Shown piece by piece: positions 1 through 64,000 of a stretch of 64,000 nucleotides of DNA. This DNA comes from an uncultured Mucilaginibacter sp. (GTDB taxonomy: Bacteria > Bacteroidota > Bacteroidia > Sphingobacteriales > Sphingobacteriaceae). Under the pieces are notes generated by a model. It worked only from the letters and a program-made list of their open reading frames with translations, made no database searches and was not told the origin of the DNA. The stretch covers positions 1-64,000 of the forward strand of contig CAIPDP010000073.1 in the NCBI GenBank assembly GCA_903863845.1, given 5' to 3'. Position numbers and translations under genes: made by a program. The first letter of the stretch is position 1. Every line of letters begins with the position of its first letter.

Positions 1-130
1 TACCTGGTTTATCACTCCGGCGCATGATCACTTCGTCGCCCGGTTCGTTTACTGCAAAGCCGAGAACGTCAAAGCCGCAAACCACATTGGCGACGGTGGC
101 AGGGGCAAAAACTTTAATAGAATCTTTCAT
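1..130 (-). CDS. thrB: homoserine kinase, N-terminal part (truncated by window edge)
   Basis: Minus-strand translation MKDSIKVFAPATVANVVCGFDVLGFAVNEPGDEVIMRRSDKPG; GHMP kinase N-terminus directly downstream of thrA. Confidence 0.9.
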   Translation of the reverse strand, partial: MKDSIKVFAPATVANVVCGFDVLGFAVNEPGDEVIMRRSDKPG

Positions 131-186
131 TTATATCATTAGGACCATAGTCCATCCATTAAATCAGGGTATAGGCCCGATGTCTG

Positions 187-2637
187 CTATTTCGCTCCTA
201 CGTTAATCAAATCAGCAAAAACACCGGCAGCGGTAACTTCTGCACCCGCACCAGGTCCTTTTACAACAAGAGGCCTGTCTTTGTAACGGTCGGTTGTAAA
301 CGAAATTATATTGTCACTACCCGACATGATAAAGAATGGGTGAGTTTCATCGACCATTTGTAAAGTGATGGTTGCTTTACCACCTTCCAGTTTGCCGATA
401 TAACGCAAGGCTTTACCACTGGTTTTAGCCTTATTCTTCAAATCTTCAAAATAGGCATCTTCGGCCTTTAAAGCTGCATAAAAATCTTCAACCGTAGGCG
501 CCTCAATACAGCTTTTTGGTAAAATACTTTCGATATGAACCTCAGCCGCTTCCATCGGATATCCGGCATCACGTGCCAGAATCAGCATTTTGCGCATAAA
601 ATCGGTGCCTTTAAGGTCATCCCGCGGATCTGGTTCGGTATAGCCATTTTCCTGCGCCAGTTTAACAATATCATGGAAACTGGTATCACCTTTAAAATAA
701 TTGAAGATAAAGGAAATAGTTCCGGACAGGATCGCTTCTATCCGCATTACCCGGTCGCCGCTATTCATCAGGTTTTTTAAAGTGCTGATGATTGGCAGGC
801 CCGCACCTACGTTAGTTTCGTAAAAAAAGTCGACACCATGCTGGCGGGCAGTATCGCGGAAGGTTTTATACTGCTTATAATCTGCCGAGTTGCCGATCTT
901 GTTACAGGTAACTATAGATATTGTCGATTTAAATATTTCTTCATAATGCTTTACCGGAACCGGGCTTGCGGTATTGTCGATGAACACACAATTGGGCAGG
1001 TTCATGGCTTTCATTTGATTTACAAAACCCGCCAGGTCGGCCAGGTCGCCATGCTGTTGCAGTTCCTCCTGCCAGTTATCCAGCGAAAAGCCATCGGCAT
1101 TAAATATCATTTTCCGGGTATTGCTGATACCCACTATCTTAACCTGGATGCCATTTTTTTCCTTCAAGTGTTCCTTGTGCTGGTTTAACTGTTTAAACAA
1201 AGTTTTCCCGATGTTTCCGGTACCAAGGCAAAATGCATGGAGGGTTTTATTAAGTTGTACAAAAAATGCATCATGCACTGCATTGAGCGCTTTGGCAAGG
1301 TCGCTTTTAGCGATGATCACCGAAATATTGTATTCTGACGAGCCTTGTGCAATTGCCCTTACATTTACGCCGTTGCGCCCGAGTGCAAAAAATAATTTTC
1401 CGGAAATACCGGGCGTTTCTTTCATATTTTCGCCCACAATAGCCAGTATCGCCAGTTCTTTTTCTGTTTTGGGATGATCGAGTTTGGCAGCCAATAGTTC
1501 CAGTTCAAACTCCTGCTCAATAACCCTTTCGGCCTTTTCAGCATCTGAAGGAGCAACTGCGAAAGTGATGCTGTGCTCTGAGGAAGATTGAGTGATAAGG
1601 ATGATATTGATCTGTTCGCGGGCAAGTAATGAGAACAGACGTCCGCTGAAGCCTGATTTGCCAACCATACCGCTACCTTCAACGTTAATGATGCTGATCT
1701 CGTTAATGGAAGATATGCCTTTGATAGGCTGTGATGAAACCTTGCAATGGTGTTGAATGATAGTACCGGGAAAATCAACATCAAAGGTATTTTTGATCAG
1801 GATCGGTATCTTCTTCAAAAAAGCCGGGATCATTGTTGGCGGATAGATCACCTTGGCTCCAAAATACGAAAGCTCCATTGCTTCGGTATAGGTAAGCTCC
1901 GGCAAAGAAAAAGCTTTCTTAACCATTCGCGGATCGGCGGTCATCATGCCGTTAACGTCGGTCCATATTTGTATTTCAGAAGCATGGAGCGCTGCACCGA
2001 AAATAGCTGCGGTATAATCACTGCCGCCCCGCCCCAGGGTAGTTATCTGGTTTGCATCATTTGAAGCGATGAAACCGGTAACAAATAATATTTTTCCGGG
2101 GTTCTCATTCACAAAAGCCCTGATCAATTGTTCGGTTAATACGGTATTCACTTTGGCATTACCAAATTCGTTATCCGTTTTGATCAGTTCAGAGGCATCA
2201 ACATATTGTGGTTCAGGGAAAGATTCTGCAGCAAGTTTGCTGATGAGCAGGGTTGAACAGCGTTCACCATAACTTAATATTTGGTCGCGGGTCTTTGGCG
2301 TTAGCTCACGGAGGGTTGATACTCCCTGCAACAATTCTTCCAGGTGGTTAAAATTGATCTTCAGCCCCGTAAATGCCGGATTTTGGTGTTGCACATTAAG
2401 CAGGGTCCGCACCATTTCGAAATGGCGGCTCTCCAGTTCTGCCAGCTGTGTGCTAAAATCGCCACCGGATGCTGCACTTTCGGCCATGGCCGACAAAAGG
2501 TTGGTAACACCACTCATCGCCGACAATACCACTACTGGCTTTTCCCCCGCTTCGTATTCTTTCTTAAGTATATCGATCACAGTGCGTATACTTTGGGCTG
2601 AACCGACTGAGGTACCTCCAAATTTTAATATCTTCAT
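187..2637 (-). CDS. thrA: bifunctional aspartokinase/homoserine dehydrogenase
   Basis: MKILKFGGTSVGS aspartokinase start, ACT region, homoserine dehydrogenase C-terminus (GTGNIGKTL, ETNVGAGLPIISTL). The track start at 2664 lies inside the upstream terminator; 2637 is preferred. Confidence 0.96.
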   Translation of the reverse strand: MKILKFGGTSVGSAQSIRTVIDILKKEYEAGEKPVVVLSAMSGVTNLLSAMAESAASGGDFSTQLAELESRHFEMVRTLLNVQHQNPAFTGLKINFNHLEELLQGVSTLRELTPKTRDQILSYGERCSTLLISKLAAESFPEPQYVDASELIKTDNEFGNAKVNTVLTEQLIRAFVNENPGKILFVTGFIASNDANQITTLGRGGSDYTAAIFGAALHASEIQIWTDVNGMMTADPRMVKKAFSLPELTYTEAMELSYFGAKVIYPPTMIPAFLKKIPILIKNTFDVDFPGTIIQHHCKVSSQPIKGISSINEISIINVEGSGMVGKSGFSGRLFSLLAREQINIILITQSSSEHSITFAVAPSDAEKAERVIEQEFELELLAAKLDHPKTEKELAILAIVGENMKETPGISGKLFFALGRNGVNVRAIAQGSSEYNISVIIAKSDLAKALNAVHDAFFVQLNKTLHAFCLGTGNIGKTLFKQLNQHKEHLKEKNGIQVKIVGISNTRKMIFNADGFSLDNWQEELQQHGDLADLAGFVNQMKAMNLPNCVFIDNTASPVPVKHYEEIFKSTISIVTCNKIGNSADYKQYKTFRDTARQHGVDFFYETNVGAGLPIISTLKNLMNSGDRVMRIEAILSGTISFIFNYFKGDTSFHDIVKLAQENGYTEPDPRDDLKGTDFMRKMLILARDAGYPMEAAEVHIESILPKSCIEAPTVEDFYAALKAEDAYFEDLKNKAKTSGKALRYIGKLEGGKATITLQMVDETHPFFIMSGSDNIISFTTDRYKDRPLVVKGPGAGAEVTAAGVFADLINVGAK

Positions 2638-2643
2638 TTTGTT

Positions 2644-2677
2644 AAATAAAAAAGCCTTCCCCAATTCGGAGGAAGGC
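2644..2677 (-). terminator. intrinsic terminator/attenuator between thr leader peptide and thrA
   Basis: Minus strand GCCTTCC-TCCGAATTGG-GGAAGGC followed by TTTTTTATTT, 7 nt upstream of the thrA ATG. Confidence 0.85.
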
Positions 2678-2714
2678 GTTCTGTTGGTTTCTTGCTATAG
2701 TTTACACCAAACGA

Positions 2715-2780
2715 TCATCTTCCTCCGGGTATGTTCCCAGTGGTTGTTGTAGTTGTCGTTATAGTGCTTTTAATGATCAT
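2715..2780 (-). CDS. thrL: thr operon leader peptide MIIKSTITTTTTTTGNIPGGR
   Basis: Minus strand ATG ATC ATT AAA AGC ACT ATA ACG ACA ACT ACA ACA ACC ACT GGG AAC ATA CCC GGA GGA AGA TGA: 8 Thr and 4 Ile codons of 21, followed by a terminator and thrA. Confidence 0.85.
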   Translation of the reverse strand: MIIKSTITTTTTTTGNIPGGR

Positions 2781-2862
2781 GTTTCTGACGGCCGTAAAGT
2801 AAACAGATATTTTTGGAATATGCAAATGGTAATTATTTTTTGTTAGTAGGTCCAAACTTAGC

Positions 2863-3870
2863 CTAGTGGGTCACCAGCGCAATTGAATTGGCTGTGGCAT
2901 AATTTGACAAAACTATTGCCACACCATTGCGCCAATAGCCGGCATAAGTGCCAAACTCTGCTGCCACATAGATGTCCTGACCGCTGGCTGCTACACCATA
3001 AGCTATATTAGTGGAGCTGTAGCCGCTTTGCAAAGGCTTCTGTACATCATCTACCCAAACGTTAGGTTGGCCTATCTGGTTTACCGGATTGATATTGCCA
3101 GCGACATATATACCATCGTTATCAACAGCTATCCCACTGGTAAATGAGGCATAGTTATTTGTAAGATAAGTAGGGTTATTATTTTTCCAGTAAGCCGCTC
3201 CGTAAATACCATCGTAACCCCCAACATAAACATCAGAACCTGCTACAACAATTGAGTTAACCGCTGTATAGGAAGTTGGCGCTCTGTTAAGTGTAATCGC
3301 AACTCCATTTTTCCATACCTTACCATCGTTGCCATCTGTACCGGCCAGGTAAACATTGCCATTACTGATCGCTATACCCGAAATGCTGGCGTTTGCAGTA
3401 CCGTCTGTAAGCACGGTTAATGCGCCATTTTTCCAATAGGCAGCTACACTTTTGCCCAGTGGATAAAATATATCCCCGGCCACATATACATTTCCATTAT
3501 CAACGGCAATTGCATTCGCGGTTGCCCAGGCTGTCCCATCAGTAAGAACAACTTCTTTGCCATTTTTCCAGTAAACCGCTTTTGCATTGCCGTTACTGGC
3601 CTGCAAATGATATCCCGAAACATATACGTCGTTGTGATCAATGGCTATCCCAGTAGCCAATGCGGCGGTTAAACTATCAGATAGTTTTACGATCGAACCG
3701 TTTTTCCAGTAACATGCTATATAGGCATTATTAATGGTGTTAAGCGCCTGGATACCACCTGAAATATATACATCCACTTGTTTGGCTGGCGCTGGCGTAT
3801 TGCTTTTTTTACAGGAAGTGATAGCAAAAGCCATGAAGCCTGCAGCGAGGAAAAAGCGAAGTACTTTCAT
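2863..3870 (-). CDS. lipoprotein with seven YWKNG...VYVAG repeats, predicted beta-propeller
   Basis: Lipoprotein signal (AITSC) and internal repeats of about 45 aa. Confidence 0.8.
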   Translation of the reverse strand: MKVLRFFLAAGFMAFAITSCKKSNTPAPAKQVDVYISGGIQALNTINNAYIACYWKNGSIVKLSDSLTAALATGIAIDHNDVYVSGYHLQASNGNAKAVYWKNGKEVVLTDGTAWATANAIAVDNGNVYVAGDIFYPLGKSVAAYWKNGALTVLTDGTANASISGIAISNGNVYLAGTDGNDGKVWKNGVAITLNRAPTSYTAVNSIVVAGSDVYVGGYDGIYGAAYWKNNNPTYLTNNYASFTSGIAVDNDGIYVAGNINPVNQIGQPNVWVDDVQKPLQSGYSSTNIAYGVAASGQDIYVAAEFGTYAGYWRNGVAIVLSNYATANSIALVTH

Positions 3871-3975
3871 TAATTAGAGGTTTACCCATGTAAATTTAAT
3901 TTTAATAAACAAAATAATGAGCAAAATCGACCGAATTTTATTCGCCATGGCAAATTCAATACCTTTGCAGCCTTG

Positions 3976-4896
3976 ATGGAAGGACTTGTAACAAAATCTA
4001 CCGGCAGCTGGTACCAGGTAAAAACACCAGGCGGGCAGCGCGTCGATTGCCGCATCAAAGGGAAATTCAGAACGAAAGGCATAACCACCACCAACCCGAT
4101 TGCGGTAGGCGACCAGGTAGATTTTACGATGGAGCCAGAATTAGGTACCGGAGTGATCACTGATTTGCACCAGCGTAAAAATTACATCATCCGCAAATCA
4201 ATCAACTTATCAAAACAAGCACAGATACTGGCGGCCAACCTCGACCAGGCTTTCCTTGTGGTTACCCTGGCGTCGCCTCGCACATCATTGGGCTTTATCG
4301 ACCGCTTCCTGGTTTCGGCCGAAGCCTATGATATTCCGGCCAGTCTTGTGTTCAATAAGCTGGATCTTTTCAGTGATGAGGGCCTCGCGATACTCGACGA
4401 ATTCAAAGCTATTTACCAAAATATTGGTTACCCATGTTACGAAGTTTCGGCGCTGGAAGGGACGCATGTCGACCAGGTAGCTGAAGCGATCAGGGATAAA
4501 GTTACTTTGTTCTCGGGTCACTCTGGTGTTGGCAAATCAAGCCTGATCAATACTTTGCTGCCGGAACTTCAATTGCGGACCACCGAAATATCCGAATGGC
4601 ACGACAAAGGCATGCACACCACCACCTTTGCCGAAATGTTCGAACTACCCCATGGTGGCTATATCATCGATACGCCGGGTATCCGCGAACTGGGTGTGAT
4701 CGATATAGAAAAACAGGAATTGAGCCACTTCTTTCCCGAAATGCGCGCCAGACTGAATCAATGCCGATTTAACAGTTGCCGTCATATTACGGAGCCGGGC
4801 TGCGCTATTATCAAAGCTGTGGAAGAGGGTGAAATATCGCAATCCCGTTACGAAAGTTACCTTAGTATCTATCATGGTAATGATACCCGTGCCTAA
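3976..4896 (+). CDS. rsgA: ribosome small subunit-dependent GTPase A
   Basis: Circularly permuted GTPase motifs (FNKLDL, SGHSGVGKSSLIN, DTPGIREL) and C-terminal Cys/His zinc site (CRFNSCRHITEPGCA). Confidence 0.95.
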   Translation: MEGLVTKSTGSWYQVKTPGGQRVDCRIKGKFRTKGITTTNPIAVGDQVDFTMEPELGTGVITDLHQRKNYIIRKSINLSKQAQILAANLDQAFLVVTLASPRTSLGFIDRFLVSAEAYDIPASLVFNKLDLFSDEGLAILDEFKAIYQNIGYPCYEVSALEGTHVDQVAEAIRDKVTLFSGHSGVGKSSLINTLLPELQLRTTEISEWHDKGMHTTTFAEMFELPHGGYIIDTPGIRELGVIDIEKQELSHFFPEMRARLNQCRFNSCRHITEPGCAIIKAVEEGEISQSRYESYLSIYHGNDTRA

Positions 4897-4901
4897 ACAG
4901 A

Positions 4902-5020
4902 CACGAATTAAGGCGAATAGGCGCTAATCTTAAATCTTTTATTATGCAAATTTTACCCGATTAGTAATAATTCGTGCTTATCAATTCGTGAAATTCGCCC
5001 TAATTCGTGAAATTCGTGCC
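4902..5020. repeat. intergenic inverted array of AATTCGTGN micro-units
   Basis: cacgaattaaggcgaat (4902-4918) pairs with attcgccctaattcgtg (4993-5009) with 1 mismatch. The right side has five AATTCG units (4969, 4983, 4992, 5002, 5011). Confidence 0.75.
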
Positions 5021-5025
5021 AACAT

Positions 5026-5484
5026 ATGAGAGCTGTTATACAAAGAGTAACCCATGCCAGTTGTATGGTTGAGGGCAATATCACCGGCGAGATCGGTATT
5101 GGTTTCCTCGTGCTTTTAGGGGTGGAAGATGTTGATACCGATGAAGACCTGCAATGGCTGGCGCAAAAGATAGCTGCCATGCGCATTTTTGGTGACGAGA
5201 ACGGAATGATGAATAAATCGCTGGCTGATATCAATGGCGACATTTTGCTGATATCGCAATTTACTTTGTTAGCCCAAACCAAAAAAGGCAATCGTCCGGG
5301 CTTCCTCCGCGCTGCCAGGCCCGATAAGGCAATTCCGATGTATGAAGCGATGATCCGGGAATTAGAAAAGCTGACCGGCAAAAAAGTGGCTACCGGGATT
5401 TTTGGTGCCGATATGAAGATCAGTTTGCTGAATGATGGACCCGTCACGATTGTAATGGACACGAAAGATAAGGACAACCACTAA
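5026..5484 (+). CDS. dtd: D-aminoacyl-tRNA deacylase
   Basis: MRAVIQRVTHASCMVEG, SQFTLLAQTKKGNRPGF motifs. Confidence 0.95.
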   Translation: MRAVIQRVTHASCMVEGNITGEIGIGFLVLLGVEDVDTDEDLQWLAQKIAAMRIFGDENGMMNKSLADINGDILLISQFTLLAQTKKGNRPGFLRAARPDKAIPMYEAMIRELEKLTGKKVATGIFGADMKISLLNDGPVTIVMDTKDKDNH

Positions 5485-5494
5485 TTTTATTTTT

Positions 5495-5821
5495 ATGGAG
5501 ATAGCGCAGGCGCAACTTCTTGTAGACAACTGGATCAAAACTACCGGCATCCGATATTTCAACGAACTGACGAATACGGCCATCATGATGGAGGAAGTTG
5601 GGGAAGTGGCCCGCATTATGGCGCGGCAATATGGCGAACAGTCTTTCAAAAAATCGGATGAGGAAGTGAACCTGGCAGATGAGATGGCCGACGTGCTTTT
5701 TGTGCTGATCTGCCTGGCGAACCAAACCGGTATCGACCTCACATCCGCACTCGAAAAGAACCTGGAAAAAAAGAGCATCCGCGATGCAGACCGGCATCGC
5801 AATAATGAGAAATTGAAATAA
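5495..5821 (+). CDS. MazG-like nucleotide pyrophosphohydrolase
   Basis: EEVGEVARIMARQYGEQ...DEMADVLFVLICLANQTGIDL. Confidence 0.85.
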   Translation: MEIAQAQLLVDNWIKTTGIRYFNELTNTAIMMEEVGEVARIMARQYGEQSFKKSDEEVNLADEMADVLFVLICLANQTGIDLTSALEKNLEKKSIRDADRHRNNEKLK

Positions 5822-5824
5822 TTT

Positions 5825-6550
5825 TTAGCTTAATCTAACCAGTTTCTCCCCCACTAAAACAGGTATGGAGGAGGTGATATCCACATTCAAACAAAACGCA
5901 ATATCCTTTTCAATACCTAATTTTTTCAAACGCTCGCTATGCGACGTTTTAGCGAGGTAGCCGGGCAGATCATCTTTGGCCAACTGATAAAGATCATTGG
6001 CTGCAATGGCCGGGTCGTCCAGTTTGAAACTACTGCCTTTTATTTGTTCGATCACTGCGCCTGCGAAGATGGTATCTTCCAGGTTAAAGTTATTTTTCCA
6101 GCCCGCACAAACTAACAGGATGCTTTCGTTTTGTATTTTGAGCCATTTACTTAATGCGGTCAAATTTAAAAATGAACCAATGACGATCCTTTTCGCACTC
6201 CTGGAAAGGTGTAAAGCCTGGGTGCCATTGGTTGTAGTTAATACAACTGTTTTGCCTCCAACTTTTTCCCGCGTATAAGAAAAGGGGGAATTGCCAAAAT
6301 CAAATCCAGCAACAACCTCCCCATTGCGCTCGGCTGCAAGCAGGTAGTTTAAGCCAATGTTACGGTAGGCTATACATTCTTCTACCTCAGCAACTGGAAT
6401 GATCGCTTCCGCACCATTATCAATACCATAACAAATGGATGAGGTGGCTCTGAAAATATCAACGATCACAACTATATAATCCTCAACATTATATTGAGGA
6501 ATTAAAGCTGGTGAGAGACAAACGTGGAGGTTTTTGGGTGGATTGAGCAT
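5825..6550 (-). CDS. comB: 2-phosphosulfolactate phosphatase
   Basis: VVIVDIFRATSSICYGIDNGAEAIIPV and TTNGTQAL motifs of the ComB family. Start MLNPPK (6550) preferred over 6565, which is inside a repeat. Confidence 0.85.
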   Translation of the reverse strand: MLNPPKNLHVCLSPALIPQYNVEDYIVVIVDIFRATSSICYGIDNGAEAIIPVAEVEECIAYRNIGLNYLLAAERNGEVVAGFDFGNSPFSYTREKVGGKTVVLTTTNGTQALHLSRSAKRIVIGSFLNLTALSKWLKIQNESILLVCAGWKNNFNLEDTIFAGAVIEQIKGSSFKLDDPAIAANDLYQLAKDDLPGYLAKTSHSERLKKLGIEKDIAFCLNVDITSSIPVLVGEKLVRLS

Positions 6551-6560
6551 TGGTGAACAT

Positions 6561-6631
6561 GTCATTGGGTCATTAAGTCATTGCATTGGCGGCGTACAAT
6601 CAATGACTTAATGACCCAATGACCTAATGAC
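6561..6631. repeat. 23-bp perfect inverted repeat made of 8-nt GTCATTNN units
   Basis: gtcattgggtcattaagtcattg (6561-6583) is the exact reverse complement of caatgacttaatgacccaatgac (6601-6623); the right arm continues to the gcvT stop codon. Confidence 0.9.
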
Positions 6632-7710
6632 TATTTATAAAAAGGCGGCTTAACAATTTGTGCTTTAACTTTATTATCCCTGATGAGGATGTATATATCA
6701 GTGCCTTCTTTGGCAAATTCAGATTTTACATAACCCATACCAATTGCTTTCTGCAGTGAAGGCGATTGGGTGCCAGATGTTACCTTTCCTATCACCGAAC
6801 CTTCCGAATCAACAATATGATAATCATGGCGGGGAATACCACGCTCTATCATTTCAAAACCAACCAGTCGTTGCTTCAGGCCATCCTGCTTTTGTTGCAA
6901 CAGGGCCACTGAGTTAGTAAATTCTTTATTGAATTTGGTTACCCAACCAAGTCCGGCTTCCAAAGGCGACGTTTGGTCATCTATATCGTTGCCGTAAAGG
7001 CAGAAACCCATTTCCAAACGCAGGGTGTCACGTGCCCCAAGGCCGATAGGTTTGATACCAAATGGCTCGCCGGCTTCAAAAACAGCATTCCAAACCTGTT
7101 CTGCATCTTTATTATCTACATAGATCTCGAACCCACCTGCTCCGGTATAACCCGTAGCCGAAACCAGAACATTGTCGACGCCTGCAAACTTTCCTTTTTT
7201 GAAGGTGTAATATTCCATAGTACCAAGGTCGATATCGGTCAGGCTTTGTAGGGCGTCGGCTGCCTTAGGACCCTGTACTGCGAGCAATGAAGTACGGTCT
7301 GATATATTTTTCATATCCACCTGCTCCGTATTAAAACGAGCTATCCAGCTCCAATCTTTATCGATATTGGAAGCATTTACTACAAGCATATAGGTTTTTT
7401 CGTCGATACGATATACCAGCAGGTCGTCTACGATTCCACCACGTTCATTAGGCAGGCAAGAATATTGAACCTTTCCATCGTACAGTTTGGAAGCATCGTT
7501 GCTCGAAACCCGTTGGATCAGGTCGAGGGCATTTTCACCTTTTAAAATAAACTCCCCCATATGGCTCACATCAAACACACCTACGCCCTTGCGCACTGTA
7601 TCATGTTCAACATTTATACCAGCATATTGTACCGGCATGTTATAGCCGGCAAAAGGTACCATTTTAGCACCCAGAGCTATGTGTTTATGGGTTAAAGCAG
7701 TGTTTTTCAT
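6631..7710 (-). CDS. gcvT: glycine cleavage system aminomethyltransferase T
   Basis: [39 protein letters not shown]; start 7710 preferred over 7794. Confidence 0.95.
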
Positions 7711-7801
7711 AACAGTTAAGTTGGCGCAAAAGTAATGAATTTGTTTGTTGTAAGGTTGAAATGTTTCCCTATGCGCGGAAAAGCACCATTTCAATAAAAG
7801 A

Positions 7802-9001
7802 CTATAACAGATCCTGATAAAGCCCCACCAATTTATTCGTCACCTTATTGGCATCGTACTGGTCCTCCACCAGTCGGCGGGCGTTTGCACCTACAGCTTT
7901 ACAGTAATCTTCATCGGCTATACAACGCCGAATAGCTTTAAAAAACTCATCGTGTGTATTAGCTATTAAAATATTTACCCCGTTCTTGTAATTGATCCCT
8001 TCGGCCCCTGCGGTTGTAGATATGATGCATTTCTGCATGGCCATCCCTTCAACTATTTTTACCCGCATGCCACCTCCCGATAATAGTGGTACGATCATGA
8101 TCGCTTTACTATTGATAAATTCAAGGGCATCATCCACCTCGCCCTTGATAAATATTTTGTTCATTACCTCATACTCGTCAAATTCTTCAGGAATATCGTT
8201 ACCTGCAACATAAAAGCGTGCGGGCAATTCGTCATTTTCAATATCATGTTTAAACACCTGCAGGAACCACTCGATCCCCTCGCGATTCGGAGTCCAGTCA
8301 AGCGATCCCAGGAAAAACATGCTCGGGAATTCAGTATGATCTAAATTGGGTCGATAGTGTGCGAGCTCGACACCCACGGGCACAACTTCTACCGGTATCT
8401 TTGCGCCATAATTTACAAAGGTTGCCTGATCCTGGCTGGTAAAAACAGAAATGGCATCAAATTTATTTAACTGGCTCAGTTCGTATTTTTTGATACGGCG
8501 CGACATCAGGTTCAGGTAGAATTTTTTGAATGGATCATTTTTTTGGCGGGCCATTCGCTCCCAAACCTGGTGTTCGATATTATGTGCCCGGTATACTATC
8601 CTGGCATTACTATTCTTACGAACAGCATCGACATAGGGTGCCACAAATAATCCTTCGAATTGAACAATATCGTACGATGTCGTCCGCACCTCTCCGATCA
8701 GCAAACGTTCGAAAACAGGGTCGTAATAACGGTGGATATTGTAAGGGTTTTTATTAAACGTGGTCAGAAAGCCCTCAAAAAGCGAAATGCTGATATCAAT
8801 TTCATACGATCGGTAATTGATCCTGCCCAACAGTTCGTCAGGTTGTGCATCATCCTGCGGGTGCTGCTTTTTGGCGTTCAACGCAACCAGTGAAACTTCG
8901 TGCCCCAAATTAACCAGCCCCCGGATGGTATTGCCTACCACAATAGGATATCCGCCATTTTGAGGAAAGGGGATACGATGCGTAAGCAGGAGAATTTTCA
9001 A
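7802..9001 (-). CDS. glycosyltransferase, GT4-like
   Basis: [51 protein letters not shown]. Confidence 0.85.
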
Positions 9002-9058
9002 AGCTGATTGCTGGTTTTGACAAATGTATAAACCCTTAGCCGGGCTTCAAAACAACTT

Positions 9059-9655
9059 TCAGAAAATACTTATTTGCGGATCTGTTACGCGGAAACTGCG
9101 CCGGTGATAGGGGCTCTGGCCGATCCTGATGATTGTGTCACGGTGTTTTTTGGTAGGATAGCCTTTGTTTTTTTGCCAGTCGTATTCGGGGTATTCTGCC
9201 GCTAGCTTTTGCATATGGTCATCCCGGTAGGTTTTAGCCAGGATAGAGGCAGCAGCAATATTTAAATATTTGGCATCACCCCCTATGATACATTGATGAG
9301 GGATACCTTTGTACGGGTTGAAACGGTTGCCATCAATCAGCAACAATTGAGGTTCAATGGCCAGTTTGGCGACAGCGCGATGCATCGCCAGGAATGAAGC
9401 ATTCAAAATATTGATCTTATCGATCTCGTGGTGGTCAACCTCAGCTACGGCCCAGGCCAGTGCCTTTTTTTCGATGACAGTCCGCAGTTCGAAGCGGAGC
9501 TTTTCCGAAACCTGTTTGGAGTCGTTGAGTAATTTTAGTTTAAACTTTGGAGGCAGAATAACCGCAGCTGCAAACACCGGACCGGCCAGGCAACCGCGTC
9601 CGGCTTCATCACATCCAGCTTCGATCAGCGCATGTTGGTATTGCAAATGGAGCAT
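9059..9655 (-). CDS. rnhB: ribonuclease HII
   Basis: [42 protein letters not shown]. Confidence 0.95.
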
Positions 9656-9694
9656 GGTTCTTGTTATTTGATCTGCTGAACCCTTTAGATCTTC

Positions 9695-10933
9695 TTAAAA
9701 AATCCGCAAAGTCAGCAGTGTAATGTCATCGATTGGCTTTCCTTTGACAATGAGGTTGAGGTGATCAAGCAAGGTTTGGTTAAATTTGTCTGGCGAAAGT
9801 TCGCCGTTGCCGATCACAAATTGGAGCAGCTTTTCTTCATTCCATGTTTTGGTGACCGGAATATCATAATCCATCAATCCATCGGTATAATTAAAGATCA
9901 AACTGCCTGGTTCAACCGTTTCGGTACCCTGGTTCAAAAAGGGCAGATCATCAAATGCTCCGATCATAGTCGTGCCGAATTTCAGGGGCACGGCTTTTCC
10001 GCGGCTAAACAAAATCGACGGGTTATGGCCGGCATTGATATATTTAAGCTGGCGCGTCTTTTCATTGTATTTTGCCACAAACAGCGTAATAAAACGCTCG
10101 CCCTTTGTGTTTTTTACCACGATCTGGTTTAGTCGCTTAACAATATTGGTCAGATCGTCTTCCACAGCTGCCCAGGCGCGGAGGCTGGCCTGGAAATTGG
10201 CCATCAGCAGCGCTGCCGATATACCTTTACCGGAAACATCGGCAATACACCATAAAAACTCATCTTCATTTACCCGTATAAAATCAAAATAGTCGCCACC
10301 GATATTTTGGTGAGGAAAATATTTGGCGCCAATCTCAACCGCGGTTTCCTTATGCAGCCGTATCGGTATCAGCATATTCTGTACTTCCTGGGCCAGTTCC
10401 ATTTCACGTTTGAAACGTTCCGATTCCATTCGTTCGCGGAATAGCTTTTTGTTTTCGAGCGCAACCACGATCACATTGATCAGTGTCTGGATGAAATTCA
10501 GGTCGTTACTGAGCATTTCATCCGTTGTATTAAAATCGCCGATCAGGGCAAATGCGATCGCTTTGGTTTTCTGGTAAAATGGAATGAAGTAATTGTATTT
10601 CCTTAGGATACTATCCTCCTGGTTAGCCAGCGAGGTTAAAGAACGGGCTTTGTTCAGTTTCCGGCAGGCCTGGTAGAGCATTTTAGCACTTTCCTCTTCA
10701 CCGCCATAGCTTGATATGCATACAAAAGTTCCTTCATGCTCTATCATAAAACGCAAACGACCTACCTGCAGGTAATTTTGCATAATAACTTCAAGCATCT
10801 GTATGAGTACAGGTGTCGAGATATTCTTGTTAATAGCGCGTGTAACTTCGAGTAATGAGTTTAATTCCGATTGCCGTTTCAACAGCAATCGGATCAATTC
10901 ATCTTCACCCGAAATTTCCTCAGTTTTTTGCAT
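9695..10933 (-). CDS. GAF-type sensor with PP2C/SpoIIE phosphatase domain
   Basis: NIGGDYFDFIRV, DVSGKGISAALLMANFQ, NAGHNPSILF. Confidence 0.88.
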   Translation of the reverse strand: MQKTEEISGEDELIRLLLKRQSELNSLLEVTRAINKNISTPVLIQMLEVIMQNYLQVGRLRFMIEHEGTFVCISSYGGEEESAKMLYQACRKLNKARSLTSLANQEDSILRKYNYFIPFYQKTKAIAFALIGDFNTTDEMLSNDLNFIQTLINVIVVALENKKLFRERMESERFKREMELAQEVQNMLIPIRLHKETAVEIGAKYFPHQNIGGDYFDFIRVNEDEFLWCIADVSGKGISAALLMANFQASLRAWAAVEDDLTNIVKRLNQIVVKNTKGERFITLFVAKYNEKTRQLKYINAGHNPSILFSRGKAVPLKFGTTMIGAFDDLPFLNQGTETVEPGSLIFNYTDGLMDYDIPVTKTWNEEKLLQFVIGNGELSPDKFNQTLLDHLNLIVKGKPIDDITLLTLRIF

Positions 10934-10972
10934 TCCTTATAAGAAGATATCCAAATTAATGAATAAATTTTT

Positions 10973-12184
10973 TTAAATGCGTGTATTTTGTGATTTTATA
11001 TCAAAAGCGTCGCGTAAACCTACGGTCACCAAATTGAATGCATAAACCATTAACATGATAGCAAGACCCGGTAAAATAGCGAGGAAAGCCGCATTCATAA
11101 TGATATAACCGTAATGCTCTTTGATCATTCCACCCCAAGTGGGCATAGGTGGTTGTGCGCCAAAACCCAGGAAACTCAAGCCCGCTTCTAATAATATGGC
11201 AGCTGCAAAATTGGAAGACGCCAACACCAATATAGGTCCGATGATATTAGGAAGAATATGACGGCGTATGATACGGGCATTGTTAAATCCCATTGCCCTT
11301 GCCGCTTCCACAAACTCGGTATGTTTTAAGCCTAGCACCTGGCCTCGTACAAGTCGCCCAACTTCCACCCACATTGAAAGGCCCACGGCGATAAAGATTT
11401 GCCATAAGCCCTTACCCAGAGCGAATGAGATAGCAATTACCAGCAACAATGCAGGCAGCGCCCATAAAATATTCATTACCCAGCTTAATGCGGCATCGAC
11501 CCAGCCGCCAAAATAACCGGCCATCGATCCAACCAATATACCAAGCAAAAGACTAATGATCACCGAAACAAAGCCAACCGCCAAAGATACGCGCGATCCC
11601 AGTATAAGCCGGCTCAGCAGATCGCGGCCATAAATATCGCTTCCGAACCAAAATCTACGCTTGATGATTTGCCGGTCGATGATCTTATTTTGCAGGTCAA
11701 GGTATTGACGATCAGTCAGCGGAAAACTAAGCTTACTGCCCGAATAAGTAGTAACTGACGCCAGGCTGCCATTGTAAAGTGGTTTAACGCCGTAAACCAC
11801 CTCAAACAGGTTGTACGAAGATTTGATAGGTTTATCTTCATCGCCTACATATTCATCAATCGCAATAGAATCTTTGATAAAATGATAACTGACGATCGGA
11901 ATATCTTTAAAAAATGACGGTTGCCCGAACAGCATTTTAGTAAAAAACCCAACGGTATCTACGGGTGCATTCCTGCGAATACGCAACATGCTAAATTCGG
12001 ATCCCGGCTTTTTAGTACCCAGCTGTATGGTCATATTATTGGCCATGGGTGTTGAATCGGGCATTACCAGGTAACCCAAAATAGCGACAAGCACCGAAAA
12101 AGAGATAAACAGGAGTGCGGCAATGGCTATTTTGTTGCGTTTGAATGCCTGCCAGGTTCGCTGCGATGGGGTTTGCTCGGCCAA
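10973..12184 (-). CDS. ABC transporter permease (DppC/OppC type)
   Basis: FWFGSDIYGRDLLSRLILGSRVSL, EAARAMGFNNARIIRRHILPN, GLSFLGFGAQPP. Confidence 0.92.
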   Translation of the reverse strand: MAEQTPSQRTWQAFKRNKIAIAALLFISFSVLVAILGYLVMPDSTPMANNMTIQLGTKKPGSEFSMLRIRRNAPVDTVGFFTKMLFGQPSFFKDIPIVSYHFIKDSIAIDEYVGDEDKPIKSSYNLFEVVYGVKPLYNGSLASVTTYSGSKLSFPLTDRQYLDLQNKIIDRQIIKRRFWFGSDIYGRDLLSRLILGSRVSLAVGFVSVIISLLLGILVGSMAGYFGGWVDAALSWVMNILWALPALLLVIAISFALGKGLWQIFIAVGLSMWVEVGRLVRGQVLGLKHTEFVEAARAMGFNNARIIRRHILPNIIGPILVLASSNFAAAILLEAGLSFLGFGAQPPMPTWGGMIKEHYGYIIMNAAFLAILPGLAIMLMVYAFNLVTVGLRDAFDIKSQNTRI

Positions 12185-12309
12185 GTACTTTTTAGATCAG
12201 TTCGGCTAAATATCGCTTATTTTGAGTGGAAAGGCAATGTGAATTCCAAAATATCATTTAAAACATAATTGTTATACATTATTCGTAAATTTGATTACAA
12301 AGCATTGAA

Positions 12310-12525
12310 ATGGATACATATACGATAAAAATCAGGTATGAAAAAGCTTTAAAGCTGATAAGGGATCTTGAATCGTTGAATCTAATTCAGGTAGTCAGCA
12401 AAAATTCGAAGGAACCGAAACCAGCGCTTTCGTCGATTTTATCTGGTAGTATTAGCGTGTAAGAGGCCAATACTATGCAAGTTGAATTAAAGAAAATGAG
12501 GGATGAATGGCAACGGGATTCTTAA
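12310..12525 (+). pseudogene. vapB-like antitoxin interrupted by one in-frame TAA (12460-12462)
   Basis: MDTYTIKIRYEKALKLIRDLESLNLIQVVSKNSKEPKPALSSILSGSISV*EANTMQVELKKMRDEWQRDS*, immediately upstream of and overlapping a PIN-like frame. Confidence 0.75.
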
Positions 12526-12887
12526 TAGATTCAAATATTATCATTGATTTCTCAGCTAAAAAATTAGCGGGTAAACAGCACGAATAAGTCGCTGAAATAA
12601 TCGACAATTTTCCCCAAATATCGGTAATCAATAAAATTTAACTCCTTGTATTTGAAGTAGTTCCACCGAAAATTAAACTATTTATAGATCAGGTTTCAAT
12701 AATTGGCCTTGACGATGCAGTGGTAGATTTGACCATCGCTTTGCGAAAAGAATACAAAATAAAGCTACCGGATGCTATTATTGCCGCTACAGCCCTTGCA
12801 AACGATTTGACTATTGTCACAAACAATATAAAGGACTTTAGTAATATTAGTGGGTTACAACTTATAAACCCTTATTCTATTACCTAA
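12507..12887 (+). pseudogene. VapC-like PIN-domain toxin with in-frame TAA at 12585 and 12639
   Basis: MATGFLIDSNIIIDFSAKKLAGKQHE*VAEIIDNFPQISVINKI*LLVFEVVPPKIKLFIDQVSIIGLDDAVVDLTIALRKEYKIKLPDAIIAATALANDLTIVTNNIKDFSNISGLQLINPYSIT*; PIN motifs, no frameshift. Confidence 0.82.
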
Positions 12888-14014
12888 CGCACTAACCTGC
12901 CTTTCCACTCATATTTACGTGTATTGCCGATCAGGCCGATATACACAAAATAAACCACGTGTACAGGTATCAATAGGAGGAGTAAAACCATGAGTGCTTG
13001 CCGTTTTAAAAAAGACGTGATTGGAAACAGGTACGCAAACTCAAATACGAACTTTAAAAAAAACTGTAGAAGAAAGAGTTTGAAATAAAAAATATTCATG
13101 AAAGACAGTCCCGCGTTAAGCAGCAAAGACACATTGAATAACCAGATACTAATAGCCAGTGCCACGATCTTTCCGTCTTTATAATGAACCGATTTAGATG
13201 CCCAACGGCGGCGTTGGTTGAGGAACGAACGCAGGTTCGGTTTGGCATGGGTATAAACAATTGCTTCGCGTTGTTTCAGGAAACCTATCCGACCTGGGTA
13301 TCGCAGGGCCACTTTTTGCAGGAGCAACTCATCATCGCCGGATGCCAGATTATCGATCCCTGCAAAGCCGCCTACTTCATAAAATACATCTTTCCGGTAA
13401 GCCAGGTTTGCCCCATTGCAGGTAGAGGCCCTTTTATTGCCGATGAAGGAAGCACCTATTCCGATGAGGTATGCAAACTCAAGGGTTTGCATTAATTCGA
13501 ATAAGCTCTTTTCCTGAAAATAGGTTACAGGAGACGAGATCATAACCAGGTTATTCACCTCAAAATACGACGCCACCGATGAGAGCCATTGAACTCCCAT
13601 CCGGCAATCAGCATCAGTAGCTACCATCAATTCACCGGTCGAATGTCCGATAGCCATTGCAATGGCTTTTTTCTTGTATGAATTAAGCGGCTGGCCTTCT
13701 TTCATCTGCAATAAAATAACACCCTGCTTTTCATACCTCCGTATTATTTCTGCCGTTTTATCGGAAGAATGATCGTCAACGATAATGATCTCAGTTAACT
13801 CTTTGGGGTAGTCCTGGGCCAGGATATCATCGATAGTTGCGCTTATAATATGTTCCTCATTGCGTGCTGCTATCAAAACGGTAACCCGGGTACGAAAATT
13901 CCTGTTGTAAATACCCGGGGGGGTGATCCTTTCCCAACCCCTGATAAAATAGACGATCAGCGACAGGTAAATGCCGGTAAGCAATAGCGAGAGTATACTA
14001 ATTAGCGCGGTCAA
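12884..14014 (-). CDS. glycosyltransferase family 2 membrane protein
   Basis: VTVLIAARNEEHIISATIDDIL, IIVDDHSSDKT, ATDADCRMG, QRRRWASK. Confidence 0.9.
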   Translation of the reverse strand: MTALISILSLLLTGIYLSLIVYFIRGWERITPPGIYNRNFRTRVTVLIAARNEEHIISATIDDILAQDYPKELTEIIIVDDHSSDKTAEIIRRYEKQGVILLQMKEGQPLNSYKKKAIAMAIGHSTGELMVATDADCRMGVQWLSSVASYFEVNNLVMISSPVTYFQEKSLFELMQTLEFAYLIGIGASFIGNKRASTCNGANLAYRKDVFYEVGGFAGIDNLASGDDELLLQKVALRYPGRIGFLKQREAIVYTHAKPNLRSFLNQRRRWASKSVHYKDGKIVALAISIWLFNVSLLLNAGLSFMNIFYFKLFLLQFFLKFVFEFAYLFPITSFLKRQALMVLLLLLIPVHVVYFVYIGLIGNTRKYEWKGRLVR

Positions 14015-14987
14015 AGAATCGGAGTTTTAAAACAAATACGGAGCCTAATATAGCAGGTACAATAAGGTTGATGAACCAGATCGATGAAACTGCCGCCATA
14101 ACAGCCAGGTTTTGCGTAGTAATATAAACAAAAAATGCAGTGGCCGTGTAATTGCGCACCACGATATCAAACAAATCGAGTGAGGGTAAAGCCGACTGGA
14201 TGAAGAACAAAATAAATACCATCATCATCATCGGGAAGGCCGGCATTTCCGGCATCAGCAAGTGTATGACCAGGTAATACTGGAAAGAAAATACGAAAAA
14301 ACGGGTCAGGCAAAAGCCCATGATATTAAGCAATTCGTGGGTATGATACCGATCGAGAATATCAAAAAAGCGATGGTACTTTTTAAGAAATTTGATGCGG
14401 TTAAGCAATGTAACCAGCCAGCTGATATTAAAGTAAAATATCAGCAACAAAACGACAAAACTTATAGCTGCCAGCGAAAGGGATAACGAGACAACAATGT
14501 TCAGCTGCAGGTAAGAAAACATGAACCAGATGAGCGCGATCAAACCCAGGGTATTGGTAATGATGTTTTGCCCAAACGATCCAACTGCCATTGCAAACAC
14601 ACCATGAATACGTTTGCGGCTTGGTAAAAACATTACCCTGCCTCCATATTCTCCGATGCGGTTAGGCGTAAAAACGGCCCAGGTGAGCCCGCAAAAAACG
14701 GCTTCGATGGCCTGCCAGTTACTGATATTACTGAGTTCGCGGGTTACGTACTTCCATTTGAGTGCTTCTGTCAGCCAGTTAACCAACATCAGTAATACGA
14801 CGCAGGTCATTACAATAAAGGCGCGTTTATGGTTGATCGCAGCGATCAGTTTTTCAAATTGCCTTAAATTCTCGTTGTTATTTACCCGGCGGTAAATGAT
14901 CACGAACGCTAAAAGGATGATGGCAGCTTTTAGCGAATACGACAACAGTTTTTTTGCGGCAGCAGTCAACAGAAAGAATTTCTGCAA
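13998..14987 (-). CDS. lysylphosphatidylglycerol synthase-TM/UPF0104-like integral membrane protein
   Basis: Multiple TM segments, NRIGEYGGRVMFLP motif, overlaps the GT2 gene. Confidence 0.7.
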   Translation of the reverse strand: MQKFFLLTAAAKKLLSYSLKAAIILLAFVIIYRRVNNNENLRQFEKLIAAINHKRAFIVMTCVVLLMLVNWLTEALKWKYVTRELSNISNWQAIEAVFCGLTWAVFTPNRIGEYGGRVMFLPSRKRIHGVFAMAVGSFGQNIITNTLGLIALIWFMFSYLQLNIVVSLSLSLAAISFVVLLLIFYFNISWLVTLLNRIKFLKKYHRFFDILDRYHTHELLNIMGFCLTRFFVFSFQYYLVIHLLMPEMPAFPMMMMVFILFFIQSALPSLDLFDIVVRNYTATAFFVYITTQNLAVMAAVSSIWFINLIVPAILGSVFVLKLRFFDRAN

Positions 14988-15005
14988 TGTTACGAAATGT
15001 TGATG

Positions 15006-15074
15006 GTTGATGGTTCATAGATCAGGGCAGAAAAAAAGGAAATACCTCTCCACCGTGATCCATGAACCATCAAC
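15006..15074. repeat. inverted repeat GTTGATGGTTCAT / ATGAACCATCAAC
   Basis: Arms 15006-15018 and 15062-15074; the arm abuts the stop codon of the downstream minus-strand gene. Confidence 0.8.
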
Positions 15075-15919
15075 TATTTCAATCTCGGTTTCAGGAACGC
15101 AAGTGTATTTTCATAGGCGTCTTTTGTCGCCGAACTATCGTAAATAGGATTGCTTGGGTTGGCAAATCCATGATCGGCATCATATTGGTGCAGGTATAAT
15201 TTTTTTCCCGCAGCTTTCATATCACCGGCGAATTTAGCCACAACTTTGGGGTTTATCCATCCGTCTTTATTGGCAAAATTGCCCAACACATCGCTATGCA
15301 AAGTTTTAAGTTTGTTAACATCCTGCTCAGGCATTCCATAATACATTACCGTAGCAACACCCTGTTTGCCGGTAAGCAATGCCGTTTGCAGGCTCCAGCC
15401 GCCGCCAAAACACCAACCTATAGTAGCGATGTGTGCATTCGGACCAACATAAGCAATGGCTGCTTTAATTATGGCTACAGCACGGTCTTCTTTAACGGCT
15501 TGCATATACTTGCCTGCATCCTCGCGGGTAGTGGCAACTTTACCATCGTACAGGTCAAGGTCGAGCACATTAACATCACCCAGATCGTTGTACAGTTTTT
15601 CCGATTCATGCTTTACGAAATCATTTAAACCCCACCATTCGTGGATCACAAAAAGCCAGTTTTTTGTTGGTTTTTTAGCCTTAAGCTCAAAGGCATTGGC
15701 GGTGCTGCCATCAGCTACGGGATAAGTGATCGCCTTTCCGATACTGCTTTGAAAATGGTAGATCTTTGGATTAGCATGTGCCATCACAAATTTTTTGTCG
15801 GATGCCAGCATAGCAAATTGCTGTGTTGAAGATGGCTTTGTGCAGCAGGCCATTTTGCTTTGCGAAAAAGCCGAAACAAAGCTGAGTAGGATTGAAGTTA
15901 ATAGAACTAATTTTTTCAT
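15074..15919 (-). CDS. dienelactone hydrolase family protein (secreted)
   Basis: Signal peptide, VIHEWWGLNDFVKHE, IATIGWCFGGGWSLQ, YDADHGFANPS. Confidence 0.88.
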   Translation of the reverse strand: MKKLVLLTSILLSFVSAFSQSKMACCTKPSSTQQFAMLASDKKFVMAHANPKIYHFQSSIGKAITYPVADGSTANAFELKAKKPTKNWLFVIHEWWGLNDFVKHESEKLYNDLGDVNVLDLDLYDGKVATTREDAGKYMQAVKEDRAVAIIKAAIAYVGPNAHIATIGWCFGGGWSLQTALLTGKQGVATVMYYGMPEQDVNKLKTLHSDVLGNFANKDGWINPKVVAKFAGDMKAAGKKLYLHQYDADHGFANPSNPIYDSSATKDAYENTLAFLKPRLK

Positions 15920-16074
15920 GTTTTTTATGTTTGGTTTCATTTAATAGCAAAAGGAGCATCGGTCGACAAAATGATGATATTTCTATTGAATAACCTACAA
16001 CTTAAAAAAAGTATTACGAATATTTGACAAGCGGAATAAATAGCCCTTTAAAGTTGCTGCCGACTTTCCGATTC

Positions 16075-18969
16075 CTATCTCAAAATCTCTCTGATGTCCT
16101 CCGCCGAAAGCGATTTGATAAAACTTTCCTCAGTTGTTATGAGCGATTGCGCCACCTTGAGCTTGCGCTGCTGCAGGGCCACTATTTTTTCTTCTACCGT
16201 ATCTTTAGTGATAAATTTGTAGATGAACACATTTTTGGTTTGCCCGATGCGGTGTGTACGGTCAATTGCCTGCTGTTCGACAGCCGGATTCCACCAGGGA
16301 TCGAGGATAAATACATAATCAGCTTCGGTCAGGTTGAGCCCAACACCGCCGGCTTTGATCGAGATGAGGAATACCCTTGTCTTTTCGTCCTCCTGGAATT
16401 TTTTCACCACGTCGCCCCGGTTCTGGGTACTGCCATCCAGGTATACATAGGCGATACCCTCGCGATTAAAATGGTCACGATAAATATTGAGCTGCTTTAC
16501 AAATTGCGAGAAGATCAGCACTTTGTGCCCACCTTCAAGCACGTTGGCCAGCGTATGCACAACGTTCTCGAATTTGCCCGAATCTCCTTCATATTCTTCA
16601 TCGATCATAGCTGGGTGATTGGCTATCTGCCGCAACTTGATCAAGCCCTGCAATACCTGCATTTGTGCCTGCCCGTAGGTGCCATCTTCCAGACTCCTCA
16701 ATAACTCGTTACGGTATTCCGATTTAACTTTTTCGTACACATTGGCCTGCTCATCACTCATTTTGCAATAGAAAAGGTTCTCGGTTTTTGGCGGCAATTC
16801 AGTAGCAACTTGTTCTTTGGTACGTCGTAATACAAAGGGTTTGATCAATGCTTGTAGTCGCTTTGCCTTTTCCTCGTCTTTTTTCTTTTCGATAGGCGTT
16901 ACAAACTCGTTCAGGAAAAACTGTTGGCTTCCCAATAAGCCCGGGTTAATGAACGACATCTGTGTCCAAAGGTCGTTCACCGAATTCTCGACCGGCGTGC
17001 CACTCAAAATCAGCTTATATCGCGATTTCAATTGCTTTACGGCCTGGTATGATTTGGAAGACGGGTTTTTGATATTCTGACTTTCATCCAATATGATGTA
17101 CTCGAAAAAATAATCCTTCAGCAGGTCGATATCTATTCTGGTAATACCATAGGTGGTGATCACAACATCGTAATTGGTAAACACTTCCGGCGATTTATAC
17201 CTGAACGTACCTGTATGCACCATGATTCGCAGCTTGGGTGCAAACTTTTTAGCCTCGTTCAGCCAGTTGTAAATGAGCGAAGTTGGCATCACGATGAGTG
17301 AAACGCTTTTACTGCCATTTGCTTCTATTGCTTCTTTATGCTTTTGCAGGAGCGCCAGCGTTTGGATAGTTTTGCCTAAACCCATATCATCGGCCAGGCA
17401 GCCACCAAAATGGTATTGCTGTAAAAAGTGGAACCAGTTAAAGCCGGCTTTTTGGTATGGTCGCAACTGGCCCTTAAAATGATTTGGCAGGGCGATATCA
17501 CCTACGTCCTCAAACTCACTTAACTTTTGCAGTTTACGGCTCATCGTAACACCTGCAAGCTCGCCTTCGGCCAGCTCATTTACCAGGCCTATATGATGCC
17601 TGCGAAGCCTGATATGCTGGTTACCTTCGGAAAAATGCAGCAGGTTGCCGTATTGAGAAAACCATTTTTCGGGTATCACGGCTATTTCGCCATTAGGTAA
17701 GGTGAATTCCTTTTTATGGTTCAGGATATGATTTTTTAGCTGAATAAACGGGATCTTGTAAGGCCCGAAATAAACCACGGCATAGATATCGAACCAGTCG
17801 TTATTTTCCCTCACCTCCACATCGATTTTGCTGCTGCCAAACAGGTATTTTTTTTGCCCCTCAGGCTGCTCGATCTCGAATCCTGCCGCGATCAGCTCTT
17901 CATGATGCTGGTTAAGCCATTCGAAAATTGATAGTGAACGATCGCTTTCATCTTCGGCATTTGCCACTTCAAGGTTTTGAAATAAGCTCGATACAACCTG
18001 CAGGCCCAATTCTTCCAATAGCAACAGTTTACCTTTTTCCCAGGCTACCGAACGCTTGATACGGTGAAAAAGAAAATTATCGCCATTTTGCTCCATCCTA
18101 ACCGACACATGCCTGCCATCACCAAAAGGGAAAACATAACCGGCATACCTGAAACACAATTGTAACTGCGAAGTACCACCTTCAACATAGATCGGCTTTA
18201 ATATGGGTGTAGCTTCATATTTCTCGGTATTAATGGTAAATCCCTCCGCATAAACCTTATGTTTTTCGATGAGCGGTGCTACAAATTTCTCGAAATAAGG
18301 AAGCTCTGAGGATCTGGGAATAGCGATATATCTCTTATTTAAAAAAGGGACCAGCTTTTTACCTTCTATTTCTTTGTCGAAATAATATAATGTATCATCC
18401 AACAACATCCAGGCGGGTTGGTTGCAAATGATCTCGGCATTTTTGAACATGAACTCGATGCGCATGCCATGGTATTTGATGGTAGGGAAATACCTGATCT
18501 CGGTTTCATCGCGCCTGAAATGGAAAAGTACAGAAGCAGGCTCGGTGGCAATTTGCAATCTTCGTTCGGCAGGATAGCCTTCCTTGCTCATGGCATAAAC
18601 CTGTTTTTGGTTGAGCAGGAGCAATGCTTCGGCCATACGCTTTTCTATTTTAGGACGGATAGTATCGAACAGCTGATCATTGAATACTTTCCCAAAAAAT
18701 TCAAACGGCCGGATCGGCTTTTTATAGTAACGCTTAATTATGTTACCCTGCTCAATTTCCTCTAAATATTTGATCAGTTTAAAATCGGTCTCATCCAGGT
18801 ATTGGCTGAATTCTTTTGCAGTATTAGAAAATAGTCGCTGGTAGGTAAGGGAAAATTCGCCGTTAGGGTTAAGCTGTACAATATGCGGCTCGATCAAAAA
18901 ACCGAGATATTCATGCCGGCAAACGGCATAAATTACCTGGCAGGGTTTTGAACTATCGACGCGTAACAT
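16075..18969 (-). CDS. SNF2-family DEAD/DEAH helicase
   Basis: LADDMGLGKTIQTLALLQ, ILDESQNIKN, LSGTPVENS, LTEADYVFILDPWWNPAVEQQAIDRTHRIGQ. Confidence 0.95.
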   Translation of the reverse strand: MLRVDSSKPCQVIYAVCRHEYLGFLIEPHIVQLNPNGEFSLTYQRLFSNTAKEFSQYLDETDFKLIKYLEEIEQGNIIKRYYKKPIRPFEFFGKVFNDQLFDTIRPKIEKRMAEALLLLNQKQVYAMSKEGYPAERRLQIATEPASVLFHFRRDETEIRYFPTIKYHGMRIEFMFKNAEIICNQPAWMLLDDTLYYFDKEIEGKKLVPFLNKRYIAIPRSSELPYFEKFVAPLIEKHKVYAEGFTINTEKYEATPILKPIYVEGGTSQLQLCFRYAGYVFPFGDGRHVSVRMEQNGDNFLFHRIKRSVAWEKGKLLLLEELGLQVVSSLFQNLEVANAEDESDRSLSIFEWLNQHHEELIAAGFEIEQPEGQKKYLFGSSKIDVEVRENNDWFDIYAVVYFGPYKIPFIQLKNHILNHKKEFTLPNGEIAVIPEKWFSQYGNLLHFSEGNQHIRLRRHHIGLVNELAEGELAGVTMSRKLQKLSEFEDVGDIALPNHFKGQLRPYQKAGFNWFHFLQQYHFGGCLADDMGLGKTIQTLALLQKHKEAIEANGSKSVSLIVMPTSLIYNWLNEAKKFAPKLRIMVHTGTFRYKSPEVFTNYDVVITTYGITRIDIDLLKDYFFEYIILDESQNIKNPSSKSYQAVKQLKSRYKLILSGTPVENSVNDLWTQMSFINPGLLGSQQFFLNEFVTPIEKKKDEEKAKRLQALIKPFVLRRTKEQVATELPPKTENLFYCKMSDEQANVYEKVKSEYRNELLRSLEDGTYGQAQMQVLQGLIKLRQIANHPAMIDEEYEGDSGKFENVVHTLANVLEGGHKVLIFSQFVKQLNIYRDHFNREGIAYVYLDGSTQNRGDVVKKFQEDEKTRVFLISIKAGGVGLNLTEADYVFILDPWWNPAVEQQAIDRTHRIGQTKNVFIYKFITKDTVEEKIVALQQRKLKVAQSLITTEESFIKSLSAEDIREILR

Positions 18970-19083
18970 CCTTTATTAAAAAATAAAGAGAAATTACGAT
19001 GAAGAAAAAATTCAAACCTAAACAGTTTTATCAGTAATAAAAAGGGTTTGGGGTTAAATAATTGTTAATAGTGGCTTTAATGT

Positions 19084-20406
19084 TTATTTTATTGCCACAG
19101 GCTTTATCCAACGTGGGGAGTATGATGGTTCGCAGGGGTACATATCCCGAATAAAAAATATACCGTCAAAAACATAGTTCCATCTGGCCAAGTAATTATT
19201 ATGTCCCATCGCTTTCATATAAAAGTACCAGGAGGAATTTGGGTATTGAATATTGAATCTTTGGAAATCTACAAAAGCGTAGGCTGTTTTTCTATCGATC
19301 CACCTTTCAAAGCCGTCTGCTCTGGGCGGGAATAATTTAAAGGGCTTTGTACCCAGCCGTCCACCTTCACCACCGTAAGAAGTAAAACCAATAGAATAGA
19401 TTTTCTTTTCCCTTTCTATTTTGGACAATACATCACCCATTACTGTGTCAGCATCAAAAAAATGCTCTTTCATATTTGATTCAAGGCGCATAGTATGGTA
19501 GTCTGCAGCCCAGACAATTATTTTTTGATTTTTAAACTTGACATCAGTGAGCCACATTAAGTTTCTCGCCATAAGGATATCACGTGCATTTAATGATTGC
19601 TTTTTTGTTAATGCCAATATTTTGGAGGCTTCAACCTGCTGTATCAGGTTGTCAACTATCAAAAGCCAGAAATTATCCGGTTTAACTACGGCGGACATTT
19701 CCTTTTTTATAGTACCCAAATATTGCATACAGGTATCTATCCGTGAAATATCCGCCGGTTGTTTTAAAGTCCAAATTTTTGAAGAATCTATCAGCGAAAT
19801 AATACCTGAAGCGAAGTTAATTCTTTTGGTAATCGGCAGATGGTAACTTTTTAATGCCGAATCAAGGCTTTTACCGAGGTGGCGCAGAGAATAATTTAAA
19901 TACTGTTGACAATCAAAGCCCGTGATGGTTAATGGTGAGCTCGAATTCCACGTGGTAGGGATATAGTTGAAAAACAAATTAGTACAACTTTTACACGCTG
20001 TCCAAATTGGGAAAATATTGCGCCATAAAAAGCTATCAATTGCTAATTCTTGCTTAGGCAGCTTATCCCAGCCTTCATTTAGGCTGAAAAAATCCGACTC
20101 AAAAGCCAGGACATTAAACCCCTTTTTTTCATGCAGGTATTTTATCAGGCGCGTTTTAGCAAGAAAGGTGGGTGCATCACCATGATCCTGCTCGCCGAGC
20201 ATCACAATTGTTGCATCGTTGATCGCATCACCGATTGGTTCCAAATCTGCATAATTTACTGAGTCAGGCTCAACAGTTAATATTGGGACTGCATTCTTTC
20301 CGACATAATCTTTTATTAGTTGTTGAGCTTTTGCCCGAGTAGCAGATATTGAAAGGGCTAGTAGCAAAAATGAAGCTGTAATATTCAGTAATTTAAGCCT
20401 CATCAT
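19084..20406 (-). CDS. erythromycin esterase family protein
   Basis: MLGEQDHGDAPTFLAKTRLIKYLHEKKGFNVLAFESDFF. Confidence 0.82.
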   Translation of the reverse strand: MMRLKLLNITASFLLLALSISATRAKAQQLIKDYVGKNAVPILTVEPDSVNYADLEPIGDAINDATIVMLGEQDHGDAPTFLAKTRLIKYLHEKKGFNVLAFESDFFSLNEGWDKLPKQELAIDSFLWRNIFPIWTACKSCTNLFFNYIPTTWNSSSPLTITGFDCQQYLNYSLRHLGKSLDSALKSYHLPITKRINFASGIISLIDSSKIWTLKQPADISRIDTCMQYLGTIKKEMSAVVKPDNFWLLIVDNLIQQVEASKILALTKKQSLNARDILMARNLMWLTDVKFKNQKIIVWAADYHTMRLESNMKEHFFDADTVMGDVLSKIEREKKIYSIGFTSYGGEGGRLGTKPFKLFPPRADGFERWIDRKTAYAFVDFQRFNIQYPNSSWYFYMKAMGHNNYLARWNYVFDGIFFIRDMYPCEPSYSPRWIKPVAIK

Positions 20407-20462
20407 TTTAGATTAAAAAGTGTTGGGTATATGGTTCCTGACGTTGATTATGTTTTAAGACG

Positions 20463-21251
20463 CTATAATTTAATATCTCCCTCAAACACCCACTTCGCCG
20501 GACCCTCTAAAAAAATATTAGTAAAATGCTGCCCATCTATTGTTTCGAAGCGGATATTTAAATCTCCGCCCAAAACTTTCACCGGCGTTTGGATCTTACC
20601 AGTTTGACCAAAATGTTTGGCCATTGCCAGGGCAACTGCTGTAACCCCGGTACCACAGGCATAGGTCTCATCTTCAACTCCGCGCTCGAAGGTGCGTACG
20701 AAATAGCCTTGTTCCAGCGGTTCAACAAAATTGATATTGATGCCATGCTGCTTGTAGGTAGCATTGTTTCGGATGGCATAGCCATCGTGATAAACGTCTT
20801 TATCTTTCAGGCCGCTAACCAATTGCACGTAATGAGGAGAACCCGTATTTAAAACATAGGCTTCGCCATCAAGATCAACCTTATTCACATCGATCATCTG
20901 CAGACTCACCCAATCGCCGGAGTCTGAAATTTTGGCATGATGCGGTCCGTCAACTGCCAAAAAATTCGTCTCTGTGTCAATAATTCCCAAAAATTTGGCA
21001 AATGCAACAATACAGCGCCCGCCATTGCCACACATACTGCTCGGTTGCCCGTCGGCATTATAATAAACCATTTCAAAATCGAAATCGGGCTTGTCCTGCA
21101 AAAACATGATCCCATCGCCACCTATGCCAAACCGGCGGTCGCAAAGGCGCGCGATAAGCCCTGTATCATGGTGATTTACAGCATTTTTGCGGTTATCAAC
21201 CATGATAAAATCATTGCCGGCGCCCTGGTATTTATAAAAACTAAGTTTCAA
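20463..21251 (-). CDS. dapF: diaminopimelate epimerase
   Basis: YQGAGNDFIMVDNR, SMCGNGGRCIVAFAKFLG, ETYACGTGVTAVA. Confidence 0.96.
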   Translation of the reverse strand: MKLSFYKYQGAGNDFIMVDNRKNAVNHHDTGLIARLCDRRFGIGGDGIMFLQDKPDFDFEMVYYNADGQPSSMCGNGGRCIVAFAKFLGIIDTETNFLAVDGPHHAKISDSGDWVSLQMIDVNKVDLDGEAYVLNTGSPHYVQLVSGLKDKDVYHDGYAIRNNATYKQHGININFVEPLEQGYFVRTFERGVEDETYACGTGVTAVALAMAKHFGQTGKIQTPVKVLGGDLNIRFETIDGQHFTNIFLEGPAKWVFEGDIKL

Positions 21252-21365
21252 TTTTAATGTTTGTATTTAACGGTAATACTACAAAGGAACAATAAGTCGG
21301 AATATTATTGATCACCCTGCTTCTTTTTATTTAACAAAATTTAACAAAATTACTTATAACTAACC

Positions 21366-21398
21366 ATTGACGATTACGTCTATATGGTATTAAATTTG
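21366..21398 (+). promoter_or_regulatory. candidate Bacteroidetes-type promoter for the htrA-like gene
   Basis: ATTG (21366-21369), 21-nt spacer, TAAATTTG (21391-21398) matching TAnnTTTG. Confidence 0.4.
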
Positions 21399-21524
21399 AA
21401 GTCTATATCTTACCAAAGATTAAACATTTAAACAGAAATTGAATAATTCGGTGAAACCCTCCCCGGTTGTTGATTGCGAAAATGAGGGGTAGTTTCGAAA
21501 CCATTAAAAAACAGATCAGAGAAA

Positions 21525-23078
21525 ATGAAAAAGTTTGGTTTAACAGTATTAACCGCTTTCCTTGGCGGTGCATTGGCGCTGAGCGCATACAAAGTAATCG
21601 AGAATAGGTATGCAAGCGGCATGAGCCTAGACGAAAAACAAAAAGTTTATTTCACAAACAACCCCTTACCCTCACCATCTGTATCTTCAGCGGGCGAAGT
21701 CGATTTAACGCAGGCTGCCGCTGAAGTTACTCCGGCAGTTGTTTATATCCGCACAACCTATGCAACAGAAGAAAACAGCGGGCAGGATCAGATGCAGCAA
21801 TTATTTGGCGACATGTTTGGGCAGCATATGGCACCACAAGGTCCGCAAATGGCATCTGGTTCGGGTGTTATTATTTCGCCTGATGGATATATCGTAACCA
21901 ATAACCACGTAGTGGCAAAAGCCGAAAAAATTGAAGTGGTAACTAACGATCACCACCATTACACCGCGAAAGTGATCGGCACCGATCCTAATACCGACCT
22001 TGCACTGATCAAGATCAGCGGCGACAATCTGCCGATCGTTAAGTTTGGCAACTCCGATGCTGTAAAGGTTGGAGAGTGGGTTTTGGCAGTAGGTAACCCT
22101 TTCCGCCTTACTTCAACCGTTACTGCAGGTATCGTAAGCGCTAAAGGCCGTAACATTAATATCATCGGTCATGAAGATCAGGAACAGGATCAGATGACGC
22201 CATTCGGACGTATGCATGTACAGCGCCAGGGCGGAGCAAAAGTAAATTCGGGTATCGAATCATTTATACAGACTGATGCAGCGATCAATCCGGGTAATAG
22301 CGGTGGTGCTCTGGTAAACTCCAGAGGCGAACTGATTGGTATCAATGCTGCGATCGCTTCACAAACCGGTTCATACGAGGGTTATGGTTTTGCTATTCCG
22401 ATCAACCTGGCACGTAAAGTGTTGAACGATATCGAAAAATACGGTGCTGTAAAACGTGGCTACCTTGGTGTAAGCTTTAAAGAACTTGACCAGGATCAGG
22501 CCGATGCATTGCACATCAGCCAAACTACCGGCTTGTACGTTGATCAGGTAGCTCCGGGTAGTGGTGCTGAACAAGCTGGCTTGAAACATGGAGATATCAT
22601 CACCAAAGTAAACGGCAAAACAGTATATGAATCGTCTGACTTGCAGGAACCGGTAGCCCGTTTAGCTCCTGGCGATAAGATCGACCTGGGTGTTTTACAC
22701 GAAGGCAGCGAAAGAAATGTTGCGGTAACACTGAAAGCTGATGCTGGCAACCTGAGCCGCAGCACAGCGATGACCAAATCAGCCGAAGAAATGTATAACA
22801 AACTCGGCGCAAGCTTTAAACAATTGAGCCCGGCCGAAAAAGCAAAATTCCACGTGACTCATGGTGTGCTGGTTACTCAGGTTCGTCCGGGATTGTTATT
22901 TGACGAGACTCAGATACCAGTTGGCTCGGTAATCACCGGCATCAATAAGCAGCCTATCAACAATGTCGATGATATTGGTAATGCTCTTGGCGCATCTAAG
23001 AATGGAACTCTGAGCATTTCAGGTGTGCTTCCTGATGGAACAACCTTCAATAATATGTTCAGCAACGGCGATCAATAA
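21525..23078 (+). CDS. Do/DegP-like periplasmic serine protease with PDZ domains
   Basis: GSGVIISPDGYIVTNNHVV, NTDLALIKI, QTDAAINPGNSGGALVN. Confidence 0.94.
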   Translation: MKKFGLTVLTAFLGGALALSAYKVIENRYASGMSLDEKQKVYFTNNPLPSPSVSSAGEVDLTQAAAEVTPAVVYIRTTYATEENSGQDQMQQLFGDMFGQHMAPQGPQMASGSGVIISPDGYIVTNNHVVAKAEKIEVVTNDHHHYTAKVIGTDPNTDLALIKISGDNLPIVKFGNSDAVKVGEWVLAVGNPFRLTSTVTAGIVSAKGRNINIIGHEDQEQDQMTPFGRMHVQRQGGAKVNSGIESFIQTDAAINPGNSGGALVNSRGELIGINAAIASQTGSYEGYGFAIPINLARKVLNDIEKYGAVKRGYLGVSFKELDQDQADALHISQTTGLYVDQVAPGSGAEQAGLKHGDIITKVNGKTVYESSDLQEPVARLAPGDKIDLGVLHEGSERNVAVTLKADAGNLSRSTAMTKSAEEMYNKLGASFKQLSPAEKAKFHVTHGVLVTQVRPGLLFDETQIPVGSVITGINKQPINNVDDIGNALGASKNGTLSISGVLPDGTTFNNMFSNGDQ

Positions 23079-23105
23079 TAAGTTTGAATGAGTAGTTTAA
23101 TAGAA

Positions 23106-23131
23106 AACCCGGCTTTTTGGCCGGGTTTTTT
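23106..23131 (+). terminator. intrinsic terminator after the Do-like protease gene
   Basis: AACCCGGC-tttttg-GCCGGGTT followed by a T-tract. Confidence 0.85.
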
Positions 23132-23152
23132 TGTTTACCGGATCAGGTTTAA

Positions 23153-23956
23153 TTAAAATACATTGAACAGGTTATACTCCAGCCGCAACAGGTAGGTGTT
23201 GGCGCTTGACCGAACCATATCATTATAAAGCGGTGTTCGATAGGCAAAGTCGACCCTAATAAAACTGTTAATGATCAATTGAAGCCCCGGGGCAACATCC
23301 AAATAACTTTGTCCATAACCCGGATTATTTTTCCCGAGCAATTCAGCATAGATATTAAGGTTTACCTGGTTGTAATTCTCATATTTCCGGGGGAAAAGCA
23401 AATAGCCTGCAGACAGGGTATAGGCAAGCGCATCATGTGAATTGCCCGGAGGTATCGCAAAATCACCAGTATTTGGGAAGGCCCGAACGTAACTTTCACT
23501 TACCGAGATCGCCAGTTTATGTATAAGCCTGGTAAAAACAACACCAGTTTGTACGCCGCTGTTATCGCCTTCAAGGCTAATTTCCTGGTAAGGCACCGGG
23601 TTATTGATGGCGGCTGCTTTTACAAAAAATGCGCCCCTGAAATGACTTTGCACCGAGTCGACCGAAAAAAACCTGTATTTAGCGTAAACACTGCCTCCCT
23701 CGAAATGTTGGTTAGGCTGGTAATAATCGGAAGCATACAACGAGCCATGAAGCATCAGGTTTTTGTTGGCGCCAAACATCAATTCGATGCTTGTGCGATC
23801 TTTGTACGATGGGTTAAAATAACCCTGGTTCTCGATCCTGATGCCTAAAGAGTGCGTTGCCATATTACTGGCAGGTTCGGTATTGATATACAATTCCTGC
23901 GAAAAAGCAGGGGAAATGACCGCCACCAGCCAAAGGGTAACGAATATCGTTTTCAT
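23153..23956 (-). CDS. hypothetical secreted/outer-membrane barrel-like protein
   Basis: Signal peptide (ISPAFSQE), alternating aromatic beta-strand pattern, terminal NVF. Confidence 0.6.
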   Translation of the reverse strand: MKTIFVTLWLVAVISPAFSQELYINTEPASNMATHSLGIRIENQGYFNPSYKDRTSIELMFGANKNLMLHGSLYASDYYQPNQHFEGGSVYAKYRFFSVDSVQSHFRGAFFVKAAAINNPVPYQEISLEGDNSGVQTGVVFTRLIHKLAISVSESYVRAFPNTGDFAIPPGNSHDALAYTLSAGYLLFPRKYENYNQVNLNIYAELLGKNNPGYGQSYLDVAPGLQLIINSFIRVDFAYRTPLYNDMVRSSANTYLLRLEYNLFNVF

Positions 23957-23973
23957 AGCTGATCAATTAAAAA

Positions 23974-24468
23974 CTATATCGTTATATGGTAAACATGTCC
24001 ACTGCCGGGGGTTTCGATTGCATCGGGCTTAAACTTTTTGGAAACGGATAGTGGTGCAAAACCTTTATCGACCAATGTGAACGCTACTGTACCTGTAGGG
24101 TTTTTATTGTCGGTATTTACTAACCTGAAGGTATCGCCATCGTAGCTAAAACTATTGTTGATGACCTTAACCGCGTCAAAATTGAAAGTTGCTTTCAGGC
24201 TGTTGACAAAAAATCCGGCATTTTCTACCTTTTTGCCGATCTGCGCTATATTGACCGGGGCGTCTTTTTTAAAGGTTATCACAAATACATTGCGGTTCAG
24301 ATCAGCTTTAATATCGCTGATAAAACTCAGCGTACGGAGCGATTTTTCTGTCGCTTTTGAGCACATAGAACAAGTTAGGCCGCTAACCTGTAGCTCAGCT
24401 TTGATGAATTGCGCTTTCGCTGCGCCGGAAATAATTAATAGGATTATAAATATTTTAAGTGTTTTCAT
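23974..24468 (-). CDS. heavy-metal-associated (HMA) domain protein, secreted
   Basis: VSGLTCSMCSKATEKSLRTL motif; start MKTLKIFIILLII (24468) preferred over 24726. Confidence 0.8.
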   Translation of the reverse strand: MKTLKIFIILLIISGAAKAQFIKAELQVSGLTCSMCSKATEKSLRTLSFISDIKADLNRNVFVITFKKDAPVNIAQIGKKVENAGFFVNSLKATFNFDAVKVINNSFSYDGDTFRLVNTDNKNPTGTVAFTLVDKGFAPLSVSKKFKPDAIETPGSGHVYHITI

Positions 24469-24544
24469 TATGATCAAAAATTTAATCGTAAAAATTAATA
24501 GCAAGGCGCGTCGCGCCAGATTGGATAGTACGAATAATTTAGGA

Positions 24545-24928
24545 TCAGATCCTGAAGTTGCAGTTTTTAAGATAGGCCGAAACAGGTGATAAAGGTGGTC
24601 CACGATAAGTTGTTCCGGCAGTTGCAAACCCCGTAGGAAGCAATGTAGGATCCAGGCGATAAAGCCGGGGTAAAATAGCAGCATAAACTTTACCCGAAAA
24701 AACGGATAAAGCACTTTGGTGTGCATCTTTCACCTTAACGTCGATCCGCTTGTCTTTACAGCAACTCATCTTCCGTGCACCTGCGCCCTTGCTGCATTCT
24801 TTGGCAGGGGCATCGATGCGGATTGAAGAAAGACGGTTGAAGCAATAATGAAGATTCAATGCAAAGCCCGACACGGTACCGAGGTACAGCATCGCCAGAA
24901 ATAATATGGCGGACTTTTTTAACATCAT
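24545..24928 (-). CDS. HYC_CC_PP family-like protein
   Basis: LHYCF...KMSCCKDKRID...PP pattern with signal peptide, adjacent to the HMA gene. Confidence 0.75.
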   Translation of the reverse strand: MMLKKSAILFLAMLYLGTVSGFALNLHYCFNRLSSIRIDAPAKECSKGAGARKMSCCKDKRIDVKVKDAHQSALSVFSGKVYAAILPRLYRLDPTLLPTGFATAGTTYRGPPLSPVSAYLKNCNFRI

Positions 24929-25033
24929 ACAAAATTAAGGTTTTACATTAGCATTACCCCTAAAATTTTAAATGGTGATTTGTTAATGATAATTTAGCGC
25001 TTCCTGAACTGTTATAAAACCAAAAAAACTAAT

Positions 25034-25870
25034 ATGAAAAAGATGCTTTTTTACCTTGCTGCCTACCTTTTAGCAGGAACCAGCCAGGCACAGAATTTAA
25101 AACTGCCGGCCTTAAGTACAACTCAAACCATAGAGCAGGAGTTGGGCCTCGGTAAGATCACTTTAACTTACTCCCGGCCAGATATCCGTGGTCGTAAAAT
25201 TTTTGGGGGCCTTGAGCCCTGGGGCACCGTTTGGCGCACTGGTGCCAATGCCGCCACGATCATTAAATTCTCTGATGATGTAGTCCTCGAAGGATATAAA
25301 GTACCTGCCGGAGAATACGGTTTATTTTCTATCCCCGGCCAGGATGAATGGACCGTGATCCTCAATAAAACAGCCCATCAATGGGGTGCCTATGACTATA
25401 AAGCATCAGATGATCTGTTGCGATTTAAGGTGAAGACCATCAATCATACCGACCCGCTGGAAACCCTGACCTTCCAGTTTATCAATGTCGACCAAACTAA
25501 GGCTGAATTGGAGTTTCGCTGGGAAAAAGTGTCCTTTTCGTTCCATATTACGGTAGATCCGGATGCTCAGGTGATGGCCGATATTGACCGCATCATGAAC
25601 AAAGACAGCAAACCTTATTTTAATGCAGCGGTATACTACTATGAAAACAACAAAGACCTGAAAAAAGCGCTTGAATGGATCAGTACCGCTGAAAAAGCAG
25701 ACCCCAAGGCACCTTATTTAAAAGTTTGGAAAGCACGTATCCAGCTAAAGGACGGTGACAAAGCAGGCGCATTATCCACCGCTACGGAAGGAGTAAAACT
25801 GGCACACGAACAAAATGATGCCGAATATGAACGCCTTAACCAGGCGGTTGTCGATCAGGCGAAAAGTTAG
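25034..25870 (+). CDS. DUF2911 domain-containing protein
   Basis: ITLTYSRPDIRGRKIFGGLEPWGTVWRTGANAATIIKFSDDV. Confidence 0.85.
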   Translation: MKKMLFYLAAYLLAGTSQAQNLKLPALSTTQTIEQELGLGKITLTYSRPDIRGRKIFGGLEPWGTVWRTGANAATIIKFSDDVVLEGYKVPAGEYGLFSIPGQDEWTVILNKTAHQWGAYDYKASDDLLRFKVKTINHTDPLETLTFQFINVDQTKAELEFRWEKVSFSFHITVDPDAQVMADIDRIMNKDSKPYFNAAVYYYENNKDLKKALEWISTAEKADPKAPYLKVWKARIQLKDGDKAGALSTATEGVKLAHEQNDAEYERLNQAVVDQAKS

Positions 25871-25965
25871 GCGCGTTGCGGTTAGCACTTGGAGAAGTAT
25901 TGAGAAGAATGCGGAGTGCGGAGTGCCGAATGCGGAATGATTAATGACCCGAAGAGTTACGAAGT

Positions 25966-27654
25966 TTAAGAAACTTCGTAACTCTTTTTGTTTGGTAGCA
26001 CTAAATTCAACAACCCGGAAATTATGATCACCAAGAAACAACCAATAGCATTTAACCACAAATAGGCGATCTGATCGGTAAGGCCCATCCAAATGATGAT
26101 CAGTTCTGTTATGACAGCAGCTATAAATACCGAGTTGCCGCGTATTCTCTTCAGATAAAATGCGACTACAAATACGCCAAGGATAGTTCCGTAGATATAG
26201 GACCCTAACTGGTTAACTGCCTCCAGCAGGTTGCCCATTTTACCGGCATACAGCGCCATACCGATACAAACCAATCCCCAGAAAATGGTAGCTGCCCGCG
26301 ATACGTTCAGGTAGTTTTGATCGGATCCGTTTGGGTTGATGATGCGTTTATAAATATCAACTACCGTTGTAGATGCCAGCGAATTGAGTGCGCTTGCTGT
26401 AGAACCCATTGATGCCAGGAATACGATCGCGATCAACAACCCGATCAATCCCTTCGGCAAATTATGCGTTACGAAATTGAGGAATACGTAATTGGTGTCG
26501 TTGGTTGCATCGCTTTTGCTATCTGTCTTTTTGATAATATTTATCGCTTTGCTCCTTATCCCGGTTTGCACAGAATCGGCGTGTTTAAGCGCGATCAGAT
26601 CTGCCGGCGATCTATTACCGTTGAAATAGGCATTTGCAGCCAGCTTTTTTTGTTCGAAGGCATCAGAATACTGCTTTTCAAGTTTATTGTATTCATTCGC
26701 ATAGCTGCTTTGCTTAACCTGCTGCACCTCGTAATTATTAAAAAACAAAGGCGGTTGGTTAAACTGGTAAAATACGAACACCAGCACACCGATCAATAAG
26801 ATCAAAAACTGCATCGGTATTTTGATCAGTCCATTCATGATGAGGCCAAGGCGACTTTGGCCGATGGAGCTGCCCGTAAGGTACCTTCCCACCTGGCTTT
26901 GATCGGTCCCAAAATAGGAAAGTTGCAAAAAGAAACCACCTATGAGTCCGCTCCAAACCGTATAGCGGTTATTGATATCAAATTTCCAGTCGATCACATT
27001 CATCCTGCCCAACTTACCGGCCAAATGCAATGCTTTTCCGAAACCCAGTCCCGCGGGTAGCAAATGAACAACCAGTATACCCGCTGCAAACATACCCAGG
27101 AAAATGATGCTCATCTGCAACAGCTGGGTATAGGACACGGCTTTGGTGCCTCCGTAAACGGTATAAAATATTACCAGTCCGCCAATAAACAGCGTCGTAT
27201 AAACTACGTTGATATTGAGTATGGCCGATAGGATGATAGATGGCGCATAAATGGTGATGCCGGTTGACAGGCCTCGTTGAACCAGAAATAAAAAAGCGGT
27301 AAGCGCCCGGGTTTTTAAGTCGAAGCGCTGCTCCAAAAACTCATAGGCCGTATATACTTTTAATCGGCTAAAAATGGGCACAAAAGTGATGCACAGCACG
27401 ATCATGGCCAGGGGCAGTCCGAAATAGAACTGCACAAAACGCATCCCATCCGAAAAAGCCTGTCCGGGTGCCGATAAAAACGTGATAGCGCTTGCTTGTG
27501 TGGCCATAACAGAAAGCCCCACGGTATACCAGGGCATAGAACGTCCGCCAACCAAAAACTGATCGATATTTTGCTGTTTCCCGCTTTTCCAGATCCCGTA
27601 GATGACGATCCCTGAAAGCGTTAGGCCCAATACGATCCAGTCGATTAAACTCAT
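25966..27654 (-). CDS. sodium:solute symporter
   Basis: 12-13 TM SSS family pattern; FLVGGRSMPWYTVGLSVMATQASAITFLSAPGQAF. Confidence 0.9.
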   Translation of the reverse strand: MSLIDWIVLGLTLSGIVIYGIWKSGKQQNIDQFLVGGRSMPWYTVGLSVMATQASAITFLSAPGQAFSDGMRFVQFYFGLPLAMIVLCITFVPIFSRLKVYTAYEFLEQRFDLKTRALTAFLFLVQRGLSTGITIYAPSIILSAILNINVVYTTLFIGGLVIFYTVYGGTKAVSYTQLLQMSIIFLGMFAAGILVVHLLPAGLGFGKALHLAGKLGRMNVIDWKFDINNRYTVWSGLIGGFFLQLSYFGTDQSQVGRYLTGSSIGQSRLGLIMNGLIKIPMQFLILLIGVLVFVFYQFNQPPLFFNNYEVQQVKQSSYANEYNKLEKQYSDAFEQKKLAANAYFNGNRSPADLIALKHADSVQTGIRSKAINIIKKTDSKSDATNDTNYVFLNFVTHNLPKGLIGLLIAIVFLASMGSTASALNSLASTTVVDIYKRIINPNGSDQNYLNVSRAATIFWGLVCIGMALYAGKMGNLLEAVNQLGSYIYGTILGVFVVAFYLKRIRGNSVFIAAVITELIIIWMGLTDQIAYLWLNAIGCFLVIIISGLLNLVLPNKKSYEVS

Positions 27655-27731
27655 TCTATTATAGTAAAAGCAGAAAGCTGTAAATTGAGAACCTGTTTAC
27701 CCGGTAATTTAGGCGAAATAATCGAAACCAA

Positions 27732-27857
27732 TCATTTCAGTGCCTCGGTGATCAGCCAAAAGGATAAAATTAAAAAAACCAGCCATACGATAACGACACC
27801 GTAAAACTGGTTCCAGCTTTTTATGAATGAAGGAAGATCGGGATCAACGATCTTCAC
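27732..27857 (-). CDS. putative 41-aa single-TM protein (GTG start)
   Basis: (V/M)KIVDPDLPSFIKSWNQFYGVVIVWLVFLILSFWLITEALK*, overlapping the end of the upstream small gene; not in the ORF track. Confidence 0.5.
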   Translation of the reverse strand: MKIVDPDLPSFIKSWNQFYGVVIVWLVFLILSFWLITEALK

Positions 27858-28035
27858 GACCCCGTACAAATACGTTTAAAAACAGTGCTGCTGCAAGCAA
27901 GCCCAATAAGCCGCCAACCGGGATCCAAACCCAGCTAACATCAAGCACCCAACCGGTAAACAGACCTGATACCAATGCAACCAGGTAATACAGGTTATTG
28001 ATGCTTTTTTCTTTTCCTTCGTGTGTGTGTGCCAT
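27844..28035 (-). CDS. small two-TM hypothetical protein
   Basis: MAHTHEGKEKSINNLYYLVALVSGLFTGWVLDVSWVWIPVGGLLGLLAAALFLNVFVRGREDR. Confidence 0.6.
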   Translation of the reverse strand: MAHTHEGKEKSINNLYYLVALVSGLFTGWVLDVSWVWIPVGGLLGLLAAALFLNVFVRGREDR

Positions 28036-28255
28036 GATATTCAAATTACAACCTTGCAAAAGTAATTGTTTATATGATGTGTAGCAAGGGGATAAATAAA
28101 TTAGCTTTTATAGCATCGCAAATAACAATTTACGGTGTTTGACACTAAGATGACCCGGCTGAAGTCATGAAATCAGCATTCACTTCGGGGTATTGAACTG
28201 AGTTCGTATCTTGGCCACCTTATAAAATTCATCGGGCAGACCGGGAATCCGGCTA

Positions 28256-29521
28256 ATGAAATTATTCCGCAAACTACATACAACGTTAACAATGCTAATG
28301 CTGGTTTATTGCATTAGGGGGGTTTCCTATGCACAGTCGATGCCTATAGCGAGGCAAACAATAGCGGCCGATACTACCGATAAAGCGAAAAATAATTTTA
28401 AGGATACGACGGTTCGGTCAAAAGACCTTTTTGATGTATTCAGCAGCATTTTTCATAAAAATAAAATAATGGTGAAACAGAAGGACACCATTACTACCAA
28501 ACCTGAATTTTCTGTTATTCCTGCTTTAGGCTATACGCTTGAAACAGAGTTTGTGGTGTCATTGACCGGCAACGTAGCCTTCAGAACCGATTCATTGGCG
28601 CATATTTCTACGATCTCTACCAATATCGGTTATACACAAAACAGGCAATTCACCTTCCCGATCGAATCTGAGATCTGGACCAAAAATAATGAGTACAGCC
28701 TCGTAGGCGACTACCGCTTTTATAAATACCCGCAAAGTACCTACGGGCTTGGCACCAATGCCAATATAAAAAACGAGGAACCGATGGACTATATTTATTT
28801 CAGGTTCCACGAGATCGTATTAAAAAACATTGTTGGTAATTTCTTTGCCGGTGGTGGTTATATTGTTGATTACCACGTAGGAGTTACCCATCAGGGGCCA
28901 GTAAACGGTGCCGCATCAGACTATACTGCTTATGGTCCGCAGACTAAGACAATATCGTCGGGTGTTAGTTTTCAACTGCTTTACGATACGCGCGAAAATT
29001 CCATTTACCCCGACGACGGATCTTATGCCTCGCTGCAGTTTCGCGATAACCGAACTTTTTTTGGCAGCAGCAGCAACTGGCGCTCGCTGATCATCGACCT
29101 GCGAAAATACTTTAAATTCCCGGAGGGTACCGACAATGTGCTGGCCCTTTGGAGTTACGATTGGCTTACGCTTACTGGTAAACCGCCCTATCTCGACCTT
29201 CCCGCAACTGGTTGGGACCCCTATGCCAGCACCGGCCGGGGATACATTCAAGGTCGTTTTCGCGGAGCCCAGGAAGTTTATGCTGAAGCCGAATACCGTT
29301 TCAAGATCACTCGCAACGGATTATTCGGTGGCGTTGTTTTTAGCAATGCACAAAGTTTTTCTGGTGCACCTGGCACGCCGCTTCAATCGATACAGCCCGG
29401 TTACGGTACCGGCCTTCGCATTAAATTAAATAAACTGAGCAAAACCAATATCGATATCGACTATGGCTTTGGTCGCCAGGGCTCAAGGGGCCTGTTTATT
29501 AACGTAGGTGAACTCTTCTAG
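28256..29521 (+). CDS. BamA/TamA-like surface antigen outer-membrane protein
   Basis: C-terminal barrel motifs RGYIQGRFRGAQEVYAEAEYRFKI, GTGLRIKLNKLSKTNIDIDYGFG. Confidence 0.75.
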   Translation: MKLFRKLHTTLTMLMLVYCIRGVSYAQSMPIARQTIAADTTDKAKNNFKDTTVRSKDLFDVFSSIFHKNKIMVKQKDTITTKPEFSVIPALGYTLETEFVVSLTGNVAFRTDSLAHISTISTNIGYTQNRQFTFPIESEIWTKNNEYSLVGDYRFYKYPQSTYGLGTNANIKNEEPMDYIYFRFHEIVLKNIVGNFFAGGGYIVDYHVGVTHQGPVNGAASDYTAYGPQTKTISSGVSFQLLYDTRENSIYPDDGSYASLQFRDNRTFFGSSSNWRSLIIDLRKYFKFPEGTDNVLALWSYDWLTLTGKPPYLDLPATGWDPYASTGRGYIQGRFRGAQEVYAEAEYRFKITRNGLFGGVVFSNAQSFSGAPGTPLQSIQPGYGTGLRIKLNKLSKTNIDIDYGFGRQGSRGLFINVGELF

Positions 29522-29619
29522 GACACGATTTAGGATTTGATGGATTTAGTAGGATGCACCTTTTCTTTTAAATCCTATATTTATAATCCCTTAAATCCAT
29601 CAAATCTTAGAATCGTGTC
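29522..29619. repeat. inverted repeat of AATC-type micro-units (GACACGATT...AATCGTGTC)
   Basis: gacacgatttaggatttgatggattta (29522-29548) versus taaatccatcaaatcttagaatcgtgtc (29592-29619); overlaps the PIG-L gene 3' end. Confidence 0.85.
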
Positions 29620-32150
29620 TTTGTGATGAGGTTGACAAATAAACGATATGCTCCCGGTACCCCGGCAGGGAGCTGGCGGAAAAATGCGAGCGATGTATAA
29701 ACAAACCTGCCTTTGCCGTAGGATGTAGTGATCAATGCGCCATCCTGTGGTGCTTCGTTCGGGTCGGCCATTTGAAGGACGCGATGGTATTGCGGGTCGG
29801 CATCTTTGGTAAAGTAGAGGCCGCGTTCCTGGATCCAGCCATCAAAATCATTTTGTGTGATCTTATTGGGGTAATTCAATACCGGGTTTTCGGGGTCGAG
29901 GATATTTATTTTGGCGGTTTCGTCGGTTACACGCTGGTTAACTACGTTGAAAGGATATGGTCCGATTTGTTTGGTCACCAGCCCGGCGTTATTGTTATAC
30001 TGCACCAACAGGTTGCCGCCATTTTTTACATATTCCAACAATTTGGGCTGCTCAACCGCCAGGCGTGGTTTTACATTATAGGCTCTTACCCCTATAACTA
30101 TCGCATCATAGGCCGAAAGATCACCGCTTTCAATCTCACTTTCTGTCAACAAGTGTACGTCATAGCCTACCTGACGCAAAGCATCCGGTACCAGGTCGCC
30201 AGCACCCATGATATAGCCGATCTTTTTGCCGGCAATCTTCAGATCGAGCTGGAGCAATTTGGCTTTGGCCTGCGGGAAGATGGTAATGTTGGGGATGTGG
30301 TTATATTGGATTGAAAGTATACTATTATTGAACGTTTCCTGGTAACCGTTTACTGTTACTTCGGCTTCAATTGCACTGGTTTGCGACTGGCTGCCTGTAG
30401 GTTTCAGTGTAAAATTTTCGGTCCACTCATCGCCCTTCTTTTTACCTGTAAAAGATATACTGGCCGGACTAATAGTCCAACCCGTCGGTACTTTCAACCT
30501 TAGGCTACCACTGGCGCCATCTTTAAAACTCTGCAATTTAACAGCTATGTTTTGCGGCTGCTGGGAGTTAAAAATATAAACTGCATTTTGGATATTGGCG
30601 GTAACCGGTGGGGCAATGACCAATGGTTGGTATAGTTCGCCTTTGGCGGGATCGGTATATTTGTATTGGATAGGGCGGTCAAAATTGATGTCTTTACCAA
30701 AAATTTTGAAAGTAATATCCGTCTGGTAGGGTATATTCTCCGGCAAAGATTTTTGGTCGAAGTCCCGCATTTTATCTAGATAATCGATATCATAAGAGCC
30801 AATTCCATGAGTTTTTTCAAGCCAATAGGGTTGTGTAACCTTTCTGACTTTAAACTTCGAATCAAAGTCCTTTAGATTGGCTCGTAATTCAGGTTCATAT
30901 AATCGCATGTCAGGTACTTTACTTTTAGCAGTTTCTGTAAAAAAAAATGTCATAGGACCCTCAGGAAAATCTGAATCATAAAAAGGATAAACAATACTTT
31001 GAATACGAACGTCAATGTTCGACCTTAAAATTACCTGTGTCTTAACTTGCGCACTATCATCTAATGCATAGGAGGACTGAGGAGCATAACTCTCAAACCA
31101 CAATCCCGCACAAGCTGCGATCAAATCTGCCAAACCCTTTAACTTTTGTTCTTTCCAATAGGCATCACCACTCTTTTCTACCTGGCTATAAACTTTCACC
31201 AGAGCCTCCACCGACTTCTCTGGATGATTCACATTAAAGCTCTGCTGGATCGCTGCTACTTCTTTGCCAATTTGCTCCCCACCATCAACCCGGCTCCAGC
31301 TGGTGTTAACGCCGTCCATCAGGTCATCCTTCGGCGCATCACCCAAAATGGTCTTGAAATATTCAAAGGCATCACCCCTTTGCCTTGCCGAGCCAAAGCC
31401 CTGGGTTTTGTGGTTCGAGCGGCTTTCGGCTGCCAGTTCGCCATAGCCTTTTCCGAGGATTGGGTTATATACGCCAACATTCACCTTAAACTGATCGGGC
31501 GCTGTGGTATTGGTGCTGCCAAAATTAAAGGTGTTCCACATCAGCCTCTTAGGTTGCCATACTTTTACATATTTCAATTGTTCAGGGAAACGATTCGGGT
31601 CGGAAGCCGCGCTAAAAGCTTCCTGAGCCAGCATAGCCGATGCAGTATGATTACCATGTCCGCCTTCACCTGTTGTAGGAAAACGGCAAATGATCACATC
31701 CGGCCTGAACGTGCGGATCACCCAAACTACATCACCTAATACCTGCTCTTTGTTCCAAAAATCCAGCGTTTCTTTTGGCCCTTTTGAAAAACCAAAGTCG
31801 ATGGCCCGGGTAAAAAACTGTTCGGCACCATCAACTTTCCGCGCAGCTAATAGTTCCTGGGTACGTACCAGGCCCAGTAATTCGCCCTGTTCATTGCCGA
31901 TCAGGTTCTGACCTCCATCGCCCCGGGTGATCGATAGATAACCGGTACGATAATGTTTTTCCTGCGCCAGGTAAGCCAGCAAGCGGGTATTCTCGTCGTC
32001 AGGGTGGGCAGCCACATATAGTACGCTTCCCAAAACATCCAGTTTCCTAAGATTCTGTTCGATCGTGCCTATATCCTGGGGTGGATTAGTTTGTGCTACT
32101 AAAGCAAATGGAGCAAAAAACAGGATCGAAGTCAAAAGCAAATATTTCAT
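29607..32150 (-). CDS. PIG-L family deacetylase
   Basis: VLYVAAHPDDENTRLLAYLA, GHGNHTASAMLA. Confidence 0.85.
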   Translation of the reverse strand: MKYLLLTSILFFAPFALVAQTNPPQDIGTIEQNLRKLDVLGSVLYVAAHPDDENTRLLAYLAQEKHYRTGYLSITRGDGGQNLIGNEQGELLGLVRTQELLAARKVDGAEQFFTRAIDFGFSKGPKETLDFWNKEQVLGDVVWVIRTFRPDVIICRFPTTGEGGHGNHTASAMLAQEAFSAASDPNRFPEQLKYVKVWQPKRLMWNTFNFGSTNTTAPDQFKVNVGVYNPILGKGYGELAAESRSNHKTQGFGSARQRGDAFEYFKTILGDAPKDDLMDGVNTSWSRVDGGEQIGKEVAAIQQSFNVNHPEKSVEALVKVYSQVEKSGDAYWKEQKLKGLADLIAACAGLWFESYAPQSSYALDDSAQVKTQVILRSNIDVRIQSIVYPFYDSDFPEGPMTFFFTETAKSKVPDMRLYEPELRANLKDFDSKFKVRKVTQPYWLEKTHGIGSYDIDYLDKMRDFDQKSLPENIPYQTDITFKIFGKDINFDRPIQYKYTDPAKGELYQPLVIAPPVTANIQNAVYIFNSQQPQNIAVKLQSFKDGASGSLRLKVPTGWTISPASISFTGKKKGDEWTENFTLKPTGSQSQTSAIEAEVTVNGYQETFNNSILSIQYNHIPNITIFPQAKAKLLQLDLKIAGKKIGYIMGAGDLVPDALRQVGYDVHLLTESEIESGDLSAYDAIVIGVRAYNVKPRLAVEQPKLLEYVKNGGNLLVQYNNNAGLVTKQIGPYPFNVVNQRVTDETAKINILDPENPVLNYPNKITQNDFDGWIQERGLYFTKDADPQYHRVLQMADPNEAPQDGALITTSYGKGRFVYTSLAFFRQLPAGVPGAYRLFVNLITKTRF

Positions 32151-32306
32151 AGCCGACTGAATTACTTGGGTGTTATAGGAGTTGAACCGCTTTCAAAGGT
32201 AAAATAATTGTTCTATCAAAGTTTGCGCTATGGGGCTTGTTGATACCTATTTTTTGACCCGATATGGTCGCAACTTTACAATTCTATAACAAAACTGGTA
32301 TTGTCG

Positions 32307-32344
32307 TAATCAATCGATTGATTAACTTTGTCCCGTTGATTAAC
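32307..32344. promoter_or_regulatory. candidate TetR-family operator
   Basis: Perfect 18-bp palindrome TAATCAATCGATTGATTA (32307-32324) plus a second TTGATTAAC half-site (32336-32344), ending 1 nt before the regulator ATG. Confidence 0.6.
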
Positions 32345-32345
32345 C

Positions 32346-32996
32346 ATGGAAAAAGATAAAACAGACAAAAAGGATCATATCCTTGATGTGGCGGAACGGG
32401 TGTTTTCGGAGCTTGGATTTGACGGTGCGTCTACGCGAATGATCTCTGGAGAAGCATGTGTAAATATGGCCATGCTGAATTATTATTTCGGCTCAAAGGA
32501 AGGCTTGTTCCTGGCCATCTTTAAACGTAAAATGATATCGTTTCAGGACCAGCTGAACAACCTGGGTAATGATGATAGTAAAAACGCCTGGGAAAAAATT
32601 GAAAAGTACATTGAATTATATACCAAGCGGGTGGTTTCTAATAATTGTTTCCAGAAACTTTTGTACCAGGAGCTATCAATGCAGCGCCGGGGTGAACTTT
32701 CAGACCAGATCACTGATATCATGATGAAAAATGTCGGCGAGGTACGAAAACTGTTGATGGAAGGAATTAATAATGGAGAATTTAAAAAAGATACTGATAT
32801 AGAAATGGTGATCGCCACTATCTACGGTACTAAAAACTTCCTGGTCGGCTCACCCCAACTGACCAACAAAGTGATGGGATACGATATACAAGACGAAAAG
32901 GTCGTTGATGAACAATTGAAACCCCGTGTCGAAAACTATTTGAAAACACTGTTAAAAGCTTACTTGTTGAATGAACATGACAACTTACCTAAATAA
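32346..32996 (+). CDS. TetR/AcrR family transcriptional regulator
   Basis: HILDVAERVFSELGFDGASTRMISGEACVNMAMLNYYFGSKEGLF. Confidence 0.92.
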   Translation: MEKDKTDKKDHILDVAERVFSELGFDGASTRMISGEACVNMAMLNYYFGSKEGLFLAIFKRKMISFQDQLNNLGNDDSKNAWEKIEKYIELYTKRVVSNNCFQKLLYQELSMQRRGELSDQITDIMMKNVGEVRKLLMEGINNGEFKKDTDIEMVIATIYGTKNFLVGSPQLTNKVMGYDIQDEKVVDEQLKPRVENYLKTLLKAYLLNEHDNLPK

Positions 32997-34344
32997 ACCC
33001 TTAAACAAACAGCCATTGAAAAAAATGACTATGGCGCGATACCTGTTAGCGCTGGCGGTAGTAGCCATCGTATCGGTGTCACCTGCTCTGGCTCAGGACA
33101 AAACGCTTAGCCTTGATGAAGCCATTAAACTGGGTCTGCAAAACAGCAAAGTGCTTAAGCTTTCGCAATCAAAGATCGATGCAGCTGTTTCGCAGTACAA
33201 TCAGGCCAAAGACCTGGTACTACCGGGTGGCAAAGCCAGCTATGGCTATAATCGTGCAGAGATACCAGCTAATAGGCTTGCATTGGGCCCAAAAGCCAGC
33301 ATTTCTCTTCCAAGCAGCGCTGATGCTTACCTTGGAATTGTAACACTCAACGAAACTATTTTTGCTGGCGGCAAATTAAAACTCGCGCAGCAATCAACTG
33401 ACCTTTTAACCAAAGTGGCTAAACTCGATGCTGATAAGGATAAAGATGCTATTACGTTCGATGTGATCAGTTTGTACTACAACCTTTATAAGGTATTGCA
33501 AAGCATTAAGGTAGTTCAACAAAATCTGGGTGCTATTGATCAGCAGATCAAACAATCACAGCGCTTTTTTGAGCAGGGCCTGGTAACCAAAAACGACGTT
33601 TTACGTTTCCAATTGCAACGCTCCAATATTCAATTGAATGAGATAGACCTGGAAAGTACCCGGAAGATCATTAATTACGATCTGGATATTTTACTTGGGC
33701 TACCCGAAACCACATCGATCAGCATAAGCCAGATCACCGAAGCTACTCACGAACTTAGTCCGGTTAGTAATTATATTGATACTGCCTTGGCAAACCGTCA
33801 GGAAGTAAAGCAACTGCTCTTGCAATCGCAGGTTGCTGAAAATAATATCAAAAGCATACATGCAAATCAAATGCCTACAGTTGGTGCATCCTTTGGTGGG
33901 TATTATGTAGATATCGCAGCAAACCCATTTCCGAAATCAGGATCCTATATTACGCCTTTGACACTTGGTGTTACACTATCCTGGAATTTTTCGACACTTT
34001 GGACCAACAAGAACAAAATAGCTGAAGCGCGGATACAGGCCGACCAGGTAACCCTAAACCAGGGCGTAGTTGGCGATAACATCCGTACCGAAGTTAACAA
34101 GAGCTATCAAAATTACCAGGAAGCCTTAGACAGGATCAAACTGCTGCAAACTTCAATTGACCAGGCAGGTGAAAATGATAAAATTTTAGAATCAAAATAT
34201 AAAAGCAATATCGCATCGGCCACTGACCGGGTAGATGCCGAAACACTGCTTTACCAGGCACAAATTAACCTGGAGCTGGCAAAAGCTGATGCAGGGCTTG
34301 CTTATTACAACCTATTAAAAACAACCGGAAAACTTAGCAAATAA
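32971..34344 (+). CDS. TolC family outer-membrane efflux protein
   Basis: LSLDEAIKLGLQNSKVLKLSQSKI, coiled-coil pattern. Confidence 0.9.
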   Translation: MNMTTYLNKPLNKQPLKKMTMARYLLALAVVAIVSVSPALAQDKTLSLDEAIKLGLQNSKVLKLSQSKIDAAVSQYNQAKDLVLPGGKASYGYNRAEIPANRLALGPKASISLPSSADAYLGIVTLNETIFAGGKLKLAQQSTDLLTKVAKLDADKDKDAITFDVISLYYNLYKVLQSIKVVQQNLGAIDQQIKQSQRFFEQGLVTKNDVLRFQLQRSNIQLNEIDLESTRKIINYDLDILLGLPETTSISISQITEATHELSPVSNYIDTALANRQEVKQLLLQSQVAENNIKSIHANQMPTVGASFGGYYVDIAANPFPKSGSYITPLTLGVTLSWNFSTLWTNKNKIAEARIQADQVTLNQGVVGDNIRTEVNKSYQNYQEALDRIKLLQTSIDQAGENDKILESKYKSNIASATDRVDAETLLYQAQINLELAKADAGLAYYNLLKTTGKLSK

Positions 34345-34357
34345 CACAAGATCAACA

Positions 34358-35407
34358 ATGGCACAAGAACAAGAAACTCCAAAGAAACCGAACAGAGTAT
34401 TTCCTATCATATTAGGTGTGATACTTATTGGCGGTATCCTATTCGGGATAAAAGAATATATCTATTACGGTAAACACGTTGATACCGATGATGCACAAAT
34501 CGATGGCGATATCAGCCCGGTAGTTGCCCGTGTTGGTGGCTATGTTGACAGTATCTTTTTTGAAGAGAACAGTCACGTTGAAAAAGGCCAGGTATTGGTA
34601 AAACTGGATGACCGCGATTATAAAGTTAAATTGGAACAGGCACTTTCGGCTAAGCAAACTGCAAGTGCAGGTGTTGGGGTAGGCGAGTCGCAGATCAGCA
34701 GCACGGCTGCAAATGCTTCAAGCGCACATGCCCAGGTTGAATCGGCACAGGCTAAGCTCGATCAGGCCAACAAAGATTATGCTCGTTATGCTAACCTGGT
34801 AAAAGATGGTTCAGTTACCGAACAACAATTCGACCAGGTAAAAGCCAATCGCGATGTAGCACAAGCCACCTATAATGCCGCGCAGGATCAGTATAAAGCT
34901 GCTCTGGAACAAATTGGCACCAGCAAAAATCAGTTAACCGTTACCAACGTAGGCGTTACCCAGCGTCAGGCCGATGTTGACTATGCTAAATTGCAATTGT
35001 CGTACACTACTATAACCGCACCTGCAAGTGGTGTAGCTTCAAAAAAGAGCATCCAGGTGGGTCAATTGGTACAACCGGGTCAAACCTTATTCTCAGTTGT
35101 AAATGATAACAGCGTTTTCGTGACCGCAAATTTCAAGGAAACCCAGCTTACCAATCTAAAAAACGGGCAAAAGGTGGATGTAGAGGTTGATGCCTATCCT
35201 GATTGGAAGCTGCACGGAACGGTATATAATTTCGCAGGTGCAACCGGCGCTAAGTTTTCGCTTCTGCCGCCTGACAATGCAACAGGCAACTATGTTAAAG
35301 TTGTACAACGTGTACCGGTAAAAATTAAGATCACTACAGGTAAAGATACACTGGCATTGCTTCGCCCGGGTATGAGTGCGAACGTTTCAGTAATCTTAAA
35401 AGACTAA
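34358..35407 (+). CDS. HlyD/EmrA-like membrane fusion protein
   Basis: HVDTDDAQIDGDISPVVARVGGYV, ITAPASGVASKKSIQVGQLVQPGQTLF. Confidence 0.92.
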   Translation: MAQEQETPKKPNRVFPIILGVILIGGILFGIKEYIYYGKHVDTDDAQIDGDISPVVARVGGYVDSIFFEENSHVEKGQVLVKLDDRDYKVKLEQALSAKQTASAGVGVGESQISSTAANASSAHAQVESAQAKLDQANKDYARYANLVKDGSVTEQQFDQVKANRDVAQATYNAAQDQYKAALEQIGTSKNQLTVTNVGVTQRQADVDYAKLQLSYTTITAPASGVASKKSIQVGQLVQPGQTLFSVVNDNSVFVTANFKETQLTNLKNGQKVDVEVDAYPDWKLHGTVYNFAGATGAKFSLLPPDNATGNYVKVVQRVPVKIKITTGKDTLALLRPGMSANVSVILKD

Positions 35408-35412
35408 TAACA

Positions 35413-36966
35413 ATGGCTGAAAAAGGTTTTAGGAAATGGATCATTACGATCACGGTGATCACAGCTGCACTACTTGAGCTGATAGATACCACGATCGTGA
35501 ATGTGGCCTTGCCAAAAATACAGGGCAACCTGGGGGCAACCCTGGAAGACGTGGCCTGGGTAGTAACCGGGTATGCGGTTGCAAACGTTATCATTCTGCC
35601 AATGTCTGGCTGGCTTGGCAGCTATTTTGGGCGCAAAAATTATTTCCTGGCCTCTATTATTATATTCACAATAGCTTCTTTCCTCTGTGGCAATTCATCG
35701 TCGCTTAATGAACTGGTCATATTCAGAATATTACAGGGCTTGGCCGGAGGTGGATTGATCTCGACCGGGCAGGCCATCCTGCTGGAGACCTGGCCGCGCG
35801 AACAGATAGGGACAGCAACGGCACTTTTCGGACTCGGAGCAGTATTCGGACCAACAGTAGGGCCAACCATCGGTGGTTTTATTACTGACCACACCACCTG
35901 GAAGTGGATATTTTATGTAAACATTCCGGTTGGCGCGGTTGCAGCATTTTTTGCGTTGACCTTTGTGCGGGAGACGCCGCGGGATGCCCATGGTAAACCC
36001 ATCGATTGGTGGGGAATATTACTGCTGGCTATTGCCGTTGGAAGTTTGCAAACAATTTTGGAAAAAGGTGAGTCGGAAGATTGGTTTGCTAAAACCTATA
36101 TACTGGTGCTAACGATTGCCGCTATTTTAGGTACCTTTTTATTCATATGGCGCGAATTGAGTACAGACCACCCGATCGTTAATTTCAGTATTCTTCGGCA
36201 TCGAAGTTTTGCCGTGGGGATGTTTACTTCGTTCATTCTGGGATTTGGATTATATGGATCGGTGTTCGTATTCCCGGTTTTCTGTCAGAACTTGCTGGGT
36301 TTCACAGCCCAACAAACCGGCGAATTGTTATTTCCGGGCGGTATTTGTACCATCGTAATGATGCCATTTATAGGTAAAATGCTTAACAAAGGTGTACCGG
36401 CTCAGTTTATGGCCACCGCAGGTATGGCACTGTTCTTCGTATTTACCTTTATGTTGAGTGGTTCAACACTTGAAACAGGTCAAACAGACGTGCTGATTCC
36501 ATTATTGATCAGAGGCGTTGGTATGGCGTTATTATTTGTTCCATTAACAACTTTGGCCATTTCCGAACTGAAAGGGCCCGAAGTTGGGCAGGGAACCGGA
36601 TTAAACAACATGATGAGGCAGCTGGGCGGTTCATTCGGTATTGCAGCATTGACCACGCTGATCCATATCAGGCAGGCCAAACACCGGAGCGACCTGCTTA
36701 CCCATATCAATCCATACAACAGCGCATTCACTATGCGTTTAAATATGATCGAACAGGGATTTATTGCTAAGGGAAAATCTGCAATTGATGCAATGCATAT
36801 GGCGTACCAGGCAATTGAAGGTACAATAATCAGGCAGTCACTGCTATTGACTTATGATGATGCTTATTTGATATCAGGATTTGTTATGCTCTTTTCCATA
36901 CCACTGCTTTACCTGCAGCCATTTAAGAAAAGCGGTGGTGCTAAACCACCTGTTGATGTTCACTAA
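35413..36966 (+). CDS. DHA2-family MFS drug efflux permease (EmrB-like)
   Basis: LLELIDTTIVNVALPKIQGNLGATLEDVAWVVTGYAVANVIILPMSGWL. Confidence 0.93.
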   Translation: MAEKGFRKWIITITVITAALLELIDTTIVNVALPKIQGNLGATLEDVAWVVTGYAVANVIILPMSGWLGSYFGRKNYFLASIIIFTIASFLCGNSSSLNELVIFRILQGLAGGGLISTGQAILLETWPREQIGTATALFGLGAVFGPTVGPTIGGFITDHTTWKWIFYVNIPVGAVAAFFALTFVRETPRDAHGKPIDWWGILLLAIAVGSLQTILEKGESEDWFAKTYILVLTIAAILGTFLFIWRELSTDHPIVNFSILRHRSFAVGMFTSFILGFGLYGSVFVFPVFCQNLLGFTAQQTGELLFPGGICTIVMMPFIGKMLNKGVPAQFMATAGMALFFVFTFMLSGSTLETGQTDVLIPLLIRGVGMALLFVPLTTLAISELKGPEVGQGTGLNNMMRQLGGSFGIAALTTLIHIRQAKHRSDLLTHINPYNSAFTMRLNMIEQGFIAKGKSAIDAMHMAYQAIEGTIIRQSLLLTYDDAYLISGFVMLFSIPLLYLQPFKKSGGAKPPVDVH

Positions 36967-36972
36967 AAGAAT

Positions 36973-37004
36973 AAAGCCATCCCGACCGAGGTCGGGACGG
37001 CTTT
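36973..37004 (+). terminator. hairpin after the efflux operon
   Basis: AAAGCC-a-TCCCGACC-ga-GGTCGGGA-c-GGCTTT; long stem but weak T-tract. Confidence 0.6.
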
Positions 37005-37311
37005 CCCCAAAAAAATTTAACAATTAAAAGTTTATTTTTTATCCCCGGTCTCGCCGATTCGTTTGAAAAAATGGCAAGTCCTGAGATACTTCTCTTAAAC
37101 TCTAAAATTACTTTTTTTAAATCGAAATCTCCAAATTTTAGGATAGCAAAATTGCTCGTCTTTTAGAAACATTTTGTCATCGGCCTATGGGATAAGTACT
37201 TCGTTTGTTAACGCCCTCCATACCATTGTCTTACCTGTTTTTTTGTCGATAACCAACAGTTGACCTGGTATTCTGACAAACAAAATTGACGTTAAATACT
37301 TCTTAAGATGT

Positions 37312-38178
37312 ATGGGCGTTTTGAAAATGGCCTGGTTTAGGAAAACCTGGAGGCTGATCACCGTTACTTTCAACGGCTTTATTAATGACAACGGACTTAA
37401 ATTAAGCGCTTCGCTGGCTTATTATACCGTATTTGCCATTGCGCCGCTCATTATTCTAATGATCGCGATAGCAAGTCTTATACTGCAACACTTCGATTTT
37501 AATGACACGTTGTATCATAAGATCTACAAAATTGTTGGCCAGGATCTAACGATTCAGATACGGGGTGTGGTTGACCATATATTGCAATCGGGCAAGACAG
37601 GGGTGGCCTTTGTAACCAGTATTCTTATTCTTTTGCTGGGCGCCAGCAGCGTGTTCATCGACATTCAGGATTCCCTGAATATGATCTGGCGGGTTAAAGC
37701 TAAACCCAAAAATGGCTGGCTTAAACTGTTAAAAAACCGATTCCTTTCTTTTTCCCTCATCATCATCTTGGGATTTCTGCTATTGGTATGCCTGATCTTT
37801 AATATTGCCATCAATTCACTTAACAAAGAACTTACTCACATCTTACCGGGTGTATCCATCGCTTTTTTTGATCTGATCAACCTTACGATATCATTGGTCA
37901 TTATAGCGCTCCTTTTCGGCATTATGTTCAAATACCTTCCGGATGCAAAATTAAAATGGCATGAAGTTCGTGCAGGCGCTTTATTTACAGCAATATTATT
38001 TATTCTGGGGCAATACCTGATTGGTATCTATTTCAAATATTCAGCGGTGGCATCAACCTATGGTGCCGCCGGTTCGCTGATAGCGCTGTTAGTTTGGATT
38101 TATTATACCTCAGCAATTTTGTATATCGGCGCCGAATTTACCAAAGCATATGGCCAGGCAAAACGAAATAAAAGCTGA
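37312..38178 (+). CDS. YihY/virulence factor BrkB family membrane protein
   Basis: LKLSASLAYYTVFAIAPLIILMIAIASLIL, YGAAGSLIALLVWIYYTSAILYIGAEFTKAY. Confidence 0.9.
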   Translation: MGVLKMAWFRKTWRLITVTFNGFINDNGLKLSASLAYYTVFAIAPLIILMIAIASLILQHFDFNDTLYHKIYKIVGQDLTIQIRGVVDHILQSGKTGVAFVTSILILLLGASSVFIDIQDSLNMIWRVKAKPKNGWLKLLKNRFLSFSLIIILGFLLLVCLIFNIAINSLNKELTHILPGVSIAFFDLINLTISLVIIALLFGIMFKYLPDAKLKWHEVRAGALFTAILFILGQYLIGIYFKYSAVASTYGAAGSLIALLVWIYYTSAILYIGAEFTKAYGQAKRNKS

Positions 38179-38184
38179 ACCTAT

Positions 38185-39507
38185 CTAATAATTATCATGA
38201 AGATAGGTGATGATGCGAACCATCTCTTCCCTGATCTCATGCGATGGGCGGGTAAAATTGTTGTTCATGAACGAAAACGCCAAATGCCTTCCCTTCCGCG
38301 TGATCAGGTATCCGCTTTGGTTATGATTATTAAACAAAGAGCCCGTTTTAGCCCACACAAATGGTAAACCCCTATCTGTTTTGTAAGCGCTTTTTATTGT
38401 TCCAATAACTCCGCCAGCCGGCAAAAAACTATGTAACAGGCTATCGTTTTTCATTTGGGCTGATATTTTGCACAATAATTTAACGATACTCCGGGGGGTA
38501 AACAAGTTATACCTTGATAATCCCGATCCATCCACCCATTGCGGCGCATCAGGCAGATCATTAAGGTAATTATGCGTTGCATATTGAATAATTGAATCCG
38601 TATTAAGCACCTTCAATTTTACAGCAGAACAAACCAAAAGTAATTGCTCGGCGATAAAATTATCGCTGGGCTGCAGCATTTGCCGGTATACGGTATCAGC
38701 ATTGGCATCATTAACTGTTTTTGCATCTCCCGGTTGGGGTAAATGAACTTCATAAACCGGTTTGCGCAGGGTATCTACTAATAGTGAGAGACTCAACTCC
38801 GGGCTTGCTTTCCAGGGCACCACCTGTCGAAAATTAGCAGGCACAGGCACAGCAGGATAGACAAATGTGTTATTTAATAAGTTACGTACGACCCCGAAAT
38901 GCGAAGGCTTAAAATTACTATCGCATTTCATGTAAATACTTAAAGCCGCAGGACTGACCTGTAAACTGCCATTGGGCGATGCTGTAAAAACAGCAACATT
39001 ATCCTCAAGAGGTAATTCGGATATCTCCGCCTGGTAATCATCATTGTAGTCGTTCCAGGCCCAACCCGATCCGTAAAACGCCGACTGTTGAAAGCCGGAA
39101 GAGAAAAAAAGTTTTTGGCGGGCATGTTTTAGCAAATTATAACCCTTAATGCCTTTAAGTTCGGAATGCAGGAACGAAGGATCGCCGGTAGCCCAAAAAA
39201 TCAATGAATCGTTACGGACAACATAATTAAATGCGGGTATCGAATCCCCCAGAATCCGCAGACAGGTATAAAAAGTAAAAAGCTTGGTATTGGAAGCGGG
39301 AGTAAAATATTTATCGGAATTAAGTTCATAGATCATTTTTTGTTGATCCATATCATACAAAGCAAAACCTGTAAAATGATCATTTGAGATCGCTGATTGT
39401 TCGAATATTTTGGCCAGTTTATGGGGGCGAATCTGATGTGAACAGGAGCTGCATAGAATTGAAAAACATGCCAGAAACACTATTATCGTATGCCTTGTTA
39501 TCATTAT
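38185..39507 (-). CDS. D-alanyl-D-alanine carboxypeptidase (PBP4-type lipoprotein)
   Basis: FTPASNTKLFTFYTCLRIL, DGSGLSRYNLFTPRS, WAKTGSL; lipoprotein start MITRHTIIVFLACFSILCSSC preferred. Confidence 0.85.
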   Translation of the reverse strand: MMITRHTIIVFLACFSILCSSCSHQIRPHKLAKIFEQSAISNDHFTGFALYDMDQQKMIYELNSDKYFTPASNTKLFTFYTCLRILGDSIPAFNYVVRNDSLIFWATGDPSFLHSELKGIKGYNLLKHARQKLFFSSGFQQSAFYGSGWAWNDYNDDYQAEISELPLEDNVAVFTASPNGSLQVSPAALSIYMKCDSNFKPSHFGVVRNLLNNTFVYPAVPVPANFRQVVPWKASPELSLSLLVDTLRKPVYEVHLPQPGDAKTVNDANADTVYRQMLQPSDNFIAEQLLLVCSAVKLKVLNTDSIIQYATHNYLNDLPDAPQWVDGSGLSRYNLFTPRSIVKLLCKISAQMKNDSLLHSFLPAGGVIGTIKSAYKTDRGLPFVWAKTGSLFNNHNQSGYLITRKGRHLAFSFMNNNFTRPSHEIREEMVRIITYLHDNY

Positions 39508-39559
39508 TAAACTAACTAATGGATATGTAGTAACTTTAATTAATCCAATTATAAGCAAA

Positions 39560-40810
39560 TTGTTATTGAAATTGCCACATCGGCTGATCTTTACAAATGT
39601 CCTGGTATTGGTTATACTGGCAGGCCTGCCATGGTTTAATGCTCAAGCACAATATTTCGATCTAAAAGGCAAAAGCCGCTCGGCGAGCATACCTTTTCGA
39701 CTCATCCGAAACCTCGTTGTAATCAAACTTAAGATCAATGATAGGGGGCCATTTAGTTTTATTCTCGACACTGGTGTCGGTACTATGGTCATCACCGACC
39801 CGAAAATGGTAGATTCTATCAATATTCAAAATAAACATATGATCAAACTGGCTGGATTAGGAGATGGCGACGAGTTTGAAGCTTATATTACACCTCCTTT
39901 AAAAATAGACATACCAGGCTTGCAAAGCTATGACGTAGCGGGTACAATACTTAAAACCGAACATTTTAATTTATCGGGCTATGTGGGCATACCTATTCAT
40001 GGTTTATTGGGGTACGAGTTTTTCAACAATCTGGCCGTAAAGCTGAACTTTGCCGACAGTACGATCACCGTTTACAGACCCGGTGATAAAAGGATGTACC
40101 GGAAAGGAACCAGGATACCTATTACCATTGAAAATCGAAAACCCTACCTTCAAGCACTGGTTTTATTTCCAAATGGTACCATTCAGCAAAATAAATTGGT
40201 TATTGACCTGGGTGCCGGGCATCCTGTATCGCTCGAAAATATGATAAAAAAACATGGTTTGCCCCAAAAATTTGTGAAGGCAAATCTGGGCGTCGGCCTG
40301 GCTGGACCAATTTACGGCTTCCTTAGCCGGATAGACGAGATCGATATTGGCAAGTTCAAGATAAAAGATGTCATCACTTCGTTTCCAAATGATTACGATT
40401 CAACCACACTAAAATATATGACGACAAAAAGGGACGGTAACCTGGGTACCGGCCTGTTAAAACGTTTTATTGTAACCTTCAATTACCAGCAACAACAGTT
40501 ATACCTGACGACAAATACCTCTTTGAGCGAACCCTTTGAATACGATATGAGTGGCATTGAGTACTATGGGTCGGGCGAAGATTTCAAGCATATTATTGTT
40601 AATCGAATTGAACCCGGTTCGCCGGCAGATGAGATCGGTTTAGAACCTGGTGACGAAATTACAGCCATTAATTTCAGGCCAGTTGCCGAAATGTCATTAG
40701 AGCAAATAGACAATTTGTTCCGATCAAAAAATGGTCGGAATTTACTGATCGAAGTTTTCCATGACGGCAAATATGATCGCGTGATCCTTACCTTAAAACG
40801 GCGAATATAA
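39560..40810 (+). CDS. retropepsin-like aspartyl protease with PDZ domain (non-ATG start)
   Basis: FSFILDTGVGTMVITD; C-terminal PDZ GSPADEIGLEPGDEITAIN; the signal peptide requires a TTG start. Confidence 0.8.
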   Translation: MLLKLPHRLIFTNVLVLVILAGLPWFNAQAQYFDLKGKSRSASIPFRLIRNLVVIKLKINDRGPFSFILDTGVGTMVITDPKMVDSINIQNKHMIKLAGLGDGDEFEAYITPPLKIDIPGLQSYDVAGTILKTEHFNLSGYVGIPIHGLLGYEFFNNLAVKLNFADSTITVYRPGDKRMYRKGTRIPITIENRKPYLQALVLFPNGTIQQNKLVIDLGAGHPVSLENMIKKHGLPQKFVKANLGVGLAGPIYGFLSRIDEIDIGKFKIKDVITSFPNDYDSTTLKYMTTKRDGNLGTGLLKRFIVTFNYQQQQLYLTTNTSLSEPFEYDMSGIEYYGSGEDFKHIIVNRIEPGSPADEIGLEPGDEITAINFRPVAEMSLEQIDNLFRSKNGRNLLIEVFHDGKYDRVILTLKRRI

Positions 40811-41113
40811 TCCCAGACAATGCCGACCAATACTTCTTTTACTAAGTTCAACTAAGCTGATCTGAAGCGTTTCTGCGATCAGAAAATAGCTTAAAAACAC
40901 ATATGATCATAGCTATTCAATCGATCGCATTTGAACTGTATCTACAAAAATCATTAAAGGCTATAGTTTGATTCGGCGACTGTTAGTGTGTTTGAAAAAG
41001 TAATTTCTCAGGATAATTAAAATAGTAAGAAAATAAATTTCTCAATATGCAACTGTAACCTATTCTATTTCTTCACGTAGAAAGCACTAAATAATTTATT
41101 TAACGTACCCTAT

Positions 41114-42034
41114 ATGAGACAAATTAGACACATACTACCGCTGGTGCTCTTAGCATGTTTGATCAGCATCAACGGTTGTAAAAAAGACAAAACACCAGGC
41201 CCGGTAGGAGCTACCGGTGCAACGGGTGCCACCGGTAATACTGGAGTTGCTGGTGCAACAGGCCCGCAAGGACCGCAAGGACCTGCTGGCCCTTCAGGTG
41301 GCCCAACGGGACCAACAGGTGCTACAGGCGCAACAGGTGCTAACGGTACAAATGGTACCAGTGGTGCAACAGGCGCTACCGGAGCTACAGGTGCTACTGG
41401 CGCTACCGGAGCTACAGGACCTACAGGTGCTACCGGCGCTACAGGTGCTACCGGCGCAAATGGTACTAATGGAACTAACGGCACAAATGGTGCAACAGGT
41501 GCTACTGGCGCAAACGGTGCCACAGGTGCAAACGGAGCTACTGGTGCAACTGGTGCAAACGGAGCTACAGGCGCTACAGGCGCTACTGGTGCAAACGGAG
41601 CTACAGGCGCTACTGGTGCCAATGGAGCTACTGGTGCCAATGGAGCTACCGGAGCAACAGGTGCTACTGGCAATGCCAACGTGAACTCTTATGTTGAAAG
41701 CAATATATCGGTGATCGTTACAGGAACTAATATTGCCGTTCCTGCCATCACACAATCAATACTTGACGAAGGTTTGGTTTTGGTTTATTTCAGACCAAAT
41801 GGTCAGACCGGTATTTGGTATCCACTACCTTATAGCAACGGAGGTGTAACTATTACCCTTAATGCTGTTGGTTTAGGCCAGGTGACCGTGGCTGCAAGCC
41901 CAAGTCAGAACAATCTGGACTTTAAGATCGTGGTTATTCCTGGCAATTCACTGACACAGCTGAATGTGACCAATCCTAACCTAAACTTCAAGAATTACAG
42001 CCAGGTTGCAAGAGCATTAAATTTGAGAAATTAA
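41114..42034 (+). CDS. collagen-like (Gly-X-Thr) lipoprotein
   Basis: Lipoprotein signal INGCKKD; uninterrupted G-A-T/G-A-N/G-T-N triplets; 115-aa non-collagenous C-terminal domain. Confidence 0.88.
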
Positions 42035-42067
42035 TAAACGCTGTTAAGCTGACAGCATAGCATATCG

Positions 42068-42097
42068 AGCCCCGCGAGTATTCGCGGGGCTTTTTTT
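42068..42097 (+). terminator. intrinsic terminator of the collagen-like gene
   Basis: AGCCCCGCGA-gtat-TCGCGGGGCT-TTTTTT. Confidence 0.92.
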
Positions 42098-42149
42098 GTA
42101 ACAATGCTATGATTTAGACCTGATTACCATGTAACAATGCTATGATTTA
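42097..42149. repeat. 20-bp direct repeat TGTAACAATGCTATGATTTA, 33-bp period
   Basis: Exact copies at 42097-42116 and 42130-42149. Confidence 0.9.
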
Positions 42150-42206
42150 TCAATATTATAAGTGTTTAGTTTGAACATTTGTACGCTTAATTTGTCATAT
42201 CTAATT

Positions 42207-45137
42207 ATGAAGTCGAAAATCAACAGCCCCTTGCGATATATCCTTCTTGTAACTTCCCTTGTTTTCTTAACGACCATCACTGCCCGTGCCCAGGCCGGCC
42301 GCGAAGTTGATGGAACCGTGATCGACTCTACACAATTAGGCGTACCCGGAGCAGGGCTCAAATTGATCTCGGATAAAGGTGATAGTACAGTTGCCATCGC
42401 CGATGCGCATGGCAAATTCGCTTTTGGTTCGGTGCATGGCACTAAAATTACGATCACTGTAACATCCATAGGATACACAGGGCAGATCAAACATTTTACG
42501 CTCACTAGTGATAACAAAACTGCCGTTTTACCACCTATACTGCTCAAAACAGATTCACACATGCTGCAGGGGGTAACCATAGTTGGGGTAAATGCTGTGG
42601 TTTTAAAAGAAGATACCGTAGAATATAAAGCCAGTGCTTATAAGGTGCGGGATAACGCACCGGTAGAGGACCTGATCAAAAAACTACCCGGCGTTGACGT
42701 CGACGTTAACGGCAATGTCACTACGCAGGGAAAACAGGTAACCAAAGTACGCATCAACGGTAAGGATTTTATGGGTGGCGACGTACAAAGTGCTACTAAA
42801 AACCTGCCGGCTGATATTGTTGAAAATATCCAGATGATCGATGATTACGGCGATCAGGCCAATCTGACAGGTATCAAAACCGGCGAACCCGACAAGATCA
42901 TGAATATCACCATACGGAAAGACAGGAATTATGGCTATTCATTACAGGCTACCGGCGGCGACGGCGAAGATGCCTTGCCTACCGGCCAGACTGACCAGAA
43001 CCGATACCTTGGAACCTTAAACTCATTCCGTTTCAATGGCGACCAGCAAATGGCGCTTTTAGGCAGCATCAATAATACCAATGTCAATACCTTTTCCTTC
43101 GGCTCTAATAATGGGGGTGGTGGCGGATTCGGCGGCGGCGGCGGTCGTGGCAATGCCGGCCGTGGAGGAGGTGGCTCAAATGGTAGTTTAACAACTTCAC
43201 AAAATGGCCTTACGGATGCCCATTCTATCGGTGCTAACTTCCGCGACCAATGGGGTAAAGCCCTGTCGGTTTACGGCAGCTACAGTTTTGCCGACAATAC
43301 CACAAATACAACCACTACCAACCTGCAGGAAAACTTATCGCCGGTAAATCCAAGTACCAATAACCAGCAAAGTAATGAGATCGATAAAAATATCAATCAT
43401 CGCTTTACCTGGAATATGGAGTACAAACCGGATACAATCAACTATCTGAAAGTTACACCTACTTTTTCCTATGCAAGTACTAATTCATATGATAATGAAG
43501 ATGTAAACATTTCGAGAAAGGGTGCCATCAGTTCGGAATATACTTCCATCTCCAATAGCAATTCCACTTCACCAACCTATGGTATTACGGCGCTATATAA
43601 TCGCAGGCTTGGGCATCGCCGAAATTTGAGTATCAATTTTAACTTCAGTTCGTCTACCAGCGACCAAAATCAAAACCCTACTTACGACTACCTGATAGGA
43701 CAGCCTACTGCCCCTACTGACCAGGTGATCAATACCCATAGCCGAACCAATACAATAGGTGGCAATATATCTTATATCGAACCTTTAGGTAAAACAACCT
43801 ACCTCGAATTGAATTATAGTATCAATCATTCGTCAACAGTGAACGTAAAGGCAACTGATACGGCCGAAATCAACAATCCAGCCTATTTATTGTCGCCAGA
43901 CAGCGCCCTGAGTACCGATTATAACTACACCTTCAATACCCAAAGGGTTGGTTTGAATTTCCGGGAGGTTCAGAAAAAATACAACTTTACATTGGGACTG
44001 GCTGGTTTATCATCAAGCCTTGATGGCTATTCACCATTAACAGGAGCAACTACCAATGTCAACACTTTTAATTTTATACCCACCGCACGATATGTATACA
44101 ACTTCTCAAGGAGCCAGTTGTTCACAGTAAATTACAACGGATCGAGCAGCTCACCAAACTTCTCGCAATTGCAGCCTGTGATCGATTTTTCAAACGCTTT
44201 ATACCCGGTAGAGGGAAATCCAAACCTGAAGCCACAATTCACCAATAATTTATCCATACGCTACAATAATTTCAGTTTTGCTACCGGTAATATCTTCTTT
44301 GTTTCCCTGGCGGCATCACAAGTTAATAATAACGTAGTAACGAATTCTATTACCTATCCCCGGTTCTATGCACCCGACCCACGGTTTTCAAATACGATAT
44401 TGACTAAATATCAGAATGCTGATGGGTACTACACTGTAAATGGTAACGTTACCTGGGCAAAGCCCTGGGATAACCGCAAATATACCCTGTCATTAAGAGG
44501 CAACGTTTCATACGCTAATAATATAGGCTATCTGACCAATATAGATTCTGGCACTTATGCATCCAGCACTATAAAAAACGTTGGCAAAAACCTACAGTTT
44601 ACACCGCAGGTTCAGTTTAGGGTGGATATCACAGACGTGATCGATGCACAGTTCCTGACAAATTACGCGATCAACCGTACTAGCAATTCGGTCAACAACC
44701 CGCTTACCAACGGCACCTCTAATATCCGCACCTGGAACCTTGGTCTGAACGGCAAACAATACATTTTAAAAGACTGGACCTTTAGCTACGATTACAGCAA
44801 GGCGATCAACTACGGGTACAGTTCGGCGGTAAATATTACCAACCCTAACATTTTGAATGTGTACCTCGAGCGCAGGTTTCTTAAACATAACCAGGCTACT
44901 ATCCGCCTTTCGGCATTCGACTTATTTAACCAGAATACGGGTTTCTCGTCCTCAACCACAGCAAGTTCGTTTACCGAAACAAATACCAACAGACTCTCTC
45001 GTTACTACCTGGCAACCTTTACGCTGCGCCTGCAAAAATTTGCCGGCAAGGCACCAACCCAGAATTTCGATCGCGGGAACAGGGGTGATGGTGGTGGTGG
45101 AAGGCGCCCAGGCGGTGGCCCTCCGGGGGGCGATTAA
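42207..45137 (+). CDS. outer-membrane beta-barrel protein with carboxypeptidase-regulatory/plug-like N-terminus
   Basis: VDGTVIDSTQLGVPGAGLKL, VEDLIKKLPGVDVDVNGNVTTQGKQVTKVRINGKDF; C-terminal Gly-rich tail. Confidence 0.87.
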   Translation: MKSKINSPLRYILLVTSLVFLTTITARAQAGREVDGTVIDSTQLGVPGAGLKLISDKGDSTVAIADAHGKFAFGSVHGTKITITVTSIGYTGQIKHFTLTSDNKTAVLPPILLKTDSHMLQGVTIVGVNAVVLKEDTVEYKASAYKVRDNAPVEDLIKKLPGVDVDVNGNVTTQGKQVTKVRINGKDFMGGDVQSATKNLPADIVENIQMIDDYGDQANLTGIKTGEPDKIMNITIRKDRNYGYSLQATGGDGEDALPTGQTDQNRYLGTLNSFRFNGDQQMALLGSINNTNVNTFSFGSNNGGGGGFGGGGGRGNAGRGGGGSNGSLTTSQNGLTDAHSIGANFRDQWGKALSVYGSYSFADNTTNTTTTNLQENLSPVNPSTNNQQSNEIDKNINHRFTWNMEYKPDTINYLKVTPTFSYASTNSYDNEDVNISRKGAISSEYTSISNSNSTSPTYGITALYNRRLGHRRNLSINFNFSSSTSDQNQNPTYDYLIGQPTAPTDQVINTHSRTNTIGGNISYIEPLGKTTYLELNYSINHSSTVNVKATDTAEINNPAYLLSPDSALSTDYNYTFNTQRVGLNFREVQKKYNFTLGLAGLSSSLDGYSPLTGATTNVNTFNFIPTARYVYNFSRSQLFTVNYNGSSSSPNFSQLQPVIDFSNALYPVEGNPNLKPQFTNNLSIRYNNFSFATGNIFFVSLAASQVNNNVVTNSITYPRFYAPDPRFSNTILTKYQNADGYYTVNGNVTWAKPWDNRKYTLSLRGNVSYANNIGYLTNIDSGTYASSTIKNVGKNLQFTPQVQFRVDITDVIDAQFLTNYAINRTSNSVNNPLTNGTSNIRTWNLGLNGKQYILKDWTFSYDYSKAINYGYSSAVNITNPNILNVYLERRFLKHNQATIRLSAFDLFNQNTGFSSSTTASSFTETNTNRLSRYYLATFTLRLQKFAGKAPTQNFDRGNRGDGGGGRRPGGGPPGGD

Positions 45138-45138
45138 A

Positions 45139-45516
45139 CTAGGAAGATTTTGTAATTACGCTACCGATGATGGTCTCCAGGTCGCCCAGATCAAAGGGTT
45201 TGGCCAGGAACGCTTCGGCACCAGCATAGGCAGCCAGCGACTGGATATCACTATCGGCTGAAAAATACACTACAGGGATATGCTGTAAGGTCTCGGAGCT
45301 TTTTAGTTTACGGGTAGCTTCTATGCCGCCGACATCGGGAATTCTGTTATCCATCAAAATAACACCCGGTTCAATTTCAGCAACGCGTTCAGCTACATTA
45401 TTGCAATCGGTATAGGTAAAAACCTCCCAACCCTGTTCTTCCAACAGGTAGGCGCAGATAGATAATATATCCTCGTCATCGTCAAAAATGATGATCTTTC
45501 GGTTTTGGGTCCGCTC
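45139..45516 (-). CDS. single-domain response regulator
   Basis: IIIFDDDEDILSICAYLLEE, ILMDNRIPDVGGIE, FLAKPFDLGDL. Confidence 0.9.
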   Translation of the reverse strand, partial: ERTQNRKIIIFDDDEDILSICAYLLEEQGWEVFTYTDCNNVAERVAEIEPGVILMDNRIPDVGGIEATRKLKSSETLQHIPVVYFSADSDIQSLAAYAGAEAFLAKPFDLGDLETIIGSVITKSS

Positions 45517-45759
45517 CATTAAAAGCTTGGTGTGATTTATGATATACACGCAATTGACGCAAAAGTTTTGGATTATTTTTCAATTAATTATCAAAGCCAT
45601 TTTGGCCATTTTATTCACGCCTGGGGCGGTGTCGTCGCAAACACTCTGTTCAGCAGAAATTGACGGCAAATTTGCGATTGGGAGCGAGACATTCCAAAAT
45701 CCGGGCATTCAAGTGTCCCACTTGAATGGTGGGTGCACAGGCAAACTATTGGCCTTGGT

Positions 45760-46194
45760 TTATTTTCTGATGGTCGAATGGATAAAGTCTACCTTCCATT
45801 GGCCGTCGACCTTTTTCAGTCCGGCAGTTTCAAGCCACTTAAATTTAACCGGCGTGGTATCGTTTATGACGAAATTGCCATCATCAAAGTAGGTAATATA
45901 AGCAGTAGAATCTTCTACCTGCGTTTTAAGATAGGTGAATTTCCAATCACCTGTAAACTTTTTAAAACCTTTCATTAAATTAACCATGCTGTCGTTTTTC
46001 CATACTTTCCCATCTTCAAACAGAACAAAGTCCTTGGTGCTGGCAGCATTAAGTTTATCCAGGCTCTTCGCTTTTGTAGCATCGAACCAATTCTTTAAAG
46101 ATTGTTGAACAATTGCCGGGTCATCCTTTTGGTGCTGACAGGCGGTAAATACAAGTGCGATAGCGAGAATACTTAGGGCGATTTTGGTTTTCAT
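45760..46194 (-). CDS. SnoaL/DUF4440-like lipoprotein
   Basis: Lipoprotein signal FTACQHQ; NTF2-like length and WKFTYLKTQVEDSTAYITY pattern. Confidence 0.6.
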   Translation of the reverse strand: MKTKIALSILAIALVFTACQHQKDDPAIVQQSLKNWFDATKAKSLDKLNAASTKDFVLFEDGKVWKNDSMVNLMKGFKKFTGDWKFTYLKTQVEDSTAYITYFDDGNFVINDTTPVKFKWLETAGLKKVDGQWKVDFIHSTIRK

Positions 46195-46343
46195 TTGTGG
46201 GAGGTTTATGTGTTAAATATATCGATATTCCACATATACTTCAAAATACATATCCTAAAATCAGCACTGGCAATCGAGAGCGAAGACGCTTCAATCGGTG
46301 GGGGTTTAAGTCGGACATTTGAACGGGCGGGGAAAAGAAACCC

Positions 46344-47975
46344 TCATCCTGCCCAACCCTCCCTATCCAAACTCCTGAAATGGATAGCCTCAGCTAAATG
46401 TTCCAGTTTGATGTCTTCGCTACCGGCAAGGTCGGCTATTGTGCGGGAGACTTTCAAAATACGGTCATAGGCCCGGGCGCTGAGGCCCAGTTTTTCCATC
46501 GCTTTTTTGAGCAGGGTTTGCCCGGCGGTATTGATCCTGCAGATATCCCTCACCATTTGCGGACTCATCTGCGCGTTGGCATGTAGTTCAGGCTTGTTGC
46601 CGAAACGTTCGGTTTGCCGCTCGCGGGCCACGATCACCCGCTCCCGTATTGCTTCACTTTGTTCGGCCAGTCGTTCGGATGATAGTTCGGAAAAATTGAC
46701 CGGCGTTACCTCTACGTGCAGGTCGATACGGTCCAATAGCGGTCCGGATATTTTGGCGAGGTATTTCTGCACCGTCCCCGGCGGGCAGGTACATTCCTTT
46801 TCGGGATGATTGTAGTAGCCACAGGGACAAGGATTCATACTCGCTATCAGCATCACATTTGCCGGGTAGTCGACGGAAAATTTAGCCCTTGATACGGTGA
46901 TCCTGCGTTCTTCCAGCGGCTGCCGCATTACCTCCAGCACGCTGCGCTTAAACTCGGGCAGTTCATCCAGGAAAAGCACACCATTATGCGCCAGGGATAT
47001 CTCGCCCGGCTGGGGGTTACTACCCCCGCCTACCAGTGCCACATCGCTGATAGTATGGTGCGGTGAGCGGAAGGGTCTGCGCGTCACCAACGCGTCTGCA
47101 ACAGCCAGCTTGCCTGCAACAGAATGTATTTTGGTGGTCTCTAGCGATTCATGCAAAGTTAAGGGTGGCAAAATCGAGGGTAGCCTGCGGGCCAGCATGG
47201 TTTTACCAGCTCCCGGCGGACCAATCAGGATCACATTATGACCACCCGCTGCCGCTATCTCCAAAGCCCGCTTGATGTTTTCCTGGCCCTTAACATCGCT
47301 GAAATCGCTGTCGTAATCACTCAGGCTGTTATAAAACTCTTCACGTGTATTGACGATGACCTGCAGCAACTGGGTTTCGCCATTGAAGAATTGAGCCACT
47401 TCTGTAATACTCTCCACCCCGTAAACTTCAATGTCATTGACAATGGCAGCCTCCCGGGCGTTCTGTTTGGGTAGAATGAAACCCTTAAAGCCTTCTTTGC
47501 GAGCCTGAATAGCGATAGGCAGGGCACCTTTGATGGGCTGGAGTCCACCGTCCAGCGAAAGTTCGCCCATGATAATGTATTTCTCTAGATTCTCGGCTTC
47601 TATCTGGCCCGAACTGGCTAAAATGGCAGTGGCGATGGGCAGGTCGTAGGCTGAGCCTTCCTTGCGGATATCGGCAGGCGCAAGGTTCACCACGATCTTC
47701 TGCCTCGGCATCCTGAAATTATTGGTTTGCAGTGCCGCTTCCACGCGCTGCAGTGATTCGCGGACGGCATTATCAGGCAATCCAACAATAAAATAGTTTG
47801 GCTTGCCGCCGCTCAAATTTACCTCTATCGTAATCGTAATGGCCTGAATGCCATGAACCGCGCTTCCAAAAGTTTTAACTAACACTGAGACAAAGTTTGT
47901 AAGACGGTGTAAGTTATGGATTTTTGAGAAGTATAGCACCGGCCTCCTAAAAGGGCTTTCCCATTTATACCACAT
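46344..47975 (-). CDS. YifB/ComM family Mg-chelatase-like ATPase
   Basis: NVILIGPPGAGKTMLARRLPSILPPLTLHESLETTKIHSVAG, ASMNPCPCGYYNHPEKECTC; exact start uncertain (likely near KTFGSAVHGI). Confidence 0.95.
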   Translation of the reverse strand: MWYKWESPFRRPVLYFSKIHNLHRLTNFVSVLVKTFGSAVHGIQAITITIEVNLSGGKPNYFIVGLPDNAVRESLQRVEAALQTNNFRMPRQKIVVNLAPADIRKEGSAYDLPIATAILASSGQIEAENLEKYIIMGELSLDGGLQPIKGALPIAIQARKEGFKGFILPKQNAREAAIVNDIEVYGVESITEVAQFFNGETQLLQVIVNTREEFYNSLSDYDSDFSDVKGQENIKRALEIAAAGGHNVILIGPPGAGKTMLARRLPSILPPLTLHESLETTKIHSVAGKLAVADALVTRRPFRSPHHTISDVALVGGGSNPQPGEISLAHNGVLFLDELPEFKRSVLEVMRQPLEERRITVSRAKFSVDYPANVMLIASMNPCPCGYYNHPEKECTCPPGTVQKYLAKISGPLLDRIDLHVEVTPVNFSELSSERLAEQSEAIRERVIVARERQTERFGNKPELHANAQMSPQMVRDICRINTAGQTLLKKAMEKLGLSARAYDRILKVSRTIADLAGSEDIKLEHLAEAIHFRSLDREGWAG

Positions 47976-48185
47976 CTGCAGCCAAAAAAACCATATACAA
48001 CCCGGTTAAGGATTAACAGGGTTAACAAAAATCAAAGTTACTTATTACATACCTATTTGTTTATCAATGCTATAGGTGATTTTTGTTCTGAAATGTGTTA
48101 ACCATGCTCAAGGCCAGGGTTGTTGATTGCACCCACCAATTTTTGTAGTTGGGCTGAGGGGTGTATTGTTATACGTTTTCCGGGA

Positions 48186-48500
48186 CCCCATCCTCCTCCT
48201 TCCCCTGCAAAGCAGGGAAAGGTATCGCACAGGGCCGTTTTGATTTCGGTGGTGATCTCAGCGATCGATCAAATCCTGCAATCGTGTCTTATCCCCATCC
48301 TCCTCCTTCCCCTGCGAAGCAGGGAAAGGTATCGCACAGGGCCGTTTTGATTTCGGGTAACTTTTGCTGACGCCGAAAATCTGCTTCGCATTGATCTTTT
48401 TAATCGATCAAATCCCATAATCTTGTCTTATCCTCCTTGCCAAGCAAAGCAGGGAAAGGTATCGCACAGGGCCGTTTAGATTCGGGTAACTTTTGCTGAT
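48186..48500. repeat. three tandem-dispersed copies of a hairpin-bearing intergenic repeat
   Basis: CCCCATCCTCCTCCTTCCCCTGC-nnn-GCAGGGAAAGGTATCGCACAGGGCCGTTTTGATTTCGG at 48186-48249 and 48293-48356, diverged copy 48431-48500. Confidence 0.9.
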
Positions 48501-48586
48501 GTCTTCCTACGTGCTTTTACCGATCCCCCTAAAAAATGATTTGTTGTGCTAAGCGGCAACAATTATCTTTAGACAAATTTGTAATA

Positions 48587-50605
48587 ATGAATAAACTACT
48601 ATGCCTTTGTCTTACTGCCGCTGTTTTGAGTATCGGAACTTTTGCAGACGCGCAGAAAAAAAGCTTTGTTGATGTCGCCGGGTTAGACACGCAGGTAAAA
48701 CCTGGCGATAATTTCTTTCGCTATGTGAATGGACGCTGGTATGACACCGCTAAGATCGCTAGCGATCAATCGGGCGTGGGCTCTTACTCTTTCCTGAATA
48801 TACCGCAAAAGAAGTTATTGCAAAATATCCTCGATAGCGTTTCAAAAGCTAATAACAGGGTGGGAAGTATTGAACAGCAAGTCGGTGATTTCTACGCATC
48901 CGGCATGGATGTGGCCACCATTGACAGGCGCGGCTATCAACCCGTTCAACCCATACTGAACCGTATCAAGGCGATCGACAATGTAGCATCGCTGCTGAAA
49001 TTCGTAGCCACGGAATTCAAATCCGGAAACCATTCTATCATCAGCTTTGGTATTGGCCCGGATAACAAAAATAGCGCCATCAACATTGCTCACCTCTACC
49101 AGGCTGGCATCGGCTTGCCCGACCGCGACTATTATTTTAAAACAGATTCGGCAACGCTTCACCTTCAACAAGCCTATAAAAATTATGTAAGTACTTTATT
49201 TCAGCTGACTGGTAGCAATAAAGCCGAAGCCATAAAAGATGCAGCTATCGTTTATGGTATCGAAAAGCAGCTGGCTGATTCGCATAAAACGAATATCGCA
49301 CTCAGAGACGTTGAAGCCAATTACCACAAACTATCGGTTCAAGCGCTTGCTAAATCACAACCCGGTTTAGGCTGGCCAACCTTGTTCAATAATTTAGGGG
49401 CATCCACAGACTCGGTGGATGTGGCACAACCTGCTTATTATGATCAATTAGCAAGCTTGTTAAAAACCATCAGCCTTGATGATTGGAAAATTTATTTGAA
49501 GGCAAACACTTTAGAAAACTATGCGGAAACATTGAGTAAACCTTTTGTGGATGCCTCATTTGAGTTTAACAAAGACTTGAGCGGCCAGGCCACGCAAAAG
49601 CCACGCCGACAGATCATGACCGAACAAGTTGATAACTATCTGGGCGAGGCTTTGGGGCAGTTGTATGTCAAACGATATTTCAACGAGGACGCGAAAAAAA
49701 GAGTGCTCACGCTGGTCAATAACCTGCAGAGAGCATTTGAGAACCGCATCAATCACCTCGACTGGATGTCGGACAGTACCAAACTAAAGGCCAAAGAAAA
49801 ATTATATGCGATCATCAAAAATATTGGTTATCCGGATAAATGGAGGGATTATTCGAAGGTGCAGATCAACAGAGGCCAATATTTTGAGAATATTCTTGCG
49901 CTAAATCAAAACGATTACCTGTTTCAGCTGGCTAAACTCAACAAAGCAGTTGATAAGACAGAATGGGGATTGGACCCTGCCACTGTTACGGCCTATTATA
50001 ATCCTTCGGTGAATAAAATCGTCTTCCCGGCGGGCATTTTGCAATATCCTTATTTTGACTTTACAGCAGACGATGCCATCATTTATGGCGGTATCGGCAT
50101 GGTCATAGGCCACGAGATGACCCACGCCTTTGATGACCAGGGAGCCCAATTTGATAAAGACGGCAACGTGAAAAACTGGTGGACAAAAGAAGATTTCCAA
50201 AAGTTCAGAGTGAAAACCAGTCAGCTTGCGGCTTTATACAGCACATTCACCGTGCTGGATACAGTCCATGTCAAAGGCGCCCTTACGCTGGGTGAAAACA
50301 CTGCTGACAATGGCGGAATCGCCATTGCTTACGATGCCTTTAAGATGACACCGCAAGGCCTGAGCAATGAAAAAATTGATGGTTTTACGCCGGATCAACG
50401 TTTCTTTTTGTCGATCGCCAGGATCTGGCGGGTAAAAACACGGGATGCCTTCCTTCGTACCTACGTCAATACCAACCCGCATTCACCGGCCATGTGGCGT
50501 GTCAACGGTCCGCTAATGAATTTTGAACCATTTTACCGGGCATTCGATGTTAAACCGGGAGATAAAAATTATAAATCGGAAGAACAAAGGGTAATGATTT
50601 GGTGA
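48587..50605 (+). CDS. M13 family metallopeptidase
   Basis: VIGHEMTHAFDDQGAQFDKDGN, GENTADNGGIAIAYDAF. Confidence 0.95.
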   Translation: MNKLLCLCLTAAVLSIGTFADAQKKSFVDVAGLDTQVKPGDNFFRYVNGRWYDTAKIASDQSGVGSYSFLNIPQKKLLQNILDSVSKANNRVGSIEQQVGDFYASGMDVATIDRRGYQPVQPILNRIKAIDNVASLLKFVATEFKSGNHSIISFGIGPDNKNSAINIAHLYQAGIGLPDRDYYFKTDSATLHLQQAYKNYVSTLFQLTGSNKAEAIKDAAIVYGIEKQLADSHKTNIALRDVEANYHKLSVQALAKSQPGLGWPTLFNNLGASTDSVDVAQPAYYDQLASLLKTISLDDWKIYLKANTLENYAETLSKPFVDASFEFNKDLSGQATQKPRRQIMTEQVDNYLGEALGQLYVKRYFNEDAKKRVLTLVNNLQRAFENRINHLDWMSDSTKLKAKEKLYAIIKNIGYPDKWRDYSKVQINRGQYFENILALNQNDYLFQLAKLNKAVDKTEWGLDPATVTAYYNPSVNKIVFPAGILQYPYFDFTADDAIIYGGIGMVIGHEMTHAFDDQGAQFDKDGNVKNWWTKEDFQKFRVKTSQLAALYSTFTVLDTVHVKGALTLGENTADNGGIAIAYDAFKMTPQGLSNEKIDGFTPDQRFFLSIARIWRVKTRDAFLRTYVNTNPHSPAMWRVNGPLMNFEPFYRAFDVKPGDKNYKSEEQRVMIW

Positions 50606-50646
50606 GGGTTAGGTTAGTCGGGATATAAAATCCGGGCTAACGTAGA

Positions 50647-51032
50647 AATCGTGTCTTAACCCCATCCTCCTCCTTCCCCTGCTTTGCAGGGTAAGGTATC
50701 ACACAGGGCCGTAACCCAGAAAAATCCATCGCTGCCGCAAGCCTCCCGGCTTGTGGCCTTTAGACGGGTAGGCGATATGCATTTGAACAGCTTCCTTTCC
50801 CTTCCGGTTTTTAATATTTCATTTAAGTAATTAGCATCCATAGATCATTAACCAGCATACGAGCCACAAGCCGGGAGGCTTGTGTAAGTGGGAAAGAGTA
50901 ATCCTGTCTATCTAAAAAAAATCCTGAAAATCGTGTTCAATAACTAGCATGCGGGCCACAAGCCGGGAGGCTTGCGGTAGCATTGGCAAAATAATCCTGT
51001 CTATCTAAAAGTAATCCTGAAAATCGTGTTCA
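50647..51032. repeat. composite intergenic repeat block
   Basis: Fourth copy of the CCCCATCCTCC repeat (50660-50713); perfect 20-bp arm CAAGCCTCCCGGCTTGTGGC (50738-50757) inverted to 50863-50882 and 50955-50974; about 91-bp tandem duplication (50850-50940 / 50941-51032). Confidence 0.9.
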
Positions 51033-51045
51033 AAAAAAGAAGTGT

Positions 51046-51426
51046 TCACAGCGTAATCAAAAACACCCCGCAAACCAATATCACATGTACCAGCACCACC
51101 AATGCCAGCAAATTGCGGTTTTGACGGCTCATGATGGTTAATCGCTCGTTCACCCGGCGGGCCAGGCGGTTGTTGAGGAAAACCAGGTGATTGATGAACA
51201 GCAAGCTTACCATTGCCAGCAAGATAGCGGTATCTGCTAATGAACCGGCCTCTATCATACCCATGTGTAGCATCAGGTCGATGGCCAGCAGCGTGCAGGT
51301 AAGCAATACGATCAGCATAAAACTGGCGTTTAATAAGGCTTTGCTTTGGGGGGCCTTGCCCTGCCCGAAATTGCGGAATGTCCACCGGTAAACCGTTACG
51401 TAAATGGACTGTGCTGATTTTAACAT
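51046..51426 (-). CDS. hypothetical integral membrane protein (126 aa)
   Basis: MLKSAQSIYVTVYRWTFRNFGQGK, three hydrophobic segments. Confidence 0.6.
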   Translation of the reverse strand: MLKSAQSIYVTVYRWTFRNFGQGKAPQSKALLNASFMLIVLLTCTLLAIDLMLHMGMIEAGSLADTAILLAMVSLLFINHLVFLNNRLARRVNERLTIMSRQNRNLLALVVLVHVILVCGVFLITL

Positions 51427-51619
51427 GGCTGTATTTGTTTAAAGGTTTCGGCAGGCAGCACGCCCAGGGGACAGCGTAAGCCTGCGTTTGGTTTGGTTTT
51501 GTTATTTAACGTTTTAACGTTATCAAAAAGTATAATGTTTGGTAAAAAATTATTTATCCAAATATTATAAAACCATTTAATAAAAACACCAAACTAAAGC
51601 CATGAAATATATGCCGAAC

Positions 51620-53206
51620 TCACTTTTGCTGACTGATATCAAAAACGCCGTATAAATTCACATTCGGATCAACTACGATGTTCGTCACGGCATTGTTCAC
51701 ATTAAATTGTACCGTAGTAAACCGGCCCTTGATATCAACTGGATGAATCTCATTATCGATCAGGAAATCGACCGTAGTTTCATAAAGATCATTTTGAACC
51801 TGCGCGATCTGGAGCTCCACCGTTTTTTCATAGGGGTCATATTTCCATTTCGCTGAAATTTGTAGGTGGCCGGGTGTATATAGCCATTGTTTGAAGAATT
51901 GCTCCAGGTCAACCTTGCTTTCTTTTTCCATCACCGCGCGCAGATCTTCGGTGTTGGCATTGCCATTTTCATACTTATCGTAATAAGCGCGAATACCCTT
52001 CCAGAACAACTCATCACCCAGCTTACGGCGCAGCATGTGCAATACCCATCCGCCCTTTTGGTAGCTATTGGCATTTAGTAATTGCATAAAATTGTCGGTT
52101 ACGGCCGTATCCACTACCGGATGGAAACGCTCTTTTTCAAAATCGAGCGCGGTTTTCCGGTCGTCTGTCATTCTTTGCTTCAGGATGTCGGCACCGTATT
52201 TATTCTCCAGGTACAAATTGGTCATATAGGTAGCAAAGCCCTCGCTCAGCCATAAGTGAGCAAAGCTTTTTTCGCTGGCAGCATCGCCAAACCATTGGTG
52301 AGCGATCTCATGCGCCATCAGTTCTTCAATGTCTTTTGCACCAACTGAGTTTTCGTAATAAAAAATACAGCTGGCGTTTTCCATACCACCAAATATGGTT
52401 TTCGACTGCACATTGGCCAGTTTCTCATAAGCATAGGGGCCAACTTTATCCATATAATAAGCTAGTATCTCGCGGGCAACGGCATAGCTATTAAAGCCAA
52501 CGTCTTTATTTTCCGGGAAAACATAGGTGTACACGGGTGTACCTTTTACTTCGCCGGTATGGTCGATAGCAAAATCGGCAGCGCCTATCACCATTACTTT
52601 GGTAGGCAGGGGTGCGCTTTCTTTCCAGCGGGTTTGCTTCAGGCCACTGGGCAATACCGTTTCGCTTTGCTTGTTACCGTTGGCAACCACCTGATAATGG
52701 CCGGGTGCGGTTACATTGAATTCAACGGTTGCTTTATCATCCGGGTCATCGACACAGGGTAACCAGTTATGTGCGCGGTTGGGCCAGTTATCACCAAAAA
52801 AAGTACGGTGTCCGAATTTATTTTTCGATATGATCAGCCCATCAGAAGGTGTGCCACTATAGGTAATGGTATAGGTATGTTTGCTGCCTTCACTACCAAT
52901 GACGGCAAGTTTTAGCTCGTCGGCTTTTTGCTCAAAGCTTACCGGCGTTTTCTTTTCCATCACACTACTTACTGTCATGCCTTTACCGTCTTTGTTGGGC
53001 TGGGACAAATCGAGGCTAAACGATGATACCTCTTTCAAAAACTTAACCGTTACATCCGCCTTGCCTTTGATGACATCATTTTCATCACTCAACTGCAGGG
53101 TAAAGGTATAATGTTGAACATCGATGCTTGCACCGGGTTTTTGGGCGTAAACTGATAAAGAAAAAAACAGGACTGCGATCAGCGGAAAAAAGAGGGGTTT
53201 GCGCAT
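51620..53206 (-). CDS. M1 family aminopeptidase
   Basis: GGMENASCIFYYE, LMAHEIAHQWFGDAASEKSFAHLWLSEGFATYM. Confidence 0.94.
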   Translation of the reverse strand: MRKPLFFPLIAVLFFSLSVYAQKPGASIDVQHYTFTLQLSDENDVIKGKADVTVKFLKEVSSFSLDLSQPNKDGKGMTVSSVMEKKTPVSFEQKADELKLAVIGSEGSKHTYTITYSGTPSDGLIISKNKFGHRTFFGDNWPNRAHNWLPCVDDPDDKATVEFNVTAPGHYQVVANGNKQSETVLPSGLKQTRWKESAPLPTKVMVIGAADFAIDHTGEVKGTPVYTYVFPENKDVGFNSYAVAREILAYYMDKVGPYAYEKLANVQSKTIFGGMENASCIFYYENSVGAKDIEELMAHEIAHQWFGDAASEKSFAHLWLSEGFATYMTNLYLENKYGADILKQRMTDDRKTALDFEKERFHPVVDTAVTDNFMQLLNANSYQKGGWVLHMLRRKLGDELFWKGIRAYYDKYENGNANTEDLRAVMEKESKVDLEQFFKQWLYTPGHLQISAKWKYDPYEKTVELQIAQVQNDLYETTVDFLIDNEIHPVDIKGRFTTVQFNVNNAVTNIVVDPNVNLYGVFDISQQK

Positions 53207-53280
53207 AGTTAGGGCTTGAAAACCTAAAGTTAAATATTTAAACAAAAAAAGCGGCCGGGCCGCTTCTGTATATAAATCTT

Positions 53281-54606
53281 TTATCGTGGCATGCGCCGCA
53301 TCATGTTTGCCATGGCGGCCGGATTGCTCATTTGCTTCATCACTTTGCGCATATCTTCAAACTGTTTCAGCAGCCTGTTTACTTCCTGCAGGTTGGTGCC
53401 TGAGCCTTTGGCGATACGGTTTCTGCGGCTTTGGTTAATGGCATCCGGGTTTTCCTTTTCAAATGGTGTCATCGATTGAATGATGGCCTCGATGTTTTTG
53501 AATGCATCATCACCCACTTCAACATCCTTCATCATTTTGCCAACACCAGGTATCATGCCCATCAGATCCTTCATGTTACCCATTTTCTTGATCTGCTGTA
53601 TCTGGCCGTAGAAGTCGTTAAAATCGAACTTGTTTTTGCGGATCTTCTTTTGGAGCTCGGCGGCTTCTTTCTCGTCAAATTGTTGCTGTGCACGTTCAAC
53701 CAGCGAGATCACGTCGCCCATACCCAGGATACGCGATGCCATACGGTCAGGGTGGAACACGTCGAGCGCTTCCATTTTTTCGCCGGTACCGATAAACTTG
53801 ATCGGTTTATCTACGACCGATTTGATCGATAGCGCGGCACCACCTCGGGTATCACCATCGAGCTTGGTCAGTACGGCACCGGTAAAGTCGAGGCGGTCAT
53901 TGAATACCTTCGCGGTATTTACGGCATCCTGACCAGTCATAGCGTCCACCACAAACAGTATTTCCTGCGGATTGGTGGCGGCTTTAACTTCTTCTATTTC
54001 GCGCATCATCGCCTCATCAACCGATAAACGGCCGGCGGTGTCAATGATGATCACATTATTACCCTGTTGTTTTGCCAGGGCGATACCTTCTTTAGCAATA
54101 GCTATCGGGTCCTTTGATTCGAGGTTGGCGTAAACCGGTACACCGATCTGCTCACCTAAAACCTTCAGCTGGTCTATCGCAGCCGGGCGGTAAACGTCAC
54201 CAGCTATCAGTAAGGGTTTTTTATTTCTTTGGGTTTTAAGGAAATTCGCCAGTTTACCGCTGAAAGTGGTTTTTCCGGCACCGTTCAAACCTGCAATGAG
54301 GATAATGGTAGGATTGCTGCTCAGGTTCAGTTCGGCGGCGCTTCCTCCCATCAGGGCGGCCAACTCGTCGTTCATGATCTTGGTCAGCAATTGCCCCGGC
54401 GAAATGGCGGTTAGCACATTTTGGCCCAGCGCCTTTTGCTTTACTTCGTCCGTAAAAGTTTTGGCGGTTTTATAGTTAACGTCGGCGTCGAGGAGGGCCT
54501 TGCGGATCTCCTTCATGGTCTCCGCCACGTTGATCTCGGTAATCGTTCCCTGACCCTTCAGGACCTTGAACGCCCTGTCGAGTTTATCTGAAAGATTTTC
54601 AAACAT
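53281..54606 (-). CDS. ffh: signal recognition particle protein
   Basis: GLNGAGKTTFSGKLANFL, DTAGRLSVDEAMM, C-terminal Met-rich M domain. Confidence 0.97.
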   Translation of the reverse strand: MFENLSDKLDRAFKVLKGQGTITEINVAETMKEIRKALLDADVNYKTAKTFTDEVKQKALGQNVLTAISPGQLLTKIMNDELAALMGGSAAELNLSSNPTIILIAGLNGAGKTTFSGKLANFLKTQRNKKPLLIAGDVYRPAAIDQLKVLGEQIGVPVYANLESKDPIAIAKEGIALAKQQGNNVIIIDTAGRLSVDEAMMREIEEVKAATNPQEILFVVDAMTGQDAVNTAKVFNDRLDFTGAVLTKLDGDTRGGAALSIKSVVDKPIKFIGTGEKMEALDVFHPDRMASRILGMGDVISLVERAQQQFDEKEAAELQKKIRKNKFDFNDFYGQIQQIKKMGNMKDLMGMIPGVGKMMKDVEVGDDAFKNIEAIIQSMTPFEKENPDAINQSRRNRIAKGSGTNLQEVNRLLKQFEDMRKVMKQMSNPAAMANMMRRMPR

Positions 54607-54684
54607 CTGTATTTAGCTCAATTTAGGCTGCAAAGTTAAGATTTTGGAGCGAAACCTTTTCATAAGCGAAATTTGTGTGTGTTG

Positions 54685-55887
54685 CTATTTTATCAGCTTC
54701 CACATTTCTTTATTAAAATCGGCTTTGCTGATACCACTTACCTTTTCCAGCACCATAAAATAATTCTCATCACCCACCTGCCTTTTACCACAGCTCAATA
54801 AAGTCAGCACTGCGGCAAAGCCTTTTTCCTTTTCGATTTTTTGAGCGATCAGTGCATTTAAAGCATAGGCTATTTTTAAGGGTTTATCACCATCCTCGTA
54901 GTTTTTTGATTGGATATACAAATTCATCCAATCGGCATCCGGATTGGCGGCGGCATAAGATTTGAATTTGGCCAATACGTCTTTCCAGGGTATACCCCAG
55001 CTGCCGCCATACAGGTAAGCGCAACCTTCGTCTACCGGGCGGTTGATGGTATCGCTGTTTAAAACGATGCGCAGGCGGTCGTGCCAAAGGTCGTGGGGGT
55101 CGAAGCGTTGGTTATAGTAATTGTATCCGCTTAGTATGACGCTCGTATTATTTTCGCGGCCGGTCAGGATATCAGATTTGACACCATTATAATCGCTTTT
55201 ATAATCTAAACCGAGTATTTGCTGAGCCTCCGGGAAGTTATCGCAATAATAATATTCGATGGGCGAACTGGCGATACCCAGTTTTTTGTCGTAAAAACTA
55301 ACCGACTTTAAAAAAGCCTCCGCATCGCGCTTTACCAGCGTATCCTTAAAATGAAAATCAATATTTCCCAGGCGCTTGCTTTTCCACGATAGGGTGTTTT
55401 GTTTTAAAGGCGAGCAGAAGTAAAATTTACCATCAGTCAGCTCGGCCATAAACCGGAATGCGGCACGGAACACCGGAGTCCGGTTGCTATCGACACCAAT
55501 AAAGGCTAATTGAATAAGGTATTTGTTAGCTTCTAATTTTACAAAATTGGTTAGATGGCATTTATAAAAGTTTTGATCTCCAAAGCGATTACTTTGCCCG
55601 ATATGCTTTAGCTCATCCAGCAATGCAGTTGTTTCGGTTAGTGTTCCTGCCAAAACATACGTATTATTTTTATTTGGCCCGTCTTTTTCCTTTAAAAAAC
55701 CATTCAGCGAGCTGATCAGCTGATTCCTGACCGAAGTGTCTTTCGCAAGGCTTGCCATTTCGGTTACGATAACAGATTGGGAAAAAGCGCTTATGCGAAA
55801 AAACAGGAAAATCAGGATGAAAAAGGGGACCTGGCGTTTAAGGTTCATGACCGGATATTTCAGGTCAAGATAATACATTCCGACCAA
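54685..55887 (-). CDS. hypothetical secreted protein (peptidase-MA-like context)
   Basis: Signal-like N-terminus, long single ORF in the minus-strand gene series. Confidence 0.55.
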   Translation of the reverse strand: MVGMYYLDLKYPVMNLKRQVPFFILIFLFFRISAFSQSVIVTEMASLAKDTSVRNQLISSLNGFLKEKDGPNKNNTYVLAGTLTETTALLDELKHIGQSNRFGDQNFYKCHLTNFVKLEANKYLIQLAFIGVDSNRTPVFRAAFRFMAELTDGKFYFCSPLKQNTLSWKSKRLGNIDFHFKDTLVKRDAEAFLKSVSFYDKKLGIASSPIEYYYCDNFPEAQQILGLDYKSDYNGVKSDILTGRENNTSVILSGYNYYNQRFDPHDLWHDRLRIVLNSDTINRPVDEGCAYLYGGSWGIPWKDVLAKFKSYAAANPDADWMNLYIQSKNYEDGDKPLKIAYALNALIAQKIEKEKGFAAVLTLLSCGKRQVGDENYFMVLEKVSGISKADFNKEMWKLIK

Positions 55888-55893
55888 TAAAAC

Positions 55894-56898
55894 TTAGGGG
55901 AATGTATAAGCAACTCCCATCGATAATCCTTCAGTAGCTTGTGGCGTGTGCGAGGTGTTTTTATCGTACAGGAAAGTGCCATTCATTGATACGGCTATCA
56001 GTCGGTTTACTTTGGCAGTTAAGGTTGCGTCAAGGCGATGGGTAGTATAGGCAAGCGGTTGTATGTAAGGTATAAATAAAGCATAGCGTGCGTTCAGGTG
56101 CAGGTTTTTCATCAGGTCCTTGTCAATACTGCCTACGGCCTGTACTGCCAGCTGGTTGTAAAAAGTATGGCCGGGCTTAACACCGTAGTTTGCCGGTAGG
56201 TTATGGTAGATAGCGGTATCCAAAAGGAAAGTCTGCTTGGCAGTACCGGTACCCAGCCGCAGGTCGTAATATTTATTGGGCTTATATTCAAAGCCGACCG
56301 ATTCCGTTAGGTAGCCTGGCGCCATAAAATTTGAGATGAGCAAACCTCCGGGTACCGAATTCCCGCTTGGGTCGGTATAGGTGTATCCTGCGGCAAACTG
56401 CGACTCAAAACTCAGCGATCCAAAGAAATACCATTTTTTTGTGATCTGCCCGGCAAGTTTATTGTCCAGGAATATCCGGTCGTTTGTTTTCCGCGAGCCC
56501 TGCCCTTTGGTTGCTGCTACACCATATAAAAAATTGGTTTCGGTGGCATAATCCAGGGGCGACTTGTTATATTCTGCTTTGAAATCTAAGTTGGTTCCCA
56601 AAGCCAGCGAACTGATACCTCCGGCACTCCAGTTGGTTGTAAAGGCTGATTGATTGAAATTAAGACCCCACACCAGGCTTTTCCGCCAGTAACTTACTTT
56701 GTAATCCAGCAGTTCGACGGGGATGTATTGTTCGGTTACCTGTATAGGCCGGATACGCACAGGTAGCGCATTCTTCGGCGGATCGAGCCGGTATTTATTA
56801 AGTAAATTAGTGTCGACTTTCAGGGTATCTGTTTGTTGGGCAAAAGCGCCGGCAGAAATGAGGAGGAAAACAAAAATACCTTGAAATGTTTTAAACAT
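55894..56898 (-). CDS. DUF3078 domain-containing protein
   Basis: YWRKSLVWGLNFNQSAFTTNWSAGGISSLALGTNLDFKAEY. Confidence 0.85.
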   Translation of the reverse strand: MFKTFQGIFVFLLISAGAFAQQTDTLKVDTNLLNKYRLDPPKNALPVRIRPIQVTEQYIPVELLDYKVSYWRKSLVWGLNFNQSAFTTNWSAGGISSLALGTNLDFKAEYNKSPLDYATETNFLYGVAATKGQGSRKTNDRIFLDNKLAGQITKKWYFFGSLSFESQFAAGYTYTDPSGNSVPGGLLISNFMAPGYLTESVGFEYKPNKYYDLRLGTGTAKQTFLLDTAIYHNLPANYGVKPGHTFYNQLAVQAVGSIDKDLMKNLHLNARYALFIPYIQPLAYTTHRLDATLTAKVNRLIAVSMNGTFLYDKNTSHTPQATEGLSMGVAYTFP

Positions 56899-57014
56899 AG
56901 TTGTGCAAATTAACGCAAAACATGCTGGTTTTTAAAAAGCAAATACTATCAGCATTAACCTTAATTCGATACTATTTATTGTCATCATACGCAATTTAAT
57001 AGTACTTTGTCCTA

Positions 57015-57806
57015 TTAAGTTCCGGTTTGGACTGATTTTAACGAGGGTAATGAATTACCTTTTTTATTGCGCAGGAATCGGCGGAGACTGGTTCGGATAT
57101 AGGAAATAAACTCGTATTCGGTATCTGAAGTAACGGTATAATAACTTGGCCTGTACCTGATCATAAATTCGTTCAGATCATTACCCTTCAACTTGGTAAT
57201 ATTAGCCACATAAGATCGGTTAAAGCGATAGTCGATCACATTTTGGTGATAATCTTCCTGTATCAGACCCTGTAAATGGGCGGCATTGCGACCACTGCGG
57301 CTCAATGAATTATATAGTGCATCCAGGTTAAAGCCTGCGCCTCCGCCAGGAACAATGCTGAATGGATTACTGAAGGCGCTTGAGCCATAGGCTTTACTGT
57401 ACTCGCGTCGGGTTGCCAGCAATCGTTGCATTGGGGTGTGCAGCGAATCGCGGATCGTAACTTCGTGCAGCATGATAGAATTGCGGGGCAGGTAAACAAT
57501 GATACTATTGGTGTTTTTGACCAATACCGTATCGTTAAAATAGTATTCTTTTATAAAGACCAGTTTGTCGCCAGGGCTGGCTGAAACATTGAACTCGCCT
57601 TTGAAATCGTCATAATAGCTTAGACCCGATGTCAGATTGATTATGCTAACCCGCGCAACACGTTCTTTGGTGTCTTTGTCAAAAACAATTCCCTGTACCT
57701 GTTTATCCTGTCCAAACACCCGTGAAACGCCCGGTCCGCACAGGAGTAAGTATATCCAGCATACTAACCAAACCAAACTTCGGCTTTTGCCGGCCTTCAT
57801 CTTCAT
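57015..57806 (-). CDS. carboxypeptidase-like regulatory domain protein
   Basis: VQGIVFDKDTKERVARVSIINLTSGLSYYDDFKGEFNVSASPGDKLVF. Confidence 0.7.
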   Translation of the reverse strand: MKMKAGKSRSLVWLVCWIYLLLCGPGVSRVFGQDKQVQGIVFDKDTKERVARVSIINLTSGLSYYDDFKGEFNVSASPGDKLVFIKEYYFNDTVLVKNTNSIIVYLPRNSIMLHEVTIRDSLHTPMQRLLATRREYSKAYGSSAFSNPFSIVPGGGAGFNLDALYNSLSRSGRNAAHLQGLIQEDYHQNVIDYRFNRSYVANITKLKGNDLNEFMIRYRPSYYTVTSDTEYEFISYIRTSLRRFLRNKKGNSLPSLKSVQTGT

Positions 57807-57826
57807 TCAACAAACATTTAATTCGG

Positions 57827-58708
57827 CTATTTCGATACGATAAGCTTTTGCCCGATCCTGATATGGTTATCGGGAAGGTTATTTATACCCTTAAGTTCGT
57901 TAACCGTCAATCCAAAACGTCGCGAAATGGAGTATAGTGTATCACCCTGCAACACAATATAAATTTTACCGGAAAGGGTATTGTTAGCGTTATCTGGATT
58001 GGGCTTATCACCAAGCGCCGCAACCGAATCTTTTAGCGCAGTAACAGCGCTATCTTCAATTTGTGTCAATACCCTGTCCTCGCGTTTCTCTTTCTGCTCG
58101 GTGGTTTCAGATCTGTCATACTGATCGAGATTGTATTTTTTGATGATATTGATCAGCAACTGGGGATAATTTGGATTGGTTGCGTAACCATCCGCCTTAA
58201 GACCATTGGCCCAGCCATTGTAGTCATTTTTATCGAGTTTGAACAAATTGGCGTACCGGGGTCGCTTCAGGAATTCCGAGTGGTCGCGATAGGAGTCTTC
58301 GGCCTTATCATATACCCGGAAACAGTCGTTATGATTATCGTCATCTTTGTAATAACTTTTGCCCTGCCACTGGCTATTGCATTTGATGCCAAAATGGTTA
58401 TTTGCCACCCTTGCCAGTTCGCCGTTGCCGCTTCCCGATTCAAACAAGCCTTGCGCCAGCGTAATGCTTGCAGGTATACCGTAAAGGTTCATTTCCTGTA
58501 TGGCAATGGTTTTAAAATGATCGATGTATTCAAGCGAGGTCATCGGCTTGAAATTAGCTATGGCATCGCTGTTTTCTTTTTGAATTTCCTGGTTGTTACG
58601 GCGTGCTTCACGATTATTTACCAGGTTATTGTGTACCGCACAAGCACTTAATAACACCGAAAGTAAGATAGCAAAGGCAGGATAGGTTGTTTTTCGCATT
58701 CCTAACAA
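57827..58708 (-). CDS. glucosaminidase (FlgJ-like) with C-terminal LysM
   Basis: SITLAQGLFESGSGNGELARVANNHFGIKC; LysM YIVLQGDTLYSISRRFGLTVNELKGINNL. Confidence 0.92.
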   Translation of the reverse strand: MLGMRKTTYPAFAILLSVLLSACAVHNNLVNNREARRNNQEIQKENSDAIANFKPMTSLEYIDHFKTIAIQEMNLYGIPASITLAQGLFESGSGNGELARVANNHFGIKCNSQWQGKSYYKDDDNHNDCFRVYDKAEDSYRDHSEFLKRPRYANLFKLDKNDYNGWANGLKADGYATNPNYPQLLINIIKKYNLDQYDRSETTEQKEKREDRVLTQIEDSAVTALKDSVAALGDKPNPDNANNTLSGKIYIVLQGDTLYSISRRFGLTVNELKGINNLPDNHIRIGQKLIVSK

Positions 58709-58762
58709 GTTCTAAAGTGGCGGAATATGATTCCATCCCAAACTTAAGATTTCTAAATAAAT

Positions 58763-59293
58763 TTATGGTGTTTTTGCCGCTAATAGCTGCTGATCAGCAG
58801 GGTTTTCGTCGTAAAGATTGAGCCGATATTTTTTGATGAGCCCCAAAACCTGCGAGGCCCACTTACGGCTTGCTGCATAGCCGCTATGCTGTATGCCTTT
58901 TGCCCAGCCGGTATAATCGTAGTGCGAGAGTTTTTCGGTCAAATGGCTGAACTGTTTGCGCTCGGTCATGATGCGTGCAAAATCCTGGAATGAATCCATT
59001 ACTGAAGCATATTTTTTGTAATGCGTACTTACCGTTTTTTTATGTTTAAACAACAAATGCGCATCATAACCCTTGATGCCAAATTGGTTGTTGAACTGTT
59101 GTGCCAGGGTGCTGTTACCACAACCCGATTCGTGCATGGCAACGGCAAGAACAATACTAGCCGGTATACCGCTTTCGTGCATGATACGCACGGCATTGTC
59201 TTTAAATTTTTCAATATAGGATATAGAGGTGTTTTGCGCCGAAGCAGCAATTGCAGCGATCAATAAGAATAATAACAGGATAGTTCTCTTCAT
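58763..59293 (-). CDS. glucosaminidase domain protein (FlgJ-like)
   Basis: SIVLAVAMHESGCGNSTLAQQFNNQFGIKG. Confidence 0.88.
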   Translation of the reverse strand: MKRTILLLFLLIAAIAASAQNTSISYIEKFKDNAVRIMHESGIPASIVLAVAMHESGCGNSTLAQQFNNQFGIKGYDAHLLFKHKKTVSTHYKKYASVMDSFQDFARIMTERKQFSHLTEKLSHYDYTGWAKGIQHSGYAASRKWASQVLGLIKKYRLNLYDENPADQQLLAAKTP

Positions 59294-59296
59294 TAT

Positions 59297-59935
59297 TTAT
59301 TTTTTTCGAATGATCATAAATCCATCACGTACCGGGAGTATCAGTTTCTCCACCCGGATATCTTTGGCAATATGGTCATTCAGTTCGCGAATCGTTTTTG
59401 TATCGGTGTCATTTTCGGCACCATAAACTTTCCCTTTCCACAAAACGTTATCAATAATAATCAATCCCCCCGATCTTACCTTATCAAATACGGTATTAAA
59501 ATAAAGCAAATTATTCTTTTTATCCGCATCTATAAACACGAGGTCGAAACTTTCCTCGGGTATTTGTACGATAATCTGCGCGGCAGGGCCGAAATATTGC
59601 ACCACTTTTTTATCCACATTTGTCGATTTGAAATGTTGGTGAAGCATTTCTTCATACTCCCGGTCGATCTCTATCGTATGGATCAATCCGTCTTCTGTCA
59701 AGCCTTCAGCCAGGCAAACTGTAGCGTAACCGGTAAAAGTTCCGATCTCCAGGATACGCCTGGGCTGTATCATTTTACTGAGCATGCTCAGCAAGCGCCC
59801 CTGGTAATGGCCCGACAGCATATGTGGCCGAAGCACCTTCAGGTAAGTAAACCTGTTGATCTTCTGCAACTCCGCTGGTTCCGGATCACAATGATCTTCG
59901 AGGTAAAGCTGAAGGTCGTGGGGTAGGATCTCCAT
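59297..59935 (-). CDS. O-methyltransferase (class I SAM)
   Basis: ILEIGTFTGYATVCLAEGL, FDLVFIDADKKNNLLYF, DNVLWKGKV. Confidence 0.93.
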   Translation of the reverse strand: MEILPHDLQLYLEDHCDPEPAELQKINRFTYLKVLRPHMLSGHYQGRLLSMLSKMIQPRRILEIGTFTGYATVCLAEGLTEDGLIHTIEIDREYEEMLHQHFKSTNVDKKVVQYFGPAAQIIVQIPEESFDLVFIDADKKNNLLYFNTVFDKVRSGGLIIIDNVLWKGKVYGAENDTDTKTIRELNDHIAKDIRVEKLILPVRDGFMIIRKK

Positions 59936-59949
59936 GGGGCAAAGATAGA

Positions 59950-60045
59950 CCGTTGATTCGTATGATTATAGTGATTACGCTGATTTTTTTGTCTGAACCG
60001 CTGATTCGTATGATTATAGTGATTACGCTGAGAACTGATGGACTA
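59950..60045 (-). repeat. left array: two 48-bp units, minus orientation
   Basis: CCGTTGATTCGTATGATTATAGTGATTACGCTGATTTTTTTGTCTGAA starting at 59950, second unit starting at 59998 (diverges at its end). Confidence 0.92.
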
Positions 60046-60094
60046 CAGTTTTTTGTGGTTTTTTTAAAATTAAAAACGTCTTAACTTGGGTTTT

Positions 60095-60523
60095 ATGAAA
60101 GAATTCATCGATAATTCTTATAAGTATTCGGAGTTGACTGGAAAGATAATTGGGTGCGCAATGAAAGTACATGCATCCCTTGGCAACGGATTTCAGGAAG
60201 TTGTTTACCAGCGTGCCTTGGCCGTAGAAATGGAAAAACAAAGACTGGTTTTTGCAAGAGAGTTGGAAATGAAGATCTATTATGATTCTGTCGAAGTAGG
60301 CGCCCGGCGCGCAGACTTCCTTGTTCAAGATAAAGTATTGTTAGAGTTAAAAGCTATCTGCCAATTAGAGGACATTCATTTGGCGCAAGCGTTAAATTAC
60401 CTGGAAGCCTATAAACTTGAGATAGGCTTACTAATTAACTTTGGCTCGAGACACATCGAAGTCAAGCGAATTACCAATGAACACAAAATTGCGAGGCTAA
60501 ATAAAAACAATCTATCATCCTAA
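60095..60523 (+). CDS. GxxExxY / PDDEXK_3-like small nuclease-fold protein
   Basis: GNGFQEVVYQRALAVEM (GxxExxY), ARRADFLVQDKVLLELKA (DX~10ExK), LNYLEAYKLEIGLLINFGSRHIEVKRI. Confidence 0.85.
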   Translation: MKEFIDNSYKYSELTGKIIGCAMKVHASLGNGFQEVVYQRALAVEMEKQRLVFARELEMKIYYDSVEVGARRADFLVQDKVLLELKAICQLEDIHLAQALNYLEAYKLEIGLLINFGSRHIEVKRITNEHKIARLNKNNLSS

Positions 60524-60651
60524 TCAGCTAAATCACACGAATCAGCGGTTCAGACAAAAAAACCAGCGTAATCAGTCAAATCACACGAATCAGCGGTTCA
60601 GACAAAAAAACCAGTGTAATCACTATAATCATACGAATCAGCGGTTCAGAC
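60521..60651 (+). repeat. right array: 2.6 units of the same 48-bp repeat, plus orientation
   Basis: Units 60549-60596 and 60597-60644, partial 60521-60548, trailing TTCAGAC 60645-60651. Confidence 0.92.
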
Positions 60652-61051
60652 CCTCCATCCAGCTCTGCAACAAGATCACGGCCGAAATATTATCCACCAG
60701 CTCTTTATTTTGCCTGGCTTTTTTTCCCATGCCGCTTTGAGCAATAGTTGCCGATGCCATTTTGGAAGTAAACCGTTCATCCAGCATCTCGACCGGAATA
60801 TCGGGGAAGGTTTTCTTTAGCAGGTTTACAAAACCTTTTACATGAATAGCTGATTGCGAAGGTGTATTGTCCATCTGCTTTGGTTCGCCTACTATGAAAC
60901 GCTCCACCTGTTCGGTTTGGAAGTATTTTTTAAGGAATTCGATAATATCCTTCGGGTGGATAGTATCCAACCCTGTTGCTATGATCTTTAAAGGATCGGT
61001 CACCGCTATACCGATACGCTTGGTACCGTAATCGAAGGCCATGACTCTCAT
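60638..61051 (-). CDS. ruvX: Holliday junction resolvase-like RuvX/YqgF
   Basis: MAFDYGTKRIGIAVTDPLKIIA, DERFTSKMA, VDNISAVILLQSWME. Confidence 0.93.
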   Translation of the reverse strand: MRVMAFDYGTKRIGIAVTDPLKIIATGLDTIHPKDIIEFLKKYFQTEQVERFIVGEPKQMDNTPSQSAIHVKGFVNLLKKTFPDIPVEMLDERFTSKMASATIAQSGMGKKARQNKELVDNISAVILLQSWMEGLNR

Positions 61052-61202
61052 CTTTTTAGATTTGAGTTTTTAGATGTGATATTTGAGAGCATGTTCAAAG
61101 ATATTGGTTAAATTTTTCCTTTCTAATTTTAAGTTAAATGTAAAAAATATCCCCCTCGTAACCTTGTCTCAAATCTCAAATCTAATCTATAACTTGCAAC
61201 AA

Positions 61203-62348
61203 ATGCAGTTTAAGCAAATTATCGGGCAGAAGGCCGTCAAGCAAAGGCTTATTAACACGGTTAAAGAAAACAGGGTTAGTCATGCGCAATTGTTTTTGGG
61301 TCCTGAGGGCTCGGGAAGTTTAGCACTGGCGGTAGCTTATGCCCAATATATTTCATGCGAAGATCAACAACCTGACGACTCCTGCGGGGTTTGTTCCTCC
61401 TGCCGTAAATACCAAAAGCTGGCTCATCCCGACCTTCATTTTTCGTACCCATTTTTTGCTAAAGATGCAAAAGACACAGCCCTCAACTTTATTGAACAAT
61501 GGCGTGAAGCATTTTTAACCAACCCCTATCTTAGCCTTGATAACTGGCGCAGCTACCTTGATGCGGAGAATAAACAAGCCAATATCAATATTGCAGAGTG
61601 TCACCAGATCATCAAAAAGCTTAGTTTTAAGCCTTTTGAATCGGCCTACAAAATATTAATCCTGTGGCTGCCCGAATACCTCGATAAGGAGGGGAACGCT
61701 CTGCTTAAAATTATCGAGGAGCCCCAACCCAATACGGTGTTTTTGCTGGTGGCGCAAAACCAGGACCAGATCCTGAATACCATTTTGTCGCGAACTCAAC
61801 TGGTGAAGATACCTGCCCTTGGTTTCGATGACATCAAACAAGCACTCATCAAAAACTACCACCAACAGGAGCTTGCTGCATCCGAAATAGCTTACCTCAG
61901 CAATGGCAAATTTACGGAAGCAATGACCATGTTGGATCATGAAGACAAGGGCTTCCACGCTTTATTTGTTCATTGGTTACGGTTGTGTTATGGTAATAAA
62001 GGCCTGGAAATATTTCCTTTTGTAGACCGGGCCGCAAAACTTGGTCGCGAAAATCAAAAGAATTTTTTACGCTACGGCATCAGCTTTTTACGCGAATGTT
62101 GCCTGATCATGGCGGGAGCCGATAGCCTGGTGCATTTGCCACCCGCCGAACTGGAAACCGGGCAAAAAATGACCGGTGTTATGAACCTAGCGATGGCACA
62201 GGCGATAAGCACCGAGCTCGAAAAAGCACATTATCATGTTGAAAGGAATGCAAACCCTAAAATTCTATTTTTAGATGTATCTTTACAAATTATAAAAATC
62301 TTAAGCTTTAAAACGCTCCCGCAAGGGACTCATTATATACCGAACTAA
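61203..62348 (+). CDS. holB: DNA polymerase III subunit delta prime-like
   Basis: MQFKQIIGQKAVKQRLINTVKENRVSHAQLFLGPEGSGSLALA, zinc Cys cluster CEDQQPDDSCGVCSSC; start 61203 preferred over 61083. Confidence 0.9.
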   Translation: MQFKQIIGQKAVKQRLINTVKENRVSHAQLFLGPEGSGSLALAVAYAQYISCEDQQPDDSCGVCSSCRKYQKLAHPDLHFSYPFFAKDAKDTALNFIEQWREAFLTNPYLSLDNWRSYLDAENKQANINIAECHQIIKKLSFKPFESAYKILILWLPEYLDKEGNALLKIIEEPQPNTVFLLVAQNQDQILNTILSRTQLVKIPALGFDDIKQALIKNYHQQELAASEIAYLSNGKFTEAMTMLDHEDKGFHALFVHWLRLCYGNKGLEIFPFVDRAAKLGRENQKNFLRYGISFLRECCLIMAGADSLVHLPPAELETGQKMTGVMNLAMAQAISTELEKAHYHVERNANPKILFLDVSLQIIKILSFKTLPQGTHYIPN

Positions 62349-62351
62349 ATT

Positions 62352-63692
62352 ATGGGATGTGGTAGTTGCTCAACGGGTGGATGTGCACCCGCTGGCTGTA
62401 AGAGTAACGGCTCGTGCCTTACTAACGGTTGCAGCAAATTAGATGTTTACGACTGGCTTTCCGACATGGATATGCCGTCCAATTATAAACCATTTTCGGT
62501 TGTAGAGGTCAAATTCAAGGGGTCCAGAAAAGACTTTTATCTGAATAACGACAACATTTACCTGGAATCGGGAGAACTGGTTGCGGTTGAAACCACCACG
62601 GGTGGTTATGACGTTGGCCACGTTTCGGTTACCGGTGAGCTGGTGCGTATGCAAATGCTTAAACGTCGGGTAAAAGAAGAAGAAGTTGTCAAGAAAATTT
62701 ACCGTAAAGCTACACCAACCGACGTCGAAAAATGGAAAGCTGCCAAAGACCTGGAATGGGAAACCATGCATAAGTCGCGTAAGCTGGCGCTCGAATTGGG
62801 TCTGTCGATGAAAATAAGTGATGTTGACTACCAGGGCGACAAAACAAAAGCAACTTTTTATTATACTGCTGAAGGTCGCGTAGATTTTCGCGAGCTGATC
62901 AAGCGAATGGCCGAGTCGTTCAGGATACGGATCGAAATGCGCCAGATAGGGATGCGGCAGGAAGCCAGTCGCCTTGGCGGGATAGGCTCATGCGGGCGCG
63001 AACTTTGTTGCTCAACCTGGCTGACGGATTTCAAAACGGTATCAACTTCGGCTGCACGCTACCAAAACCTTTCATTAAACACTTTGAAACTGGCAGGGCA
63101 ATGCGGTAAATTAAAATGCTGTTTGAACTATGAGTTGGATACCTATATGGATGCGCTGAAAGGTATCCCCGATAATGTAAATGTACTGAAAACCGAAAAA
63201 GGTGATGCCCGTTTACAAAAAACCGACATCTTTAAAAAGCTAATGTGGTTTAGCTATCCTATGGATGATAATTGGATCCCGCTTGAGATCAGTAAAGTCA
63301 AAGAAATACAACAACAAAATAAAGAAGGGGTTTTGCCACCTGATCTGGGCGAAACTAAGGAACCTGAAACCAAACCTGCAAAAGTGCTTGACTATGAAAA
63401 TGTAGTTGGGCAGGACAGTTTAACCAGGCTTGACGAAAGAAACCGCAATAAAAAGAAGAACAAGAATAAAAATAAGAACCAGGGCAATAAACCACAGCAG
63501 CCTGGCAGTGCGCCAAGACCAGCCCAGCCAAAAGCAGCTGTCACAGAAGTAAATATTTCAGCCAACCCGGTTGCCGCTGAAAAAAGGGAAGCGAATCCTA
63601 ATGCGCAACGCAACCGGAATAACAGGCGTAATCGCCCTAACCGAAACAAAAACCGTAACGATCAGCAAAAAGGGAATGAAAGCGGCTCGTAA
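62352..63692 (+). CDS. ricT: PSP1/RicT-like regulatory protein
   Basis: VGHVSVTGELV, GRVDFRELIKRMAESFRIRIEMRQIGMRQEASRLGGIGSCGRELCCSTWL, low-complexity N/K/R tail. Confidence 0.92.
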   Translation: MGCGSCSTGGCAPAGCKSNGSCLTNGCSKLDVYDWLSDMDMPSNYKPFSVVEVKFKGSRKDFYLNNDNIYLESGELVAVETTTGGYDVGHVSVTGELVRMQMLKRRVKEEEVVKKIYRKATPTDVEKWKAAKDLEWETMHKSRKLALELGLSMKISDVDYQGDKTKATFYYTAEGRVDFRELIKRMAESFRIRIEMRQIGMRQEASRLGGIGSCGRELCCSTWLTDFKTVSTSAARYQNLSLNTLKLAGQCGKLKCCLNYELDTYMDALKGIPDNVNVLKTEKGDARLQKTDIFKKLMWFSYPMDDNWIPLEISKVKEIQQQNKEGVLPPDLGETKEPETKPAKVLDYENVVGQDSLTRLDERNRNKKKNKNKNKNQGNKPQQPGSAPRPAQPKAAVTEVNISANPVAAEKREANPNAQRNRNNRRNRPNRNKNRNDQQKGNESGS

Positions 63693-64000
63693 TATTTTTT
63701 GGGGATTGATACCGGTAATACTATTGTTTGCACTGGCCGGATGTACCGACTCTAATATGATCATTGATCAGAATACATCGATCGAAAATCTCAACTGGTC
63801 ATATGCCAATAAGATCAAAAACGATTTTAAGATCGATGATACCTCGATACCCTATAATATTTATTTAAACCTTCGGGTTACGGGCAATTACCGTTACTCT
63901 AATATTTTTCTTTTGCTGAAAAAAAAGGGGCCAAAATTAAATGCTACTACCCGTTACGAGATCAAACTAGCTGAAGCCGATGGGCAATGGCTCGGGACGG
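63676..64000 (+). CDS. gldH: gliding motility lipoprotein GldH, N-terminal part (truncated)
   Basis: MKAARNIFWGLIPVILLFALAGCTDSNMIIDQNTSIENLNWSYANKIKNDFKIDDTSIPYNIYLNLRVTGNYRYSNIFLLL; overlaps the ricT end. Confidence 0.88.
   Translation, partial: MKAARNIFWGLIPVILLFALAGCTDSNMIIDQNTSIENLNWSYANKIKNDFKIDDTSIPYNIYLNLRVTGNYRYSNIFLLLKKKGPKLNATTRYEIKLAEADGQWLGT

Follow-up and report, generated by a model that had tools for sequence, protein, structure and literature searches.

The DNA analyzed here (the window, 64,000 nucleotides in all) lies at a contig end of a 3.98 Mb, Mucilaginibacter-like genome of the Sphingobacteriaceae, to which named species of Mucilaginibacter are closest. On its minus strand the window carries thrA, encoding a fused aspartokinase I/homoserine dehydrogenase I (NF006959, 1038 bits; cutoff 726), with an ATG at 2637 as given in a preliminary description of the sequence. 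The contig stops at thrA, where the closest relative (L002) continues with thrB (NF002288, 374 bits) and thrC (TIGR00260, 287 bits). A lipoprotein-like ORF of 335 aa (3870–2863) is found upstream on the same strand and ends 82 nt before the start of a short ORF rich in Thr and Ile codons; its transcription could run on into the putative attenuator described below. Segments of the intervening RNA are named from 5′ to 3′: A, the first Thr/Ile codons; B, the last sense codons; C, the stretch after the stop; D and E, the two terminator arms. Their pairings are D:E (terminator), B:D (antiterminator), and A:C (protector). The features are as follows, read from the sequence and, where named, from folds.

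2823–2826, minus strand: putative promoter −33-like element, TTTG; a TTG-type element is at the same position in many relatives.
2795–2802, minus strand: possible promoter −7-like element, TTACTTTA, differing at two positions from the Bacteroidota consensus TAnnTTTG.
2715–2780, minus strand: leader peptide ORF, MIIKSTITTTTTTTGNIPGGR and stop, kept in frame across an alignment of 77 Mucilaginibacter leaders.
2751–2767, minus strand: region A (1), first Thr/Ile codons and 5′ arm of the protector, GCACTA-T-AACGACA..., pairing with 2704–2720 in the window fold.
2719–2727, minus strand: region B, 5′ arm of the antiterminator, CGGAGGAAG, within the final sense codons; exact complement of 2675–2667.
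2704–2714, minus strand: region C, TCGTTTGGTGT, right after the stop, 3′ arm of the protector (A:C covariation); most of the genus has TCGTATGGTGTAA.
2684–2688, minus strand: ACCAA, tentative inner antiterminator partner of TTGGT (fold of 2728–2645).
2667–2675, minus strand: region D, CTTCCTCCG, antiterminator 3′ arm and terminator 5′ arm (sequence and fold).
2654–2677, minus strand: intrinsic terminator hairpin, GCCTTCCTCCGAATTGGGGAAGGC, 9 bp, 6 of them G-C, −14.4 kcal/mol.
2648–2653, minus strand: T6 tract of the terminator.
187–2637, minus strand: thrA.

The short ORF contains 8 Thr and 4 Ile codons among its 21, exactly, base for base, as previously described. Such a composition is rare: among 74,956 stop-free stretches in the six frames of the 64-kb window, only seven have at least 9 Thr/Ile in 12 residues, and all seven overlap within the leader ORF. 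The leader also folds more stably than shuffled sequences (z = −2.94). The genes 3′ of the leader, thrA here, joined by thrB and thrC in L002, make the amino acid that would be sensed. A transcript might start near 2788, the position suggested by the −7-like element, which in relatives reads TTACTTTA, TTACTTTG, or TTAATTTG. The predicted promoter elements fit only loosely the consensus TAnnTTTG that is cited for Bacteroidota in PMC9723704.

The leader is not peculiar to this genome. Of 146 sampled thrA genes of the Sphingobacteriaceae, 143 have the full layout upstream: a leader rich in Thr and Ile codons, a strong terminator, and a B complementary to the terminator arm. The sample includes 80 named Mucilaginibacter-type loci and another 60 regions drawn from genera elsewhere in the family; eight other-family sequences (name filter) on an automatic list of 154 were left out of the 146. 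The predicted attenuator, of the thrL kind already known, is therefore conserved throughout the Sphingobacteriaceae, and the alignment of relatives proposed in the preliminary description bears out its expectation of conserved Thr/Ile runs upstream of thrA.

At the 80 Mucilaginibacter-type loci, leaders of the form M..NNT(I/T)..TT..TTG...GGR-stop stand before nearly every thrA. Alignment of 77 of these leaders by their 3′-terminal codons shows one Thr codon that is invariably ACC, and the last codons are nearly always GGA GGA AGA or GGA GGA AGG, which indicates that nucleotides are held here and not residues alone. In the leader core, the synonymous fraction of single-base codon differences is 0.70, compared with 0.31 expected, and Thr/Ile exchange, the commonest replacement, accounts for 910 of the 1266 non-synonymous single-base differences. 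The leader thus evolves as a coding sequence. Synonymous bias together with Thr/Ile swaps is the pattern expected if the codons are read out and both Thr and the product Ile are sensed.

The intrinsic terminator before thrA, previously placed at 2677–2644, resolves into the hairpin at 2677–2654 and the T6 tract at 2653–2648. The exact 9-nt reverse complementarity noted between CGGAGGAAG (2727–2719) and CTTCCTCCG (2675–2667) is likewise present on the minus strand. When the bases of the ORF were shuffled, pairing to the terminator arm was equally strong in 2 of 5000 cases, and an exact 9-nt complement arose in 6 of 5000. In the general scheme the two segments are GGAGGAAG (B) and CTTCCTCC (D). 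In genera with a different terminator arm B has changed along with it, for example CGGGGC/GTCCCG, GAGGGAAG/CTTCTCT, and CAGAAAGG/CCTTTCTG. The MAFFT alignment (A1) misregisters B between lineages; hence duplexes were evaluated sequence by sequence with permutation of partners. B:D covaries between genera by this measure (−14.76 observed versus −12.50 ± 0.34 with permuted partners, none of 500 as good), the sequences being related and the permutation controls lessening, but not removing, the effect of shared ancestry. The competition between antiterminator and terminator proposed earlier is thus conserved and covaries in relatives. In 127 of 143 family leaders the distance from the last Thr codon to the start of B is 8–15 nt, with a mode of 11–12 nt; in the window it is 11 nt. 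A spacing of 11–12 nt approximates the downstream footprint of a ribosome, so a ribosome with a Thr codon in its A site would just leave B free. The antiterminator is predicted, from pairing and folding, to be exclusive with the terminator and reachable only when the ribosome stalls early.

The preliminary description of the mechanism was sound as to the B:D competition but incomplete, since it missed a pairing between 2767–2751 and 2720–2704 (A:C). In the fold of the window, GCACTA-T-AACGA pairs with TCGTT-TGGTGT. Most of the genus has ACACCAT/ATGGTGT at these places, and elsewhere the arms are TTATACCAT/ATGGTATAA, TATTACAACAT/ATGTTGTAATA, or AATTTTTACCA/TGGTGAAAATT. A:C covaries in the other genera (−10.36 versus −8.39 ± 0.35 with permuted partners, 0/200), and over all 68 it exceeds synonymous-codon shuffles (−10.37 versus −9.01 ± 0.17, 0/200). 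Inside the genus partner permutation was not beaten (45/200) because C hardly varies there. By these comparisons, A:C is the predicted 1:2 protector hairpin. The conserved motif after the stop had also been considered as a mini-ORF (ATG GTG TAA) or an RNA polymerase pause site; both were set aside, as the A:C pairing accounts for the motif. Searched for further copies of the motif, the window's own genome gave only the attenuator site and three matches with one mismatch.

In folding, TTGGT (2710–2706, inside region C) can also pair within the antiterminator. This inner stem, UGGU:ACCA, is predicted in most folds. In other genera it did not surpass lineage-permuted partners (244/500), nor did it surpass shuffles in the window (z 0.13), and it is proposed only tentatively.

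Taken together, the element is best read, with a probability of roughly 93%, as an attenuator of the E. coli thrL type, in which the ribosome would govern transcription of the thr operon. This agrees with the earlier reading of a Thr/Ile-codon attenuator before thrA, whose sequence-based predictions all hold. The 21-codon leader ORF would be transcribed and the outcome settled by competing RNA pairings. With Thr and Ile supplied, the ribosome would reach the stop (2717–2715) and cover B and C; the terminator at 2677–2654 would then form and transcription halt before thrA. If Thr-tRNA (or Ile-tRNA) ran short, the ribosome would stall in the Thr/Ile run, occupying A and leaving B exposed. The exposed B (CGGAGGAAG) could then pair with D (CTTCCTCCG), block the terminator, and allow transcription of thrA. 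With no ribosome on the leader, A:C would pair and the terminator would form, giving basal termination.

The calculated folds follow this scheme in part. The whole window leader, with no ribosome, folds into A:C and the terminator, and the fold from 2704, representing a ribosome at the stop, contains the terminator alone. In the fold from 2728, with the leader exposed, the antiterminator wins (−23.3 versus −21.9 with the terminator forced). The advantage is small, 1.4 kcal/mol, and from 2731 or 2735 the minimum-energy structure is already the terminator. The small gap and the terminator minimum from 2731 suggest that the outcome would rely on the order of helix formation, on timing, and on the exact position of the ribosome. 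Timing of helix formation matters in known attenuators.

Other explanations of the locus were weighed against the attenuator. The hairpin could simply be the terminator of the upstream gene, with the Thr-rich ORF incidental: that gene ends at 2863 on the same strand, no other obvious terminator lies before the leader, and the hairpin sits 16 nt before thrA. A plain terminator, however, needs neither the Thr/Ile ORF, its frame and spacing, nor the B:D and A:C pairings, all of which are kept across the family, and we regard this explanation as highly improbable. Equally little weight is given to a leader that works mainly through translation of thrA or mRNA stability and not through termination of transcription. 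In some other families of Bacteroidota the Thr-rich leader before thrA has no intrinsic terminator, and other outputs may therefore exist in the phylum, but the window has a strong hairpin with a T6 tract, and the antiterminator arm tracks the terminator arm across the family. The presence of a structured leader is all that speaks for a metabolite-binding riboswitch or a T-box in control of thrA. The codons and pairings account for the conservation, and the Rfam scan of the window gave no family at the gathering cutoff, the best match below threshold being Thr_leader itself; control of this kind is scarcely credible.

The resemblance of the leader to enterobacterial ThrL that had been pointed out extends to the whole design of the attenuator. 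E. coli thrL (NC_000913.3, 190–255), like the window ORF (MIIKSTITTTTTTTGNIPGGR), encodes a Thr/Ile-rich leader of 21 aa, and in both a protector pairs back to the Thr codons and is followed by the terminator and a fused thrA. B occupies the same place in E. coli as in the window: the final three sense codons of thrL, GGT GCG GGC, are the complement of the terminator arm GCCCGCACC. The arms themselves differ (GGTGCGGGC/GCCCGCACC in E. coli and CGGAGGAAG/CTTCCTCCG in the window), as do the distance from the last Thr codon to B (6 nt versus 11 nt) and the phylum, and the 3′ arm of the window protector lies mostly past the stop, unlike that of thrL.

Comparison with the Rfam Thr leader family, which had been suggested earlier, gave a mixed answer. 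In a scan against all 4227 Rfam families, RF00506 (Thr_leader) was the best match to the window region, at 25.4 bits. It matches 18 of 20 tested family loci, the best being L187 (49.2 bits, E 8e-7). The whole model aligns in register, positions 1–118 to window 2776–2645 and also to L187 422–545, and its consensus has the layout of the window leader, namely Thr codons, protector arm, and terminator. The gathering score of 55 bits is reached neither by the window nor by any of the 20 tested relatives. The window leader would thus appear to work like thrL, yet it lies outside RF00506 by Rfam's own criterion. Its likeness to the enterobacterial leader could reflect ancestry, transfer together with the fused thrA, or convergence.

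The abstract of a 2004 study by Vitreschak and coworkers reportedly lists candidate attenuators, including cases from Bacteroidetes/Chlorobi. A survey published in 2010 considered leader-peptide attenuation limited to Proteobacteria and Actinobacteria, besides its own case in Firmicutes (PMC2965389). In Bacteroides, small ORFs reminiscent of leader peptides have been noted (PMC7366714). For Flavobacterium psychrophilum, of the same phylum as the present genome, leader-peptide attenuation upstream of amino-acid operons is described in general terms in an article whose main text names neither thrA nor threonine (PMC9723704). The searchable literature yielded no account of a thr attenuator from Bacteroidota. 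The caution about novelty in the preliminary description was justified, given the thrL design and the attenuation upstream of amino-acid operons noted for one flavobacterium (PMC9723704). What is added here is the predicted, conserved thr attenuator of Sphingobacteriaceae with its protector hairpin; the thrL-type design was already known.

The result adds a covariation-supported family of thr attenuators in Bacteroidota, where no scanned sequence reached the cutoff of Rfam Thr_leader, and the Sphingobacteriaceae leaders supply test constructs as well as seed alignments for extending Rfam. An attenuator of this type would imply that transcription and translation are coupled tightly enough for attenuation in Bacteroidota. 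Members of this phylum largely lack Shine-Dalgarno initiation.

Thr leaders are also found elsewhere in the phylum. Leaders with at least 8 Thr/Ile in 12 residues were present in 19 of 64 Bacteroidota thrA upstream regions (a sample that includes five Sphingobacteriaceae), compared with 0.3% of shuffled regions and 0/64 on the opposite strand. In several other families the leader ends in a hairpin that takes in the last codons and carries the stop codon in its loop, as in ACAACCC GTTAA GGGTTGT or ACGATCCGC TAAA GCGGATTGT. Such stop-hairpin leaders, Thr-rich and ahead of thrA, were seen at L158, L161, L164, L168, L170, L172, L174, L177, and other loci. No convincing intrinsic terminator was found 3′ of them. 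A CATAT-type motif usually begins ∼14 nt past the stop, close to the point to which the footprint of a ribosome resting at the stop codon would extend.

A covariance model of the stop hairpin has a single strong site in each of 16 genomes, always upstream of thrA, and three of these genomes had not been used to build the model; its match in the window's own genome is at chance level. No Rfam family covers the element in the loci scanned. Pair counting on the corresponding alignment (A3), in which hairpins of differing length are misregistered, gave no covariation. It is conceivable, at less than even odds, that Bacteroidota have two designs of thrA leader, the thrL type in Sphingobacteriaceae and a terminator-less Thr leader in several other families. 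For the latter, Rho-dependent termination and an effect on translation are guesses. If regulatory, the stop-hairpin design would represent control by a leader peptide that dispenses with an intrinsic terminator, a mechanism absent from Rfam.

Two thr leaders of the terminator type were also noted outside the Sphingobacteriaceae, L123 (family f3; arms CAGAAAGG/CCTTTCTG) and L136 (family f46; arms CTGAAGTT/GACTTCAG). Their arms are unrelated but complementary, which indicates that the thrL-like design is not confined to one family.

Other elements of the window's own genome were noted in passing. No obvious Ile/Val/Leu leader precedes ilvD. A His-rich ORF, MNGYRLHHLHLHHRHQAIR (L247 839–898, contig C15), ends ∼60 nt upstream of hisG and is a candidate his leader; at its stop is ATCGCCACCAGGCGAT, which can form a hairpin, and no clear terminator with a T tract is seen. 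The genome (G000) also carries a palindromic repeat, CCCTCTCCNNNGGAGAGGG, which frequently continues into GCCTCACCCTGC...; it has 14 sites there (reversed control, 0), none of them in the 64-kb window. In several Mucilaginibacter species (L035, L054, L058, L060, and L063) the repeat lies between the attenuator terminator and thrA, and in the present genome it is found just downstream of hisG, for example at L247 1825–1843 and 1904–1922.
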